From an uncultured Paracoccaceae bacterium (GTDB taxonomy: Bacteria; Pseudomonadota; Alphaproteobacteria; Rhodobacterales; Rhodobacteraceae), in contig CANMEQ010000004.1 in the NCBI GenBank assembly GCA_947497065.1, forward strand, positions 62,001-126,000: a DNA stretch of 64,000 bases, read 5' to 3'. Each line of letters opens with the position of its first letter. Position 1 is the first letter of the stretch. Below the pieces are notes generated by a model. It was not told the origin of the DNA. It saw only the letters and a list, made by a program, of their open reading frames with translations, and did not search any database. The translations under genes were made by a program, and so were the position numbers. This document shows positions 1 to 64,000 of the stretch, in pieces.

Positions 1-703
1 CATCGGTGAGCTGGATTTCACCACCCGATCCGGTTTTGATTTTGTTCAGGTTCTGCATGACTTTGGGGGTGAGAATATAGCGGCCGATGACGGCCAGATT
101 GGAGGGAGCCTCCTCTGGTGCTGGCTTCTCGACGAGACCTTTTACTGAGACAACTGAACCTTTGTCTTCTTTCACGTCAATGACACCATAGGCAGACGCC
201 TTTTCTGGCGGAACTTCCATGGCGGCGACCATACAGCCCCCGGTTTCAGCGTGGGCTTCGACCATTTGCGCCAGACAGGACTTCTCTGCAGCGATCACGT
301 CGTCAGGCAAGATCACAGCGAAGGGCTCGTTGTGAATCAGCCGGCGCGCGCACCAAACGGCGTGCCCCAAACCGAGCGCTTTGTGCTGGCGGAGATATGC
401 GATTGTACCGCTATCCATGTTTGTCGCCTTTAGCGTCTCAAGTAGCTCAGTTTTGCCTTTTTTGCGAAGGGTACTCTCAAGCTCAGGGGCGTTGTCAAAA
501 TAGTCCTCGAGCGCGGATTTTCCGCGAGACGTTACAAAAATGAACTCTTTTATCCCCGCATCGCGCGCTTCATCGATTGCATACTGGATTAAAGGGCGGT
601 CAACCAAAGTCATAATTTCTTTTGGTACAGATTTCGTAGCGGGCAGGAAGCGAGTCCCCAAACCAGCAACTGGAAAAATAGCCTTCGTTACGCGGTTTTT
701 CAT
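1..703 (-). CDS. galU: UTP--glucose-1-phosphate uridylyltransferase, 5' part
   Basis: Makes UDP-glucose from UTP and glucose-1-phosphate for cell-envelope polysaccharides. The gene runs off the left edge, so only about 234 N-terminal residues are visible. The nucleotidyltransferase signature GLGTRFLPATKSVPKE lies near residues 14-29, and GLVEKP and GEIQLTD motifs typical of bacterial GalU follow. The start is the ATG complementary to 701-703, preceded by a purine-rich GGAAAA. It lies downstream of cysQ on the same strand with a gap of about 200 nt. Family identity is clear; the C-terminus cannot be judged. Confidence 0.95.
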   Translation of the reverse strand, partial: MKNRVTKAIFPVAGLGTRFLPATKSVPKEIMTLVDRPLIQYAIDEARDAGIKEFIFVTSRGKSALEDYFDNAPELESTLRKKGKTELLETLKATNMDSGTIAYLRQHKALGLGHAVWCARRLIHNEPFAVILPDDVIAAEKSCLAQMVEAHAETGGCMVAAMEVPPEKASAYGVIDVKEDKGSVVSVKGLVEKPAPEEAPSNLAVIGRYILTPKVMQNLNKIKTGSGGEIQLTD

Positions 704-878
704 GATTTTCCTTATGGGTCTTTAAAATACAATAGAAGAAGTTGAGCTCAAATTACTAGGAGCGGAATACAAATGCTACCTGACAACAGTCGAAGACCAA
801 ACAAAACAAAGGAGTATGATCTCATTACATCAGCACCTCCAACTGTCACCTAATCCTGCATTGCCAGTCTACTATGCA

Positions 879-902
879 CGGCCGGGCATTATCGCCCGAC
901 CG
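879..902 (-). terminator. Stem-loop just downstream of cysQ
   Basis: A 9-bp stem with one G-U pair (arms 879-887 and 894-902, 6-nt loop) begins about 9 nt after the cysQ stop. No T-tract follows on the minus strand, so it may be a weak terminator or an mRNA 3'-end stabiliser before galU. Confidence 0.35.
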
Positions 903-910
903 TGCCGACA

Positions 911-1708
911 CTACGGAAGCTTCAGGTCAATGCCAGGTGCATATGCAATGAAGAACGAGTTTGCGAAGTCCTCCTTGCCATATGCAAGCGGCATGTGGTC
1001 ATCAAACCGAACCACATGGCCACCAGCGCCTGTCAAGACCGCGTGCCCAGCGGCAGTGTCCCACTCCATTGTTCGGCCAACGCGCGGATAAAGGTCTGCT
1101 TCGCCGGTTGCGACCAAACAAAACTTCAATGAAGAGCCTGCGCTCTTCATGTCGTTGACCGCGTATTTGTTGATGTAGTCATCTGTTGCTTGGTCACGGT
1201 GAGATTTGGACGCGACGACCATCAATCCGGTGTTGTCTGGTGTGCTCACTGAAATGGGGACGGTGGTCCCAATCGTGTTTTTGTCCAACGCGCCGACTTC
1301 TTCAATGGAAACACCTGCAGCATTGGTATAAAACAGTCGCCCCTTGGCGGGTGCATAGACGACGCCTCGGCGCGGAGCGCCATCTTCGACGTAAGCGATA
1401 TTCACTGTAAAATCGCCACGACGGTGGATGAACTCTTTCGTGCCATCAAGCGGATCGACGATAAGAAATGTGTGAGCCTTTAGAGCATGACTGTCAGCTT
1501 GTTCTTCTGTGATCAACGTCACATCCGGGAATGCTGCGCGCAAGCCCGCTGAAATATGGGCGTCTGCGGCTTCGTCAGCGGCCGTTACCGGGCTATCGTC
1601 GCTTTTGGATTTAACCTCGAAATCATCCGCATTGTAGATTTCCATAATGATGTCGCCTGCCTCAAGTGCCAAGCGGCGCATCACTTCGGTGAGTTTATCA
1701 AAATCCAT
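911..1708 (-). CDS. cysQ: 3'(2'),5'-bisphosphate nucleotidase CysQ
   Basis: Inositol-monophosphatase-superfamily enzyme that hydrolyses PAP to AMP, recycling the by-product of sulfate assimilation and sulfotransfer. The metal-binding elements are visible: TEEQ near residue 68, DPLDGTKEF near 86-94, and the C-terminal EWDTAAGHAVL. The protein is 265 aa, usual for CysQ. I chose the ATG at 1708 (MDFDKL) over an upstream TTG at 1726 because AAAGG sits 6 nt before it. Neighbours galU and a polysaccharide-type permease suggest an envelope context, but CysQ is a housekeeping function. Confidence 0.93.
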   Translation of the reverse strand: MDFDKLTEVMRRLALEAGDIIMEIYNADDFEVKSKSDDSPVTAADEAADAHISAGLRAAFPDVTLITEEQADSHALKAHTFLIVDPLDGTKEFIHRRGDFTVNIAYVEDGAPRRGVVYAPAKGRLFYTNAAGVSIEEVGALDKNTIGTTVPISVSTPDNTGLMVVASKSHRDQATDDYINKYAVNDMKSAGSSLKFCLVATGEADLYPRVGRTMEWDTAAGHAVLTGAGGHVVRFDDHMPLAYGKEDFANSFFIAYAPGIDLKLP

Positions 1709-1859
1709 TTTATACCTTTTGTTCAAATTTTAATCACAGCTGTTTTGATTGATCCAACCGTTAACCGGCTTTATGATGTGGTCCTAATAGATCAGCAAGA
1801 ATTTCATGCAAAACTTGGCACATCATCGCTCATTACGCAAAAATTGGCAGGCATACACT

Positions 1860-2681
1860 ATGTTTGAAGCACAAAGGCCGAAGACGAGAACCCGCTCCGC
1901 GGTTGGAATGCTTGAGCTAATTTATCATTCGATTGTGCGCGATATCCGAAAAGGTCACCGCAATGCTCTCATTGGATTGCTACTCAGCCTGATGCAGACG
2001 ATCATCTTCGTTGGGGTGTTCTACTTCATGTTTTCGGTTTTAGGGCTGAGAGGGACGGTGATCCGAGGCGACTTTGTGTTGTACCTCATGTCAGGGATCA
2101 TTTTGTTTTTGACGCACAACAAGGCGATGTCTTCAGTCATGGGGGCTGAAGGACCGACGTCTGCCATGATGAAACACGCACCAATGAACACCGTTATCTC
2201 AATTGTTTCTTCTGCGTTATCTTGCCTTTACATCCAAATTTTGTCGATGATGACTATTCTGTTTCTATACCATATCATCATCACCCCAATCACGATCTAC
2301 CAACCGATGGGTGCGCTAGGCATGGTCATTCTGGCGTGGTTTTCGGGTGTGGCCGTTGGGATGGTTTTTATGGCGTTAAAACCTTGGGCGCCGGGTTTTG
2401 TAGGAGTTTTCTCCAGCATCTATCAACGCGCGAATATGATTACATCGGGAAAGATGTTTGTAGCGAATACTTTGCCGAGTAGTCTTTTGGGCATGTTCGA
2501 CTGGAACCCCTTGTTTCATGCTATTGATCAAGCCCGTGGTTTCACCTTTATCAACTACAACCCGCACTTTAGTTCGATCAGCTATCCAATAAAGCTGTCG
2601 ATCGCTTTGATAATGGTCGGCCTCATGTTGGAATTCTACACACGCCAGAAAATTTCAGCGAGCTGGGAAGCTGCGCGTTAA
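1860..2681 (+). CDS. ABC-2 type permease, capsule/polysaccharide export family (KpsM-like)
   Basis: Integral membrane protein of 273 aa with about six hydrophobic segments (first near residues 38-60, last near 248-264). The tail contains NPLFHAIDQARGFTFINY, a pattern of polysaccharide-export ABC permeases. Such permeases need a separate ATPase of the KpsT/RfbB type, and none is adjacent: cysQ is divergent on the left and alkB convergent on the right. The start at 1860 leaves the N-terminus FEAQRPKTRTRSAV; a start at 1806 in the same frame is possible but gives an odd N-terminus. Substrate unknown; capsule or exopolysaccharide is inference from family. Confidence 0.75.
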   Translation: MFEAQRPKTRTRSAVGMLELIYHSIVRDIRKGHRNALIGLLLSLMQTIIFVGVFYFMFSVLGLRGTVIRGDFVLYLMSGIILFLTHNKAMSSVMGAEGPTSAMMKHAPMNTVISIVSSALSCLYIQILSMMTILFLYHIIITPITIYQPMGALGMVILAWFSGVAVGMVFMALKPWAPGFVGVFSSIYQRANMITSGKMFVANTLPSSLLGMFDWNPLFHAIDQARGFTFINYNPHFSSISYPIKLSIALIMVGLMLEFYTRQKISASWEAAR

Positions 2682-2689
2682 TTCCATCT

Positions 2690-3325
2690 CTATCTTACCA
2701 CCCGAAGTGTTACGTTTAATCGGCCGCCCCCGTTTAGCAACCTCGACGAGCCTTTCCGTGTTTTATCGATGCCGTGATAAATGAGCCGTGCGTCGCCGCC
2801 CATGACAACGACATCGCCAGATGTCAGCCAGATCGACTCGGTTTTTCCGCCTTTGGTCGTTGACCCAAGCCTAAACAGCCCGTCATCGCCGAGCGATATG
2901 GACACAACAGGGTGACGAAAGTCGGCTTCGTCTTTGTCCTGATGCAGCCCCATCTTGGCAGCTTCCCAGTACAGATTTATCAAACACGAATCTGGTTGGC
3001 GGTCAGACCCTGAGACTGAGTTCCAGACATTAAGCATGGTCAACGGGATTGGTGGCCATGTCGCGCCATTTTTCTGGGTGGCTTCGTAGCGATAACCTGC
3101 AGCATCGGATACCCAACCAAAATCCCCCGCACTTGTCATCTTCACCGACATCGGTCGCCCCTGGGGTGTCATGAGGGTGCGCATTGGCGCATGTGAAACG
3201 ACGCCCCGAATCTCTTCCAAAAGGTGTTCTTGTTGGGCCCTGTCCAATAGACCTTGGAACAGCTGAACGCCCCGCAAAACCATAGTTGGAGCCGGTGTAA
3301 CCCTCTGTTCATGAAATTTGCGCAT
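2690..3325 (-). CDS. alkB: Alpha-ketoglutarate-dependent dioxygenase AlkB
   Basis: Fe(II)/2-oxoglutarate oxygenase that repairs N-alkylated bases (1-methyladenine, 3-methylcytosine) by oxidative demethylation. The 211-aa protein has the facial triad HQD at residues 128-130 and a distal His at 184 (IYHGID), then the arginines of GRLNVTLR (202, 208) that bind 2-oxoglutarate and line the active site. The start at 3325 is preceded by GAGGG; an in-frame start at 3406 would run through the dnaK promoter region. It is divergent from dnaK and convergent with the ABC-2 permease. No Ada-type operator was recognised. Confidence 0.93.
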   Translation of the reverse strand: MRKFHEQRVTPAPTMVLRGVQLFQGLLDRAQQEHLLEEIRGVVSHAPMRTLMTPQGRPMSVKMTSAGDFGWVSDAAGYRYEATQKNGATWPPIPLTMLNVWNSVSGSDRQPDSCLINLYWEAAKMGLHQDKDEADFRHPVVSISLGDDGLFRLGSTTKGGKTESIWLTSGDVVVMGGDARLIYHGIDKTRKGSSRLLNGGGRLNVTLRVVR

Positions 3326-3343
3326 ATCTGCACCCTCTGACAG

Positions 3344-3373
3344 CTTGCAGGCCCTGTTTCGCACACCTATATA
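3344..3373 (+). promoter_or_regulatory. Putative heat-shock (RpoH, sigma-32) promoter of dnaKJ
   Basis: CTTGCA at 3344-3349 and CCTATATA at 3366-3373 are separated by 16 nt. This resembles alphaproteobacterial RpoH promoters (CTTG in the -35, C-rich TAT-type -10). It lies about 100 nt before the dnaK ATG and overlaps the 5' side of divergent alkB. Identified by eye. Confidence 0.5.
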
Positions 3374-3474
3374 CCCATCGATCCGAGTGGGGACACTCAT
3401 AACCAATCAACCATAGGGCACGGGTGCCGGAACGGGTCCGCGCCGCTCTCATCGCCTAGGAAAGGGATTTGAAC

Positions 3475-5388
3475 ATGGCAAAAGTCATTGGCATCGACCT
3501 CGGGACTACAAACTCCTGCGTCGCCATCATGGACGGCTCGCAACCTCGCGTTATTGAAAACGCAGAAGGCGCGCGCACGACACCATCTATCGTAGCTTTC
3601 ACCGACGACGAGCGTCTCGTTGGTCAGCCTGCAAAACGTCAGGCGGTTACGAACCCAGAAAACACCGTATTCGGTGTAAAGCGTTTGATCGGTCGTCGCT
3701 TTGACGATGCGGATTTGGCGAAAGACAAAAAGAACATGCCATTTGCTGTCATCAACGGCGGCAATGGCGATGCGTGGGTAGAAGCGAAGGGTGAGAAATA
3801 CTCTCCAGCCCAAGTTTCTGCTGTTATCTTGCAAAAAATGAAAGAAACCGCCGAGAGCTACCTTGGCGAAGACGTTGATCAGGCTGTTATTACAGTTCCT
3901 GCGTACTTCAACGATGCACAACGTCAGGCGACAAAAGACGCCGGTAAGATCGCTGGCCTTGAAGTTCTGCGGATCATCAACGAGCCAACAGCGGCTGCTT
4001 TGGCCTACGGTCTCGATAAAAAAGAAACACAGACAATCGCGGTCTATGACCTTGGTGGTGGTACATTCGATGTCACCATCTTGGAAATCGACGACGGCTT
4101 GTTCGAAGTGAAATCCACCAACGGTGACACGTTCCTCGGCGGTGAAGACTTTGACATGCGCATCGTGAACTACCTTGCTGATGAGTTCAAAAAGGCAAAC
4201 GGTGTCGACCTGACAAAAGACAAGATGGCGCTGCAGCGTTTGAAAGAAGCTGCTGAAAAAGCGAAGATCGAATTGTCTTCTGCGTCTTCTACAGAAATCA
4301 ACCAGCCGTTTATTTCCATGGGGTCTGACGGATCGCCGTTGCACATGGTTGTAAAGCTGACACGCGCGAAGCTGGAAAGCCTTGTTGGTGACCTGATTAA
4401 AGCTTCCATGAAGCCATGTGCCGCTGCGTTGAAAGATGCTGGTCTGAAAACTGACGATATCGACGAGGTTGTTCTCGTTGGTGGTATGACACGTATGCCT
4501 AAGGTCATCGAAGAAGTGACGAAGTTCTTCGGTAAAGAGCCGCACAAGGGTGTGAACCCTGATGAGGTTGTGGCCATGGGTGCCGCAATTCAGGCAGGCG
4601 TTTTGCAGGGTGACGTTAAAGACGTTGTTCTTCTGGACGTGACACCACTGTCCTTGGGTATCGAAACATTGGGCGGCGTATTCACACGCCTGATCGATCG
4701 CAACACAACGATCCCAACGAAGAAATCTCAGGTTTTCTCGACCGCCGAGGACAACCAGAACGCTGTGACGATCCGTGTGTTCCAGGGTGAGCGTGAGATG
4801 GCAGCCGACAACAAGATGCTCGGTCAGTTCAATCTTGAAGAGATCCCACCGGCACCACGCGGCATGCCTCAGATCGAAGTGACCTTCGACATTGATGCCA
4901 ACGGTATCGTATCTGTTGGTGCGTCTGACAAAGGCACAGGCAAAGAGCAGAAGATCACGATCCAAGCGTCTGGCGGTCTGTCCGACGAAGACATCGATGC
5001 AATGGTTCGCGACGCTGAAGAAAATGCTGAGGCCGATAAGGACCGCAAAGAGCTCGTCGAAGCGAAAAACCAGGCGGAGAGCCTCATCCACTCGACTGAA
5101 AAGTCCATGGAAGAGCATTCTGACAAGGTTGATCCAACAACAATCGAAGCCATTGAGCTGGCGATTGCTGCGCTCAAAGACGATCTGGAAGGTGAAGATG
5201 CCGGCAAGATTAAATCTGGCATTCAGAACGTGACAGAATCTGCAATGAAACTGGGTGAAGCGATCTACAAATCTGCACAAGAAGAGGCCGGTGAGGCCGA
5301 GCCTGACATGCCTGGTGCAGACGAAAGTGCTGCGGACGACATCGTAGATGCAGACTTCGAAGATCTTGACGACGATAAACGCGGTTAA
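3475..5388 (+). CDS. dnaK: Molecular chaperone DnaK (Hsp70)
   Basis: ATP-driven chaperone acting with DnaJ and GrpE on unfolded cytosolic proteins. The 637-aa length is normal. The nucleotide-binding domain starts with [11 protein letters not shown] at residues 6-16 and has DLGGGTFDV near 193-201. The interdomain linker [12 protein letters not shown] is near 383-394, and the acidic C-terminus ends [13 protein letters not shown]. The ATG at 3475 is preceded by AAAGGG; an alternative TTG six bases upstream is less likely. dnaJ follows after 68 nt. The 3' end of its partner grpE appears at the other end of this window. Confidence 0.99.
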
Positions 5389-5403
5389 GCGTTGGTAACC
5401 TGT

Positions 5404-5430
5404 AAGACCGGTCCATGTCGGGCCGGTCTT
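5404..5430 (+). other. Intercistronic stem-loop between dnaK and dnaJ
   Basis: Perfect 8-bp arms AAGACCGG (5404-5411) and CCGGTCTT (5423-5430), with further pairing possible inside the loop. No T-tract follows, so it is more likely a partial terminator or an mRNA processing/stability element that sets the DnaK:DnaJ ratio than a full terminator. Confidence 0.5.
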
Positions 5431-5456
5431 ATGCGTCCCACCAAAGGGAATTGATC

Positions 5457-6605
5457 ATGTCAAAACGCGATTTTTATGAGGTCTTAGGACTCTCCAAAGG
5501 CGCTTCCGCCGACGAGATCAAAAAGGCCTACCGTCGGAAAGCAAAAGAATTGCACCCCGACCGCAATGCAGACAACCCAGACGCTGAATCCCAGTTTAAA
5601 GAGGCTGGTGAAGCGTATGAAATTTTAAAGGACGCCGAAAAAAAGGCGGCCTACGATCGCTATGGCCATGCAGCATTTGAGGGCGGCATGGGCGGCGGTG
5701 GTCGCGGCCCAAGTGGCATGGGCGGCCAAGGTGATTTTGGGTCAGCATTTTCCGATATTTTTGACGACCTGTTTGGAAATATGGGCGGGCAACGTGGCGG
5801 CGGCGGTGGCAATCGCGCGCAGCGCGGGAACGACCTGCGCTACAATCTCCGCGTCACATTGGAAGAGGCGTTCTCCGGCCTTCAGAAAACGATCACTGTA
5901 CCAACCTCAGTTGGCTGCGGATCGTGCAATGGCACAGGCGCTGAGGGAGGCTCCGAACCACAGACCTGCCCGACCTGTTCCGGCATGGGGAAGGTTCGCG
6001 CGCAACAAGGCTTCTTCACGGTCGAACGCACCTGCCCGACCTGTAATGGGATGGGGCAAACGATTAAGGATCCGTGCAAATCCTGCCACGGCCAGGGACG
6101 TGTCGAGAAAGAAAAATCTCTTTCTGTAAACATCCCTGCGGGTGTTGAAACCGGAACACGTATTCGTCTCGCTGGTGAAGGTGAGGCTGGAATGCGCGGT
6201 GGCCCGACGGGCGATTTGTATCTGTTCATTGAAGTCCGAGATCACGAGCTGTTTGAACGTGAAGGTAACCACCTGTTCTGTCGGGTTCCTGTTTCCATGG
6301 CGAAAGCCGCAATGGGTGGTGACATTGAGGTTCCGACAATTGATGGCGGGCGGTCGCGAGTGAAAATTCCTGCAGGTTCGCAATCTGGTCGGCAGATGCG
6401 CCTGCGTGCAAAGGGAATGCCTGCGCTTCGTGGCGGTGGCCCCGGCGATATGTTCATCGAGATGGCGGTGGAAACACCCGTTAACCTGACCTCACGCCAG
6501 AAAGAACTTCTGCGAGAGTTTGAAGAACTGGCGAGCGATAATAACCCTCAAAGCTCGAGCTTTTTCAATTCGGTAAAGTCGTTTTGGGAATCGATGAAAG
6601 GGTGA
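5457..6605 (+). CDS. dnaJ: Co-chaperone DnaJ (Hsp40)
   Basis: Stimulates DnaK ATPase and delivers clients. The 382-aa protein has all type I parts in order: J domain at residues 1-70 with HPD ([13 protein letters not shown]), a Gly-rich linker (about 75-125), four CxxCxGxG zinc-finger repeats ([32 protein letters not shown]; about 150-215), and the C-terminal substrate-binding domain. The ATG at 5457 has AAAGGGA upstream; an in-frame ATG at 5415 lies inside the intercistronic hairpin and is unlikely to be used. Co-transcribed with dnaK. Confidence 0.98.
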
Positions 6606-6648
6606 CCAGAAGCGGTTAACCGTTAAGTAATGGAATCACCTAAGAATT

Positions 6649-6681
6649 GGGCGCATGTCACAACATGCGCCCTCTCTTTTT
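6649..6681 (+). terminator. Intrinsic terminator of dnaKJ, overlapping the annotated radC start
   Basis: Perfect 9-bp stem GGGCGCATG (6649-6657) / CATGCGCCC (6664-6672), 6-nt loop, then TCTCTTTTT to 6681. It lies 43 nt after the dnaJ stop. The first in-frame ATG of radC (6655-6657) is the end of the 5' arm. Confidence 0.88.
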
Positions 6682-7458
6682 GAAAAAATGTCCGAACATT
6701 CGCTGAACACGCAGGCACCAGTCGCCTTAGATCGTGACGAGGTTGAGACTGTTCCCATGGTCGAGCGCTCTAAGGCTGGGCGTGTACCGTCCTACCTGTC
6801 AGACCACCGCAAACGCCTGCGTCACCGATTTCTAACTGGCGGGGCAAGGGCGATGCCAGACTATGAGATTTTAGAGCTCACTTTGTTTCGGGTCATCCCT
6901 CGTCAGGACGTAAAACCACTCGCGCGTCGACTAATTGATACCTTTGGTGATCTGAGTGGCGTACTGTCCGCTCCACTCGCGAGGCTCGAAAAAGTCGAAG
7001 GTGTTGGGCGTGCAGTAGCGCTAGAGCTGAAGGTGATGGAAACGGTCACCCATCGAATGGCACGTGCAAAGATCATTAAGCGGCAGGTCATTAGCTCATG
7101 GGATGCCGTCATCGACTATTGCCATACGGTGATGGCGCATCGGGATACTGAACAATTCAGAGTTTTGTTTCTAGACAAAAAGAACGTTCTCATCGCGGAC
7201 GAACAACAGGGCGAAGGGACTGTCGATCATGTACCTGTCTATCCCCGCGAAGTGGTCAAACGCGCGCTGGAGTTAAATGCCTCCGCATTGATCCTCGTTC
7301 ATAATCATCCCTCTGGTGATCCAACCCCGTCAGAAGAGGATATCGGGATGACGAACCAGATCGGGGACGCCGCAAATGCGTTGGGTATAATTTTGCACGA
7401 TCATCTTATCATCGGCAGATCACGGGAGGTTAGCTTTCGCGCAGAAGGACTGATCTAG
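6655..7458 (+). CDS. radC: RadC family JAB/MPN-domain protein
   Basis: A 267-aa RadC/UPF0758 protein, historically called a DNA repair protein but with no established activity. The N-terminal part (about 50-140) carries a helix-hairpin-helix motif ([16 protein letters not shown]). The C-terminal half is a JAMM metalloprotease-like domain with [14 protein letters not shown]. The start is uncertain: the ATG at 6655 is inside the dnaJ terminator stem, while an in-frame ATG at 6688 just after the T-tract would give 256 aa. Neither has a strong Shine-Dalgarno. The 3' end overlaps the convergent OmpA-domain gene by 4 nt. Confidence 0.88.
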
Positions 7459-8999
7459 CCTGCGTCTTGGACCCACAGCTCTACACGGCGATTGGTTTGT
7501 TGCCCCCAAACGGTATCGTCGCATGCCATTGGTAATGCTTCTCCAAAGGCCTCTGTTTCGATCGATACATTGTCTGGGATAACACCACCCAGTGCGCGTT
7601 CGACATCCCGTCGAACAGACTCAGCCCGAGCTGCGGATAGATCTCTGTTCGCCTCGGCTGGCCCACGACCATCGCTGAACCCGACGAACATAATATTTTG
7701 CCCAGCAAAACGGCCATCTCGTATCGACTGCGCCAGCTGAAAGACGTTTGATCGTGATTGTCCGTCTAATCGTGTCGAGCCAGGCTCAAACCGGAACGTG
7801 CTCGACATACGCACCTGTGGAGACAAGATACGGATCATTCTTTGTAGCTCTCCCAATGGCACTTCAGTCCCCGCGCTACGGATTGCATTGGCCAAGCGGT
7901 CCCCCTGATCAGACAAGGGAATGGGCACCGCCGCAAGGTCTACAAACCCGGCGCGCCGAATGACCAATTGTGCCGATGGCGACCTTAACCATTCTAAAAA
8001 CGCATCTTCCATCGGGTGAAGGTTACGTTGTGGAAGGTATAAGAAAATTGGGAATGTAAGAGGGTAGTCTTCGGTCTTGAGCGTCAAAAATTCGGCATTT
8101 GAACGCAAGCCACACGGGCCATCAAGTGCAAGAGGTTGCGTGTTTTGCGTATTTCCGTATGGCAAGATCGCAAGGCTTCCTTTCGTGGAAGCGACCTGCG
8201 CGGTGACTTCGCCTAGATCGCTCAACTTATTGAGTGATTGATCCAAGGAAAAACCGAAGGGGCGCATAAATCTCTCTTCAAAACCAACCAATTGATTGTC
8301 GAGATCATCCAACAAATGGACATCGAATTGGTCGGATTGGCCTGACAACGCGCTGGTCAGCTCCGCCATCGAAACAGTCTGCAAGTCGGATCCGGCGTCA
8401 GTGACGGGAACCAAAGCGTCGAGCGCTAAAATGCGGCCCTGACGCGCCGTATTGAGCTGCCCCAGCCCTTTAGTCCTTGCTACTTCCAATTCAGTCTGAC
8501 GAAGCTCTCGCATAGACATTAGAATATCAGCATCTTGCGCAATAAATTCTCCAAATGCCAAGTCGGGGGGGCTTGCATCAAGGTGAATCTTCAACGCGAT
8601 CGAGGTATCGTCGCGCGCTAAGTCAAAATCACCCAAGTTCTCTTGGACGGACCAACCGTTTTCACGTGCATAAGCATCGATCAACGATGGAAGGAGAACA
8701 TCAGCCATTCGAGGGGCGCCGATCATGCGGAGTCTTGGGGTGTATGGGTCAAGGACAGGGCAGTCAGGCCCGTCACAAGTCATACCATCAGCGCGGAACG
8801 ACAACGGCCCAGTTTCGACACCCAATGTAACTGTCTCGCCATCATAGCCAACAAAACGGCCAACGACTGCAACTGAATTATCTTCACTGCGGAACGTCAC
8901 CATTTCGGCATGTACGGCGCCGATACAAAGAAAGTGTGCAGCGAAAACCGCTGCACACCTATTCCATCGCATAGAATTTTTAAACTTACGCCTCATCAT
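7455..8999 (-). CDS. Exported phosphate-binding-like / OmpA-domain fusion protein
   Basis: A 514-aa protein with an N-terminal signal sequence (hydrophobic stretch about 13-30, cleavage near AVHA-EM). A central type 2 periplasmic-binding-protein fold of the PstS class spans about 60-380 (start [18 protein letters not shown]). A C-terminal OmpA-like peptidoglycan-binding domain spans about 395-514 ([28 protein letters not shown]). The combination suggests a periplasmic sensor or binding protein tethered to the cell wall. It overlaps the preceding gene by ATGA and lies two genes downstream of secA. No pst transporter genes are nearby, so phosphate binding should not be assumed. Confidence 0.75.
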
Positions 9000-10072
9000 C
9001 TCGAGGCGAGTGTTAGATCCTGAAACATGTTTTGCAAGATAAGAAAGTCACCAACAGCGTCGCAATCGGGCATCACCATCGTCAGATCTAGTGCTGATCG
9101 ATCGCCGGTTGGATCAATTTGAATGCTTTGGGCATTTAGTTCGTGTCCGCAATTGTCCGCAGTTATTTCAGCTTCCGCAACAAGTGTTACATTGCCACCC
9201 ACAGTCATCATCGTCGTGGGGTAAGTGTACACTTCTGCAATCAGTGCGTTTTCAATATTTCTGTCGCCCAATGAGAGAAGATAGCCACCTTCGCCACTCT
9301 CGACCCGTGCACGGCTGCCAGGATTTTCGAGGAAAATGTGGTTGTCGCTTTCAAAATTTGCACCGTTTTCATACGCGCTGAGCATCACCGCGGTGTCACC
9401 CTGCCACTGCAACACTGCACGGTCGTAGTTTGCAAATTCGGGGACTGCTATAGTTGCGACAGCACCATCGCCATGTTCGAATGCAGCAATTACGACTGCT
9501 GTTTCAGCAAGCGCAGGGACGGTGAGATCGGAGTTGCCAGTTTTGTCAGTCGTCGCTGTGAACATCATTCCTTGATGGTGGATCGTGAAGGCGGTGTCGG
9601 TATGGCAAGGGGCCGCGACATTGACTTCAAGAATTGCAGCAGGACCTAGACGGCCTGTCATGATAGGAACACAATCGATTTCAGCGGATTGTTCCGTTGC
9701 ATCTGGTATCGCGGCGTCCAAAGCGGCAAGAGCGGGAAGATCGATTTCTGGAAGAGCCTCTGGGTCTACGCTTGCGAGTTGTACGGGTGCTGGAGGTGTT
9801 TCGGGTGCGCGGGCTGCTTCCGGTAGAACAACCGCCACGTTTGCAGCCAAATCGGGTGTGAGCAAAGAAGGCGAGGCACCGTGCTGCTCGGTCCCAGCGG
9901 TCAGGCCGGCCTGTGCTACTGCGATCGGTGTTTCGTTTTTAACGAAGGGTGCGTCAGTATCTTCACCTCCAAAACGGCTGGCAAGCGCGTCGCCGTTTTG
10001 CATGATGAAGCCTATACCTAAAGCGACACTGAACGTGCCTACGGCCATGCCGATTTTCTTTATTTGTGCCAT
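8996..10072 (-). CDS. Conserved exported or membrane-anchored protein downstream of secA, function unknown
   Basis: 358 aa with one N-terminal hydrophobic segment (about 7-27, then NGDALASRF), consistent with a signal anchor or signal peptide. An acidic Ala/Pro-rich linker (about 35-115) leads to a β-rich C-terminal region without a recognisable catalytic motif; three Cys (CVPI, PCHTD, NCGH) and a later VMPDCD could form disulfides in the periplasm. A strong AAGGAG precedes the ATG. Similar genes beside secA are, as far as I recall, labelled 'translocase' in some Rhodobacteraceae annotations; nothing here supports that. Coupled to the next gene through ATGA. Confidence 0.7.
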   Translation of the reverse strand: MAQIKKIGMAVGTFSVALGIGFIMQNGDALASRFGGEDTDAPFVKNETPIAVAQAGLTAGTEQHGASPSLLTPDLAANVAVVLPEAARAPETPPAPVQLASVDPEALPEIDLPALAALDAAIPDATEQSAEIDCVPIMTGRLGPAAILEVNVAAPCHTDTAFTIHHQGMMFTATTDKTGNSDLTVPALAETAVVIAAFEHGDGAVATIAVPEFANYDRAVLQWQGDTAVMLSAYENGANFESDNHIFLENPGSRARVESGEGGYLLSLGDRNIENALIAEVYTYPTTMMTVGGNVTLVAEAEITADNCGHELNAQSIQIDPTGDRSALDLTMVMPDCDAVGDFLILQNMFQDLTLASR

Positions 10073-10194
10073 TCTACCACTCCTTCCCGGTTAGGGGTCG
10101 AAGCAGTTTTGGTTTACCCCCATGGCTATAGAAGGGCGGCCATGGGGAGTCTTTCGGACGGCAATACGGCGAAATAGCGACGTTTCAGATCAAT

Positions 10195-12912
10195 TTAGCT
10201 TAATTCGCCATGGCAATGTTTAAACTTCTTGCCAGAACCACATGGGCAAAGATCATTCCGGCCAGGGTTACCCCAAGTGGTTTCATCGTTTTCGTCGAAG
10301 CCCGGCTTTTCTGCCTGTGCGGAACCTGCAGATGTCACCGCTGCACCTGCTGCGGCCGCTCCTCCTGCCGCAATCTGCGCCTGTCGTTGACGTTCTTGCA
10401 TCTGCGCAACCATCGCTTTTTGTTCGTCTTCAGACATCGGCCGAATTTGAGCTAGTTTCTGAGTTACGTCAGACCGAAGACCATCCAGGAGGCTTTCGAA
10501 AAGCTGGAAAGACTCTGTTTTGTATTCATTCAAAGGGTCACGCTGCGCGTAACCTCGGAAACCGACAACGGAACGCAAATGTTCAAGCGTCAAAAGGTGT
10601 TCACGCCACTTTGCATCAATGGTCTGCAACAGAACCTGCTTTTCAATGTTGCGCATGGTTTCAACACCGAAGCTCTCGGTTTTTTCCGCCATAAACTTAT
10701 CGGCAGCCTCTTCGAGACGCTCACGCAGATCTTCGTCGTCGACGCCTTCTTCGTTCGCCCACTCAATGACCGGCACGTCGATGCCAAGTTGCGCGATGGC
10801 TTGTGCGTAAAGTCCTTCGACATCCCACTGGTCGGCGTATGATTTGGCGGGAATATGCAGATCAACGAGATCGTCGATCACCTGAGAGCGCATATCAGCC
10901 GTGATTTCGGAAAGGTCTTGAGCCTCCATGATTTCGCGTCGCTGGGCAAAAATCACTTTGCGTTGGTCATTCATGACATCATCGAATTTAAGCAGCTGCT
11001 TTCGAATATCGAAGTTGCGGCCTTCTACTTTCGCCTGAGCACGTTCCAGGGATTTGTTTACCCATGGGTGAACGATCGCTTCGCCTTCTTTCATACCGAG
11101 AGAGGACAGAACTTTGTCCAAACGCTCGGATCCAAAGATGCGCATCAAATCGTCTTCGAGTGACAAGAAGAATGAAGACCGACCTGGGTCGCCCTGGCGA
11201 CCAGAACGGCCACGCAGCTGGTTGTCGATACGTCGGCTTTCGTGACGTTCGGTGGCCAAGACAAACAGTCCGCCGGCATCTTTTACCGCCTGCTCATCTG
11301 CTTTGTGAGCTTCTTCAATCCGAGCGCGGACCTGTTCATTGTCATCATCAGGAGACGCCGCGATTGCTTCCATGATTTTGAATTCAACGTTGCCGCCCAA
11401 TTTGATGTCGGTCCCACGGCCAGCCATGTTGGTCGCGATGGTTACGGCGCCAAGTTTACCTGCATCGGCAACGATTTGTGCTTCCTGCTCGTGCTGACGC
11501 GCGTTCAGCACGTTGTGCACGATGCCTTCTTTTTCCAAAAGTTGGCTCAGGAACTCAGATTTATCGATAGAGGTCGTGCCAACAAGCGTTGGCTGCCCTT
11601 TTTCATGGGCTTCTTTAATGGCAACGACAACGCCGTCGAATTTCTCTTTCGCGGTGCGGTAGACCTGATCGTGTTCGTCGATCCGTGCGATTGGGCGGTT
11701 TGTTGGAACCTCGACGACGCCCAGGCCGTAAATTTCCATAAATTCTTCAGCTTCGGTCAAGGCTGTACCGGTCATTCCGCCCAGCTTTTCGTAGAGACGG
11801 AAATAGTTTTGGAATGTCACAGAGGCGAGTGTCACGTTCTCTGGCATGATTTTCACGCCCTCTTTCGCCTCAATCGCTTGGTGCAAGCCATCGGAGAGGC
11901 GACGACCGGACATCATTCGGCCAGTAAATTCGTCGATAAGGACAACCTCGCCGTCACGTACGATATAATCTTTGTCTTTGGTAAACAGCTTGTGGGCCCG
12001 TAAACCTTGGTTGACGTGGTGCACGATGGTGGTGCTTTCAGGTGCGTATAGGGATTGCTCTTCGGGCAGGACCCCGGCCGTCACCAGACGGGTTTCGAGA
12101 AACTCGTTCCCCTCGTCGGTGTAGTTAACGTTGCGGGTTTTCTCATCGAGTGTGAAGTGCTCATCCTGAATTTCAGGGATCAGTTTATCAATCGCGATGT
12201 ACATGTCCGTGCGGTCTTCGGCAGGCCCGGAAATAATCAACGGAGTCCGTGCTTCATCGACCAAAATCGAATCAACCTCGTCGACGATTGCAAAGTTATG
12301 TCCGCGCTGGCTCATCTGAGACAGCTCGGATTTCATATTGTCGCGCAGATAGTCAAAACCTAGTTCATTGTTCGTTGCGTACGTAATGTCGCAACGATAG
12401 GCGGCTTTTTTCTCATCATCAGGTTGCTGGGGATAGACCGCGCCCGTGGTAAGGCCCAATGCTGCAAACACTTGGCTCATCCATTCAGCGTCACGCTTTG
12501 CCAGATAGTCGTTCACAGTGACGACGTGGACACCTTTGCCAGTGAGTGCATTAAGGTATGCAGGAAACGTTGCAACGAGGGTTTTGCCTTCGCCCGTTTT
12601 CATTTCCGAGATATTTCCCTGATGGAGGAAAATACCCCCCATGAGTTGTGTATCAAAGGCCCGCAAGCCCAATGCACGCTTGGCGGCTTCGCGGCAGTTG
12701 GCAAATGCTTCGGGCAAAAGTGCGTCTAGACTTTCGCCGCCCAAGGCACGCTTCGCGAGCTCTTCTGTTTTTGTTTTGATCTGTTCATCCGTCAGAACCT
12801 CGAACTCCGGCTCGAGCGCATTGATCTTCTCAATGACTGGGCGCGTGGCTTTCACCTTGCGGTCGTTTGGGGTGCCGAACAGTTTCTTTTTAATCGAACC
12901 AAGACCGAGCAT
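10195..12912 (-). CDS. secA: Preprotein translocase ATPase SecA
   Basis: Motor ATPase that drives unfolded preproteins through SecYEG. 905 aa, normal for alphaproteobacteria. Walker [10 protein letters not shown] lies near 103-111, the DEAD-like [15 protein letters not shown] near 210-224, helicase motif VI near [10 protein letters not shown], and the C-terminal zinc SEC-C motif [14 protein letters not shown] binds SecB. The ATG at 12912 is preceded by GGAGAG; an upstream start at 12930 is less likely. It is divergent from a parvulin gene. A ~120-nt gap separates it from two downstream exported proteins. Confidence 0.98.
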
Positions 12913-13100
12913 TTTCTCTCCGCGCGCCAACGTTTAGGCGTCTCTGACATCAAAGTATGAGGAGGTTGGTTGTGCCTGTAGGGCGCGCCCCCTAGATAAG
13001 AGGCCAAGACCGGCCCCCTCGGGACCTTAAAGGGATGTAAGGGGCCGCTACATAGGTGTCAACGCCACGACCTTCCGTGGCACATCAAGGGATAGTTAAC

Positions 13101-13955
13101 ATGGCTCTTCAACCCAAATTTTTCGCGACAACTGCGGCGCTCGCACTCTCGGCGACGGCCTCCTTTGCGGATGCTCATGCAGAAATGACTGCTGAAACTG
13201 TTGTGGCTTCGATCGATGGATCAGAGATCACACTCGGGCAGTTGATTATGCTGCGCTCTCAGCTGCCGGCGCAGTACCAACAGCTGCCAGATGATGTTGT
13301 GTTTAACGGCTTGGTCGAGCAATTGGTGAACCAGCAATTGCTTGCAAACACGCTGGAAGAAGAGCCGCTACGCGTTGAGATCGCTCTGGCAAACGAGCGT
13401 CGGTCCTTGCGGGCTGGGGAAGTGGTCAACGAATTGGCCCTTCAACCTGTGAGCGAAGAAGCGTTGCAGGCAGCCTATGATGCGCGTTTTGACGGAGTAG
13501 AACCTGAGGCCGAATTCAATGCGTCGCATATTCTTGTCGAAACGGAAGAAGAGGCCATTGAAGTCATCGCCATGCTTGATGACGGTGCTGATTTTGCAGA
13601 AACCGCACAAGCGAAGTCGACTGGACCGTCCGGCCCGTCGGGTGGTGAGCTGGGTTGGTTTGGGCCTGGCATGATGGTGCCGGAGTTCGAAGCCGCGGTT
13701 ATTGAACTGGAAGAGGGTGCAATTTCATCGCCAGTCCAAACCCAATTCGGTTGGCACGTTGTGAAGCTGAACGAAACCCGGACAACGCCGTTGCCCACTT
13801 TGGACGAATTGCGGGGGGAACTTACGACCCAGATTCAACAAGAAGAACTGGATGGTCTTTTGCAGACTCTCGCGGCAGATGCAGAAATCACCTTGCCTGA
13901 AGAGGGTGCATTTGATTTCTCTTTGATTCAGAACCTCGATCTACTGGATAACTAA
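13101..13955 (+). CDS. Periplasmic parvulin-type peptidylprolyl isomerase
   Basis: Assists folding of exported proteins. The 284-aa protein starts with a signal peptide (hydrophobic core about 8-22, cleavage near SFADAHA). A SurA_N-like helical region spans about 30-125 and a PpiC/rotamase domain about 138-232 (NASHILVETEEEA, GGELGWFGPGMMVPEFE, TQFGWHVVKL). The ATG at 13101 follows AAGGGATAG. Divergent from secA, which fits a secretion role. It ends one nucleotide before argJ begins. Confidence 0.93.
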   Translation: MALQPKFFATTAALALSATASFADAHAEMTAETVVASIDGSEITLGQLIMLRSQLPAQYQQLPDDVVFNGLVEQLVNQQLLANTLEEEPLRVEIALANERRSLRAGEVVNELALQPVSEEALQAAYDARFDGVEPEAEFNASHILVETEEEAIEVIAMLDDGADFAETAQAKSTGPSGPSGGELGWFGPGMMVPEFEAAVIELEEGAISSPVQTQFGWHVVKLNETRTTPLPTLDELRGELTTQIQQEELDGLLQTLAADAEITLPEEGAFDFSLIQNLDLLDN

Positions 13956-13956
13956 G

Positions 13957-15171
13957 ATGACTCTCTCCCCGCTTGCACCTGCACAGTTCCCAGATCTGCC
14001 CGTAATTGAAGGCGTTCGGTTCGCCGCAGGTGCGGCGGGGGTGAAATACAAAAACCGCGATGATGTCACGCTGATTGAGCTGTCAGCGGGCACTGCGATT
14101 GCCGGCGTGTTTACGCGGTCGGCCACGCGGTCGGCGCCCGTTTTAGATTGTCAGGCGAAACTGGGTGGTGATAGTTCTGGCCGTGCGGCGATCCTTGTGA
14201 ACTCCGGAAATGCCAACGCCTTTACGGGAGCTGCAGGGGAAAAGTCGGTTCAAGCGCTGTGCGCGTCGGTGTCTGAAGCCACACAAATTGATGAAGCCCG
14301 GGTTTTTACCGCTTCGACGGGTGTTATTGGGGAACGTCTGCCGGACGACCGTATCTCCTCAAAAATGCAAGACTTAGCGTCAGCATTGGACGAGAATGGG
14401 ATAGCAGCTTCCGCACGGGCCATCATGACGACAGACACCTTCGCCAAGGGTGCATCGGCTGAGGTGGTCATCGACGGAAAGACGGTCAGAATCGCGGGGA
14501 TCGCGAAAGGCTCTGGGATGATTGCACCGGACATGGCGACCATGTTGGTTTACATCTTTACCGATGCAAAAATCAGTCAGCCAGCGCTTCAGGCGCTGCT
14601 GGGTGCGCTTACGGATCAAACTTTCAACTGCATTACTGTGGACAGCGACACATCGACATCCGATAGCTTGTTGTGTGCTGCAACAGGGGCGTCCGGCGTG
14701 GATGTCAGCGAGAGTGCAGGTTTTACACAAGCCCTGCATGGGGTGATGCTGAACTTGGCACACCAAGTGGTTCGCGATGGGGAAGGCGCGACGAAGTTCG
14801 TCGAAATCCGCGTCAGCGGTGCAGCATCAGACACAGACGCTCGAATGGTGGGTTTGGCGATCGCAAACTCGCCACTGGTAAAGACCGCGATTGCCGGTGA
14901 AGATCCGAACTGGGGACGTATTGTTATGGCTGTTGGAAAATCGGGTGCAACTGCAGACAGGGACAGGCTGACAATTCGATTTGGTGATATTTTGGTGGCC
15001 GAGAATGGCTGGGTATCGGAACGCTATACCGAAGAAGATGGGGCCGCGTATATGAAAAAGCAGGACCTTACAATTTCGGTGGACCTTGGCATTGGCGGAG
15101 GTTTGGGAACGGTTTGGACCTGCGATTTGACACACGGATACATCTCCATAAACGCGGATTATAGATCCTAA
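13957..15171 (+). CDS. argJ: Bifunctional ornithine acetyltransferase / N-acetylglutamate synthase ArgJ
   Basis: Transfers acetyl from N-acetylornithine to glutamate in the cyclic arginine pathway. ArgJ is made as a proenzyme and cleaves itself before the Thr of the ATML motif. Here KGSGMIAPDMATML places that Thr at residue 195, splitting the 404-aa chain into alpha and beta subunits. The substrate motif GEDPNWGRI is also present. It starts 1 nt after the parvulin stop and overlaps mutT by 1 nt (TAATG). argG lies later in this window, unlinked. Confidence 0.97.
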   Translation: MTLSPLAPAQFPDLPVIEGVRFAAGAAGVKYKNRDDVTLIELSAGTAIAGVFTRSATRSAPVLDCQAKLGGDSSGRAAILVNSGNANAFTGAAGEKSVQALCASVSEATQIDEARVFTASTGVIGERLPDDRISSKMQDLASALDENGIAASARAIMTTDTFAKGASAEVVIDGKTVRIAGIAKGSGMIAPDMATMLVYIFTDAKISQPALQALLGALTDQTFNCITVDSDTSTSDSLLCAATGASGVDVSESAGFTQALHGVMLNLAHQVVRDGEGATKFVEIRVSGAASDTDARMVGLAIANSPLVKTAIAGEDPNWGRIVMAVGKSGATADRDRLTIRFGDILVAENGWVSERYTEEDGAAYMKKQDLTISVDLGIGGGLGTVWTCDLTHGYISINADYRS

Positions 15172-15569
15172 TGAAAACCATTCTTGTATCCGCCGTCGCG
15201 TTGATCGACGTAGATGGGCGTGTTTTGCTGGCGCAGCGACCAGAGGGAAAGTCGATGGCTGGTCTTTGGGAATTTCCAGGTGGAAAAGTGGAGCCAGGCG
15301 AGTCGCCTGAAGCCGCTCTGATCCGTGAGCTGCATGAAGAGTTGGGTATCGACACGTGGTCGAGTTGTTTGGCACCCTTGACGTTCGCGAGCCATAGCTA
15401 TGATGACTTTCATCTTTTGATGCCTCTTTTTGCGTGTCGGAAATGGGAAGGCACACCGGAGCCTAGAGAAGGGCAAACTCTAAAATGGGCACGTTCAAAT
15501 GAGTTGAGAGACTTCCCAATGCCGGCAGCTGATGTTCCGCTGATCCCAATTTTGAGGGATTGGATGTAG
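15171..15569 (+). CDS. mutT: 8-oxo-dGTP diphosphatase MutT (NUDIX)
   Basis: Cleans oxidised dGTP from the nucleotide pool to prevent A:T to C:G transversions. The 132-aa protein has a complete NUDIX box (GGKVEPGESPEAALIRELHE, near 37-56, then ELGI). ALIDVDGRVLLAQRP upstream is typical of MutT. Translationally coupled to argJ. The argJ-mutT neighbourhood near secA is, as I recall, shared with Rhodobacter. Confidence 0.94.
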   Translation: MKTILVSAVALIDVDGRVLLAQRPEGKSMAGLWEFPGGKVEPGESPEAALIRELHEELGIDTWSSCLAPLTFASHSYDDFHLLMPLFACRKWEGTPEPREGQTLKWARSNELRDFPMPAADVPLIPILRDWM

Positions 15570-15696
15570 CTCTGAAGCAGAATTTTTCCATCCTGTCGAA
15601 AATTTAGGCGTCTTTTTGGGATATTGCGCTATTTTCTAGGTGACATCTTAAGAAATGGCATATTATCTTTAGATTGTCATTTCGGGGAGGAAGACA

Positions 15697-15831
15697 ATGT
15701 TAAGCACTATTACAGTGGGATCTCACGTGCAGCTCCAGGGTCTCTTGATCCGAACATTGAGCGACGGAAAAGTAGTAATTTCTATTGGTGAAAAAGAGTA
15801 CGAAGGTAAACCGGTTACTCGACTGAGCTAA
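15697..15831 (+). CDS. 44-aa conserved-looking small protein, unknown function
   Basis: A short ORF with a strong ribosome site (GGGGAGGA about 7 nt before ATG), coding for a basic, β-prone peptide starting MLSTITVGSHVQLQG and ending EYEGKPVTRLS. No signal peptide, TM segment or cysteine. The peptide reads like a tiny SH3/β-barrel-type fold (alternating hydrophobics, one central GDGK-like turn), but I cannot name a family. It has its own 127-nt upstream gap after mutT and is followed at once by two stem-loops, the second an intrinsic terminator, so it looks like a monocistronic unit. Confidence 0.65.
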   Translation: MLSTITVGSHVQLQGLLIRTLSDGKVVISIGEKEYEGKPVTRLS

Positions 15832-15832
15832 T

Positions 15833-15896
15833 TTATATTCGGTTTCAGCTCTGAATATAAAAAAGGGGCGCGACCATCCGGTTGCGCCCCTTTTTC
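15833..15896. terminator. Stem-loop plus bidirectional terminator between the 44-aa gene and infB
   Basis: First an 8-bp stem TTATATTC (15833-15840) / GAATATAA (15853-15860). Next a long stem with arms 15860-15875 and 15880-15895 (A-tract, GGGGCGC, one G-U, loop ATCC), with T-tracts on both strands. It serves the 44-aa gene on the plus strand and infB on the minus strand. Confidence 0.88.
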
Positions 15897-15916
15897 TGTT
15901 CGTTTTTATTCTTGCA

Positions 15917-18394
15917 TTACAAAGAACGTTCGATTTCTTCGCGTTCGAAGATCTCGATAACATCACCTGGGCGAATATCGTCATAGTTTTCAAACGCCAT
16001 GCCGCATTCTTGGCCAGACTGCACTTCAGCAACTTCGTCTTTGAAACGCTTCAGCGTTTTCAATGTGCCTTCATGGATAACAACGTCATCGCGCAACAAG
16101 CGCACCCCTGCAGAGCGGCGTGCAACGCCTTCGGTCACCAAACAACCGGCAACTTTACCGACATTGGATACCTTGAATACTTCTTTGATGCTTGAGTAAC
16201 CGATGAATTTCTCGCGAACTTCTGCGGACAGCAAGCCTGATGCCGCTGCTTTAACATCATCAACAAGATCATAGATGACTGAATAATACCGGATCTCCAC
16301 GCCCTTTTGGTTTGCTGTGTTGCGCGCAGAGGCGTTTGCACGAACGTTGAAACCCATAACCGGCGCATTGGATGCTTCAGCAAGACCGATGTCAGATTCT
16401 GTAATCGCACCGACACCTGAGTGAAGAACGCGAACGCGCACTTCGTCATTGCCGATCTTCTCCATCGCCTGAACGATCGCTTCGGCAGAGCCCTGAACGT
16501 CAGCTTTCACCAAGATGGGCAGCTCCGAAACAGTCTCATCAGCCTTGGCATTTGCCATCAACTGATCAAGTGTAACCGCGGCACCAGCCGCAGCACGTTT
16601 CTCTTTTGCAGCCTTCTCGCGGTACTCAGCGATCTCGCGGGCTTGGGCTTCGGTCTCGGTAACGTTCAAAACGTCACCCGCTTCTGGTGTACCGTTAAGG
16701 CCAAGGACCTCAACAGGCACGGATGGGCCAGCTTCTTTGACACGTTCACCTTTATCGTCGATCAACGCGCGGACTTTACCCCACTGTTCACCTACAACGA
16801 AGATATCGCCTTGTTTCAAAGTACCCGTTTCAACCAAAACGGTTGCAACAGGTCCGCGACCAACATCGAGCTGCGCCTCAATCACGGCACCTTGGGCAGC
16901 ACGATCAGGGTTCGCTTTCAGTTCCAGAATCTCGGACTGCAGGGCGATTGCTTCAAGCAATTCATCAAGGCCCTGACCCGTAATCGCAGAGACTTCGACA
17001 TCTTGCACATCGCCAGACATTTTCTCGACGATCACTTCGTGTTGGAGCAGATCTGTCCGAACTTTGTCTGGGTTCGCTGCAGGGCGGTCAATCTTGTTGA
17101 TTGCAACAATCATCGGGACTTTCGCCGCTTTCGCGTGGTTAATCGCTTCAATCGTTTGCGGCATAACTGCATCATCTGCAGCGACAACCAGAACAACAAT
17201 ATCTGTAACTTGCGCACCACGTGCACGCATTGAGGTAAACGCAGCGTGGCCTGGGGTATCCAGGAAGGTGAGAACAGAGCCGCCTTCCGTGGTCACCTGA
17301 TACGCACCGATGTGCTGGGTAATGCCGCCAGCTTCGCCAGCAACAACACGGGCGTTGCGGATCGCGTCCAGAAGGGACGTTTTACCGTGGTCAACGTGAC
17401 CCATAATCGTGATGACCGGCGGACGGCCCTTCAGATCTTCGGGTTTATCGTCGGACGCATTGATCACATCTTCCACGTCGGAATCGGACACACGTACAAC
17501 ATTGTGGCCAAATTCATCGATGATGAGTTCGGCTGTATCTGCATCAATCGTCTGCGTCTGCGTCGCCATGATACCGTTGGTCATCAACGCTTTTACAACG
17601 TCAGACACCTTTTCAGACATCCGGTTTGCGAGCTCGGACACAACGATTGCTTCGGGCAACTGAACGTCACGGATAACCTTTTCACGCTCAACGGACTGGC
17701 CCATCGCTTTTTTACGGGCACGTTCCTGTTGACGCTTCATCTGCGCCATGGATCGTTGACGGCCGCCTTCGCCACCGCGCAAAGCTTGGTTCAACGTCAA
17801 CTTACCCGAGCGTCGGTTGTCATCGCCTTTGCCGCGCTGATTACGCTGTTCGCGTTCGTTTTCTTTTTTGCGTGGTGTCGCCGCAGCAGGTGCGCCGCCA
17901 GCAGGTGGCGTACGACGTTGAGCAGGTGCAACAGCAGGATCAACAGCAGCAGGTGCGGCTGCAGCTTGCGCGGCAACTTCGGCTTCACGTTTCTTACGCT
18001 CTTCCTCTTCCTGCTTGGCCTTTACAGCCTCTTCGCGCTCTTTCTCTTCTCGCTCTTTGGCTTCGATTTCTGCACGACGGCGCTCGCGCTCTTCGGCACG
18101 CGCCTTTTCTTCTGCTTCACGTTTCGCTGCGTCTTCTGCTTCGCGTGCTTTCGCCGCTTTCAAAGCCGCCATGCGACGCTCTAGCTCTTTATCAGAGATA
18201 CCCGCAGGGCGCTTCGAAGGATCGCCACCCAATGGGCCCGATGCGCCAGGCTTTGAAGCACCCGGTTTAGGTACGACAACGCGCTTGCGTTTCGTTTCAA
18301 CGACCACGCTTTTGGTGCGACCATGGCTGAAGCTTTGCTTCACTTGTCCGGGTCGTGCAATCCCAAGTGGTTTTTTGCCGTCTGAATCGCTCAT
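15917..18394 (-). CDS. infB: Translation initiation factor IF-2
   Basis: GTPase that brings initiator tRNA to the 30S subunit and promotes subunit joining. 825 aa. A long charged N-terminal region (about 60-220) rich in Lys/Glu/Ala/Arg precedes the IF2_N domain and the GTPase core with [15 protein letters not shown] (P-loop), DTPGHAAF (G3) and NKID (G4). The C-terminal domains end in [16 protein letters not shown]. Start overlaps ylxR by ATGA; terminator follows at 15860-15896. Last gene of the rimP-nusA-ylxR-infB operon. Confidence 0.98.
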
Positions 18395-19023
18395 GTAGCT
18401 TTCTTATCCTTCCCGGAGGTGCCTTCACCGCCGTCTATCTCGCGCAAGCCCTTAAGCTTTGCTGCTTCCTCTACAACACGGTTGCTGAGTCCACCAGAGG
18501 CGAGTGCCCCGTGTATCACAGTTTGCCGTCCGAATGCCAAACCCAATTCCTGAGCTGTGAGGCATCCGTAATATCGTGCCCCTTCGGGCGTCCACAGTTT
18601 CGTCTTGCCGCGTTCCGACCCATCGGAGGCTTGGAAAAGGGCACGAACATATTCGCCCCCCGACAACCAGCCTTTGACCTTCTCGAACCCGCAGACAGCC
18701 AAACCGGCTTTGCGGGCAAGTGCGATCAAATCGATCACGCGGCGCGCCAATTGGCGCTCGACTTCGTCAACCAAACCGTCCGGCACTTGAACTGGCGCCT
18801 TTGCCGATTTGGAAAACTGACCCTTGCCCGCTTTTTCGAGCGCATCACGGGATGCAGTTACCCACATCCCGCGCCCGGGTAATTTTTCTAGCACATCCGG
18901 CACCACGGTGCCATCTGGGCCGACAACGAACCGGATCAACCCCGCCTTGGGGGCTGTTTCGCCGGTGACAATGCACCGACGTTCCGAAACGTCACGGTCT
19001 TTGGTTCGACCACCTCTACTCAT
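18391..19023 (-). CDS. YlxR (DUF448) - L7Ae-like fusion RNA-binding protein
   Basis: The 210-aa protein joins an N-terminal YlxR domain (about 14-75: [17 protein letters not shown]) to a C-terminal L7Ae/L30e-like RNA-binding domain (about 90-190: [21 protein letters not shown]). The fusion is usual in Alphaproteobacteria; in Firmicutes the two are separate genes (ylxR, ylxQ) in the same operon. YlxR homologues have been linked to RNase P and translation; the precise role here is unknown. Between nusA (36-nt gap) and infB (ATGA overlap). Confidence 0.92.
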
Positions 19024-19059
19024 TTTGGCGCGACCCTTGTGCTATGCGGGAGACCTAAA

Positions 19060-20682
19060 TCAGGCCTCCTGCTCCTCGTCAGTTTCGACTTCCGCGTCTT
19101 CTGCATCCGCTTCAGAAACGAGATCGTCAGGATCAACCCAACCCAACATAACGCGGGCTGTCATGATCATATCCTGCGCATCTTCAAGGCTCACCTCGAA
19201 TGGCTCAAGCGAACCATCATCTTTGCTGCGTTCGCCATCGACCACTGTCCAGCCACCGGCGAGTTCCCAGTCGGCGCACGTTGCAAAATCTTCCAGCGTT
19301 TTCACGCCATCTTTTGCCAATGCCTCTACCATTTGGGGCGTCAGGCCTTCGAATGCAATAAGGCTGTCTTCGACGCCCAGTTCGCGTGCGTTGGCCAGAG
19401 CCTTGGCGTTCTGCGCTTCGATCACATCGCGGGCACGGGCCTGCAACTCACCAGCTGTGGCTTCGTCGACGCCGTCAATAACCAACAGTTCTTCAACTTC
19501 CACATAGGCGACCTCTTCGAGGCTTGTGAAACCTTCAGATACCAACAACTGAGCGAAAAATTCATCGAGGTCCAATGTATCGATGAACAGTTTGGTACGC
19601 AGTTCGAATTCAGCCTGACGACGCTTGGATTCTTCTTCCTCGGTCAGGATATCGATATCAAGGCCCGTCAATTGAGACGCCAAACGTACGTTTTGGCCAC
19701 GACGGCCGATCGCCAGAGACAGCTGCTCTTCTGGAACAACAACTTCGATGCGTTCTGCATCTTCGTCGAATACGACTTTAGACACTTCTGCAGGCTGCAA
19801 CGCGTTCACAAGGAACGTCGGCATATCTTCATTCCAAGGAATGATATCGATTTTTTCGCCCTGAAGTTCGTTCACAACAGCCTGAACACGAGAACCACGC
19901 ATACCTACACAAGCACCAACCGGGTCGATGGAGTTGTCATAAGAAATTACAGCGATCTTCGCGCGTGAGCCTGGGTCGCGTGCAACAGATTTGATCTCGA
20001 TGATGCCTTCGTAAATTTCTGGCACTTCCATCTTGAACAGTTCCGCCATGAATTGCGGGTCTGTCCGGCTGAGGAAAATCTGCGGGCCACGCTGTTCGCG
20101 GCGCACATCTTTGATGAAACAGCGCACACGATCGTTCGGGCGATAGCTTTCACGGCCGATTTTTTCATTACGACGAAGGATCGCTTCGCCTGTGCCCACA
20201 TCAACGATAACGTTGCCGTACTCTTCGCGTTTGACCTGTGCGTTGATGATTGTACCAGCGCGGTCTTTGAAGTCTTCGTATTGCTTGTCGCGCTCTGCTT
20301 CACGGACCTTTTGCAAGATCACCTGCTTGGCAGATTGTGCAGCGATTCGGCCCATTTCAACAGGGGGCACTTCTTCCACGAATGTCTGACCGACTTCGGG
20401 GTTTTCCATGTACTGTTTGGCTTGCTCGACTGTGAACTCGGCCTGATAGTTTTCAAGCTCTTCATCCGCCACAACAGTACGCACGCGCGTGAACGTTGCG
20501 CGACCTGTTTTGCGGTCGATAGAAACGCGGATGTCCATTTCAGAGCCGTAGCGCGATTTCGCAGCCCGAGCGAGGGATTCTTCCATCGCTTCAACAACCA
20601 AACCGGGGTCGATTTGTTTTTCGCGGGCCACGGCCTCTGCGGTTTGCAACAGTTCAAGCTGGTTGGCAGATGTAATCGCCAT
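19060..20682 (-). CDS. nusA: Transcription termination/antitermination factor NusA
   Basis: Binds RNA polymerase and nascent RNA, affecting pausing, intrinsic termination and antitermination. 540 aa with an N-terminal RNAP-binding domain (about 1-125), S1 domain (GNVIVDVGTGEAIL near 140-153), KH1/KH2 (SYDNSIDPVGACVGMRGSRV near 250-270, SLAIGRRGQNVRLAS near 320), and C-terminal helix-hairpin-helix repeats of the proteobacterial type, ending in an acidic tail. Start overlaps the rimP stop (TGATG). In E. coli NusA regulates its own operon through leader terminators; see the leader hairpin at 21303-21331. Confidence 0.98.
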   Translation of the reverse strand: MAITSANQLELLQTAEAVAREKQIDPGLVVEAMEESLARAAKSRYGSEMDIRVSIDRKTGRATFTRVRTVVADEELENYQAEFTVEQAKQYMENPEVGQTFVEEVPPVEMGRIAAQSAKQVILQKVREAERDKQYEDFKDRAGTIINAQVKREEYGNVIVDVGTGEAILRRNEKIGRESYRPNDRVRCFIKDVRREQRGPQIFLSRTDPQFMAELFKMEVPEIYEGIIEIKSVARDPGSRAKIAVISYDNSIDPVGACVGMRGSRVQAVVNELQGEKIDIIPWNEDMPTFLVNALQPAEVSKVVFDEDAERIEVVVPEEQLSLAIGRRGQNVRLASQLTGLDIDILTEEEESKRRQAEFELRTKLFIDTLDLDEFFAQLLVSEGFTSLEEVAYVEVEELLVIDGVDEATAGELQARARDVIEAQNAKALANARELGVEDSLIAFEGLTPQMVEALAKDGVKTLEDFATCADWELAGGWTVVDGERSKDDGSLEPFEVSLEDAQDMIMTARVMLGWVDPDDLVSEADAEDAEVETDEEQEA

Positions 20683-21275
20683 CAGTCTTTCTCCTCTTCA
20701 GAGCCGTCCAACACGGTCTCAACTTCGTCAAATTGGGTTTCATCGATTTGGCCCGCATCTTTGCGGCCCTTCAAAACATCTCGGATCAAATCATCCGTCA
20801 GAACAAGTTTGGCGTCCGTCAGCCATTCGAATTTAAGACCGATAGTCACGGCCTGACCTTGGTCTTCAATTTCGATCAAGACCTCGTCGCCCTCGGTCCC
20901 GCGCAATTCGCCTTTGAATCGGCGGCGTCCGTCGATCAATTCTTCGGTTTCGATTTTGGCCTCATTACCTTCCCATTGATCGAAATCTTTCAAACGGGTC
21001 AACGGGCGGTCGATACCGGGGCTAGAAACCTCCAGCGTGTAGGCATCCAGGATCGGGTCTTCGACGTCTAGCAACGCGGACACGGCGGTGCTGATCTTGG
21101 CGCAATCGTCAACTTCGATTGTGCCATCAGGTTTTTGCGCCATGATCTGTAGAATCGATTCTTTACCGGTCATCAGGCGCACACGCACGACTTCATACCC
21201 CATGTCCTCGACAGTCGGGGTGATGATTTCTGTAATGCGGCGATCCATAGCCGCGCGGGCAATCAGGTCAGACAT
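20682..21275 (-). CDS. rimP: Ribosome maturation factor RimP
   Basis: Needed for 30S subunit assembly. 197 aa with the two-domain RimP layout: N-terminal α/β domain ([42 protein letters not shown]) and a C-terminal Sm-like domain. The ATG at 21275 has GAGAG 5 nt upstream; an ATG at 21287 is possible but has no comparable site. First gene of the nusA-infB operon. Confidence 0.95.
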
Positions 21276-21302
21276 TTGTACTCTCATATGGCCTGAAATT
21301 CA

Positions 21303-21331
21303 GGCATAAAAAAACGGGCTCGCGGCCCGTT
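21303..21331 (-). terminator. Intrinsic terminator in the leader of the rimP-nusA operon
   Basis: Minus-strand stem AACGGGC / GCCCGTT (21325-21331 and 21313-21319), 5-nt loop, followed by seven T. It is 105 nt beyond the mltB stop but only about 28 nt before the rimP ATG, and downstream of a good promoter match (21384-21412). It may end mltB read-through, act as an attenuator of the nusA operon, or both. Confidence 0.8.
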
Positions 21332-21383
21332 GTGAATTCCGGTGGTGCCGTGGTTTAGAAGCCAGAGCGCCGCTGTTGAGGAC

Positions 21384-21412
21384 GATATACGTAACAAAAC
21401 CCAAAACTGCAA
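21384..21412 (-). promoter_or_regulatory. Putative sigma-70 promoter of the rimP-nusA-ylxR-infB operon
   Basis: On the minus strand TTGCAG (21412-21407) and TATATC (21389-21384) are separated by exactly 17 nt. The predicted transcript would begin near 21377 and contain the terminator hairpin before rimP. Identified by eye. Confidence 0.5.
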
Positions 21413-21435
21413 GGCTTCGTTTTCGCCTGACCGCC

Positions 21436-22641
21436 CTAGCGCAGAATTGCGCGTATCAATGCATTTGTCGGATAGCATGTTGCAGCGCGGTCATTCGCTT
21501 CTTGCCACGCACCTATCGAGCGGCGCGTCTTAAAGCCAACCAAACCGTCGGCGCCACCGACGTCAAAGCCACTGGCCACCAAAATTTGCTGCATCGATAA
21601 AACATCTGCGGCACGGATAGTGTCACCCTGCCCCCATGATCTCTCAAAATCTGACGATCCAAACGCGATCCGGTCTCCCACATGCCCCACGTACAATGCG
21701 TAAGCGTCACTTTCATTGTATTGCTTCAAAACGTAGAAATTATCCGTGACCAAAAATGCAGGCCCGTCCTGACCCGCAGGCATCAAAAGATACCCGGTCT
21801 CGGCGCGCTCGGCCGGCGGGAATGGACCACCGCTAACTCGTGTTACGCCTTCGCGTTCCCAGTCCGCGATACTGCGCCCCTGATCTGGCCCTTCCTCGGT
21901 GCAAGAGACATGGCTGGGGACATGAACCTCGAAACCCCAATCCCTATTCGCACGCCAATCATGATCTTTCAGGTAGTGACCGATGGAGGCCAAAGTGTCC
22001 GCTTCCGACGACCAGATATCCCTATGGCCATCGCCATTTCCATCAACTGCGTACTCTAAAAAATTTGTTGGCATGAATTGCGGTTGCCCAAGAGCGCCCG
22101 CCCAAGAGCTCCGCATCTGTGATCGGTGCGCATATCCAGATTGAACGATTTGCATCGCCGCAACCAACTCATTTGAAAAATAGTCTCGGCGTCGACCTAA
22201 ATAGGCATGTGTCGCAAGGACATCGAAGGCATCATGTGGGATTGAAGCGCGCCCAAAACTGCTTTCGCGCCCCCAAATGGCGAGAATAACATGCCCTGGA
22301 ACGCCCGTCGCTCGCTCAATTTCCCTGAGCGTCCCCGCGTGCGTTCGATAATGCGATTGCCCAATACGCGTGTTGTCACGCAGCCCGCCGGCAGAAAAAT
22401 ACCTGCGCGGATGACGGAATTCGGCTTGCGATTGCCCAGCAGAAACACTCAGCCCAGGTAGCGACGGATCGAGGGTGATGTTTTCGAGGATCGACTGAAA
22501 AGTTTGCTCTGTAACACCTTGGGAACGGGCCATCGGCCAAAGCGTGTTTTCAGCCCAGGTTGAAAATTCATCATTCGCTTGGGAGAGCGAGGGGCCGCCA
22601 AACAGCACCACCACAATCGATAAAACGCGAAGAACACACAT
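21436..22641 (-). CDS. Lytic murein transglycosylase, MltB family, with peptidoglycan-binding domain
   Basis: Cleaves the MurNAc-GlcNAc bond with 1,6-anhydro product formation in the periplasm. 401 aa with a signal peptide (about 1-22, cleavage near SQA-ND), an SLT_2/MltB catalytic domain (about 25-320) with catalytic Glu126 in WGRESSFG and the GALGQPQFMPTNF motif, and a C-terminal PG_binding_1 domain (VLSMQQILVASGFDVGGADGLVGFKTRRSI). No lipobox, so probably soluble. Its 3' end lies only 24 nt from the rimP promoter. Confidence 0.92.
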   Translation of the reverse strand: MCVLRVLSIVVVLFGGPSLSQANDEFSTWAENTLWPMARSQGVTEQTFQSILENITLDPSLPGLSVSAGQSQAEFRHPRRYFSAGGLRDNTRIGQSHYRTHAGTLREIERATGVPGHVILAIWGRESSFGRASIPHDAFDVLATHAYLGRRRDYFSNELVAAMQIVQSGYAHRSQMRSSWAGALGQPQFMPTNFLEYAVDGNGDGHRDIWSSEADTLASIGHYLKDHDWRANRDWGFEVHVPSHVSCTEEGPDQGRSIADWEREGVTRVSGGPFPPAERAETGYLLMPAGQDGPAFLVTDNFYVLKQYNESDAYALYVGHVGDRIAFGSSDFERSWGQGDTIRAADVLSMQQILVASGFDVGGADGLVGFKTRRSIGAWQEANDRAATCYPTNALIRAILR

Positions 22642-22749
22642 GAGAGACTTTCAAACTATTCAATCGATTTAGACCCTATGCACCGTCAGGTCGCAAACAT
22701 TTGTCAGCAGACAGGTGGGGTGCTCCATATTTCGCTGATTGGCGTGACA

Positions 22750-23886
22750 TTAGACTTTGACCCAAGCAGCATTGTTTTGTGACGATTCAACGCAAGCACT
22801 TATGAAACGCATGCCGTCCATCCCTTCGGAAATCCCAGGAAGAGAACCCATCGCATTTTCTCGAGGCGTGCCCGATTGAACGGCGCGAATGGCACTTGCT
22901 GCTTGATTATAGATGGTCGCGAAACCTTCGAGATACCCTTCGGGATGCCCACCCGGAGTACGGCTTACTGCTGCTGCGGCGTCATTCGCGCCCGCCCCTC
23001 CTCGGGTTAGAAGGCGCTTGGCTTCCCCGGTAGGTGTGAACCAAAGGTAGTTCGGGTCTTCTTGCGACCATTCCAAGCCGCCTTTGCTGCCATAGATACG
23101 CAATTTCAGTGCGTTTTCATTGCCCATTGCCACCTGCGAAGACCACAACATTCCTCTCGCCCCGCCATCAAAACGGAGCATTACATGGGCATTGTCATCC
23201 AAAATGCGCCCATCCCCGAAGGCATGCAAATCTGCCGCAAGACTTTCGACCGATAAACCACTGACAAAACAGGCCAAATTATGTGCATGGGTCCCGATGT
23301 CGCCGACGGATCCGCCAGCACCAGATCGCGCTGGATCTGTACGCCACTCCGCTTGTTTCACACCTTCGTTTTCCATCGGTGTGGCGAGCCAGTCTTGCGC
23401 GTATTCAACCTGCACAACTCGAACATCGCCCAGATCACCAGCTTCAACCATTGCGCGTGCCTGCCGGATCATTGGGTATCCGGTGTAGTTATGGGTAAGC
23501 ACAAATAACGCATCACTTTCAGCGGCAGATCGCGCTAGCGCATTCGCATCCTCCATCGTTGACGTAAGAGGCTTGTCGCAGATCACGTGGATGCCTTTGC
23601 TTAAAAACGCTGCTGCCGCGGCACAGTGAACATGATTGGGTGTCACGATACTCACCGCTTCAATTCCATCTGCGCGCGCTACTTCAGCCTCGGCCATCTC
23701 GGAAAAGGACCCGTAGGACCGCGCAATGCCGAGCGTTTGCGCACTTGCTTCAGACTTTTCGGGTGTCGAAGACAGCGCACCGGCAACCAAGTCAAACTGA
23801 CCATCGATCCGGGCTGCTATGCGATGCACCCCACCAATAAATGCGTCGTTCCCGCCACCGACCATGCCCAAACGAATACGCGTCAT
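22750..23886 (-). CDS. Gfo/Idh/MocA family NAD(P)-dependent oxidoreductase
   Basis: 378 aa. N-terminal Rossmann fold (RLGMVGGGNDAFIGGVHRIAA, residues 4-24), the DKPLT motif near 103-107 with the conserved Lys, and the C-terminal αβ domain with GDIGTHAHNL (His of the catalytic region). These enzymes oxidise or reduce sugar hydroxyls, often at C3 of glycosides or on inositols. Overlaps the upstream XI-like gene by ATGA, so the two act together. The substrate is unknown; the neighbourhood points to a plant- or algal-derived glycoside or uronide. Confidence 0.85.
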   Translation of the reverse strand: MTRIRLGMVGGGNDAFIGGVHRIAARIDGQFDLVAGALSSTPEKSEASAQTLGIARSYGSFSEMAEAEVARADGIEAVSIVTPNHVHCAAAAAFLSKGIHVICDKPLTSTMEDANALARSAAESDALFVLTHNYTGYPMIRQARAMVEAGDLGDVRVVQVEYAQDWLATPMENEGVKQAEWRTDPARSGAGGSVGDIGTHAHNLACFVSGLSVESLAADLHAFGDGRILDDNAHVMLRFDGGARGMLWSSQVAMGNENALKLRIYGSKGGLEWSQEDPNYLWFTPTGEAKRLLTRGGAGANDAAAAVSRTPGGHPEGYLEGFATIYNQAASAIRAVQSGTPRENAMGSLPGISEGMDGMRFISACVESSQNNAAWVKV

Positions 23887-24941
23887 TGGTCAATTCCCAA
23901 CATTTTACGGTTTGCGGCTTCGTCCGCCCCCCCATCGGCAAAGTCATCAAATGCTCGTTCGGTCACGCGAATGATGTGGTCCTTTACAAATTGTGCGCCT
24001 TCGCGGGCACCGTCTTCTGGATGCTTGATGGCGCATTCCCATTCGACCACAGCCCAACCGTCAAAGTTGTTCGCAGCCATTTTGGAAAAGATCGCTGCGA
24101 AATCCACTTGGCCATCACCCAGACTGCGGAAACGCCCTGCACGATCGACCCACGGTTGATAGCCGGAATAAACACCTTGGCGCCCTGTTGGATTGAACTC
24201 CGCGTCTTTCACATGGAACATTCGAATGCGGTCTTTGTAGATCTCAAGATTATCGAGATAATCGAGGCACTGCAGCACGTAGTGAGACGGGTCATAAAGC
24301 ATGCACGCACGATCGTGATTTCCTGTGCGTTCCAAGAACATTTCATAGGTGACGCCATCATGAAGATCTTCGCCCGGGTGAATTTCATAGCACACGTCAA
24401 CACCGCAGTCTTCTGCATGATTCAAAATGGGCAACCAACGAGCAGCTAGCTCATCAAATGCGGTTTCAATCAAACCCGCAGGACGTTGCGGCCATGGATA
24501 AACATAGGGCCATGCCAAGGCCCCAGAAAACGTTGCGTGGGCCCCGATGCCCAAATTCATCGAAGCGGTCAGTGCTTTTTTCACCTGGTCGACAGCCCAT
24601 TCCTGACGGGCTTTTGGGTTCCCCTGTACGTGAGGTGCCGCAAATCCGTCAAATGCGGCGTCATAGGCAGGATGTACCGCCACAAGCTGACCTTGAAGGT
24701 GGCTCGACAATTCGGTCACAGCAATTCCGTTGGCCGCAGCTTGACCCTTAAAATCGTCGCAGTAGGCCTTACTCTCTGCCGCCTTTTCCAAATCAAAGAA
24801 CCGCCCATCCCACGATGGAACCTGCACCCCTTTGTAGCCGCAATCAGCTGCCCATTTCGTGATGCTATCCCACGAGTCAAACGGAGCGTCATCCCCAGCA
24901 AACTGCGCCAAAAACAGCGCGGGCCCTTTGATCGTTTTCAT
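23883..24941 (-). CDS. Xylose-isomerase-like TIM barrel protein (sugar isomerase/epimerase or lyase)
   Basis: 352 aa of the AP_endonuc_2/XI-like TIM-barrel superfamily. Likely metal ligands are visible in CYEIHPGE (about 186-193), YDPSH (about 220), MFHVKD (about 246) and VEWECA (about 302). Members are annotated as sugar phosphate isomerases/epimerases, but recently described relatives paired with Gfo/Idh/MocA dehydrogenases cleave 3-keto-glycosides by β-elimination. ATGA overlap with the oxidoreductase favours such a pair; the exact reaction cannot be read from sequence. Confidence 0.8.
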   Translation of the reverse strand: MKTIKGPALFLAQFAGDDAPFDSWDSITKWAADCGYKGVQVPSWDGRFFDLEKAAESKAYCDDFKGQAAANGIAVTELSSHLQGQLVAVHPAYDAAFDGFAAPHVQGNPKARQEWAVDQVKKALTASMNLGIGAHATFSGALAWPYVYPWPQRPAGLIETAFDELAARWLPILNHAEDCGVDVCYEIHPGEDLHDGVTYEMFLERTGNHDRACMLYDPSHYVLQCLDYLDNLEIYKDRIRMFHVKDAEFNPTGRQGVYSGYQPWVDRAGRFRSLGDGQVDFAAIFSKMAANNFDGWAVVEWECAIKHPEDGAREGAQFVKDHIIRVTERAFDDFADGGADEAANRKMLGIDQ

Positions 24942-25098
24942 ATTCTTCCTCCGTTTATCAGCAGAAATTCTACTGATGTTTGTCTTTCATGGGTCTCAAT
25001 AGTCGATCTAATCGTTACATAGATTGCTAGACGGCCCAGCTTGGCATCACATTTGTAGATTGTGAAATACGGGGCAATTAAAAAGATTCATTTTTTGG

Positions 25099-25124
25099 GG
25101 AACCTATTTCAATTCCAGACGTTT
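25099..25124 (+). promoter_or_regulatory. EcfG-like promoter of a candidate small RNA
   Basis: GGAAC (25099-25103), 16 nt, CGTTT (25120-25124). This is an exact match to the alphaproteobacterial general-stress sigma factor consensus GGAAC-N16/17-CGTT. Predicted start near 25130 is directly in front of two hairpins. Chance occurrence cannot be excluded, and EcfG is not universal in Rhodobacteraceae. Confidence 0.45.
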
Positions 25125-25129
25125 GATTG

Positions 25130-25215
25130 TCGATAAAAAGGAAAATGGTCCCCTCCCTACATTTTCCTTTATCTGCCAGAAGCCCTCAGGATGTCCCCTC
25201 CTGAGGGCTATTTTA
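25130..25215 (+). ncRNA. Candidate trans-acting small RNA with twin C-rich loop hairpins
   Basis: No ORF fits this stretch. Hairpin 1 has perfect 10-bp arms AAGGAAAATG (25138-25147) / CATTTTCCTT (25160-25169) and a 12-nt loop GTCCCCTCCCTA. Hairpin 2 has perfect 11-bp arms AGCCCTCAGGA (25181-25191) / TCCTGAGGGCT (25199-25209), with GTCCCCTCC spanning loop and arm, then ATTTTAT. The shared GUCCCCUCC is complementary to Shine-Dalgarno sequences, as in GsrN of Caulobacter and CcsR-type RNAs of Rhodobacter. A matching promoter lies upstream. On the minus strand the same DNA forms the GH31 operon terminator. Confidence 0.5.
25135..25169 (-). terminator. Intrinsic terminator downstream of the GH31 gene
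   Basis: On the minus strand the 10-bp stem (25160-25169 / 25138-25147) is followed by TTTTT (25139-25135) and ATC. It lies about 50 nt after the GH31 stop. A second stem, 25181-25209, is only 9 nt after the stop. Together they could end the GntR-uxaC-GH31 transcript before the XI-like/Gfo-Idh pair. Confidence 0.7.
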
Positions 25216-25217
25216 TG

Positions 25218-27578
25218 CTACAATAGAAAAGACGACTGAGGTTGGACTTGAGTGCCCTGCACCATGAGTTTTCGTGTTTCTGAGTGAGGCAGCTTGACCA
25301 CCGCAGGCATATCCATTTGCGCGCTAGTGCCGAGTTGTTTCCAGTTTAATCCTATTTCGGTGCCTGACGTTGTAACTTCAAACGCGATCACCGAACGCGG
25401 CGAAGCGACTGACATGCCATCATCTTCGAATAAGACACTACTCCCCTGCCCGTTGGCCTGTGTCGGGAAGACGTGCAGCTCCTTTTTATCTTCAGGCTCG
25501 ACGCTGGCACGTCTCGTTTGGGTCGACATCGTCAATACCGCACCGGCACGTACGAAAATAGGGATCGAGGCTAAATCAACCGTTCTGGTTACCGTGCAAC
25601 CCGGCGCATACCAAATGCCATTCTCAAAATCCCACCAACCTGTTGTGTTTTCGGGGAGATAGATACTGCGTTCCGTCGCGCCTTTATCCACCACATTTGC
25701 AACCAGAAGATCACGGCCCAACATAAAATCATCGGTTTCGTTCCACGCGAGAGGATCGTCGGGATGATCCAGGAATAGAGGCCGCAGCATTGGCTGATCA
25801 TCCTCAACCGCTTGCCATAGCAAAGTATAGAGATACGGCAGTAGTCGGTATCTCAGCTTTAGAGCCGCGCGAATATGAGTGGTGACCTCGGGGTACATCC
25901 AAGGCTCGTTTACTGTGCCGTCGTCATTCCAGGAATGAATGGTGAAGCGGGGGTGGAAAATACCGTTCTGAACCCAACGTACAAACAGCTCCGGATCAGG
26001 GCGGGGGCCGGAAAAGCCACCAACATCATGCCCGACGTTAAACAAACCAGACAGGCTCATTCCCAAGCCAGTTCGGATATTATAGCGCAGGGTTTTCCAA
26101 TCGGTCCGGTTGTCGCCTGACCAAGTCTGCGCGTATCTTTGGACACCGGGCGCACCAGATCGGCAAATCAGGTAGGGTCGCTTGTCTGGGCTATGGCTTT
26201 GTTGCGCCTCAAACGACGCGCGTGTCATGAGGACGGAGTGAAGAGGGCGAATGAGCCCCACATCAATTGGCGTGCCGAAGCCATCGCATTGCGCGGCGCT
26301 GTCCCAGATCTCGTATTCATTATTATCGTTCCACGAGGATTGAATTCCGTGTTCCAGCAATTGGGTTGTGACGCCGTTCTTCCACCACTCAATTGTCGCA
26401 GGGTTCGTGAAATCAAGATGTGAACCTTCGTCATCCCAGAATACTGACCGTTCCGGTTCGCCGGTTTCGCTATCTTTTATAAATAGCCCAGCGGCTGCAG
26501 CTGCTTCGTATTGTGGATGGTCTTGTAAAAGGCACGGCTTGATATTGGCGATCAATTGAATTTGCGCATCGTGGAACTTGGTTACCAAAGACGCGACATC
26601 AGGAACTTTCTGGGTATTCCAATGAAAAACGTATCGTTTCGGTCCGATCGACGTATAGCCCGATGACATTTGAAAACTGTCGCATGGCAAATCGTGCTGG
26701 GCTATTTGTTCTACGAAGGTTTCGAGTTGGGCCTGCGCGTCATCAGCGTCCGTGTAGGACATCGTTGAGCCTGAATACCCCAACGTCCAACGGGGTGGAA
26801 AGGCTGTTCCACCTGTCAAACGAGCCTGCGCCTGAACCAGGTCCAACATTTGTGGCGCCCAGCGCATGTAATAGTCTAGATCGCCGTCTTCGGCACGGTA
26901 GACCCGATATGGCGCGTGATAGTTGTCCAGCTCATTCCCCAGATCAAACCAACAGCTGGAAAGGTTGTCGTAGAAGATAGACCATGCTCCAGCGTTTGAA
27001 GTCTGTGTCATGGTAAACGGGATATGTTTGTAAAGCGGGTCAGTCTTTTCAGCGTCATACCCCATGGCATCGAGGTTGCGCATCTCATAGCGTTTGCCGC
27101 GCCGATCTAGAGGCCCCGTTTTTTCACCCAAGCCGTGAACAGGTTCGTCGGAGTTTCGGCGCAAGTAGTGTTCGTGACGGTGGTCCTTTACCCCCAACAA
27201 AACGCCGCCCGTGGGTCGGTCTTCAACAAATGTAACCCATGTATCACAGATCTTGGTCGCCCAAGAAAAATGTAATGGGTGAGATATCGTGAGCCGCAAG
27301 TTCGGCGTGGACAGGTTTATGGTTTCGCCGAGGTCGATGGTAACATTTGAGCCTGAAAAACCTGCTAGATCATCACGGTTGCGACCTTCCCAAGGAACGT
27401 CCTTGTCTGGCGCAATAGACCATGTTCTTGGCAATCTCCATTCTCCGTCCTTCTTCAGGGACACGCGAAAAAGCATATCCTCAAGGACCATAACACGCAG
27501 GATGTGGCGGTCTTCGACGCGCAGTTCGACCCCGTTTTCAGACGTTCTTTCTACCACCCAACGTCGGAGAGTTTTCAT
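25218..27578 (-). CDS. Glycoside hydrolase family 31 (alpha-glucosidase/alpha-xylosidase type)
   Basis: Retaining exo-acting α-glycosidase of 786 aa. The catalytic nucleophile Asp418 sits in SWNDNNEYEIWD, and the acid/base Asp is expected in TWSGDNRTDWKTLRYN. N-terminal galactose-mutarotase-like β-sandwich, then the (β/α)8 barrel (PPRWTLGYSGSTMSY) and C-terminal β domains. No signal peptide, so it acts on imported oligosaccharides in the cytosol. Start at 27578 is fixed by an ATGA overlap with the upstream dehydrogenase. Substrate unknown; α-glucosides, α-xylosides or α-linked uronide oligomers are possible. Confidence 0.9.
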   Translation of the reverse strand: MKTLRRWVVERTSENGVELRVEDRHILRVMVLEDMLFRVSLKKDGEWRLPRTWSIAPDKDVPWEGRNRDDLAGFSGSNVTIDLGETINLSTPNLRLTISHPLHFSWATKICDTWVTFVEDRPTGGVLLGVKDHRHEHYLRRNSDEPVHGLGEKTGPLDRRGKRYEMRNLDAMGYDAEKTDPLYKHIPFTMTQTSNAGAWSIFYDNLSSCWFDLGNELDNYHAPYRVYRAEDGDLDYYMRWAPQMLDLVQAQARLTGGTAFPPRWTLGYSGSTMSYTDADDAQAQLETFVEQIAQHDLPCDSFQMSSGYTSIGPKRYVFHWNTQKVPDVASLVTKFHDAQIQLIANIKPCLLQDHPQYEAAAAAGLFIKDSETGEPERSVFWDDEGSHLDFTNPATIEWWKNGVTTQLLEHGIQSSWNDNNEYEIWDSAAQCDGFGTPIDVGLIRPLHSVLMTRASFEAQQSHSPDKRPYLICRSGAPGVQRYAQTWSGDNRTDWKTLRYNIRTGLGMSLSGLFNVGHDVGGFSGPRPDPELFVRWVQNGIFHPRFTIHSWNDDGTVNEPWMYPEVTTHIRAALKLRYRLLPYLYTLLWQAVEDDQPMLRPLFLDHPDDPLAWNETDDFMLGRDLLVANVVDKGATERSIYLPENTTGWWDFENGIWYAPGCTVTRTVDLASIPIFVRAGAVLTMSTQTRRASVEPEDKKELHVFPTQANGQGSSVLFEDDGMSVASPRSVIAFEVTTSGTEIGLNWKQLGTSAQMDMPAVVKLPHSETRKLMVQGTQVQPQSSFLL

Positions 27579-28843
27579 ACCGAACCCTTCGCTAGTAAAC
27601 TTTGCACCTGAAGGGTCAAGTCCGCGAGCCACGCATCAGGTACGCCTCGCACGCCAATGAGGTCTGCCAAACCACTACAGATCTTTGGAACGTCATCGGA
27701 TGTCTCAATAATTTGCGCGATCGTTGACGCGTTAGGATCAACCAACGCGCTTTTGGCTTCGTGTTTTCGGAGTACAAATGCGATCCAAGCAGCCACAACT
27801 TTCTGTGCTTGAGGTGCTAATTCTAACTCATTGATCAGCGGCACGATCCTTTCGCGCAATTTTAGACTTCCGTCCGCACCGATCTGTTCCAAGGCATGGC
27901 GCATTTCCACGACCGCGAAACGGTCCACCAATGCGGCGCGATACGCGGGCGTCGAGGCTTGCACCGGCGTTGGCAACGTCAGCTGTGCTTCATCCCACAA
28001 TTGTTCAACAGCACCATTCAATGTTTGGTCAGCCATAGCTTCGTGCACGAAGCTATACCCGGCCAGTTGACCGGCGTAGGCCAGCCATGAATGCGCCGCG
28101 TTCAAAAGGCGCAACTTGCGCTTTTCAAAAGGAGCAACATCGGATGTGATTTCAGCACTCGAGATATGCCAATCCGGGCGTTGCCCAGCAAAGTTATCTT
28201 CGATTACCCATTCGCTGAAGCTTTCGGTAATGACTGGCGCGGTCACTTCAGAAGTCGCAGGTGTGATCCGGTCGACCATCGTGTCGGGAAAGCACGTGGA
28301 CGGGTCGAGCTGCAGTCCAGCTTCGTCTGCAAACTTAGAAAGAGCATTGCCTAACTTGGTGCCATTCTCTGACAGGTTATCGCAGCTCATTACGGTCAGG
28401 GCTGGAAGCCCAGCGCTTGAACGAAGGGCCAATCCATGGGTCAAAAGCCCTATCGCGCTTTTGGGCTGTCCGCTCAAATCTGCGCGGATTGCATCACTAT
28501 TCAGGTCCAAGGTGCCCGTTTGCGGATCGAGGCAATAGCCCTTTTCAGTAATAGTTAGCGTAACGATATGGAGGTCCGGATCGGCAAAGGCCTCAATCAC
28601 CGCTTGAGGATCACGTCCGGCGTGTATCATTCGGTCATGAATTGAAATCTCGCGACTCTCTGTGCCGTTTGCCCCCCGAACCGCTAGGGTATAACCGCCA
28701 CCGTCCGACATAGCTTGAAACAGGGAGGTATTACCCATGACAACGCCGGTTATCCGCCAGTCACCATTATTGGCCCGCGCAGTATAATCGGCTTGATGCG
28801 CGCGGTGAAAGTTTCCGATACCGATGTGGAGTATACGTGGCAT
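27575..28843 (-). CDS. Mannitol dehydrogenase family protein, probable fructuronate reductase
   Basis: 422-aa long-chain polyol dehydrogenase. N-terminal nucleotide-binding region ILHIGIGNFHRAHQ (4-17) and catalytic-site pattern KRKLRLLNAAHSWLAYAG (about 240) with conserved Lys, Asn and His. Such enzymes interconvert fructuronate/mannonate (UxuB), tagaturonate/altronate or mannitol/fructose. Next to uronate isomerase, D-fructuronate to D-mannonate reduction is the best guess. It lies 2 nt after uxaC and overlaps GH31 by 4 nt. Confidence 0.85.
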   Translation of the reverse strand: MPRILHIGIGNFHRAHQADYTARANNGDWRITGVVMGNTSLFQAMSDGGGYTLAVRGANGTESREISIHDRMIHAGRDPQAVIEAFADPDLHIVTLTITEKGYCLDPQTGTLDLNSDAIRADLSGQPKSAIGLLTHGLALRSSAGLPALTVMSCDNLSENGTKLGNALSKFADEAGLQLDPSTCFPDTMVDRITPATSEVTAPVITESFSEWVIEDNFAGQRPDWHISSAEITSDVAPFEKRKLRLLNAAHSWLAYAGQLAGYSFVHEAMADQTLNGAVEQLWDEAQLTLPTPVQASTPAYRAALVDRFAVVEMRHALEQIGADGSLKLRERIVPLINELELAPQAQKVVAAWIAFVLRKHEAKSALVDPNASTIAQIIETSDDVPKICSGLADLIGVRGVPDAWLADLTLQVQSLLAKGSV

Positions 28844-28845
28844 GC

Positions 28846-30222
28846 TTAGTTCTTTTCCAATCGATACGTTTTGATTGCCAAATCATGCGCCAGTAGCTGC
28901 GCAATTTCTGCCGCTTCTTCTTTCGCCAAAACACCAAGATCGATCTGATCCGCCAGATGCAATGCGACGCCGCGACGCCACAGATCGTGACGTGCAGGTA
29001 TCGAAAGGAACGCGCGCGTATCGTCGTTGAAGCCTGCCAAATTATGGTACCCTGCCGTTTCAACGACAGCGTCAAAGTACCGCCGGATGCCGTTCAGACT
29101 GTCGTGGAACCACCAAGGCGGCCCAATGCGCAAGCACGGCCAATGCCCTGCCATCGGCGCCAGTTCACGCGCGTAAGTGCTTTCATCCAACGTAAACAAC
29201 ACAACTCGCAATTGCGGGTTATTTCCGACACGGTTCAAAAGGGGGGCCATGCCGTCTACCCAATTTGTTGGGGCGGGAATATCTGAACCTTTGTCAGGAC
29301 CAAAGGTTTCGAACACCTGTTGGTTCGTGTTCCTGCGGCTGCCTGCATGAATTTGCATGACCATTCCGTCATCTGCGGACATCTGCGCCATTTCGGTCAA
29401 CATGTGCCCATAATAGGTGGCGCACTCTTCTTGGGTTAAAGACCCGATGACAGCACCCGCGTGAAGCCGTTCAATTTCTGCACGCGCCAACCAAACGGTC
29501 GCCATTTCGGGGACATCATGATCAGTTGCCGTTGCACCTGCAGCCCGAAATGCGGCACGACGATCCCTTAACGCCTCTAAAAACGCAGCATAGTTTTTCG
29601 TTTCGCGGCCCGTCATCTCGGCCAGTTCTGCAAGAGCTGCAGGATGGCCTTCTCTGGCGGGGTTCAAAAGATCGTCTGGGCGGAAGGTCGGAATAACACA
29701 CCCTTTCCATCCGGATTTGGCGATCGAAAGATGGTCTTCTAGCGTTGCATTGGCGGGGTCTGTTGTGGCCAAGTGGCTAATGTTGAACCGGTCGAACAAC
29801 GCGCGCGGCCGGAATTCATCGCTTGCGAGCCTAGATGCAATCTCATCGTATATCTGATCTGCCGTTTCAGCCCTCAGAGCGGTCTGAATATCTAAAGTAT
29901 GCCGAAAAGTATGATCCAGCCACTGGCGGCTTGGCGTGCCCGCAAACAATTTCCAATGCGCTGCAAAAATGCGGAACACGTCACGAGGATCACGGTTCTT
30001 GGCATTTGATCCGATCCCGAGATCCTCGAGCGGGACGCCTTGAGAATACAGCATACGGAAAACATAGTGGTCGGGCTGTATCAACAACGCCGCTGGATTG
30101 GGAAACGCTTCGTTTTTAGCCCACCAAACGGGGTCACAATGGCCGTGCGGCGAAACGATTGGTTGATCGCGAATGGGCTCATAAATTGCCATCGCTGTAG
30201 TCGACAATGCAATTTCCGGCAT
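28846..30222 (-). CDS. uxaC: Uronate isomerase
   Basis: Converts D-glucuronate to D-fructuronate, or D-galacturonate to D-tagaturonate, in hexuronate catabolism. 458 aa, a little short but normal for the family. The amidohydrolase-like metal motif HGHCDP lies at residues 25-30; DHYVFRMLYSQGV and QIHAGSRRNTN further support UxaC. First enzyme gene after the GntR regulator (5-nt gap). The following pathway enzymes, mannonate dehydratase, KDG kinase and KDPG aldolase, are not in this window. Confidence 0.93.
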   Translation of the reverse strand: MPEIALSTTAMAIYEPIRDQPIVSPHGHCDPVWWAKNEAFPNPAALLIQPDHYVFRMLYSQGVPLEDLGIGSNAKNRDPRDVFRIFAAHWKLFAGTPSRQWLDHTFRHTLDIQTALRAETADQIYDEIASRLASDEFRPRALFDRFNISHLATTDPANATLEDHLSIAKSGWKGCVIPTFRPDDLLNPAREGHPAALAELAEMTGRETKNYAAFLEALRDRRAAFRAAGATATDHDVPEMATVWLARAEIERLHAGAVIGSLTQEECATYYGHMLTEMAQMSADDGMVMQIHAGSRRNTNQQVFETFGPDKGSDIPAPTNWVDGMAPLLNRVGNNPQLRVVLFTLDESTYARELAPMAGHWPCLRIGPPWWFHDSLNGIRRYFDAVVETAGYHNLAGFNDDTRAFLSIPARHDLWRRGVALHLADQIDLGVLAKEEAAEIAQLLAHDLAIKTYRLEKN

Positions 30223-30227
30223 GTTTG

Positions 30228-30986
30228 TTATATCTCCTCAGAGGTTTCATCGAGATCGAAGTAACCTCGGTTTCTCTCGACCAATTCTGACAACGTTTGC
30301 AAAGCCAACTGAACATGCTTTCGAAGCCGCTCCACCGCGAAAGGTGCATCAGCTCTTTTAATGCCGTCAACAATTGCAGCATGATCACAACGCAAGCGAT
30401 CCATCGCCCCTTCTGATGTGAGAGCCATACTGCGCAACCTATCAAGAACAGCCTTCTCGCGATTCAATGCTGCGATAATGCGATCGTATCCGGTCGCTTC
30501 GACCAATAAGGTATGGAACTGATCATCCAGACTGCGAAAGCTAACGTCATCGCCTGAATCAATGGCTGTCTGTTGATCGGCAAGATTTTGATCGAGCAAG
30601 GTTGCGTAAGCCTCAGATAGACCATTCGCGCACAATTGCTGTACGACGGTTGTTTCAATGGCCTCACGTAGAAACTGCGCTGCTTTGATTTCTTTCAAAG
30701 AGAGGTTCGTGACGAACGTTCCGCGGCTGGGCCATGTCGTCAGCAGGCCTTCCTCGCGCAGCTGGGCGAAGGCGGCACGTACTGGTGTGCGACTGGCACC
30801 GAACATGCGACCTACTTCCTTTTCAGAAATCAACTGACCCGGAGGAAGCTGCATTGATAAAATCGCGGCCTTCACGGCGATCGCAATTTGTTCGTCAGCG
30901 GGGCGCGCATAATCCAATTGGGTTACCGTCGGCTCGGAAGCCTGCGACACAAGTGATGACACATCTTTGACGGCAGATCGTTTCAC
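30228..30986 (-). CDS. GntR family (FadR subfamily) transcriptional regulator, UxuR/ExuR-like
   Basis: 252 aa: winged helix-turn-helix at about 25-95 (VKAAILSMQLPPGQLISEK, FGASRTPVRAAFAQL, GTFVTNLSL) and an all-helical FCD effector domain (about 105-245) with conserved metal/ligand His residues (DDQFHTLL, RLRKHVQLAL). The GTG at 30986 is chosen because GGGAGGGG (30997-31004) lies 10 nt upstream; an ATG at 31079 would run through the operator. It probably represses its own operon and the divergent ABC importer until a uronate-type effector binds. Confidence 0.88.
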   Translation of the reverse strand: MKRSAVKDVSSLVSQASEPTVTQLDYARPADEQIAIAVKAAILSMQLPPGQLISEKEVGRMFGASRTPVRAAFAQLREEGLLTTWPSRGTFVTNLSLKEIKAAQFLREAIETTVVQQLCANGLSEAYATLLDQNLADQQTAIDSGDDVSFRSLDDQFHTLLVEATGYDRIIAALNREKAVLDRLRSMALTSEGAMDRLRCDHAAIVDGIKRADAPFAVERLRKHVQLALQTLSELVERNRGYFDLDETSEEI

Positions 30987-31059
30987 TGGCGTTTTGCCCC
31001 TCCCAAAGCAAGTACCCCCCTTAGCTCGTGAGGATAGGCGAAAGAATAGGCGCGTGACA

Positions 31060-31073
31060 ACCGGTATACCGGT
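31060..31073. promoter_or_regulatory. Palindromic operator for the GntR regulator
   Basis: ACCGGTATACCGGT is a perfect 14-bp palindrome in the divergent intergenic region. Its core GGTATACC equals the core of E. coli UxuR/ExuR sites (TTGGTATACCAA). A TTGACA (31085-31090) lies 11 nt to its right, but no well-spaced -10 was found. The 302-nt region between the GTG at 30986 and the importer gene holds no other gene; a small stem-loop GAACGAC/GTCGTTC sits at 31224-31241. Confidence 0.65.
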
Positions 31074-31288
31074 ATTCAATCTTCTTGACAGTTGGTGAAA
31101 CCCTATGCGTTTATATCGGCGGTGAATGGGTGTTCGGTTGGCCTGGCCTGACTGATCGCCGAGTTTATGATCCAGCTTTGGTCTCGGGGAGGAGAACCTG
31201 AAAGCGTTTCTAAAAACGTATTTGAACGACCTGCGTCGTTCATCTCGGGAAGCAAAGACTCAAACGAACCACTTGGGAGGAGAGACAA

Positions 31289-32551
31289 GTGAAAAAGACA
31301 ATTCTGACAACAACCGCAATGGTTGCGGGTCTTGGCATGGTTGCCGGCGCTGCATCGGCACAAGAAGTACGGTTCATGTGCTATTCAGATGGCAACGAAT
31401 GTGAAGTTTACGACGATTTGGCGAACCGATTTGAAGCCGACAACCCAGGTATCGACGTGATCGTGGATGTTGTGCCGTATCAAGCCATTCTTGAAAACCT
31501 GCCGGTTCAATTGGCTGCGGGCACTGGCCCTGATCTTGCAAAAGTCACTGACCTTGGCGGCTTGAACGAATATTACCTCGATCTGACAGATTACGTTGAT
31601 GCGGATTATTGGGAAAACTCGTTCGGTGAGACGCTGAACTGGTACCGTGTTGGCGACCGCCAGGGTATCTATGGCATGCACTCTCAGTTGACGATCACAG
31701 GCCCATTTGTGAACGCGACCCTATTTGAACAGGCTGGTATTGAGATGCCAGGTGAAGGTGCCACATGGGATGATTGGGCGACGGCCGCATCTGCCGTAGT
31801 TGAGGCCACTGATGCTGATTTCCCAATGGCAATGGACCGGTCTGGTCACCGTGTTGCAGGTCCTGCGATTTCCTATGGCGCTAAATACTTCGACGCCGAA
31901 GGTAACGGATCTTTCGATGGTTTCGACGCATTTGCAGAGGCATTTGTTAGCTGGAACGAAGACGGCACCATGGCGCGTGACGTTTGGGCGAGCCAAGGTG
32001 GGTCCACTTACGCGGATGCGGCACAAGAATTCATCAACGGCGAAGTCGTATTCTACTACTCCGGTTCTTGGCAGGTTGGCCGAATGGACGAGCAAGTCGG
32101 TGATTTCTTTGATTGGCAAGTTGTAGGCTCACCTTGTGGTCCAGCTGGCCCATGTTCTGGCATGCCAGGTGGCGCAGGTGTGGTTGGCTTTGAGGGGACT
32201 GAAAACCCAGAAGCCGTCGCAGCATTTATTGACTTCCTCGCACAAGAAGACGTTTACGCGGAAGCCACTGCACGGACACGCAACTTGCCAGCACACCTCG
32301 GTGTGGCATCTGCTGGCGTTGAATTCGAAGACGTGAGCCCAGCCGCACAAGGGGCGCTGAACGGCTTTGCAGGGGCTTTGCCCGACGTTTCACCAATCGC
32401 ATTTGCTTACCAAGGCTACGCAGGTAACCGCGCAATGTTTGGCATCACTGTTGAGCGTGTGAGCCAGGCGATTGTGGGAGAGCTGTCTGTGGCAGACGCC
32501 ATGGAGCGTGCTGCATCCGATTTGGAAGCAGCGATGGCTGAATCCCAGTAA
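31289..32551 (+). CDS. Carbohydrate ABC transporter substrate-binding protein
   Basis: 420 aa, family 1 (MalE-like) binding protein. Signal peptide about 1-24, cleavage near GAASA-QEV. Type features include GTGPDLAKV, NGEVVFYYSGSWQVG and a Pro/Gly-rich SPCGPAGPCSGMPGGAG loop with two Cys. The start is a GTG with GGGAGGAG upstream. It delivers an oligosaccharide or sugar acid to the two permeases that follow; the divergent uronate operon suggests a glycan containing uronate. A 12-bp stem-loop after the stop probably protects its mRNA. Confidence 0.92.
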   Translation: MKKTILTTTAMVAGLGMVAGAASAQEVRFMCYSDGNECEVYDDLANRFEADNPGIDVIVDVVPYQAILENLPVQLAAGTGPDLAKVTDLGGLNEYYLDLTDYVDADYWENSFGETLNWYRVGDRQGIYGMHSQLTITGPFVNATLFEQAGIEMPGEGATWDDWATAASAVVEATDADFPMAMDRSGHRVAGPAISYGAKYFDAEGNGSFDGFDAFAEAFVSWNEDGTMARDVWASQGGSTYADAAQEFINGEVVFYYSGSWQVGRMDEQVGDFFDWQVVGSPCGPAGPCSGMPGGAGVVGFEGTENPEAVAAFIDFLAQEDVYAEATARTRNLPAHLGVASAGVEFEDVSPAAQGALNGFAGALPDVSPIAFAYQGYAGNRAMFGITVERVSQAIVGELSVADAMERAASDLEAAMAESQ

Positions 32552-32561
32552 ATCAATAAAG

Positions 32562-32590
32562 TCCCCCCGCCAAATACATTGGCGGGGGGA
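32562..32590 (+). other. Intercistronic stem-loop between binding protein and permease genes
   Basis: Perfect arms TCCCCCCGCCA (32562-32572) and TGGCGGGGGGA (32580-32590), extendable by one A-T pair. GC-rich with no T-run of its own directly after. Typical of elements that keep binding-protein mRNA more abundant than permease mRNA. Confidence 0.65.
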
Positions 32591-32611
32591 TTATAATTTT
32601 GGGGCAATATC

Positions 32612-33580
32612 GTGCTGAATATTATTTCTGCCATCATGCGCGTAGTCGAGATTCCGATGCTCGCCTTGCAGCGCAAGCTGGGCGTAAACCGGCTGGCATG
32701 GGCCTTCCTGTTGCCCAACCTCATTCTTTTTGGCCTTTTCGCCTTTCTCCCCGTCATCCTGAACGTGTTTTACGCGATGACAGGTGGTGACAATGTTCTG
32801 TTGGCAGATCGCCCGGACGTCGGCGCCCGTAATTTCGTGACCTTACTAGATTGTGAAAACTACCTAGACGTAAATTCCTGCCGCGAAGATAAGTTCTGGC
32901 GCGCAGTCTGGAACACGGTGCGTTTCGTTATTCTGCAGGTCGGCTTCATGGTGGGCTTTGCCTTACTTACTGCGATTATCTTGAACCGTGATATCCGCGC
33001 ACGCGGGTTTTTCCGGTCAGTATTCTTCTTTCCCGTGTTGCTGTCCCCAGTTGTCGTTGCCTTGATTTGGAAATGGATTTTACAGCGTGAAGGGGTGTTG
33101 AATGCATTCCTAGATTGGACTGGGGCCGGTGGGATCAATTGGCTGGTTGATGCGCAATGGGCGTTCGGCTGGTCCGTGTTCATTTCCGTCTGGGCTCATA
33201 TGGGGTTTTACACTTTGATTTTGCTTGCGGGCTTGCAAGCGATCCCGCGCGATGTTTACGAAGCCGCGCTGATGGACCGGGCAAACGCGTGGCGCACGTT
33301 CCGGCGTATCACGCTGCCATTGCTGGCCCCCACTATGCTGGTCGTTCTTATCCTTGCGCTTATCAAAGGGGTTCAAACCTTTGATGAGGTTTACGCCTTC
33401 ACCGGCGGCGGCCCCGGAACGGCGACCACATTTATTATCCAATACATCTACGAAGAGGGCTTTGCCGGTGCACCGCGCCTATTTGGTTTGGCCGCTGCAG
33501 CCTCGCTGCTTGTTGCTGGTGTCTTGGTCGTACTGACCCTCATTCAACTTCGGATCAGCAGGAACAACGTTGATGGCTAG
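32612..33580 (+). CDS. Carbohydrate ABC transporter permease (MalF/UgpA-like)
   Basis: 322-aa inner-membrane permease with about six TM segments; the first is near residues 28-52. The EAA loop is EAALMDRANAWRTFRRITLPLL (about 217-238). A 40-residue periplasmic loop after TM1 (about 60-95) contains two Cys (DCENY, NSCRE). The GTG start at 32612 has GGGG about 8 nt before it. Ends with an 8-nt overlap with the next permease. Confidence 0.92.
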   Translation: MLNIISAIMRVVEIPMLALQRKLGVNRLAWAFLLPNLILFGLFAFLPVILNVFYAMTGGDNVLLADRPDVGARNFVTLLDCENYLDVNSCREDKFWRAVWNTVRFVILQVGFMVGFALLTAIILNRDIRARGFFRSVFFFPVLLSPVVVALIWKWILQREGVLNAFLDWTGAGGINWLVDAQWAFGWSVFISVWAHMGFYTLILLAGLQAIPRDVYEAALMDRANAWRTFRRITLPLLAPTMLVVLILALIKGVQTFDEVYAFTGGGPGTATTFIIQYIYEEGFAGAPRLFGLAAAASLLVAGVLVVLTLIQLRISRNNVDG

Positions 33581-34625
33581 AGTTTTATCTTTTTTAACAG
33601 CCACTCGCGGCAAAGGGCGTTTGCATTGGACGGATTGGGTTTCATACGCTTACCTGATTTTTGGAATCTTCTTAATGTTTGGGCCTGTCGTTTGGTTGGT
33701 CCTTTCGAGCTTCAAATCGGCAAACGAGCTTGATCGTTTTCCACCGCGGTTTCTGCCCTACGCCCAAGAAACCGTCGAGGTGGATGGATTCGATGACCCT
33801 TTGCTTGCCTTCACCGTGGTAGACGGAGAGCTAGAGGGTGAAATTGTCGGCCAAACGCGACGCGCTGCTGGTCGGGCAGAGGTGATTGTTCCATCAAATC
33901 CTGATGAACGCTTCCGGCTAACGGTTGATCAAATCGAACCCATAGAAAGGGTCGCATTCGCCACTGAGAATTATTCCCAACTTTTCGAGCGGTTCAATTT
34001 CTTGAAGTTCTTTTGGAATTCGACATTCATCACCGTGACAGCAACCTTGCTGATGTTGTTGGTGAACTCGATGGCAGCTTTCGCCCTTTCCAAATATGAG
34101 TTTAGAGGGCGAACATCCGTTCTTCTGATCGTAATCGGTACTCTGATGATCCCACAAACGGTTGTATTGGTGCCGCTGTTTTTGATCGTCACCGAATTGG
34201 GCATGTTCAATTCGCTTTGGGGCGTAATCATCCCGGGCGCAGCAACGCCGACAGGCGTCTTCCTGCTGCGGCAGTACATGATTACGATTCCAGACGAGAT
34301 TTTGGATGCTGCGCGCATGGACAAAGCCAGTGAATGGAAAATTTTCTGGCGTATTATTATCCCGCTTTCCGCACCAGCGATTGCGGTACTCGCTATCCTT
34401 GCGATTATGTGGCGTTGGAATGATTTCTTGTGGCCGTTGATCGTGCTGACACGGACAGAAAACTTTACGCTCCAGCTTGCACTCAATTCCTTCCAGGGCG
34501 AGCTGCAAACGGACTGGCCAAGCCTTTTGGCAATGACTGTCCTAACACTGCTGCCGATCGCGGCCGTCTTTATGTTCCTTCAAAAATACATCGCCACTGG
34601 TATCGCCTCTACAGGCGGCAAGTGA
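33573..34625 (+). CDS. Carbohydrate ABC transporter permease (MalG/UgpE-like) with large periplasmic insertion
   Basis: 350 aa, longer than the usual ~280. After TM1 (about 25-47) comes an ~85-residue hydrophilic stretch (about 55-140, starting LDRFPPRFLPYAQ) that looks β-rich; then FNFLKFFWNSTFI leads into the remaining TM segments, and the EAA loop DAARMDKASEWKIFWRIIIPLS follows. The ATG at 33573 overlaps the previous stop by 8 nt, with AGGA upstream. The insertion could contact the binding protein; such extended members exist in this family, so it may not be unusual. Confidence 0.9.
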   Translation: MARVLSFLTATRGKGRLHWTDWVSYAYLIFGIFLMFGPVVWLVLSSFKSANELDRFPPRFLPYAQETVEVDGFDDPLLAFTVVDGELEGEIVGQTRRAAGRAEVIVPSNPDERFRLTVDQIEPIERVAFATENYSQLFERFNFLKFFWNSTFITVTATLLMLLVNSMAAFALSKYEFRGRTSVLLIVIGTLMIPQTVVLVPLFLIVTELGMFNSLWGVIIPGAATPTGVFLLRQYMITIPDEILDAARMDKASEWKIFWRIIIPLSAPAIAVLAILAIMWRWNDFLWPLIVLTRTENFTLQLALNSFQGELQTDWPSLLAMTVLTLLPIAAVFMFLQKYIATGIASTGGK

Positions 34626-34652
34626 CCGTAAACTAAGAATAGGAGACCCCAA

Positions 34653-35729
34653 ATGGCGCGGGTTGAACTGAAACAAGTTAAGAAATCCTACGGCTCGGTC
34701 GAGGTGATCAAGGGTATCGATCTGGACATTCAACACGGTGAATTCTGTGTTTTTGTCGGTCCATCAGGGTGCGGAAAATCGACGTTACTCCGCATGATTT
34801 CAGGGTTGGAACCAATTAGCGATGGCGATGTAGCGATTGATAATGAGGTGGTAAATGACATCGCAGCGGCAGATCGCGGCTTGGCGATGGTATTTCAGTC
34901 TTACGCGCTTTACCCGCATATGTCGGTTCGGCAGAATCTTAGTTTCGGGTTGGAAAACATCGGAACGTCCAAGGCAGAAATTGCAGAAAAGATCGGGCAG
35001 GTCTCGAAAATGCTGCAAATCGATATGCTGTTAGATCGGAAACCTAAGGACTTGTCAGGTGGGCAACGTCAAAGGGTTGCAATCGGACGCGCTGTTGTGC
35101 GTGAACCGCGTGTATTCTTGTTCGATGAACCCCTGTCGAACCTCGACGCCGAGTTGCGCGTCGACATGCGCGGCGAAATCACCGCGCTACACCGCCGACT
35201 TGGGAATACCATGATCTACGTGACACACGATCAGGTCGAAGCCATGACCATGGCGGATAAAATTGCAGTCCTACGATTGGGCGAGTTGGAGCAATTTGGC
35301 CGCCCTCTCGATCTCTATAACCGCCCGAGGAACATTTTTGTCGCCGGTTTCATCGGGTCGCCAAAGATGAATTTCATTAAAGGAACTGTCGCCGAAGGTG
35401 GGGCATCAATCACGTTTGATACGGGTGAAACCATGGCGCTTCCCCAGTCTGGGTTCGACTATCAGCCCGGTCAAAAGGTAACCTTGGGTATTCGCCCAAA
35501 CCACGTTTCATTGGTTGAAGGTGGATCTGTCTCAATGTCGGTAAAGAGCGTCGAACAATTGGGCGGTGAGTCATACATTTACGGCGCATTGAAAGATGGG
35601 ACTCTTTTGACAGTCCATCTTTCTGGTCAGATCTCCGCTGAAATCGGGGAAGTTTTGACGATTGAGGGCGACGCAGACGAGGTCCATTTGTTTGATACGG
35701 AAAGCGGTTTGTCGTTGCGACACGATTGA
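34653..35729 (+). CDS. Sugar ABC transporter ATP-binding protein (UgpC/MsmK/MalK-like)
   Basis: 358-aa ATPase that energises the upstream importer. Walker A GPSGCGKST (37-45), Q-loop VFQSYALYPH, signature LSGGQRQRV (about 134-142), Walker B FLFDEPLSNLDAELR, H-loop YVTHDQVEAMTMADKI. C-terminal TOBE/OB-fold domain (about 240-358: PKMNFIKG, LGIRPNHV) as in MalK-type ATPases. AGGAG lies 10 nt before the ATG. Last gene of the importer operon; no terminator was seen behind it. Confidence 0.95.
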   Translation: MARVELKQVKKSYGSVEVIKGIDLDIQHGEFCVFVGPSGCGKSTLLRMISGLEPISDGDVAIDNEVVNDIAAADRGLAMVFQSYALYPHMSVRQNLSFGLENIGTSKAEIAEKIGQVSKMLQIDMLLDRKPKDLSGGQRQRVAIGRAVVREPRVFLFDEPLSNLDAELRVDMRGEITALHRRLGNTMIYVTHDQVEAMTMADKIAVLRLGELEQFGRPLDLYNRPRNIFVAGFIGSPKMNFIKGTVAEGGASITFDTGETMALPQSGFDYQPGQKVTLGIRPNHVSLVEGGSVSMSVKSVEQLGGESYIYGALKDGTLLTVHLSGQISAEIGEVLTIEGDADEVHLFDTESGLSLRHD

Positions 35730-35868
35730 AAATCTTACGTTTGTAGCAAGTTGAACACGGTGGTTTTCAAACCCCATTGACATACCCGACAAAATAAATC
35801 AGGTATAAGGCATTCGAGTCTTAGCCAACCCTTCGGTCAGCCCAGACCTCTTCGATAGGAGACGTTTG

Positions 35869-36021
35869 ATGTACGTGCTGAAACTGAATAGGCCTGCAAG
35901 TTCGTTTGGAAAACGAACCAAACCAATCCCCAGAGAGGTCATGGAAGAATTGCTGACGGATCAGGGCGCTCTGCCAGAATGCCTTGAGCCCTTTCTAGAC
36001 CATCTGGAGCGAAACCAATGA
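35869..36021 (+). CDS. 50-aa small protein translationally coupled to hemP
   Basis: Short ORF beginning MYVLKLNRPASSF with TAGGAGAC 6 nt before the ATG. Basic N-terminal half (FGKRTKPIPREV), acidic C-terminal half (LPECLEPFLDHLERNQ), one Cys, no TM segment. Its TGA overlaps the hemP ATG (ATGA), so the two are probably one operon and may be iron-regulated together. I do not recognise a family. Confidence 0.65.
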   Translation: MYVLKLNRPASSFGKRTKPIPREVMEELLTDQGALPECLEPFLDHLERNQ

Positions 36022-36191
36022 ACGCAATGACACATCTGCCACAACCAATCGCCGCAACGACACGTCCGCAAATTGCAACTTACGATGCGCGAGATCTTGT
36101 CCAGGCCGGGACGCAAGCATCTATCGTTTTGGATGATCAAACTTACTATCTGCGGATCACACGCGCAGGGAAATTGATCCTAACCAAATAG
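36018..36191 (+). CDS. hemP: Hemin uptake protein HemP
   Basis: 57-aa HemP family protein. The family signature is the C-terminal YYLRITRAGKLILTK (residues 43-57). HemP is iron-regulated and linked to expression of haem uptake genes; in some proteobacteria it activates the haem receptor gene. The usual companions (TonB-dependent receptor, hmuSTUV) are not adjacent: an ABC sugar importer lies on one side and a peptide importer on the other. I could not assign a Fur, Irr or RirA site in the 139 nt before the upstream ORF. Confidence 0.88.
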   Translation: MNAMTHLPQPIAATTRPQIATYDARDLVQAGTQASIVLDDQTYYLRITRAGKLILTK

Positions 36192-36286
36192 GGAGTTGCG
36201 GCACAATTCCCGTGCCACTCAAACCGTCAATCAATCGAGATTTTCACCCAAATCGGATCGCTCTACCGAGCCCATTTTTCAAAATG

Positions 36287-36316
36287 AAAAAGCCCCGTCA
36301 AATTGACGGGGCTTTC
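36287..36316. terminator. Bidirectional terminator between hemP and the peptide importer operon
   Basis: Stem AAAGCCCCGTCA (36289-36300) / TGACGGGGCTTT (36304-36315), 3-nt loop. On the minus strand it is followed by a run of T (complement of 36287-36291); on the plus strand by only TTT inside the stem. It ends the leftward ABC operon and probably hemP. Confidence 0.82.
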
Positions 36317-36335
36317 GTTACTTAAAGCGTTTGAT

Positions 36336-37886
36336 TTAGGCGACAGACCAACGCTCGGCCATGCGAGCGTTGTCCATTTGCCATAGGTTACCAACGGTAT
36401 CCGGGCTGTAGATCCGGTTGTTCACGGCCTGAACATAGTTCGCAAACATTGGGACCAACACACCACCTTCATCACGCAGAATTTGCTGCATTTCGAAGTA
36501 CTGAGACTGACGCTTGTCGCTGTCCAACTCGGCGCGTGCGGTAAGCAGAAGCTCTTGGAAGCGGGCGCTATCGTCACTATCCCACTGGCTGTCGTTCCAA
36601 GGAACACCGGCCTCGTAAGCGGTAGAGAACATCCAGTCTTCCGTCGCACGGCCAGACCAGTAGCAAGCGCAGAACGGCTTGTTCAACCAGACGTTGGACC
36701 AGTAGCCATCTGCTGGTTCCTGAACAACGTTGATATTGATGCCGCCAGCTGCAGCAGACGCTTGGAACAACTGACCAGCATCAACTGCACCCTCGAATGC
36801 CGCGTTAGACGCTGAGAACTCGATGTCCAAGCTGTCGAGACCCGCTTGTTGCAGGTAGTATTTGGACTGATCGGGATCATACTCCAACTGTTCCATTTCG
36901 GCGTGGTAATACTGGTTTGCAGGCCCGATTGGCGTATCGTTACCGACGGCACCGTGACCCAAAAGAATTTTGTCGACCATTTCCTGACGGTTGATACCGT
37001 ATTTGATAGCCTTGCGCACGTTAACGTCGTTGTAAGGCGAAACATCTGTGAGCATTGGCATCGAGTAATGTTGGTTACCCGTCACTTCTTGAATGCGCAA
37101 AGCAGGGTTCGCTTTCAGCAAGCTTTCCGTTTTGAAATCAATCCGGTTGATCGTGTCGACTTGGCCGGTCATCAACGCGTTCATACGCGCTGTGTTATCG
37201 TTGATCGCGATGAACTCAACTTCTGCGAAAAAGCCGGCGCTGTCTCCTTTGTAGTGATCCGCATAACGGCTGGCTGTCATACGCACGCCGGGATCAAAGC
37301 TTTCAACCTTGTAGAGACCCGTACCAATACCTTGCGCAATCGCCTCTTCGATCTGGCCAGCAGGATACATCACGATGTGATAGTCAGACATCAAATACGG
37401 GAAGTCGGCGTTACCGGAGGCAAGAACGAATTCAACTTGGTGTTCGCCCAGCTTGTTCATCTCAGAGATAGCTTCGACGATCGGCTTTGCAGCGGACTTA
37501 GACTCTTCGCCAACGTGCATTTGAAGTGATTCAATCACATCATCCGCGCCGAATGGTTTTCCATTGTGGAATGTTACGCCTTGGCGGAGGTTAAATGTCC
37601 ATGTTTTAGCATCGGCAGATGCTTCCCAGCTTTCCGCCAATTCGCCAACAAGCGAACCATCAGCTGCAACTTCGGTAAGGCAATCGAAAACTGTGCCGTG
37701 GCACGCAGCGATCATAAAGATGTCAGAATGCGTCCGCGCATCCCAGCTATCTGAAGTGTTCGCGCCACCCAAACCGGCAGTTAGTTTACCACCTGCTGTT
37801 TGCGCCCGAAGCGGCATACCCGACGCCGCGAGGACACCCGCCGCTGCACCAGTTTGCAGCAAACCACGTCTGCTAATTCCATACAT
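36336..37886 (-). CDS. Peptide ABC transporter substrate-binding protein (Tat-exported)
   Basis: 516 aa, SBP family 5 (DppA/OppA-like). Twin-arginine signal peptide MYGISRRGLLQTGAAAG with cleavage near LRAQ. Family features: SWEASADAKTWTFNLRQGVTFHNGKPFGADDV (split here by position 75-105) and VNVRKAIKYGINRQEM-like region near 285. It captures peptides or other nickel/opine-like ligands for the two permeases upstream in the operon; 46-nt gap after the ATPase gene. Export by Tat implies folding in the cytoplasm first, which is common for roseobacter family 5 proteins. Confidence 0.9.
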   Translation of the reverse strand: MYGISRRGLLQTGAAAGVLAASGMPLRAQTAGGKLTAGLGGANTSDSWDARTHSDIFMIAACHGTVFDCLTEVAADGSLVGELAESWEASADAKTWTFNLRQGVTFHNGKPFGADDVIESLQMHVGEESKSAAKPIVEAISEMNKLGEHQVEFVLASGNADFPYLMSDYHIVMYPAGQIEEAIAQGIGTGLYKVESFDPGVRMTASRYADHYKGDSAGFFAEVEFIAINDNTARMNALMTGQVDTINRIDFKTESLLKANPALRIQEVTGNQHYSMPMLTDVSPYNDVNVRKAIKYGINRQEMVDKILLGHGAVGNDTPIGPANQYYHAEMEQLEYDPDQSKYYLQQAGLDSLDIEFSASNAAFEGAVDAGQLFQASAAAGGININVVQEPADGYWSNVWLNKPFCACYWSGRATEDWMFSTAYEAGVPWNDSQWDSDDSARFQELLLTARAELDSDKRQSQYFEMQQILRDEGGVLVPMFANYVQAVNNRIYSPDTVGNLWQMDNARMAERWSVA

Positions 37887-37931
37887 ATTAGTACTCCCTG
37901 AAGTTATGACGCTTATCCTACGCCGATTCGG

Positions 37932-39575
37932 TTACATCTTATCAACTGCGGCATCGCCAATGTTGTCGACACCCCGTTCTTTAAGCAGATCATTCAACCA
38001 ATCGGGGTCCATTTCAGGCACCGAGCTGAGCAAAAGATCTGTGTAGGCATGATGTGGCGGAGTGAACATTTCGACCTTAGGCCCTTGTTCCACCACTTTG
38101 CCATTCTTCATTACCACAACTTCATCGGCGATAGATTTCACCGTTGCGAGATCATGAGTAATGAACATGTACGACAAGCCCAGCTTATCTTGCAGATCAG
38201 CAAGCAGTCGCAGAATCCCTTCAGCAACCAACTGATCCAACGCGGAGGTTACTTCGTCGCAGATGATAAATTTCGGTTCTGCGGCCAATGCACGCGCAAT
38301 CCCGATACGTTGTTTCTGACCGCCGGAAAGCTCAGACGGTAAGCGGTTGTAATATTTTGATGGCTCTAGCTCGATCTGGTCGAGGAGCTCATTCACACGC
38401 TCGCGCCGTTTAGCCCCCTTTAAGCCGCCGTAAAATTCTACAGGGCGCCCAATGATTTGACCGATGGTCTTACGGGGATTTAGGGCCGTATCGGCCATTT
38501 GATAGATCATCTGCGCTTGGCGCAATTGGTCCTTGGTCCGTTTCCGGTAGTCCGATGGAAGCGGTTGGCCGTCGAACGCAATCTCTCCCATTCGTGGAGG
38601 TAAAAGGCCCGTAATGCAGCGAGCTGTTGTAGATTTCCCCGACCCGGATTCACCAACAACGGCTACCGTTCGGCCGGCATGAATATCAAAGCTGACATCG
38701 TGCAAAACGTCAGTGGTGCCATAGGCCGCGGTTACACCACGGACGGAAACAACGGGAACGGCACCCTTTTCAACAGGTGGTTTTTCAGGGCGCTGAAATT
38801 CTCGGACAGCCCACAAGGATTTTGTGTAGTCCTCTTTTGGGGCAGAAAGCATCGTCCGCGTATCAGATTCTTCAACCTCGTCTCCGCGCAACAGAACTTT
38901 GATTTTGTCAGCCATCTGGGCAACGACAGCAAGATCGTGAGTGATGTAAATCGCAGCGGTATCAAATTCTTCGACAATTTCGCGGATCGAAGCAAGAACT
39001 TCGATTTGTGTGGTCACATCCAACGCCGTGGTCGGTTCGTCAAAAATGATAAGGTCTGGACGGCATGACATTGCCATCGCCGTCATCGCGCGCTGCAACT
39101 GCCCGCCAGAGACCTGATGCGGATATCGGAAGCCAATCTCGTCTGGGTTGGGCAGTCGAAGTTTACGATAAAGTTCTATCCCATCTTCAACACTTGTTCC
39201 GCGATTGGACACACCGTGCTGAACGGGGCCTTCAGTGTGTTGATCAATCAATTTGTGCGCAGGGTTGAAGGACGCTGCAGCAGACTGAGCAACATATGCG
39301 ATACGTTTGCCCAAAAGCGACCGCTTCACAGCGGCGGACGCGTTCACAAGATCGACACCATCGAAATCAACAGAGCCGTCTGAAATTCGAACACCGTCGC
39401 GGGTGTACCCCATTGCAGCCAAACCGATAGTGGATTTTCCAGCACCGGATTCGCCAATCAGACCAAGAACTTCGCCCTTCTTGAGTTCAAGATCCACGCC
39501 ATTGATGATTGGGTTCCAAGTTTCGTCAGAACGGCCCTCAATTTTGAGACCTTTTATTGTGAGAAGGTTCGTCAT
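37932..39575 (-). CDS. Peptide ABC transporter double ATP-binding protein (DppD-DppF fusion)
   Basis: 547 aa with two complete nucleotide-binding domains in one chain. First: Walker A GESGAGKST (41-49), signature SGGQLQRA, FDEPTTALD. Second: Walker A GESGSGKST (about 309), signature LSGGQKQRI, CDEVTSALDQLV. Fused OppD-OppF-type proteins are common in Alphaproteobacteria (GsiA-type). It overlaps the DppC-like permease by ATGA. Confidence 0.93.
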   Translation of the reverse strand: MTNLLTIKGLKIEGRSDETWNPIINGVDLELKKGEVLGLIGESGAGKSTIGLAAMGYTRDGVRISDGSVDFDGVDLVNASAAVKRSLLGKRIAYVAQSAAASFNPAHKLIDQHTEGPVQHGVSNRGTSVEDGIELYRKLRLPNPDEIGFRYPHQVSGGQLQRAMTAMAMSCRPDLIIFDEPTTALDVTTQIEVLASIREIVEEFDTAAIYITHDLAVVAQMADKIKVLLRGDEVEESDTRTMLSAPKEDYTKSLWAVREFQRPEKPPVEKGAVPVVSVRGVTAAYGTTDVLHDVSFDIHAGRTVAVVGESGSGKSTTARCITGLLPPRMGEIAFDGQPLPSDYRKRTKDQLRQAQMIYQMADTALNPRKTIGQIIGRPVEFYGGLKGAKRRERVNELLDQIELEPSKYYNRLPSELSGGQKQRIGIARALAAEPKFIICDEVTSALDQLVAEGILRLLADLQDKLGLSYMFITHDLATVKSIADEVVVMKNGKVVEQGPKVEMFTPPHHAYTDLLLSSVPEMDPDWLNDLLKERGVDNIGDAAVDKM

Positions 39576-40774
39576 TCTTTCAGCCCCGATGATTTATGCA
39601 GCATCCAGTCGACTACAAAGTTCACACCGACGGTGAGCAAAGCAATTGCGCCAGCCGCCAACAGTGGCGCTACAGCTGCGGTTGGTGCGAAGGCCGCAAA
39701 GTTGATGAAGGGCGCGAGATCTCGGACCATGGTACCCCAGTCTGCCAGGGGCGGTTGAATGCCGACACCCAAGAAGGAAAGCGCTGCAATCGTTAGGAAA
39801 ACAAAACAGAACCGCAAACCGAACTCGGCCAAAAGCGGCGCCATCGCGTTGGGCAGGATCTCTTTGAAGACAAGGTATCCAAGCCCTTCCCCGCGCAATT
39901 TCGCGGCTTCGATGTAATCCATGACGACAATGTTTAAACCAACAGCGCGCGCCAAACGATACACACGCGTGCTGTCAATCATTGCAATGATCAGGATCAT
40001 GAAGATCGTCAAAGGTACGCCAAGCTCATTTGCCCAAACGCTTGCAATCGTCATAAGAAGCAGCGCGAAAATAAGGGATGGGATGGCCATCAACACGTCC
40101 ACGCCGCGTGATAAAAGCTGATCAAGCCAGCCTTGTAGCGTTGCAGCAAGGAAGCCAAGCGACCCGCCAATAAAAAAAGCTAGGCAAGTTGTGATAAACG
40201 CAATGCCAACTGTGTTTTGCGCGCCATAAATCAACCGGCTCAGAATATCGCGGCCGATCTGATCGGTCCCAAGCGGATATTCTGGGTTCCCGCCCAAAGC
40301 CGGATCACCCCCCGCAACAACATTTGCAGCGCCTAGAATTTCAGCCTGACCATAGGGTGCTATGGCCCCCGCGAATATTGCGAGAAACGAATACAGGATG
40401 ATAACGAGAATTCCGAACGAGGCTGTTAGCGGCATAGAACGGAACAGTTTACGAGTACCCGCCGTTCCAACTGTTCTGCCGAGGAGACGGAAAAGGTAGG
40501 CCGCGATCGATGCGATAATCAGACCTTGAACAGCCCATCGAAAAAACACGACGCCTGCATTTGGTACGCCCGTGTCCAACGTCTTTGGCTGGAAATAGTA
40601 CCAAACAGCCCAGATCAAAAGTGCGGCGCCCAGGACAAAACCAAATGCCTCACCGTACCCCATATCGCGAAACTTCGGAGCATCGTTGGTGACTTTCTGA
40701 CCCACGAAACGAAAAATATAAGCGCCCACGCACAGCGCGACTAGAATGATTGCAGCGACGGTAAAGCCATTCAT
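39572..40774 (-). CDS. Peptide ABC transporter permease (DppC-like) with N-terminal membrane extension
   Basis: 400 aa against about 280-300 for typical DppC. The canonical part starts near residue 120 (SFGILVIILYSFLAIFAG) and includes YPLGTDQIGRDILSRLIYG and the EAA loop EAAKLRGEGLGYLVFKEILPN. The first ~115 residues add about three further hydrophobic segments (about 4-23, 44-62, 77-96). Overlaps DppB-like gene by 4 nt. The extension is real in frame: there is no internal start with a good ribosome site that I can see. Confidence 0.88.
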   Translation of the reverse strand: MNGFTVAAIILVALCVGAYIFRFVGQKVTNDAPKFRDMGYGEAFGFVLGAALLIWAVWYYFQPKTLDTGVPNAGVVFFRWAVQGLIIASIAAYLFRLLGRTVGTAGTRKLFRSMPLTASFGILVIILYSFLAIFAGAIAPYGQAEILGAANVVAGGDPALGGNPEYPLGTDQIGRDILSRLIYGAQNTVGIAFITTCLAFFIGGSLGFLAATLQGWLDQLLSRGVDVLMAIPSLIFALLLMTIASVWANELGVPLTIFMILIIAMIDSTRVYRLARAVGLNIVVMDYIEAAKLRGEGLGYLVFKEILPNAMAPLLAEFGLRFCFVFLTIAALSFLGVGIQPPLADWGTMVRDLAPFINFAAFAPTAAVAPLLAAGAIALLTVGVNFVVDWMLHKSSGLKE

Positions 40775-41757
40775 TTTGGGTGCCTCAGACGTGGGTTAGA
40801 CACGATAGACAAAATATCCGCCGTGAGGTTCAAGAGGATATAGGCTGCTGCAAAAATCAAACAGCATGCCTGAACAACAGGAATATCGCGAATTTTCACG
40901 CTGTCCACGAACAACTGACCAATCCCCGGATACACGAAAACCACCTCGACAACGACGACGCCTGTAATCAGATAGGCAAGGTTTAGTGCGATTACATTGA
41001 TGATTGGCGCCAACGCGTTCGGCAAAGCATGTTTCACAATCACCCTCATCGGTGAAAGCCCCTTCAAACGCGCCATTTCAATGTAAGGAGAAGCTAGCAG
41101 ATTAATAATTGCGGCTCGGGTCATGCGCATCATATGCGCCGTCACAACCAAGGTCAGCGTTAAAGCCGGAAGCATAGATTTCTCAAGACGTTCGGAAAAC
41201 GCCATGCCTTCGAATATGTTCGACAGGCTTGGAAAGATTGGGTTCAGAACAGCCAGAAACAAAATCAGCACATAAGCCATAAAGAATTCAGGGCTTGAGA
41301 TTGAACTCAGCGTGAAGATGTTTGCCGCGCGGTCAAATGCAGTGTTCCGATAAAGCGCAGCTAGAATGCCCAAGGTCACGGCCAATGGCACAGCGATGCA
41401 GGCCGTGACGCTTGCAAGGAACAATGTGTTCGCGAGCCTCGGCGCAATTTGGTCCGCGACAGTAACAGTGCCAGCTCCCCCAAAGTTCGCAAAGTTAAGC
41501 TGTGCAAAACTGGTCCCAAGATCCAAGGTGAGCATACCACTTAGCCACTGAAAATAGCGCACCACCATTCCCTGATCCAAACCCAGGTCTTCGCGAATTT
41601 TGGCTACAGATTCAGGGGTGGCACCTTGACCCAAAATTGCTTCAGCAAAATCACCGGGCAAAAGATTGACCGCAACGAAGATAACGATTGATACGACGAA
41701 AAGGGTAACTAGGCCGAGACCTAACCGGTGAAGAATGATCCGAAGAAGCGATGACAA
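40771..41757 (-). CDS. Peptide ABC transporter permease (DppB-like)
   Basis: 328 aa with six TM segments (first at about 9-30). Family features: LPGDFAEAILGQGATPE (about 34-50), EAA loop EMARLKGLSPMRVIVKHALPN (about 227-247) and a C-terminal VFVYPGIGQLFVDSV. First ABC gene of the operon, 75 nt downstream of the proline iminopeptidase gene on the same strand. Confidence 0.93.
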   Translation of the reverse strand: MSSLLRIILHRLGLGLVTLFVVSIVIFVAVNLLPGDFAEAILGQGATPESVAKIREDLGLDQGMVVRYFQWLSGMLTLDLGTSFAQLNFANFGGAGTVTVADQIAPRLANTLFLASVTACIAVPLAVTLGILAALYRNTAFDRAANIFTLSSISSPEFFMAYVLILFLAVLNPIFPSLSNIFEGMAFSERLEKSMLPALTLTLVVTAHMMRMTRAAIINLLASPYIEMARLKGLSPMRVIVKHALPNALAPIINVIALNLAYLITGVVVVEVVFVYPGIGQLFVDSVKIRDIPVVQACCLIFAAAYILLNLTADILSIVSNPRLRHPK

Positions 41758-41832
41758 GCTGGCAAACCCCTGTTTTCCTAGAGGTAGCGTAGCGGTAATA
41801 TTTCGGCATTCAACCCGCTTTGGAAAATAGAT

Positions 41833-42819
41833 TCACTTTTTATGAAATCTTGATAGGCCAATGGTGTGCATTGTTTTCACCAACTCCGTCGAAATACCCC
41901 GTTCTGACAAAGCATGCCCCGCCTTGCCAACCATGACGAGGCGACATGAGGGCCACAATGATGCAAGTTTATAGGCCGACACCGGTGGGCAGATCATATC
42001 ATACCTGCCCTGAACAATAACGGCCGGAATATGCGAAATACGGTGAACGTTTTTTAGGATTTGTTGATCTTCGGACAAAAAACAGCCGTTGAAAAAATAG
42101 TGGTTTTCCAATCTCGCGAATGCACGGGCATATTCCGCCGGGCCAGAACCACCCGGACCTTCGTTATCAATTGATGCAAGCGCATTCTCCCAACTTGCCC
42201 AAGCACGGGCATATCGGGTTTCTATGCTCAAGTTTCCAGAGAATAATCTGCGGTGATAGGCGGCGATGATATCGTGGCGTTCATCTTCAGGTACCAAACC
42301 TGAAAAAGACTGCCATAGATCTGGCCAAAACGCACCGGCGCCACCTTGATAGAACCAATCAAGCTCCCTGCGCGTCGACAGAAACACGCCTCGCAACACT
42401 AAATGCGTGACCCACTCCGGATGTGCTTGGGCGTAGATCAACGCCAAGGTTGCGCCCCAGCTTCCGCCGAAAACGATCCAGTCCTCTACCCCTAGGGTTT
42501 TTCTTATCAGCTCGATATCATCGACTAAATGCCATGTGGTGTTTTCTGAAACACTGGCGTGAGGGCGTGATCGGCCGCATCCACGTTGATCAAACAGAAT
42601 GATACGATAAACTGCTGGATCAAAATAGCGGCGCATCATTGGGCTACAGCCTCCACCAGGTCCGCCATGCAAAACAACAACAGGCAAACCGTTCGGGTTT
42701 CCACATTGCTCTACGTAGATCGAATGACCGTCGCCCACATCCAACATTCGCTGGTCAAACGGGTCAATTGAGGGGAAAAGATGCGACCCCGCGCGGTTTT
42801 GTCCTGAGACCTTGTCCAT
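41833..42819 (-). CDS. pip: Proline iminopeptidase (prolyl aminopeptidase)
   Basis: α/β-hydrolase (MEROPS S33) that removes N-terminal proline from peptides in the cytosol. 328 aa. Oxyanion-hole motif HGGPGGGCSP (about 50-59), FDQRGCGRSRPH (about 75), nucleophile elbow GGSWGATLAL (about 109-118), and the final catalytic His in GKAGHALS. I chose the ATG at 42819 (MDKVSG) over 42846. Lying upstream of a peptide importer on the same strand, it could process the imported peptides. Confidence 0.93.
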   Translation of the reverse strand: MDKVSGQNRAGSHLFPSIDPFDQRMLDVGDGHSIYVEQCGNPNGLPVVVLHGGPGGGCSPMMRRYFDPAVYRIILFDQRGCGRSRPHASVSENTTWHLVDDIELIRKTLGVEDWIVFGGSWGATLALIYAQAHPEWVTHLVLRGVFLSTRRELDWFYQGGAGAFWPDLWQSFSGLVPEDERHDIIAAYHRRLFSGNLSIETRYARAWASWENALASIDNEGPGGSGPAEYARAFARLENHYFFNGCFLSEDQQILKNVHRISHIPAVIVQGRYDMICPPVSAYKLASLWPSCRLVMVGKAGHALSERGISTELVKTMHTIGLSRFHKK

Positions 42820-42893
42820 AAACGACCTATATAGCGCATTATACACGATGCCCAGAAAACGGCCGGGCGTTGATCAACCTTTCGGAGACCCAA

Positions 42894-43640
42894 ATGCAAA
42901 AAACTCAAACGACAGTCGACCCAAGCGAAGTCGCCAAGTTCGAAGCAATGGCCGCAGAATGGTGGGATCTTGAGGGGAAGTTCAAGCCCTTACACATGTT
43001 GAATCCGACGCGACTGGATTACATTTCAACCCAGATCGCGTCCGAATTTGATCGTGATCTGACAGCCTCCCTTCCATTTGAAGGACTACGCATTCTTGAT
43101 ATTGGATGCGGTGGAGGATTGTTGTGCGAACCGATGGCCCGTTTAGGTGCGGAAATCGTTGGGGCCGATGCTGCGGCAGGCAATATACCTGTGGCTCAAG
43201 TTCATGCAGAACAATCTGGGTTGGACATCGACTACAGACATACAACAGCAGAGGATTTGGCTGCGGCAGGGGAGCAATTTGACGTTGTCCTGAATATGGA
43301 AGTGGTCGAGCATGTCGCCGATCCTCTATCCTACCTGACGGCTTGCCAACACCTACTCAAACCAAACGGGTTGCACATTTGCTCAACGATAAACCGAAAC
43401 CCGATAAGTTTCGCGATGGCGATTGTCGGGGCAGAGTTTGTGATGCGTTGGTTGCCAAAGGGCACGCACCAATTTGAAAAATTCATTACACCGGACGAAT
43501 TGTTCGACCTTTTGAGACAGGCCGGCCTGAACCCAGTCGACCGCAAAGGGTTCAAGTTCGACTTCTTAGGGTGGAGTTGGTCAATTTCTGATCGCGACCT
43601 TTCCGTCAATTATGTTACGGCGGCACTCAAGCCGGACTAG
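42894..43640 (+). CDS. ubiG: Ubiquinone biosynthesis O-methyltransferase UbiG
   Basis: SAM-dependent enzyme that performs both O-methylations of ubiquinone synthesis. 248 aa. N-terminal [26 protein letters not shown] (10-35 region) is diagnostic, with SAM motif [20 protein letters not shown] (about 64-82) and a typical [12 protein letters not shown] near 190. The ATG at 42894 follows GGAG; an in-frame ATG at 42870 has no site. Divergent from pip; 3' end overlaps the convergent marR gene by 4 nt. Confidence 0.96.
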
Positions 43641-44080
43641 TTATTGTCGCTTAGCTTCAGTCTTAGTTCACGCATCACGGGCAAAATTGCGCGCACTTTT
43701 TCTGTACCGATTTTATCAACGGCTTGAGCAATAATCGGTACAATCGCAGCGAGCGCAGCATCGCGCGCCGAACGACCGGCGGGACTGATCGCTACCAGTT
43801 TACGTCGCGCATCATCCCAATCCGGGCGGATATGGACAAATCCAGATGCTTCCAATTTGCGCAACGTGTTCGTCATTGCACCCCGCGTGAGATGGAAGGT
43901 CTGCGCAAGCTGCGCAGGTGTGCGCTCGGTTTGCGTATGGGCCAAATGGTTCAGGACCGAGAAATGGGAAAGCTCCATCCCGCGCGGCAATGCTTTCGCC
44001 ACGTTATTGCGCGCCAACTGATCCACCGTCAGAATTTCGCTGAAGAGTGCGACTGCTAGGCTATCTGTTTGTTGGCTCAT
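43637..44080 (-). CDS. MarR family transcriptional regulator
   Basis: 147 aa with a winged helix-turn-helix: [36 protein letters not shown] and the wing [18 protein letters not shown]. MarR regulators respond to phenolics, oxidants or other small molecules. The start at 44080 (MSQQTDS) overlaps the nitrilase-like gene by 20 nt; a start at 44110 is possible. Third gene of the grxC-nitrilase-marR unit; its targets are unknown. Confidence 0.88.
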
Positions 44081-44924
44081 AGGTTTCGGGGCCACTAAAT
44101 TCTCTATCATGCGTCAGTGCAGGGATGCGTTCCCGCGCTTTAGACACGTCTCTTACGTTAAGATCAACGATCGAGATGTCATGTGACATGGTAGGTTTGA
44201 CGCCTAAATCAATCAATACGTCACCCCAAGGGGCAACAATCAGGCTATGTCCCCAGGTCTGACGGGATTTTCCTGACGAGGCTTTGTGCGTCCCTGTCTG
44301 AGCTGCAGCGACGACAAAACATCCCGTTTCGATGGCCCGGGACCGAAGCAGCGTTTCCCAATGCGCGCGCCCCGTAACCGGCGAAAACGCTGACGGAACA
44401 AGCAAAACGTGCGCACCAGATTTCGCCAGCGCGCGGTGAAGGTGCGGGAACCTGATATCATAGCAGACCGTCATGCCGATCTTCGCAAAACCGATGTCTG
44501 CCAATACCGCTGCTGAGCCCGGCGCATACCCAGAAGATTCGAAATAAGTCTCAGTCTCACTGACCTGAACATCGAACATATGAATTTTATCGTATTTGGC
44601 GACAATCTCACCGTCGGGTGAAATCATAAATGATCGGTTCACAAAGCGGTTGTCAGCACCACCCTTCAATGCGAGCGAACCAATCGACACCCAAACAGAT
44701 TGATCATTCGCCACGGCACGCAGACCAGCCAATGTCGGATCATCTGCTTCATCGTGCAGTACCGCCGATTGACGCGCACGATCCATGCTCACGCAGTTGG
44801 TCACCTCAGGAGTGCAAACAAAATCTGCACCTTGACTGGCAGCAGACGCAATGAGGTCTGAGACGACGGCTAGGTTTTCCGCTGGATCGTCGGATGACGA
44901 GAGTTGAAGAAGTGCCGTTTTCAC
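44061..44924 (-). CDS. Carbon-nitrogen hydrolase, Nit1-type (deaminated glutathione amidase-like)
   Basis: 287-aa nitrilase-superfamily enzyme with catalytic triad Glu40 (CTPEVTN), Lys113 (KYDKIHMFD) and Cys154 (MTVCYDIRFP). The sequence around the Lys (KIHMFDVQV) is typical of the Nit1/NIT branch, which repairs deaminated glutathione made by transaminase side reactions. Coupled to grxC by ATGA, which fits a glutathione-related role. Confidence 0.9.
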   Translation of the reverse strand: MKTALLQLSSSDDPAENLAVVSDLIASAASQGADFVCTPEVTNCVSMDRARQSAVLHDEADDPTLAGLRAVANDQSVWVSIGSLALKGGADNRFVNRSFMISPDGEIVAKYDKIHMFDVQVSETETYFESSGYAPGSAAVLADIGFAKIGMTVCYDIRFPHLHRALAKSGAHVLLVPSAFSPVTGRAHWETLLRSRAIETGCFVVAAAQTGTHKASSGKSRQTWGHSLIVAPWGDVLIDLGVKPTMSHDISIVDLNVRDVSKARERIPALTHDREFSGPETYEPTNR

Positions 44925-45178
44925 CCGTTCAGCATGGGGTCCAGCTTACCCGCGCGCTCAAGTAAATGTAGATCATCACTTCCACCCACGTGAACGTCAT
45001 CGATGAAGATTTGCGGCACTGTTCTGCCACCATTTGCCCGCTGCATCATTTCTGCACGGCGCTCTGGCTCTGCCGATACATCAACTTCAACGAAGCTTAC
45101 GTTTTTTGAGGCAAGCAAGCGTTTCGCGGCATGGCAATAGCCACAAAGGGGGGAGGTGTAGATTTCGACGGTCGCCAT
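44921..45178 (-). CDS. grxC: Glutaredoxin 3
   Basis: 85-aa dithiol glutaredoxin that reduces disulfides with glutathione. The active site is CGYC at residues 12-15 (E. coli GrxC has CPYC), with conserved TVPQIFIDDVHVGGSDDL for glutathione binding. The Gly in place of Pro is a mild variation seen in alphaproteobacterial homologues. 30 nt after comF on the same strand. Confidence 0.95.
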   Translation of the reverse strand: MATVEIYTSPLCGYCHAAKRLLASKNVSFVEVDVSAEPERRAEMMQRANGGRTVPQIFIDDVHVGGSDDLHLLERAGKLDPMLNG

Positions 45179-45208
45179 CGGGCATTCCTTTTTCTGCTTT
45201 CGCTTAAT

Positions 45209-45931
45209 TTAAGCATCCTTGACCGCGCGGGCCAGTGCAAGCACGGAAACGTCATGCGCACCCGCGGAAAAACATGCGTCCGTCGCTGCCGCAAACGTGG
45301 CACCAGATGTCATAACATCGTCTACCAGCAAAATTTTCTTGCCAACCATGTGTCGAGCTTTCTTTGAGTGCACACAGATCGCATTGTTTAAAGTCTCAAA
45401 ACGTTGATTACGAGTTTGTCCCTCGAGCGACTTGGTTTTTCTGGTCCTGAGCAACCCATCCGCTAGAAAATCCACACCAAGATCCTTGGCCAGTTGCCCA
45501 CCCAGTAATGCGGCTTGATTATAGCGCCGTTTTAGCAAACGCGACCGATGCAAAGGCACAGGCAAAATCAATGTGTTTTCGTGCGCAAATTCAGCTGCCA
45601 CTTTTGCCATCCAAGGGCCAACGACCCGTGGGAGATCGGTTCTATCACCATGTTTCAGGGACAAAACTAAACGTCGCGCCGACCCTGAATACACAAAAAC
45701 CGCCCGCCCTTTTGACCATGGTCTACGAAATTTCATGCAGTCATCGCACAAAATATCTATGGAATCCGCGTCAAGGCCTAAAAGCGGTGTACCGCAAGCA
45801 TTGCAACACGCACCCTCGATAAACGGTGCTTCTGCCCAACAGGGTCCGCAAAATGAAAAGCTTTGATCAATACGCACGTCACAAATGGAGCATTGAGGTG
45901 GGTAGAATGCATGGATCACACTTTGCAACAT
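45209..45931 (-). CDS. ComF family phosphoribosyltransferase-like protein
   Basis: 240 aa. N-terminal double zinc-ribbon (CSICD, FCGPCW, CCNACG, CDDC; residues 13-75) and a C-terminal type I PRTase fold with the PRPP-loop KILLVDDVMTSGATF (about 198-212). In Firmicutes and Haemophilus ComF is needed for DNA uptake; in most Alphaproteobacteria the role is unproven. The start at 45931 (MLQSVIHAFY) is chosen over 45964 because GGGGG lies upstream and it avoids the divergent gene. Confidence 0.9.
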   Translation of the reverse strand: MLQSVIHAFYPPQCSICDVRIDQSFSFCGPCWAEAPFIEGACCNACGTPLLGLDADSIDILCDDCMKFRRPWSKGRAVFVYSGSARRLVLSLKHGDRTDLPRVVGPWMAKVAAEFAHENTLILPVPLHRSRLLKRRYNQAALLGGQLAKDLGVDFLADGLLRTRKTKSLEGQTRNQRFETLNNAICVHSKKARHMVGKKILLVDDVMTSGATFAAATDACFSAGAHDVSVLALARAVKDA

Positions 45932-45957
45932 TGGCCTAAACCCCCTAAATGGCATGT

Positions 45958-46779
45958 ATGACAACGCCTCCTCGCATGACAGACCGCTACACCTTGACCA
46001 AACATCGCGCCCGCGCGACCGAAATGTTTTTGCAAGACGCAGCTGCAGATGATGTTCAGGAAAGACTGATTGAGGTTAATAGGGCCTTTACGGAGCCCGC
46101 AATTGTTACGGGGTTCCCTGGTTTTTGGAGCAAACGGCTGCCGGACGCAAAGATCGTCGAAGATGCTGAAACATTGGACCTTGAAGAGAACGCGCATGAC
46201 TTGGTCATCCATGCGCTGTCGCTGCATTGGGCAGACGACCCTATTGGCCAGCTCGTGCAGTGCCGCCGTGCGTTGAAACCGGATGGCTTGTTGATCGCGA
46301 CACTATTTGCAGGTCAAACACTGCATGAACTACGCAGTTCGATGGCTGAGGCAGAAACGGCCACTATGGGCGGTCTATCACCGCGGGTGTTACCGATGGG
46401 GGAAGTTCGCGATCTTGGTGGGCTACTGCAGCGGGCAGGTTTTGCGTTGCCTGTTGCGGATATGATGCCGTTGAACGCAAGCTATGAAACTGCATTCCAT
46501 CTCATGCGTGATTTGCGCGCGATGGGTGAAACGAACGCGATGTTGGCACGGTCGAAATCGTTCACGCCACAATCGCTTTTTTCACATGCTGCCATGACCT
46601 ATCATCAGGCATTCGAATTACCAGATGGTCGAGTTCCGGCGACGTTTGAGATTGCAACGTTAACCGGCTGGGCACCTGCCGACAGCCAGCCCAAACCCCT
46701 TCGTCCAGGATCGGCGAAACAAAGTTTGGCCGAAGCTCTCGGGACACAAGAAACGCGCTTATCATCAAGCGACGATTGA
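45958..46779 (+). CDS. Methyltransferase-fold protein, NDUFAF5/BioC-like, degenerate SAM motif I
   Basis: 273 aa. The C-terminal part of a class I methyltransferase fold is clear (HDLVIHALSLHWADDPIGQL, ALKPDGLLIATLFAG), and the whole resembles alphaproteobacterial homologues of mitochondrial NDUFAF5. The expected glycine-rich SAM motif (DLGxGxG) is replaced by AIVTGFPGFWSKRL (about 39-52), so catalysis is doubtful. Start could be 45949, 45958 or 45976; none has a strong ribosome site. Divergent from comF. Confidence 0.75.
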   Translation: MTTPPRMTDRYTLTKHRARATEMFLQDAAADDVQERLIEVNRAFTEPAIVTGFPGFWSKRLPDAKIVEDAETLDLEENAHDLVIHALSLHWADDPIGQLVQCRRALKPDGLLIATLFAGQTLHELRSSMAEAETATMGGLSPRVLPMGEVRDLGGLLQRAGFALPVADMMPLNASYETAFHLMRDLRAMGETNAMLARSKSFTPQSLFSHAAMTYHQAFELPDGRVPATFEIATLTGWAPADSQPKPLRPGSAKQSLAEALGTQETRLSSSDD

Positions 46780-46835
46780 CGACCGGCTGTTTCCTATTAC
46801 TTCTCCACAAATACATCTGACAGAACGAGATCCAA

Positions 46836-47903
46836 ATGCCTGAATCCAATACAGACGCCGCCATTTGCCCCATGCACGCACCTTCAGACCACCCGAAAGT
46901 GAAACCAGCAAAGGTGGGGATTTTGTTGGCAAACCTCGGCACGCCGGACGGAACAGATTATTGGTCCATGCGGCGCTACCTGAATGAATTTCTGAGCGAT
47001 AAACGCGTCGTTGATTATTCAGCGTGGCTTTGGCAGCCGTTGTTGCAATTGGTCATTTTAACAAAACGCCCCTTCTCCAGTGGGGCTGCGTATAAAAGTA
47101 TTTGGAACGAAGAGGCTAACGAGAGCCCCCTTTTGACAATTACAAAGGCGCAAACGGCTGACATGAAAAAACGTTTGCAGCAGGTTTATGGCGACGACGT
47201 TGTTGTCGATTTCTGCATGCGGTACGGAAACCCATCGACCAAATCCAAAGTAAGGGAAATGGTCGATGCAGGATGTCAGAAAATTCTCTTTTTCCCTCTA
47301 TACCCACACTATGCCGGTGCGACTTCCGCGACAGCAAACGATCAGTTTTTCCGCGCATTGATGGACGAAAAGTGGCAACCAGTTGCACGGGTCGTTGAAC
47401 CCTATTTTGAGGATCCCGCCTATATCGACGCTTTGGCTCAGTCGATTGAAACTGCGTATGAGGCAGCGGAAACAAAGCCGGAGGTACTCGTTTGTTCCTA
47501 TCACGGGGTTCCGCAACGTTACCTTATGGAAGGCGACCCTTATCACTGCCAATGTCAAAAAACGACGCGACTTCTCAAAGAGCGTTTGGGGTGGGATGAC
47601 ACGCAGATCATCACGACGTTTCAGAGTCGATTCGGCCCAGAAGAATGGTTGCAACCCTACACCGTTGAAGAAGTGGCCCGCTTGGCCGAACGCGGGAAAA
47701 CAAACATCGCCGTATGTGCCCCGGCATTTTCCGCCGACTGCATTGAGACCTTAGAAGAGATCAACGAAGAGATTAAAGAGAGTTTTGAAGAAGCCGGTGG
47801 CGAACACTTTACCTATATTCCGTGCCTCAATGATAGTGACGCACACATGGATGCACTGAGCGGTATTGTTCAGCGCAATTTAAAAGGTTGGCTAGGGATC
47901 TAA
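46836..47903 (+). CDS. hemH: Ferrochelatase
   Basis: Inserts Fe2+ into protoporphyrin IX, the last step of haem synthesis. 355 aa. GILLANLGTPDGTDYWSMRRYL (about 28-49) opens the catalytic domain. SYHGVPQRY holds the conserved metal-site His (about 221), and CPAFSADCIETLEEI the conserved Glu. FQSRFGPEEWLQPYT is a family signature. An N-terminal extension with two Cys (CPMHAPSD) is short. Terminator at 47938-47966. Confidence 0.96.
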   Translation: MPESNTDAAICPMHAPSDHPKVKPAKVGILLANLGTPDGTDYWSMRRYLNEFLSDKRVVDYSAWLWQPLLQLVILTKRPFSSGAAYKSIWNEEANESPLLTITKAQTADMKKRLQQVYGDDVVVDFCMRYGNPSTKSKVREMVDAGCQKILFFPLYPHYAGATSATANDQFFRALMDEKWQPVARVVEPYFEDPAYIDALAQSIETAYEAAETKPEVLVCSYHGVPQRYLMEGDPYHCQCQKTTRLLKERLGWDDTQIITTFQSRFGPEEWLQPYTVEEVARLAERGKTNIAVCAPAFSADCIETLEEINEEIKESFEEAGGEHFTYIPCLNDSDAHMDALSGIVQRNLKGWLGI

Positions 47904-47937
47904 TCTTCAGCGAAACAATGCTTTTTAGTTAAAAAAC

Positions 47938-47966
47938 AAAAGGCCGCCTAAATAAGGCGGCCTTTT
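47938..47966. terminator. Bidirectional intrinsic terminator between hemH and the 64-aa gene
   Basis: Perfect 12-bp stem AAAAGGCCGCCT (47938-47949) / AGGCGGCCTTTT (47955-47966), 5-nt loop, A-run before and T-run within the 3' arm, so it works in both directions. Confidence 0.9.
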
Positions 47967-47987
47967 GCATCTGAAAGTCAGATAAAT

Positions 47988-48182
47988 TTAGTCAGCAGCT
48001 ACAGCAGCAGCAACCAGTGCGATCAAGATCAGTGGAATGATCAGGCCAGCAGAAGAAGAAGAACCAGCTGTTTCTTCAACGATTACTGGTACAGGTGTTT
48101 CGATGATTGGAGCAGCAGTGTTACCAGCGAAAGCAGTAGAAGCGACGCCAGCGAATGCAGCAGCAAGTGCGAATTTTTTCAT
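47988..48182 (-). CDS. 64-aa exported small protein with C-terminal hydrophobic segment
   Basis: Begins with a classical signal peptide (MKKFALAAAFAGVAS..AFA, cleavage about residue 19) followed by a short Pro/Val-rich linker (ETPVPVIVEETAG) and a hydrophobic C-terminus (LIIPLILIALVAAAVAAD, 47-64). The mature peptide would be a ~45-aa single-span membrane peptide. CTGGAG precedes the ATG at 48182, and a terminator follows, so it is a monocistronic gene. Codon use is strongly biased to a few Ala/Val codons, which suggests high expression. Family unknown to me; similar small proteins occur near hemH in roseobacters as far as I recall. Confidence 0.75.
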   Translation of the reverse strand: MKKFALAAAFAGVASTAFAGNTAAPIIETPVPVIVEETAGSSSSAGLIIPLILIALVAAAVAAD

Positions 48183-48567
48183 TTTAGTTCTCCAGTTAAT
48201 TGCCCACGGCAAAGTTAGTGAGGTTAAGCCATGGGCACCCAAGACTTCCCTCAGACTATGCCAAATCATGAAATTCAGCGTAATGCAAAGGTATTAGTCA
48301 AGAGAATCGCCTAAAACGGGAGAAATGTGGTCATATGAGCAACACTTAATCACCCAAGAGTAGGATCATAAACGCTCGGGGCGCTTCACACTCAGAAAAC
48401 ACGCTTAAACTACGGCGGCAAATCTCCATTTTTGGTTCGGAATAGACAGCAGCTGGCATGAAGTGAAATAAAAAGTGTCGCAAATCAGCCGCTTCACGCC
48501 GATGTGTGTTTGATTGACAGCAACCAAAGAGCTAATTGAGTAGAAATCTTTAAAGGTGGAATGAATA
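48183..48567. other. 385-nt intergenic region, no gene recognised
   Basis: Holds the 5' regions of two divergent genes. No ORF with a ribosome site, tRNA or clear hairpin-terminator was found. TTGACA at 48513-48518 could be a -35 for the CAP lipoprotein gene, but no well-placed -10 follows. Confidence 0.6.
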
Positions 48568-49125
48568 ATGCTTCGTCGTTCTTTGCTAATCGGTTTCATG
48601 TCCGTGGCTCTTGCTGCTTGCGGCGGGTCACAAGCGCCGATTGGCGCTGATGGTCTTCCGGGCCAACAAGTTTATCGAATTCGTGCTCAAGATACGGCGG
48701 ACGTCCAATTTAGAATGCTCGACGGATTAAATGCACTGCGCCAAGCGGCTGGTGGACCTGCAGTTCAATTGAACGCGCAACTAAACGCAGCTGCTGCTAC
48801 CCATTCACGAGACATGTCGGTACAAAACCGTCCCTGGCACTTTGGGTCAGACGGCTCATCCCCGCTAGAGCGTCTTCGTCGCGTCGGATACACTGGTCAG
48901 CTGACGGGTGAGACAATCTCAGAAACCTACGAGACAGAGCTCGAAACACTTGCCGCATGGATGCAAGAACCCAGCACACGTTCCGTTCTGTTGAATGCCG
49001 AGGCAAACGAAATGGGGTTCTCTTGGTTTCAGGAGAGCAATGGAAAAATCTGGTGGACATTGATCTTAGCTGACGGAACGAGGGTTGGTGCGATCGCTCA
49101 AGCAAACCCAGTGCCGTTGCAGTAA
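48568..49125 (+). CDS. CAP-domain (SCP/PR-1-like) lipoprotein
   Basis: 185 aa. Lipoprotein signal with lipobox LAAC (Cys18). A CAP domain follows: LDGLNALRQAAGGPAVQLNA, AAATHSRDMS with the conserved His, GETISETY (GEN-like) and WWTLILADG. Bacterial CAP proteins are extracytoplasmic, with proposed lipid- or peptidoglycan-related roles but little proof. The ATG has AAAGGTGG upstream. It ends 3 nt from the convergent L,D-transpeptidase gene. Confidence 0.9.
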   Translation: MLRRSLLIGFMSVALAACGGSQAPIGADGLPGQQVYRIRAQDTADVQFRMLDGLNALRQAAGGPAVQLNAQLNAAAATHSRDMSVQNRPWHFGSDGSSPLERLRRVGYTGQLTGETISETYETELETLAAWMQEPSTRSVLLNAEANEMGFSWFQESNGKIWWTLILADGTRVGAIAQANPVPLQ

Positions 49126-49128
49126 GTT

Positions 49129-49620
49129 TTAAGGGTAAAGGAAAATAGGAGTTCCGACATTTACCATTGCGTAAATGTCTTCCATCTCGCGGTCTTCTAC
49201 CGCAAGGCATCCCCAAGTCCAATCCGTGTCTTTCCGGAATACTTTCGGTGTTCCGTGAATGAATATGTCACCACCAGGCGATTCACCGCGGGCCGCAGCG
49301 CGCGCGCGATCTTCTGCATTTGGGTAGGAAATACCAATCGAAAGATGGAACCGACTGTTTGGGTTCTTTCGGTCAATATAATAGACGCCCTCAGGCGTTT
49401 TTCCATCGCCTTCGATTTCTTTGTGCCCGCGAGGTGCAAAGCCCAGCTCAAAATCATAGCTTTCCAACACGGTGTTTTCATTCAAAAGGAACATCTTTCG
49501 GCGTTCTTTTTGAACAACAATGCTCGTGACAGGCGGACCAGAATACACACGAAATTTGCTCGAACATGCTGTTAGTGCAAATAAAGCGGCTACGCTCGTA
49601 AATGTGCGTCTGTTCATCAT
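49129..49620 (-). CDS. L,D-transpeptidase (YkuD domain) lipoprotein
   Basis: 163 aa, probably an outer-membrane-facing lipoprotein (LTAC, Cys19). The YkuD domain is compact: HG at residues 122-123 and the catalytic Cys138 in TWGCLAV. Such enzymes form 3-3 peptidoglycan crosslinks or attach proteins to the wall. The length is short for the family but all core motifs are present. The gene starts 80 nt downstream of the rlmD-like gene on the same strand. Confidence 0.92.
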   Translation of the reverse strand: MMNRRTFTSVAALFALTACSSKFRVYSGPPVTSIVVQKERRKMFLLNENTVLESYDFELGFAPRGHKEIEGDGKTPEGVYYIDRKNPNSRFHLSIGISYPNAEDRARAAARGESPGGDIFIHGTPKVFRKDTDWTWGCLAVEDREMEDIYAMVNVGTPIFLYP

Positions 49621-49700
49621 GAAACCAAGTACCTGTACAATTTTTTACGTTGATATCGCAGCTTATAGATTTGTCATACGAAAATCCGGCGACCCCATTG

Positions 49701-50903
49701 TCACGACCGTGTGAAAGCCGCCACCAATTCAACGTGCTGCGACCATCGAAACTGGTCAACGACGTCCACCCAATCCATTGTAAATCCGGCGCTAATCAAT
49801 ACCGCAGCATCGCGTGAAAAGGTCACAGGGTTGCATGACACCATCGCAACCTTTTTCAGTTCAGACGCCGCCAGTGTTTTGATTTGCGCATCTGCACCGG
49901 CACGGGGCGGATCGAGAACCGCTACATCAAATTTGTTCAATTCATCCGGTTCGAGTGGCCGTCTGAACAAATCACGGTTTTCTGTCGTGACAGACTTCAA
50001 CCCCTTGGCGTGACGCCAGCCGCGATCCAAGGTCTCAAGCATCTCTGCGCCACCCTCTACCGCGTGAACTTCGGCTGATTTCGCAATCGACAACGCGAAT
50101 GTTCCTGCGCCCGCGAACAAATCCACGACCTTTTTTGCACCAACAACTGTCTCTAAAACAGATGCAACTAGCGCATCTTCACCTTCACGTGTCGCTTGCA
50201 GAAAGGCGCCAGCTGGAGGTGCGACACGTGCAGCGCCAAAGATTTGATCGGGGTCTTTTCGTGTGACGACCACATCATCGTTCCACGCAAGCCGTGCCAA
50301 GTCATGTGTTTCAGCAAGTCCAGCTAATTCAATTCGTAAAGGCCCGTCCAATTTGCGCTCGGTTTCTACCAGCACGTCTAAACCACCAGCCGTGTCTGTG
50401 ACTGTCAAATTGACCTCAGACTTACGGGATGCTGCAAGAATCGTAAGCGCCTCAAGCGCAGGGAACCCACCGATGATTGAAGGTTGAACGAGCTGGCAGC
50501 CAGAAACCTCTATCAGTGCATCCGATGCTTTCGCATGAAAACCAACCATCGCCCCTTTTTTGGTTCGACGCCCTGAAAACCGGGCGCGCCGGCGGCTTTG
50601 AGCAGGAGAGGTGTGAATTTTGCGGAACGGAAACGGCAATCCACGTGCACTCAATGCTCGCTCGACGATTGCTGTTTTCCAGTTCGCTACAAAATCATCA
50701 GACGCGTGTTGCATCGCACAACCGCCACAGCTTTTGAAATGTCGGCATGGTGGTTTCACGCGGTCAGCAACCGGCGTCACGATGCGTGCGGTGCCATCGG
50801 GTTGGGGATCGACGTCCTCGCCCGGTAGAACCCTTTCCAACAACGTGCCATCTGCCAATTGCCCCAGGCCCGCTTGGGTCAGCCGTTCAACTCTATGCGT
50901 CAT
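49701..50903 (-). CDS. Class I SAM-dependent RNA methyltransferase, RlmC/RlmD/TrmA (RumA) family
   Basis: 400 aa; makes 5-methyluridine in rRNA or tRNA. N-terminal TRAM-like region, [4Fe-4S] ligands C53, C59, C62 (CRHFKSCGGC) and a fourth Cys near 134 (SGCQLVQ). SAM motif VVDLFAGAGTFALSIAK (about 262-278), VLDPPRAGA and the catalytic Cys in MVSCNPVTFSRDA. Its start overlaps the preceding ABC gene stop (TAATG). Exact target nucleotide not decided. Confidence 0.92.
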   Translation of the reverse strand: MTHRVERLTQAGLGQLADGTLLERVLPGEDVDPQPDGTARIVTPVADRVKPPCRHFKSCGGCAMQHASDDFVANWKTAIVERALSARGLPFPFRKIHTSPAQSRRRARFSGRRTKKGAMVGFHAKASDALIEVSGCQLVQPSIIGGFPALEALTILAASRKSEVNLTVTDTAGGLDVLVETERKLDGPLRIELAGLAETHDLARLAWNDDVVVTRKDPDQIFGAARVAPPAGAFLQATREGEDALVASVLETVVGAKKVVDLFAGAGTFALSIAKSAEVHAVEGGAEMLETLDRGWRHAKGLKSVTTENRDLFRRPLEPDELNKFDVAVLDPPRAGADAQIKTLAASELKKVAMVSCNPVTFSRDAAVLISAGFTMDWVDVVDQFRWSQHVELVAAFTRS

Positions 50904-52753
50904 TATTCTGCTGCGTCTTTCTTGGAATCAAAACCGCCGGATTGGCGGTTCCAGTACCGCGCATAGGTGCCACCCTGCGCGAGTAAGTCTTCATGTTTGC
51001 CTTCTTCTACAATCTGACCCTGCTCAAGCACAATAATACGATCCATACCCGCAATCGTCGACAAACGGTGCGCAATAGCCACAACAGTTTTGCCAACCAT
51101 CGCGCGAGAGAGAGCGTCCTGAATGGCAGCCTCTACTTCACTATCCAGCGCACTCGTTGCTTCATCCAAAATCAAAATTGGAGCGTCTTTGAGCATAGCT
51201 CGCGCCAGCGCGATCCGTTGGCGTTGACCACCCGACAATTTCACACCGCGCTCACCCAAATGCGCATCGTATCCTTCACGCCCATAATTATCGCGTAGAT
51301 CTTTGATGAAATCGTGGGCTTCCGCTTTTCTTGCAGCCGTCGTCAACATTTCAAAATCAGAATCTGGCCGACCGTAAGAAATATTGTCGCGAGCCGATCG
51401 GTTAAACATAGCCGTTTCTTGCGTGACCATCCCAATCGCCTGTCGCAAACTGTCTTGCGTAACGGACCGAATGTTCTGGCCATCGATCTCAACAGCGCCT
51501 TCCTCAGGATCATACAACCGCAGCAACAATGCAACGAGCGTAGATTTACCAGCACCAGATGCGCCAACAATCCCAAGCTTCTCACCCGCTTTGATTGTTA
51601 GATTTACCCCTCCAATACCGCCAGCCTCGCCACCATATTGAAAGGAAACATCGCGGAACGAGATTTCTGCGTTCGACACCTTCAATTCGGTAGCATCGGC
51701 TTCATTTGTCAATTGATGTGGTGGTGTCAGGGTCTTCATTCCATCCTCCGCCTCACCGATATGGCTAAAAATACCCATCAATGTGAAACTCACCCAGCCT
51801 GTCATTTGGCTCAAACGAATAGATACCGCACCAATGGCTGCCAAATCACCGGGGGTAACCCCCGCGTCCCGCCATGCGAGACCAAAACCCACCATTGCCA
51901 GCGGCAGAACACCGGCGATTGTAATCAACCCAAATCGAAAGAGGGTCGCGACCTCGCCATACTCCAAGGCGCGCTCACGCAATTCTTGCATCGCCTTTTG
52001 AGCTGCGTCCGTTTCAAAACGGGTTCCAGCAAACAACTTGACCGTTTTTATGTTTGTAATCGTGTCGACAACTTGCCCGGTCAGGTTGGCCTGTGCGCCA
52101 GCACGACCCTTGGACCGCACACGAATGCGCGGCAGAAAATACCGCAAAAACAGAACGTAGCTCGAAAACCAAAGCGCAAGTACGATCAATAAGCGACCAT
52201 CCACACCTAAAATAAGCACTGCTGTGCCAATCACTGTAGCGAGTGAAAAAAGAATGGCGTTTACCGTTTCGATCACCACCTCGGTCAACGAGCGCGACAC
52301 CTGCATCTGCTTTTGCGCAATGCGACCGGCAAAATCGTTGTCGAAAAACGTTACCGCTTGACCCAATGTCCAACGGTGCAGACGCCCGACCACCAAAGCA
52401 AACAGGTTCGGACCTAGAACGACCGACTGAAACGATGCAGACAAGCCCATAATTGCAGGTCGCAAAATCATCAGTAAAAAGACAGCACCGATAAGCAACC
52501 AAGCGCTGTCACCGATTGGATTGGAGGAGGCCGCGATGTCTACGACCTTTCCCAACAAATACATCGATAAAACCTCAGATGCACCCGCCGCCGCAGATAT
52601 CACGCCGGCCACAAAAATCATCGGCCAAGCGCCAGACAGCGCCCAACGGAAGAAGCGCACCAATGTTGCAGGTGGCGCACCATCCGCCTCCATCCGGCTA
52701 TCGATCAAGCCACCAAGGTGCTCAATTGCCTCTTGATATCGCTTTGCGATCAT
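50903..52753 (-). CDS. ABC exporter half-transporter (ABCB/MsbA type), second of a pair
   Basis: 616 aa with an N-terminal six-helix transmembrane domain (about 30-345) and C-terminal ATPase: Walker A GASGAGKSTL, Q-loop MVTQETAMF, signature LSGGQRQRIALARA, Walker B ILILDEATSALD, H-loop AIAHRLST. All catalytic residues, including the Walker B Glu, look intact. It follows a close paralogue with ATGA overlap, so the two probably form a heterodimer. Substrate unknown (lipid or drug). Confidence 0.93.
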   Translation of the reverse strand: MIAKRYQEAIEHLGGLIDSRMEADGAPPATLVRFFRWALSGAWPMIFVAGVISAAAGASEVLSMYLLGKVVDIAASSNPIGDSAWLLIGAVFLLMILRPAIMGLSASFQSVVLGPNLFALVVGRLHRWTLGQAVTFFDNDFAGRIAQKQMQVSRSLTEVVIETVNAILFSLATVIGTAVLILGVDGRLLIVLALWFSSYVLFLRYFLPRIRVRSKGRAGAQANLTGQVVDTITNIKTVKLFAGTRFETDAAQKAMQELRERALEYGEVATLFRFGLITIAGVLPLAMVGFGLAWRDAGVTPGDLAAIGAVSIRLSQMTGWVSFTLMGIFSHIGEAEDGMKTLTPPHQLTNEADATELKVSNAEISFRDVSFQYGGEAGGIGGVNLTIKAGEKLGIVGASGAGKSTLVALLLRLYDPEEGAVEIDGQNIRSVTQDSLRQAIGMVTQETAMFNRSARDNISYGRPDSDFEMLTTAARKAEAHDFIKDLRDNYGREGYDAHLGERGVKLSGGQRQRIALARAMLKDAPILILDEATSALDSEVEAAIQDALSRAMVGKTVVAIAHRLSTIAGMDRIIVLEQGQIVEEGKHEDLLAQGGTYARYWNRQSGGFDSKKDAAE

Positions 52754-54597
52754 TCGGTCGCCTCCTCATCTGTCTGTAAGAACCCGCCCGACTGGCGCGA
52801 CCAGAACCCTGCGTATTGGCCCTTTAACGCCAACAATTCCGCATGCGTTCCATCTTCAACAATTTTGCCGCTATCCATCACAATAATCCGATCCATCTGC
52901 GCAATCGTAGATAAACGGTGAGCGATCGCGATGACCGTCTTGCCCTCCATCAACCCGTAAAGCGTTTCCTGAATTGCGGCTTCGACTTCGCTATCTAGCG
53001 CACTTGTTGCTTCATCCAACAACAACACGGGCGCATCTTTGAGAATTACGCGCGCGAGCGAGATACGTTGCCGCTGCCCCCCGGATAGTTTCACACCACG
53101 TTCGCCCACCTGAGCGTCGTATCCTGTGCGCCCCTGCCCGTCTTCAAGATCAAGAATAAAGTCATGAGCTTCAGCTTGTTTGGCGGCAGCTATCATCTCG
53201 TCTTCAGAGGCATTCGGATTGCCGTATAAAACGTTTTCACGCACCGATCTATGCAACAGAGAGCTATCTTGCTGCACCATTCCAATCGACCTTCGGAGAC
53301 TATCTTGCCGCACCAATGCAATGTCTTGACCATCAATCCGAACACGACCGTCTTCCGCATCGTAAAACCGCAAAAGAAGCTTTACGAGGGTCGATTTCCC
53401 GGCTCCAGACCGACCAACCAAACCGACCTTTTGCCCCGCGGGAATCTTAAGGTTCAAATCACTTATCCCACCAGACGTTCGGCCATAGTGATGGGACAGA
53501 TTCTCAATCTCAATTGTTCCGTCCGTGACGATGAGCTCTCGCGCGCGCTCTGCGTCGATCAAGCTCACTGGTTGTGCGATGGTTTCCATGCCCTCAGACA
53601 CAACGCCAAGCTCACGGAACAGGCTTGTTACGGCCCACATGATCCATCCGGTCATAGCGTTCAAACGGAGCGTTAACGCCGCAGCAGCTGCTACAACCCC
53701 AGCTGTCGTCAGCCCATTTGCCCAAAGGTACAACCCCCATCCGACAACGGACACGATTAGAAATCCATTTAGAAGGACGAGGCTGACATCCATAATGGTG
53801 AACAAACGCATCTCACGGATAAATGTTTGCCGCGCATGTTCAATTGCATCCTTGGCGTAAGATACCTCGCGGTCGTCATGAGCGAACATTTTGACCGAAT
53901 GAATATTTGTATAACTATCGACGACACGACCTGTCACTTCTGAACGTGCATCAGACGATGCCTTAGAGGCTGGCCCGACCCGTTTAACAGTCCAGCGGAG
54001 CAGCCCAATGTACATCAACACCCAGACAATCATCGGAGCCATCAACATGGGATCCGCATCGGCCAGCAGAATTGCAGCACCCACAATGTACGCGAGCGCG
54101 AAGGTTACCGCGTCAAAAATTTGAAACGCAACCTCGCCCGCCGCGGGTGGGGTTTGCATAATTCTATTTGCGATCCGCCCTGCAAAATCATTTTCAAACC
54201 AACCAACGGACTGGCGCAAAACATGTTTATGGGCACGCCAGCGCACCAGCGTTCCAACGTTGGGCAATATCGTTTGATTTAAAAGCGCGACATCAATGAC
54301 CTGCAGCAACGGTCGCAGCGTTAGTAGAAACACACCGACCAGCACAAACTCCCAACCGTGATCCCGCCACACAGTTTCCTCTCCGCCGGGTGCGATCAAA
54401 TCAACAAGTCTACCCATGTAGGCGATCAACCAAACCTCAATAGCGGCGACGACGAAAGACATAACGCCAGCTGCCCAAAACACGTGTTTAAACGACTTCA
54501 GATACCCCCAAAGGAACGGCCAAAGGCGCGTTGGGGGTGTGTCCTCTTGCGGATAATCAGCGTAAGGATCGACAAGGTTTTCGAAGAAGCGAAACAC
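52750..54597 (-). CDS. ABC exporter half-transporter (ABCB/MsbA type), first of a pair
   Basis: 615 aa with the same layout as its neighbour: TM domain (about 35-340), then Walker A GRSGAGKSTL, signature LSGGQRQRISLARV, Walker B VLLLDEATSALD, H-loop AIAHRLST. Both partners keep complete sites, unlike heterodimers with one dead site. 40 nt after lysE on the same strand. Confidence 0.93.
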   Translation of the reverse strand: MFRFFENLVDPYADYPQEDTPPTRLWPFLWGYLKSFKHVFWAAGVMSFVVAAIEVWLIAYMGRLVDLIAPGGEETVWRDHGWEFVLVGVFLLTLRPLLQVIDVALLNQTILPNVGTLVRWRAHKHVLRQSVGWFENDFAGRIANRIMQTPPAAGEVAFQIFDAVTFALAYIVGAAILLADADPMLMAPMIVWVLMYIGLLRWTVKRVGPASKASSDARSEVTGRVVDSYTNIHSVKMFAHDDREVSYAKDAIEHARQTFIREMRLFTIMDVSLVLLNGFLIVSVVGWGLYLWANGLTTAGVVAAAAALTLRLNAMTGWIMWAVTSLFRELGVVSEGMETIAQPVSLIDAERARELIVTDGTIEIENLSHHYGRTSGGISDLNLKIPAGQKVGLVGRSGAGKSTLVKLLLRFYDAEDGRVRIDGQDIALVRQDSLRRSIGMVQQDSSLLHRSVRENVLYGNPNASEDEMIAAAKQAEAHDFILDLEDGQGRTGYDAQVGERGVKLSGGQRQRISLARVILKDAPVLLLDEATSALDSEVEAAIQETLYGLMEGKTVIAIAHRLSTIAQMDRIIVMDSGKIVEDGTHAELLALKGQYAGFWSRQSGGFLQTDEEATE

Positions 54598-54637
54598 GGC
54601 AAGGTTGTCCTTTCGCCCCCTTGTAGACCGATTTAGA

Positions 54638-55210
54638 TCACAGGAAAACCAGCCCCGAAAATATAAGCAGGCACAGCGCCATACACCGCATAAATATGCG
54701 CCATATATCTGGGTTTAAAAGCAATGATTTTAGCAAGGCGCCAGCAGAGCTCCAAAACAAGCAGACACCCAAATTTGTGATCGAGAACACGACCGCCAAT
54801 GTCATTGCTAGCCTAAATGGAGACAAATCTGAAAGCATCGCAGATGCTGCAATAGATACGGCCCAAATTTTTGGGTTAACCCATTGGAACAAAATAGCTT
54901 CGCTGAATGTAAATGGGCGTTCTGACTGCTTTGACAATGTTGGCTTGGCATTCCAAAGGGTCCACGCCATCCACGCGATCCAAGCTGATGAAACCGCCAT
55001 CAACGCAATACGCAACCAAGGCACAGCGCCAACGACTGTACCGAGCCCAAGGCCTGTCACAAATGCAATTACACCGACGCCGAAAGCAACGCCAAACAAG
55101 TGTGGTCGAGTGGCCCTAAACCCAAATCGAGCGCCCGACGCTGTCAACAGGATCACATTGGGCCCCGGCGAGAAAAGCCCTAAAAAGACGAACGCGATCA
55201 GCGCCGTCAT
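54638..55210 (-). CDS. LysE/RhtB family amino-acid exporter
   Basis: 190-aa membrane protein with about six hydrophobic segments. The family motif FSPGPNVILLTASGARFGFR (about 13-32) is present. Exports amino acids or related metabolites; substrate unknown. Overlaps cca by 4 nt, so co-transcribed in the hslO-to-rRNA methyltransferase run. Confidence 0.88.
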   Translation of the reverse strand: MTALIAFVFLGLFSPGPNVILLTASGARFGFRATRPHLFGVAFGVGVIAFVTGLGLGTVVGAVPWLRIALMAVSSAWIAWMAWTLWNAKPTLSKQSERPFTFSEAILFQWVNPKIWAVSIAASAMLSDLSPFRLAMTLAVVFSITNLGVCLFWSSAGALLKSLLLNPDIWRIFMRCMALCLLIFSGLVFL

Positions 55211-56454
55211 GATAGCCCCAGCAATGCATCTTTGGTCAGCGTAAAGTCAGAAGCGATCCAAATTGTTTCCAGCTCTTTGATCTTGTCACCAAGTGCCTTT
55301 CCCGAAATATCTGGCATGAGATCCGACGCAGCGATCGGAAACGTAGCGCTTCCCCCACGCCAGACCGCATCAATCTGACTTTGGTCGAACGGTTGCAGTA
55401 AAGACGCCCAGCGCAACAACAAGCAATGAATACCGGGCCAAGCGCCGTGCCGATATCCCAATTCATGCGCAGGGACGGTGCTTCCAGCCTCGCGCCGAAC
55501 CCGCTCAATCTTTCGGGCGACTTCGTTGGAAAGGCGCAATCGATCTTGTACGTTCTCAGCCCCCAGCGCAGCCAAGCGCGTGGCAAGATCCTGCGGTGGT
55601 AGCATCCGGCCCTCGATGGGGTATTGCTCCTCTAAGTCAATCAAGCGCGCCAAGGTGGTGGATGTTGCACCGGGCAAAATCTGCATCAGAACGCCCGTAT
55701 GTTCCATTGAGCCAATGATCGGTGCTGGATCGAAATCCATAATCAGCTTGCAAATTTCAACCCCGATCCGTTCTTTGGAAACACGCGCCAATCCATCAGA
55801 GAGCATCGCACAGGCTGCTAACCCATCAGCATCGACACCATGCGCCCGATCGCCATGCGTCGATGTAAATCGGAAAAACCGCAAAATGCGCAGATAGTCC
55901 TCTTCAATACGCTGCATCGGGTCACCAATGAACCGAATGCGACGTGCAGCTAGATCGCGTGACCCACCAACGATATCGTTCACCTGCCCCTCGCGATCCA
56001 CGTAAAACGCGTTGATCGTAAAATCACGTCGCTCGGCATCTTCTTCGATACTATCCGAGAACGCGATTTTAGCATGCCGCCCATCTGTTTCGACGTCCGC
56101 CCGAAACGTAGTGATTTCATACCCGAACGGCGAATTTGGCGGCATGGCAGTGATGGTTCCGTGCTCAATTCCCGTCGGCAAAGCTTTCCAGGATTTCCCG
56201 CTGAGCGTGAGCGATTCAATAATCTGGACCGTTTCATCAGGCCGCGCGCTCGTAGATAGATCAACGTCTGACACATGACGGTTCAAAATGGTGTCACGAA
56301 CACAACCACCGACGGCATAGATTTGAAAACCAGCATTTTCAAACGCGCGCATCAGGTCCTGTAGAGACGCCTCTACCAACCAGTGTGGACTTCCGAGATG
56401 ACGCAGAAGGCCGTCTTGCGTCCACGTGGATTGAGCAAGTTCGGTCAAATCCAT
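55207..56454 (-). CDS. cca: CCA tRNA nucleotidyltransferase / poly(A) polymerase family
   Basis: 415-aa class II nucleotidyltransferase. GGCVRD at residues 49-54 and the catalytic DVD (63-65), then RRDFTINAFYVD and the flexible-loop EDYLRILRFFRFTS. Adds or repairs the 3' CCA of tRNAs. The ATG overlaps the NUDIX gene 3' end by 10 nt. Whether it is CCA-adding or poly(A) polymerase cannot be told for certain, but the alphaproteobacterial form at this position is usually the CCA enzyme. Confidence 0.9.
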   Translation of the reverse strand: MDLTELAQSTWTQDGLLRHLGSPHWLVEASLQDLMRAFENAGFQIYAVGGCVRDTILNRHVSDVDLSTSARPDETVQIIESLTLSGKSWKALPTGIEHGTITAMPPNSPFGYEITTFRADVETDGRHAKIAFSDSIEEDAERRDFTINAFYVDREGQVNDIVGGSRDLAARRIRFIGDPMQRIEEDYLRILRFFRFTSTHGDRAHGVDADGLAACAMLSDGLARVSKERIGVEICKLIMDFDPAPIIGSMEHTGVLMQILPGATSTTLARLIDLEEQYPIEGRMLPPQDLATRLAALGAENVQDRLRLSNEVARKIERVRREAGSTVPAHELGYRHGAWPGIHCLLLRWASLLQPFDQSQIDAVWRGGSATFPIAASDLMPDISGKALGDKIKELETIWIASDFTLTKDALLGLS

Positions 56455-57038
56455 TTCTCCGCCAATCCGTGCAGCATTCGGGCTGTCGCACCCCAGATAT
56501 AATAGGGGCCATAGGGCACTGTATAGTAATGCCTTTGGTGACCCTGCCAGCGTCGACCTTCGATTGCGAAGTTCACTACATCTGTGACATGGGTCAACGG
56601 GACTTTAAAAACCTCCGCCACCTCCCCAGCTTCGGGTGTGAATGTCAGCCCAGATGGGACAATCCCAACAATTGGTGTTGCGATATAATTTGAAACCGTT
56701 TCATGGCTGGGCAATTGACCAAGCACTGTTACGTCCTTTGGATTTAACCCAATTTCTTCTTCTGCTTCGCGTAAAGCCGTATGCACCAAATCTCGATCTG
56801 TGTTGTCCTGCCGACCACCTGGAAACGCGATCTGGCCGGCGTGGTGCTTCAGCTTGGTAGATCGTTTTGTCAGGATAAGTTCGGCATCGGCTGTCACCGC
56901 AACCAAAACAGCCGCGCGCTTTAACGGCGGCCTTTTGGGAAGCACCAGATCAGGGTTTAGATCAAAATCTGAAGAACTCTGTCGCGCGTGTTCGATAGCG
57001 CGACAAAGTTTTTCCTTCAGATGATCAGGATTTCGCAT
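56445..57038 (-). CDS. CoA pyrophosphatase-like NUDIX hydrolase
   Basis: 197 aa. NUDIX box GGRQDNTDRDLVHTALREAE (near 72-91, then EEIGL). The preceding KLKHHAGQIAFPGGR and the following TPIVGIVP match the CoA diphosphatase (NudL-type) family. The start at 57038 (MRNPDHL) overlaps hslO by 14 nt and has GGAAGG upstream; an alternative start at 57059 is weaker. Between hslO and cca. Confidence 0.88.
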   Translation of the reverse strand: MRNPDHLKEKLCRAIEHARQSSSDFDLNPDLVLPKRPPLKRAAVLVAVTADAELILTKRSTKLKHHAGQIAFPGGRQDNTDRDLVHTALREAEEEIGLNPKDVTVLGQLPSHETVSNYIATPIVGIVPSGLTFTPEAGEVAEVFKVPLTHVTDVVNFAIEGRRWQGHQRHYYTVPYGPYYIWGATARMLHGLAEKWI

Positions 57039-58023
57039 CCGGACCTTCCGTCGCTTCAAAACCTAAAGTCTTAGGTTCAAATACGTAGTGTGACCCACAA
57101 AATTGGCAGTCTGCAGTCACGGTGCCTTCATCAGTCGTCATCGTAGAAATATCTTTTGCAGAATATATCGAGAGCGATTGGCGAACTTTATCTTCAGAGC
57201 ATGAACATCCGAACTTGACCGGTTGCGGATCGAAAATGCGTGGTGCGTCTTCGTGAAACAGCCGTACCAGCAGATCCGTTGGATGAACTGAGGGCCCAAT
57301 CAGCTCCATCTCTTCAGCTGTCCGCATCAGAATGTTTGCACGGTTCCAGTTTTCACCTTCGTCATCCGTCAAAAGATCTTCTGCGGTTGTAAGGCCTTCA
57401 TCTGGTTGCGCGCCCGGATTTGCCAAGGGCGAGGCTTTGGGCATTGCTTGCAACATGATGCCTCCGGCCCGCCACCCTTCTGACTGACCTGCGATTGTTG
57501 ATTTGCCATAGGTCAATTGAAACGATGTCGGCAGTTGTTCTGATTGGGCGAAGTAGGCTTCAGCACAGGCCGCGAGAGAGTCACCCGCAATAGGCGTGAC
57601 ACCTTGATACGGTGTGTTGCCTTCCCCTTGGTCAATCAAGATTGCGAAATAACCTTTGCCGATCTGACCAAAACCCTCGCCGTTCGGGTCAATTCGTTCC
57701 TTATCGTAACTCGCGTATGCGCGAATACGGCCCGGCTCACCATCTTTGGTCGGGCCATAATAATCGGTTGCGATCAAACGCGCGGGCCCATCACCTCGCA
57801 CCTGCAAAGACAATTTCCAACGCAATTTGATCGTTTGACCGATCAAAGCGGTAAGCAATGCCATTTCAGCAACCAAAGCTTCAACTGCAGGCGGATAATC
57901 GTGTTGCTCTAAAACCTGATCCAGCACACCATCAAGACGCGCAACGCGCCCACGGATATCAGAACGGTCAAGTTGGAATGGCAGGACGGTATCATCCCAC
58001 GTGATGGTTGATGCTGTGGTCAT
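57025..58023 (-). CDS. hslO: Redox-regulated chaperone Hsp33
   Basis: Holdase activated when oxidation releases zinc from four Cys. 332 aa. The C-terminal switch is complete: CSC (about 262-264) and CQFC (about 302-305). GRGPARLIATDYYG-type N-terminal core is present (GDGPARLIATDYYG). It heads a leftward run of genes. A heat-shock-like promoter element lies upstream (58064-58092). Confidence 0.95.
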   Translation of the reverse strand: MTTASTITWDDTVLPFQLDRSDIRGRVARLDGVLDQVLEQHDYPPAVEALVAEMALLTALIGQTIKLRWKLSLQVRGDGPARLIATDYYGPTKDGEPGRIRAYASYDKERIDPNGEGFGQIGKGYFAILIDQGEGNTPYQGVTPIAGDSLAACAEAYFAQSEQLPTSFQLTYGKSTIAGQSEGWRAGGIMLQAMPKASPLANPGAQPDEGLTTAEDLLTDDEGENWNRANILMRTAEEMELIGPSVHPTDLLVRLFHEDAPRIFDPQPVKFGCSCSEDKVRQSLSIYSAKDISTMTTDEGTVTADCQFCGSHYVFEPKTLGFEATEGPDAKS

Positions 58024-58063
58024 TTGGCTTTCCTAACAAGTCAGGGATTGGCATACCGCGTCC

Positions 58064-58092
58064 ATATAGGCGTCACAAGGTGAGGTAAAAAG
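58064..58092 (-). promoter_or_regulatory. Possible RpoH-type promoter of hslO
   Basis: On the minus strand CTTTTT (58092-58087), 16 nt, CCTATAT (58070-58064). The -10 and spacing equal those of the dnaK element (CTTGCA-N16-CCTATATA), but the -35 matches only at CTT. About 40 nt before the hslO ATG. Confidence 0.35.
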
Positions 58093-58095
58093 GGC

Positions 58096-58539
58096 ATGAT
58101 CAAACGTTACGGCGAACGGGTAAACCCAGATATGCAATATAAGCCCCGTCCAGGGGCCTACGTTATTCTGCAACGAGGCCAGGATTTGCTTCTTACAGCG
58201 CAAGATGGAGACCGACTGCCTGCGCCAGAAATTCAACTTCCAGGTGGTGGAATTGATGCGGGTGAACATGTTTTACCTGCGTTGCACCGTGAAGTGATGG
58301 AAGAAACCGGTTGGCACATGGACAAGCCTGTACGCCTTGGCGCCTTTCGCCGGTTTGTGTTTATGCCCGATTACGATATGTGGGCCGAGAAAATTTGCAC
58401 GATTTACTGGTCGCAGCCGACACTAAGAATGGGCCAGCCTTTGGAAAAAGAGCACCAAGCAATTTGGGTTCCGATGGTGGAGGCCCCTGCGCTGTTGTCC
58501 AATGAGGGTGATGCGGCGTTCGTGGCTAGCTTGCTCTAG
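58096..58539 (+). CDS. NUDIX hydrolase
   Basis: 147 aa with a NUDIX box GGGIDAGEHVLPALHREVME (about 51-70, then ETGWH). Substrate unknown; IKRYGERVNPDMQYKPRPGAY at the start is not diagnostic. AAAGGGC just before the ATG. Divergent from hslO, 49 nt ahead of argG on the same strand. Confidence 0.88.
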   Translation: MIKRYGERVNPDMQYKPRPGAYVILQRGQDLLLTAQDGDRLPAPEIQLPGGGIDAGEHVLPALHREVMEETGWHMDKPVRLGAFRRFVFMPDYDMWAEKICTIYWSQPTLRMGQPLEKEHQAIWVPMVEAPALLSNEGDAAFVASLL

Positions 58540-58588
58540 CGCTTGGTTCGGTGTAATGCGCGCCTAACCAGCCTTAGGAGTAACGCTA

Positions 58589-59812
58589 ATGTCCGCACCA
58601 AAGAAAGTCGTCCTTGCCTATTCAGGCGGTTTGGACACCTCTATCATTTTGAAATGGTTGCAGACCGAGTACGATTGCGAAGTCGTGACGTTCACTGCCG
58701 ACCTCGGTCAAGGTGAAGAGCTAGAACCAGCGCGCAAAAAAGCAGAACTTCTTGGCATTAAACCGGAAAACATCTTTATCGAGGATGTTCGCGAAGAATT
58801 CGTGCGCGATTTTGTATTCCCAATGTTTCGTGCCAATGCCTTGTACGAAGGCTTGTACCTGCTAGGCACCTCTATCGCTCGCCCGCTCATTTCTAAACGT
58901 TTGGTCGAAATTGCTGCGGAAACGGGAGCAGATGCTGTTTCCCACGGAGCGACTGGCAAAGGGAACGATCAGGTGCGTTTTGAGCTAAGCGCCTACGCCT
59001 TGAATCCAGACATCAAAGTGATCGCCCCTTGGCGTGAGTGGGACCTTTCCAGCCGTACCAAACTGCTGGCATTCGCCGAAGAGCACCAGATCCCGATTGC
59101 GAAAGACAAACGTGGCGAAGCTCCGTTCAGTGTTGATGCGAACTTGTTGCACACATCTTCTGAAGGTAAAGTTCTTGAAGACCCAGCAGATATGGCGCCA
59201 GAGTATGTCTACCAGCGGACTGTAGCGCCTGAAGATGCGCCTGAGACACCCGAAGTGATCGAAGTAACATTCGAAAAAGGCGATGCTGTCGCCATCAACG
59301 GCGAAGCAATGTCCCCGGCGACTATTCTGACCAAGCTGAACGAACTCGGCGGAAAACACGGTATTGGCCGTTTGGATTTCGTCGAAAACCGTTTCGTTGG
59401 AATGAAATCCCGCGGCATCTATGAAACTCCGGGCGGCACAGTATTACTGGAAGCCCACCGTGGCATTGAGCAAATCACGCTGGACAGCGGTGCAGGGCAT
59501 CTGAAAGACAGCCTCATGCCGCGCTACGCCGAACTGATTTACAACGGTTTCTGGTTCTCACCTGAGCGTGAAATGCTTCAGGCCGCGATCGATAAATCCC
59601 AAGAGCACGTCAGCGGTACAGTTGCGTTGAAACTCTATAAAGGTTCAGTGAATTGCGTTGGCCGTTGGTCTGATCACTCGCTGTATTCCGAAGCACACGT
59701 CACGTTCGAAGACGATGCAGGCGCATATGACCAAAAAGATGCAGCGGGCTTCATTCAGTTGAACGCGCTACGTCTCAAGCTGCTCGCCGCGCGAGACCGC
59801 CGTTTGAAATAA
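58589..59812 (+). CDS. argG: Argininosuccinate synthase
   Basis: Condenses citrulline and aspartate using ATP in arginine synthesis. 407 aa, usual length. PP-loop [15 protein letters not shown] (9-23), [15 protein letters not shown] (about 117-131), and the citrulline-binding [14 protein letters not shown] (about 271). TAGGAG lies before the ATG. Followed by a strong terminator; monocistronic or with the NUDIX gene. Confidence 0.98.
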
Positions 59813-59841
59813 CGTCGCAACGTCATAGTTGAAAAGCTTTC

Positions 59842-59872
59842 AAAATGCCCGCCAATTGAGCGGGCATTTTTT
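59842..59872 (+). terminator. Intrinsic terminator of argG
   Basis: Perfect 11-bp stem AAAATGCCCGC (59842-59852) / GCGGGCATTTT (59860-59870), 7-nt loop, T-run to 59872. It ends 12 nt before the SCP2 gene start. Confidence 0.9.
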
Positions 59873-59884
59873 GGGAAAAACAAC

Positions 59885-60169
59885 ATGTTAAATGATCTTC
59901 TACCAAAGCTTCAGCAAGCGCTGGAAACAAAGTCTTTTGAAGGAAGCTTAAAATTCGACTGCGGTGCAGATGGTGTTATCGTTCTGGCTGATGGAACTGC
60001 TACGAATATCGACCGAGAAACGGATTGCAATTTGAAGATGTCGCAAGACAACGTCATGAAACTTTTGACCGGAAAACTAAACCCTATGACGGCTGTTATG
60101 ATGGGCAAAATCAAAATCAGCGGAAACCCAGCTGTCGCGATGAAGCTAGCTGACCTTCTAAAGGCTTAG
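59885..60169 (+). CDS. SCP-2 sterol-transfer-like small protein
   Basis: 94-aa protein of the SCP2 fold: LKFDCGADGVIVLADGTA, CNLKMSQDNVMKLLTGKLNPMTAVMMGKIKISGN, AMKLADLL. These domains bind lipids or acyl-CoA in a hydrophobic tunnel; the bacterial role is not defined. It starts right after the argG terminator and its 3' end overlaps the convergent ribokinase gene by 12 nt. Confidence 0.88.
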   Translation: MLNDLLPKLQQALETKSFEGSLKFDCGADGVIVLADGTATNIDRETDCNLKMSQDNVMKLLTGKLNPMTAVMMGKIKISGNPAVAMKLADLLKA

Positions 60170-61024
60170 GTTTCGAACCTCTGACAAATCTGGAATAACA
60201 TCTGCGGTGCCATGCCGCGTCACCATTATCGCGGCGGCCTTCGTTGCGACTTCTAAAGCCTGACGCATAGGTTGCCCTCGATCCAGACCAGCGAGAACAT
60301 AGCCTGTAAACGTATCCCCAGCACCCGTTGTATCTACGGGTTCGACATAAATAGGGTCTATTCGTACCGGCCCTTCTGTCCCGTACCAAGTGGCACCATC
60401 GGCCCCCTTCGTAACAATCACATCTGCAACGTCCAAATCTGTTGGACCTTGGCCCGTTGCTGCCTTCAATTGTTTGGCTTCGATCTCGTTCAAGATCAAA
60501 AAATCTAAGAATGGCAGCAACGGCTTGGTTGCTTTAGCGTCGAACGGCGCAGCCGCATAGGCTACCTTTAATCCCATTTTCTGGGCAAGCTTTACGCCCT
60601 CAAGCTGAAGGTTCACCTCGTTCTGGGTAACAAACCAATCGCCTGTTTCAGCCTGTGTTAGAGCCTCTTTGATGGTATCGTCGGGGATCGCGCGATTGGC
60701 ACCTGGGTAGACAACAATCCCGTTCTCGCCGTCATTCGCAACAAAAATTAGCGCATGAGCAGTTTCTGTATCAACCTGTGCAATAGCACGCGTATCGACA
60801 CCGTATTCCATTAACCGATCCACTGCCCAGCGACCATCAGGGCCAACGGCTCCAATATGTCTGATATGTGTCCCTGCTCGCGCCGCGGCAACAGACATGT
60901 TCGCGCCCTTACCACCGAGGTAAACTTGCCGATTGCTCCCATCCAAGGTTTCCCCCGGAGCCGGAATATGCGGCACTGAATACACATAATCGGCATTGAT
61001 GCCGCCAAGGTTCCAAATTGTCAT
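60158..61024 (-). CDS. rbsK: Ribokinase / PfkB family sugar kinase
   Basis: 288 aa. PfkB signatures: GGKGANMSVAAARAG (about 33-47) and the catalytic-base motif DTTGAGDTFTGYVLAG (about 231-246). N-terminal GGINADYVYSVPHIPAPGE is ribokinase-like. Phosphorylates ribose or a similar sugar; no rbs transporter is adjacent, so substrate is inferred. Confidence 0.85.
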   Translation of the reverse strand: MTIWNLGGINADYVYSVPHIPAPGETLDGSNRQVYLGGKGANMSVAAARAGTHIRHIGAVGPDGRWAVDRLMEYGVDTRAIAQVDTETAHALIFVANDGENGIVVYPGANRAIPDDTIKEALTQAETGDWFVTQNEVNLQLEGVKLAQKMGLKVAYAAAPFDAKATKPLLPFLDFLILNEIEAKQLKAATGQGPTDLDVADVIVTKGADGATWYGTEGPVRIDPIYVEPVDTTGAGDTFTGYVLAGLDRGQPMRQALEVATKAAAIMVTRHGTADVIPDLSEVRNLSL

Positions 61025-61257
61025 CTACTACGCCATGCTTTGGGCACGAATTGCCAGGTTGAGAAAATCGTTCATCGTTCATGCATTTGAACAAAACTGA
61101 AGGGGAGGGTATATCCCTGCTAAGATCTGTCCGATAGCCGCCAAAACAACTTTTTATTACACCTACCTCTTCGGAATCGAAGTCGTCGTGGCAGACTTTT
61201 GCGCTTTCGTCGATAACGCTGCACCGATAAGTTGGGCACGTAAATGTCGGGGGACTT

Positions 61258-63885
61258 ATGAGCAGCACAGTCACGCCAATGATGGCCCAATACCTAGAAA
61301 TCAAGGCGGACCATACCGACGCATTGTTGTTCTATCGGATGGGTGACTTTTACGAGCTGTTCTTCGATGACGCAGTCGCCGCTGCGGGCGCGCTCGATAT
61401 AGCGCTTACGAAGCGCGGAAAACATCTTGGCGAAGATATCGCGATGTGTGGGGTCCCATTTCACGCCGCCGAAGGATACTTGCTGACTCTGATCCGAAAG
61501 GGCCATCGCGTTGCGGTTTGTGAACAGTTGGAAAGTCCTGCTGAAGCGAAGAAGCGGGGCTATAAATCAGTTGTGAAGCGGGGGGTAACACGTGTTGTCA
61601 CACCTGGAACTCTCACTGAAGATTCCTTGCTAGACGCACGGCGCCACAATTTTCTCGCTGCTTTTGCAAATGTTCGCGGGGAAGGGGCGTTGGCCTGGGT
61701 TGATATTTCAACAGGGGCATTTTCGGTCTTGGTATGCGACGCCGCAAACCTCGGCCCAGAGCTTGCCAGACTGACGCCAAAGGAGGTCTTAATTTCCGAG
61801 GCCAATGAAGCAGGTTTCAGTGGGATTATCGAAGACTCAGGTGCATCAATTACAGTTTTGGGCAATGCGGCGTTTGACAGCACAAACGGCGAAAAACGGT
61901 TAAGCAGTGTCTATTCTGTTTCTTCGATGGGAGGTTTCGGATCTTTCGATCGCTGTGAAATCGCGGCAATGTCAGCCATCGTTGAATATCTGGATATCAC
62001 TCAAAAAGGGAAATTGCCGCTACTGCGCCCGCCAGTGCGAGAGGCTCGTGATGCCGCAATGCAGATTGATGCATCAACGCGAAAATCACTTGAGTTGACG
62101 CATGGGACCGCTGGCGCACGATCTGGGTCGCTTCTGTCTACAATTGATAGAACACAGACAGCTGGTGGCGCGCGTTTGCTTGAGCGCAGACTTTCTTCGC
62201 CGTCCCGAGACTTGGAACAAATAAACGACCGACAGGATGCTGTTTCTTGGTGTTTAGATAATCCCCAAATAGCAGCACTGCTAGAAGATCGGCTGCGAGA
62301 GGTTCCCGATCTAGATCGCGCGCTTTCTCGACTTTCACTTGATCGAGGCGGTCCGAGAGATATGACTGCCGTCCGCGGGGCGATTGCCCAGGCAGAACAG
62401 ATCGCTGATGCGTTGCCAGATAGTTTGCCCACGGTTTTGGTCGATGCAGCGAAGAATTTAACAGGGCAGGGCGAGCTGTTGGATTTGCTTGATGCTGCAC
62501 TTGTGGCCGAACCCCCAATGCTGGCCCGTGATGGAGGGTTCATCGCTTCGGGCTACGATAGCGATCTAGATGAGTTCCGGTCACTTCGTGACGAAGGCCG
62601 ATCTGTAATTGCACAGATGCAAACGAGATACGCGGAACTGGCAGATGTCACCGCGCTCAAAATCAAACACAACAATGTATTGGGTTATTTTGTCGAGGTT
62701 ACCGCGACGCATTCGGAAAAAATGCTCTCGTCTCCGCTTTCAGACACCTTCATACACCGGCAGACCACCGCAAATCAGGTTAGGTTCACAACGGTTGAAC
62801 TCTCAGAGCTTGAAACGAGAATCTTGAATGCTGGTGGTCAGTGCCTAGAAATCGAGAAAAGGCTCTATTCCAGCTTAAAGGATGCAATTCTTGCGCAGGC
62901 AGCGCAGCTTTTCACCCTCGCTCGCGGGCTGGCAGAATTTGATCTATGTGCCGCGCTTGCACGCCTAGCCCGCGAAGAAAATTGGGTGCGCCCGAACATG
63001 ACAACTGGTCGAGAGTTTTCCATTTCCGGCGGCCGCCACCCAGTTGTCGAAGCTGCGCTACGGCCCAGCGGGACATCTTTTGTAGCGAATGATTGTGACC
63101 TAAGCGCAGATTCGATTTGGCTGCTAACGGGCCCCAACATGGCCGGTAAGTCCACATATCTGCGGCAGAATGCATTGATTGCGATCCTTGCACAAATGGG
63201 GGGGTTTGTACCCGCGACGGAAGCAAAAATCGGTATAGTTAGTCAGGTTTTTAGTCGAGTCGGCGCCTCAGATGATCTCAGTAAGGGCCAATCGACGTTC
63301 ATGGTCGAGATGGTTGAGACCGCTGCTATCCTAAACCAAGCTGACGACCGCGCGCTCGTTATCCTTGATGAGATTGGACGCGGAACAGCAACCTATGATG
63401 GTCTATCCATCGCTTGGGCGACCCTGGAGCATTTGCATGACGTAAATCGATGCCGTGCACTGTTTGCGACGCACTACCATGAAATGACCCAGCTTTCAGA
63501 AAAGCTCGACACGGTGGCCAACGCGACGGTCACGGTAAAAGAGTGGGAAGGCGACGTAATTTTCCTGCATGAGGTCACACGTGGAACAGCCGATCGGTCT
63601 TACGGCGTTCAGGTCGCTCGGTTAGCCGGCCTTCCGCCTATGGTCGTTGATCGAGCTAAAGTTGTTTTGGAAGCCTTGGAGAAAGGCGAACGCGAAGGAA
63701 AACAAAAGGCGGTAATTGATGATCTACCTCTCTTCAGCGCCGCGCCAACGCCTCCACCGCAAACAAAAACCGCGCCATCCGAAGTGGAGGCGCGGCTAAA
63801 GAATGTTTTGCCAGACGATCTTTCGCCCAAAGCAGCTCTTGATTTAGTTTATGAACTGCGAGGTATGGTTAGCTCTTCGGAGTAG
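61258..63885 (+). CDS. mutS: DNA mismatch repair protein MutS
   Basis: Recognises mismatches and starts methyl-directed repair with MutL. 875 aa. N-terminal mismatch-binding domain with the FYELF motif (Phe-X-Glu, about 31-35), connector and lever domains, then the ABC-type ATPase: Walker A GPNMAGKSTYLRQ (about 624-636), Walker B VILDEIGRGTAT and FATHYHEMT. C-terminal tetramerisation region near 830-870. Start ATG at 61258 has GGGGG upstream. Its last 17 nt overlap grpE on the other strand. Confidence 0.98.
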   Translation: MSSTVTPMMAQYLEIKADHTDALLFYRMGDFYELFFDDAVAAAGALDIALTKRGKHLGEDIAMCGVPFHAAEGYLLTLIRKGHRVAVCEQLESPAEAKKRGYKSVVKRGVTRVVTPGTLTEDSLLDARRHNFLAAFANVRGEGALAWVDISTGAFSVLVCDAANLGPELARLTPKEVLISEANEAGFSGIIEDSGASITVLGNAAFDSTNGEKRLSSVYSVSSMGGFGSFDRCEIAAMSAIVEYLDITQKGKLPLLRPPVREARDAAMQIDASTRKSLELTHGTAGARSGSLLSTIDRTQTAGGARLLERRLSSPSRDLEQINDRQDAVSWCLDNPQIAALLEDRLREVPDLDRALSRLSLDRGGPRDMTAVRGAIAQAEQIADALPDSLPTVLVDAAKNLTGQGELLDLLDAALVAEPPMLARDGGFIASGYDSDLDEFRSLRDEGRSVIAQMQTRYAELADVTALKIKHNNVLGYFVEVTATHSEKMLSSPLSDTFIHRQTTANQVRFTTVELSELETRILNAGGQCLEIEKRLYSSLKDAILAQAAQLFTLARGLAEFDLCAALARLAREENWVRPNMTTGREFSISGGRHPVVEAALRPSGTSFVANDCDLSADSIWLLTGPNMAGKSTYLRQNALIAILAQMGGFVPATEAKIGIVSQVFSRVGASDDLSKGQSTFMVEMVETAAILNQADDRALVILDEIGRGTATYDGLSIAWATLEHLHDVNRCRALFATHYHEMTQLSEKLDTVANATVTVKEWEGDVIFLHEVTRGTADRSYGVQVARLAGLPPMVVDRAKVVLEALEKGEREGKQKAVIDDLPLFSAAPTPPPQTKTAPSEVEARLKNVLPDDLSPKAALDLVYELRGMVSSSE

Positions 63886-64000
63886 AGGAAACTCCAACCT
63901 GAGCGGGACGCAAAAGCCGATCGTGGAGCATAAAGCCAGTGGCAGCAACTTGGATGATGTCACCAGCCGTTGTGCCTGGCACGGGTGCTTCAAACATTGC
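63869..64000 (-). CDS. grpE: GrpE nucleotide exchange factor, C-terminal end
   Basis: The last 43 residues of GrpE run in from the right edge, reading in frame AMFEAPVPGTTAGDI..GFMLHDRLLRPAQVGVSS. The β-domain motif LHDRLLRPAQVGV is diagnostic. GrpE releases ADP from DnaK, the product at the far left of this window. The 3' end overlaps mutS by 17 nt. Confidence 0.93.
   Translation of the reverse strand, partial: AMFEAPVPGTTAGDIIQVAATGFMLHDRLLRPAQVGVSSTPKS

Follow-up and report, generated by a model that had tools for sequence, protein, structure and literature searches.

The predicted small RNA lies on the plus strand of the window (the whole 64-kb stretch of DNA analyzed here), in an intergenic gap of 276 nt (24942-25217) amid sugar-use genes. 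An exact EcfG-type promoter sequence, GGAAC-N16-CGTT, at 25099-25123 is followed by twin hairpins and a U-rich end that reaches 25216. A simple scan for sigma-70-like promoters found none in this stretch or in the corresponding stretch of G014, a genome of the same genus that serves as our main comparison. The locus is laid out as follows:

21436-22641, minus strand: MltB-type lytic transglycosylase gene (mltB), a flanking marker conserved in G014
22750-24941, minus strand: a Gfo/Idh/MocA oxidoreductase gene and a xylose-isomerase-like gene, which separate mltB from the RNA here but do not in G014
25099-25123, plus strand: EcfG-type promoter by pattern match (GGAAC at 25099-25103, 16-nt spacer, CGTT at 25120-25123), its nine bases kept in G014
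25130-25216, plus strand: predicted small RNA, about 85-90 nt long, its start placed from the promoter and its end from the terminator
25137-25170, plus strand: hairpin 1, 11-bp stem with exposed loop GUCCCCUCCCUA (25148-25159), from the fold and from stem and shuffle counts
25181-25209, plus strand: hairpin 2, an intrinsic terminator with an 11-bp stem and loop UGUCCCC (25192-25198), with an equivalent on the plus strand of G014
25210-25216, plus strand: U-rich tail ATTTTAT, from the sequence and a terminator scan
25218-27632, minus strand: GH31 glycoside hydrolase gene, a convergent neighbor that also lies beside the RNA in G014

An earlier note on this DNA, made from the letters and their open reading frames, had proposed a candidate stress-regulated small RNA here. 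Its exact promoter and 276-nt gap are both borne out by measurement. A bare promoter match, at chance level in the genome that holds the window, is without weight: GGAAC-N16-CGTT occurs 4 times in the window versus 1.45 expected, and genome-wide the pattern with N16 or N17 occurs at 65 sites, versus 95 for a reversed control. Because the bare match is not significant, the case for an RNA gene rests on comparison with G014.

Both stems are perfect over 11 bp. Hairpin 1 pairs 25137-25147 with 25160-25170 around the loop GTCCCCTCCCTA, and hairpin 2 pairs 25181-25191 with 25199-25209 around TGTCCCC and continues into ATTTTATGCT. Within the window, both strands counted, the motif GTCCCCTCC is confined to two places, 25148 and 25193; by the calculated unpaired probabilities, the TCC of the second copy is part of the hairpin-2 stem. 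The segment 25127-25217 folds at -34.8 kcal/mol (z = -5.96), a stability reached by none of 200 shuffles, and loop 1 is calculated to be 98-100% unpaired. Shuffles of the gap gave GTCCCCTCC twice in 0 of 2000 cases and two or more perfect hairpins of at least 9 bp in 10 of 2000, a count that may take one hairpin twice. Terminator-like sites are found on the plus strand of both the window and G014; hairpin 2 is called on that strand only, and G014 has the same stem followed by a T-rich tail. The earlier description thus holds for the motif in or at both loops and for the U-rich tail (ATTTTAT after hairpin 2), and needs correction for hairpin 1, whose stem had been given as 10 bp.

We searched 61 genomes with the DNA of the locus (19 from the genus, 18 from elsewhere in the family and 24 from other families in the class). 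The one clear non-chance match beyond the locus itself was in G014 (E = 3.4e-10); 27 further genomes gave matches at E = 0.013 or worse only. In G014 the RNA lies between the same GH31 gene and mltB, and beyond GH31 both genomes carry, by reading of the translations, uxuB-like, uxaC, GntR and solute-binding genes. The two sugar genes at 22750-24941 are absent between mltB and the RNA in G014, and so were either gained here or lost there.

Conservation between the two copies is selective. Upstream DNA aligns with 64 of 156 positions identical (41%), and in the promoter the -35 element is kept at 5/5 positions, the -10 element at 4/4 and the spacer at 6/16; for independent sites and a background of 41%, retention of all nine promoter bases would have a probability of about 0.0003. 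Within the RNA, identity is 10/12 in loop 1, 7/11 and 5/11 in the two arms of hairpin 1, and 34/35 in the hairpin-2 block, whose stem is identical. Hairpin 1 keeps 7 of its 11 pairs in G014, one of them through a double change from A-U to U-A, and loses four; as many as 228 of 500 shuffles matched the double change, and two sequences provide no proof of covariation. With a spacing of 7 nt from CGTT, the same as in the window, the G014 start would fall near position 1454 of its locus (L002). Folded from 1451 or later, the G014 RNA still carries CCCUCCC in the loop, and loop 1 is 90-100% unpaired except at one position (77%); with a start at 1450, one more 5' base, another fold is preferred and hairpin 1 is gone. 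Fixed promoter elements, loop and terminator together with a freer stem are the footprint that a transcribed RNA would be expected to leave. Of the checks that the earlier note had proposed in relatives, the loops came out as not freely varying in G014, the single relative to retain the gap (loop 2 is kept entirely), the stems as conserved in hairpin 2 and partly so in hairpin 1, and the compensatory changes as a single double change that falls short of statistical covariation.

The RNA is found by DNA search in 2 of the 19 genus genomes, and the GH31 gene (E up to 1e-100) is present in the same two. Within the window genome, a search at E up to 1 returned no further copy apart from the hairpin's own reverse; the locus is therefore no dispersed repeat. 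A covariance model built from the two sequences, run with strict filters on a family sample that lies apart from G014 (394 genomes, 393 genera), found solely the window's own copy. A looser pattern of promoter plus two C-motifs matched 7 of 394 family genomes, own genome included, versus 4 of 394 for the reversed control, and a stricter promoter-plus-C-motif pattern matched 1 of 386 class genomes (own genome) and 1 control genome. Among the mltB loci of relatives examined, solely the window genome and G014 have a promoter with C-loops beside mltB. The gene therefore appears narrowly distributed, and a strongly diverged copy elsewhere could escape these searches. At the locus itself, the Rfam comparison that the earlier note had suggested gave no family at gathering score, with the best sub-threshold hit at E = 0.69. 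Elsewhere in the window, Cis2_sRNA (RF02645, Ruegeria cis2 sRNA) matches at 2424-2578 on the minus strand with 74.5 bits (gathering score 50).

We also considered a class-wide family defined by an EcfG promoter and two CCCTCC loops. A pattern scan across GTDB returned 50 stretches, the G014 contig included, and 20 of the 50 formed two hairpins under a loose test, many in GC-rich non-alphaproteobacteria. Because matches lie near the control level (1 of 386 class genomes with 1 control) and the stretches that pass the loose test are often non-alphaproteobacterial, we claim no wide family. The scan leaves some leads (L072, L081, L104, L108 and L113). In a Rhodospirillales metagenome-assembled genome (MAG; L072, CAMFLK010000075.1), an EcfG-type promoter and two CCCTCC hairpins with no U-tail lie at 7503-7586 on the plus strand, between a PhyR-like response-regulator gene and a CHASE3/HWE kinase gene, which is a GsrN-like position; the regulator gene is cut by the locus end and shows the Pfam receiver domain only. 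Three Hyphomonadaceae MAGs carry GGAAC-N16-CGTT with two C-loop hairpins (L081 2649-2736, L104 3800-3888, L113 7279-7367), and in L081 and L113 the element is flanked by a LysR gene on one side and a histidine-kinase-like gene on the other, the kinase having been tested in L081 only.

The earlier note had asked whether the genome carries ecfG, phyR and nepR. All three are present, which rules out a missing EcfG: a canonical general stress response (GSR) locus on contig C2 holds adjoining genes for PhyR (PhyR_sigma2 and receiver domains), for NepR, which scores 60.8 bits against a cut-off of 25.7, and for a sigma factor of the ECF type (EcfG), and GGAAC-N16-CGTT also occurs there between nepR and phyR, in front of phyR. 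The EcfG-type sites examined at the GSR locus (L033, L150 and L151) have no C-rich stretch in the roughly 115 nt that follow them downstream. A further exact GGAAC-N16-CGTT lies at about 410150-410174 of contig C1 (L129), with CTCTCCCC shortly downstream; by reading of the sequence, it precedes an open reading frame starting MKRKAFKSSAAT.

One close parallel is GsrN, the sigma-EcfG-dependent small RNA of Caulobacter; Tien et al. 2018 (PMC5869019) place EcfG-regulated small RNAs under a heading that calls them prevalent in alphaproteobacteria. The examples in that article come from Caulobacteraceae and Rhizobiales, and its main text does not contain the string 'Rhodobact'. The likeness of our RNA to GsrN is one of architecture: it resembles GsrN in an EcfG-type promoter directly upstream (kept in G014), an exposed C-rich loop in the 5' hairpin (in G014 only when folded from L002 1451 or later), a 3' intrinsic terminator hairpin and an intergenic location. 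Unlike the usual GsrN, which adjoins ecfG, nepR or phyR (the C. crescentus one is distal too), it lies away from the GSR locus, on contig C4 rather than C2, and unlike GsrN it has a second C-rich loop inside the terminator. katG is present in both genomes, and no matching G-tract lies between -200 and +150 of the start of its open frame.

CcsR1-4, RS0680a and the cuckoo RNAs of Rhodobacter and rhizobia are DUF1127-linked and have CCUCCUCCC loops, and in R. sphaeroides the CcsR/cuckoo RNAs are driven by RpoHI/RpoHII (PMC3927594, PMC10253847 and PMC8307010). The window RNA shares with them tandem hairpins with anti-Shine-Dalgarno loops and a promoter that suggests a link to stress. It differs in its predicted promoter, which is EcfG-type where theirs is RpoHI/RpoHII, in its loops GUCCCCUCCCUA and UGUCCCC (with GUCCCCUCC in place of CCUCCUCCC), and in the lack of a DUF1127 neighbor, the DUF1127 matches being on contigs C3 and C6. 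Both genomes in fact carry a separate CcsR/cuckoo-type locus on the minus strand (L155 1166-1455 on contig C6 of the window genome; L153 1170-1460 in G014), in which a DUF1127 gene is followed by seven hairpins, five of the seven with CCUCCUCCC loops and the last with a T-run. A model of these 14 modules, which scores sequence only and has a consensus lacking base pairs, recovers its own 14 at E = 4e-6 to 0.26 and finds nothing in the window or at L002 up to E = 10. The analogies to GsrN and CcsR drawn in the earlier note are fair as analogies, though short of family membership, given the position off the GSR locus, the lack of a katG G-tract and the unmatched cuckoo modules. AbcR1 and AbcR2 of rhizobia and Brucella share with our RNA a predicted theme of transporter down-regulation; the descriptions set the two apart, in that AbcR RNAs reportedly regulate ABC transporters in other orders, and TRAP, TTT, SBF and MFS_2 parts are predicted here. 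The literature covered on EcfG-linked small RNAs in roseobacters and their relatives, which mostly lies outside subscription journals, holds no description of this RNA that we could find.

As a guide to possible targets, we located GGAGGGGAC, the exact complement of the shared loop 9-mer. The window genome has it in 22 places, two of them in the RNA itself (reversed control, 9), and G014 in five, one of them in the RNA itself (reversed control, 7). Apart from the two in the RNA, 20 places remain in the window genome. At four of these, an ATG that begins an open reading frame of at least 160 amino acids follows after 2-3 nt, and the genes concerned encode transporter parts: DctQ, MFS_2, TctB and SBF. 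At two others (L159, L170) a start codon comes 11-16 nt later, yet by reading of the sequence these sites seem to fall within longer genes. Of the four transporter sites, that of the MFS_2 carrier recurs in G014, where it is one of four non-self places; the DctQ, TctB and SBF sites have no exact 9-mer counterpart among those four.

The MFS_2 leader ends with CCTTGGGAGGGGACATC before the ATG in both genomes that carry the RNA, and in both it forms 17 consecutive pairs with hairpin 2 at -35.0 kcal/mol, an energy that takes no account of what it costs to open the hairpin-2 stem. This value was reached by none of 30,849 sampled 60-nt windows from 464 kb (minimum -33.2) and by none of 751 gene starts sampled from 864 kb (minimum -29.5), called by a simple procedure that chooses starts partly by Shine-Dalgarno strength. 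Eight other orthologues in the genus gave -30.8 (G009), -30.7 (G005), -25.3, -21.3, -20.8, -19.8, -18.2 and -16.6. The strongest sites are thus those of the two carriers, which are also alone in having GACATC immediately ahead of the ATG; their MFS_2 proteins, however, are the closest pair as well (89% versus 81-83%). CCTTGGGAGGGG is found in three of the eight (G005, G009 and G017), all lacking a detected RNA. Since the G-rich site is strong in species with no detected RNA, it need not have evolved for pairing.

Among the top hairpin-2 scores, genes with at least three predicted membrane segments make up 4 of 20 (p = 0.28), 11 of 40 compared with 91 of 711 (p = 0.013), and 18 of 75 (p = 0.007). 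No such enrichment is seen among the top hairpin-1 scores in the 751-start sample, and a plain anti-Shine-Dalgarno control gave 6 of 20 (p = 0.04) and nothing at 40 or 75; the enrichment for hairpin 2 is weak. We rejected the idea that the RNA acts locally on genes of the sugar island. Starts of the solute-binding and GntR genes rank well in the window genome (32 and 16 of 751) but poorly in G014 (141 and 647), the G014 GntR start being the listed TTG. Overall, pairing of the C-loops with ribosome-binding sites is the likely mechanism, and the MFS_2 sugar transporter is the strongest predicted target. It is held as a prediction, a step below the mechanism, because of the MFS_2 sites in non-carriers, the neglected opening cost and the weak enrichment.

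Several other explanations can be set against these data. GsrN offers a precedent for an EcfG-controlled RNA that activates or stabilizes its targets: pairing between its C-rich 5' loop and a G-tract at the 5' end of katG mRNA raises KatG (reported in PMC5869019). Here, the katG leaders of both genomes lack a comparable G-tract, one of them showing just an ordinary GGAGG, and the best complementarity matches cover ribosome-binding sites, so that we regard activation as unlikely. Slightly less likely again is that the element is mainly the end of a sugar operon, a terminator (perhaps bidirectional) or decay block for the GH31 transcript, with a chance promoter match. In the window, hairpin 2 does end only 8 nt from the stop codon of GH31; the element and that gene also occur in the same two genus genomes, and promoter-like sites are common by chance. 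On the minus strand, moreover, hairpin 1 leads into TTTTTAT in the window, a configuration to which the terminator scan (loops of 3-8) is blind, and G014 has a minus-strand terminator-like site at 1438-1423, over the promoter. Against this, the T-rich tail of hairpin 2 is on the plus side in both genomes, where alone the terminator is called, the T-run behind minus-strand hairpin 1 is lost in G014, and an operon end leaves the retention of 9/9 promoter bases (about 0.0003) and the conserved loop 1 unexplained.

If a CcsR/cuckoo RNA had come to stand behind an EcfG promoter, this would account for the repeated hairpins with anti-Shine-Dalgarno loops; CCUCCCU also occurs in the cuckoo loops of the same genome, and cuckoo RNAs are multi-copy (PMC3927594). 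We consider such a move improbable, as the sequence-only cuckoo model finds no match, the loops differ from CCUCCUCCC and no DUF1127 gene adjoins. Most improbable by far is that the locus acts through a peptide: an open reading frame of 19 residues does lie at 25145-25204 with AAGGA in front, but the nearest ATG in G014 opens just eight unrelated residues that end at the loop, and the conserved parts are the loops and the second stem, not codons. A more ambitious version of a repressing RNA is speculative and, on balance, doubtful. It would be a young, lineage-specific stress RNA in which loop 2 and the 3' arm (GAUGUCCCCUCCUGAGG) seal the transporter ribosome-binding site up to the start codon, and the twin loops together repress a set of uptake systems that are otherwise unrelated (MFS_2, TRAP, TTT, SBF), much as AbcR does but wired to EcfG and separately evolved.

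The best reading is a real, narrowly distributed small RNA gene encoding a regulator of a kind already known, and the candidate stress-linked RNA of the earlier note is supported by the EcfG locus, the conservation in G014 and the fold. More specifically, we give a probability of roughly two in three to a free-standing, EcfG-dependent, non-coding small RNA whose C-loops repress G-rich Shine-Dalgarno regions, with MFS_2 probably among its targets. The data themselves show the promoter match, the calculated fold, the terminator pattern, the selective conservation in G014, the sigma factor gene and the complementarity; transcription, EcfG dependence, repression and target are what we infer from them. 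When the general stress response is on, RNA polymerase with sigma-EcfG would transcribe an RNA of about 85-90 nt, whose own second hairpin would end transcription. Its C-rich loops, of which that of hairpin 1 is exposed and that of hairpin 2 partly so, would then pair with G-rich Shine-Dalgarno regions and reduce translation of a small group of mRNAs, with that of the MFS_2 sugar transporter most probably among them.

If the RNA is made, this Rhodobacteraceae lineage would have an EcfG-dependent C-loop RNA in addition to, and distinct from, the cuckoo-type RNAs that its cells carry. The EcfG and RpoH regulons would then each have their own RNA competing for ribosome-binding sites, provided that the cuckoo-type RNAs are controlled here as in R. 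sphaeroides. The locus also offers a compact pairing to test, in which an RNA of about 90 nt could form 17 consecutive pairs with a transporter leader.
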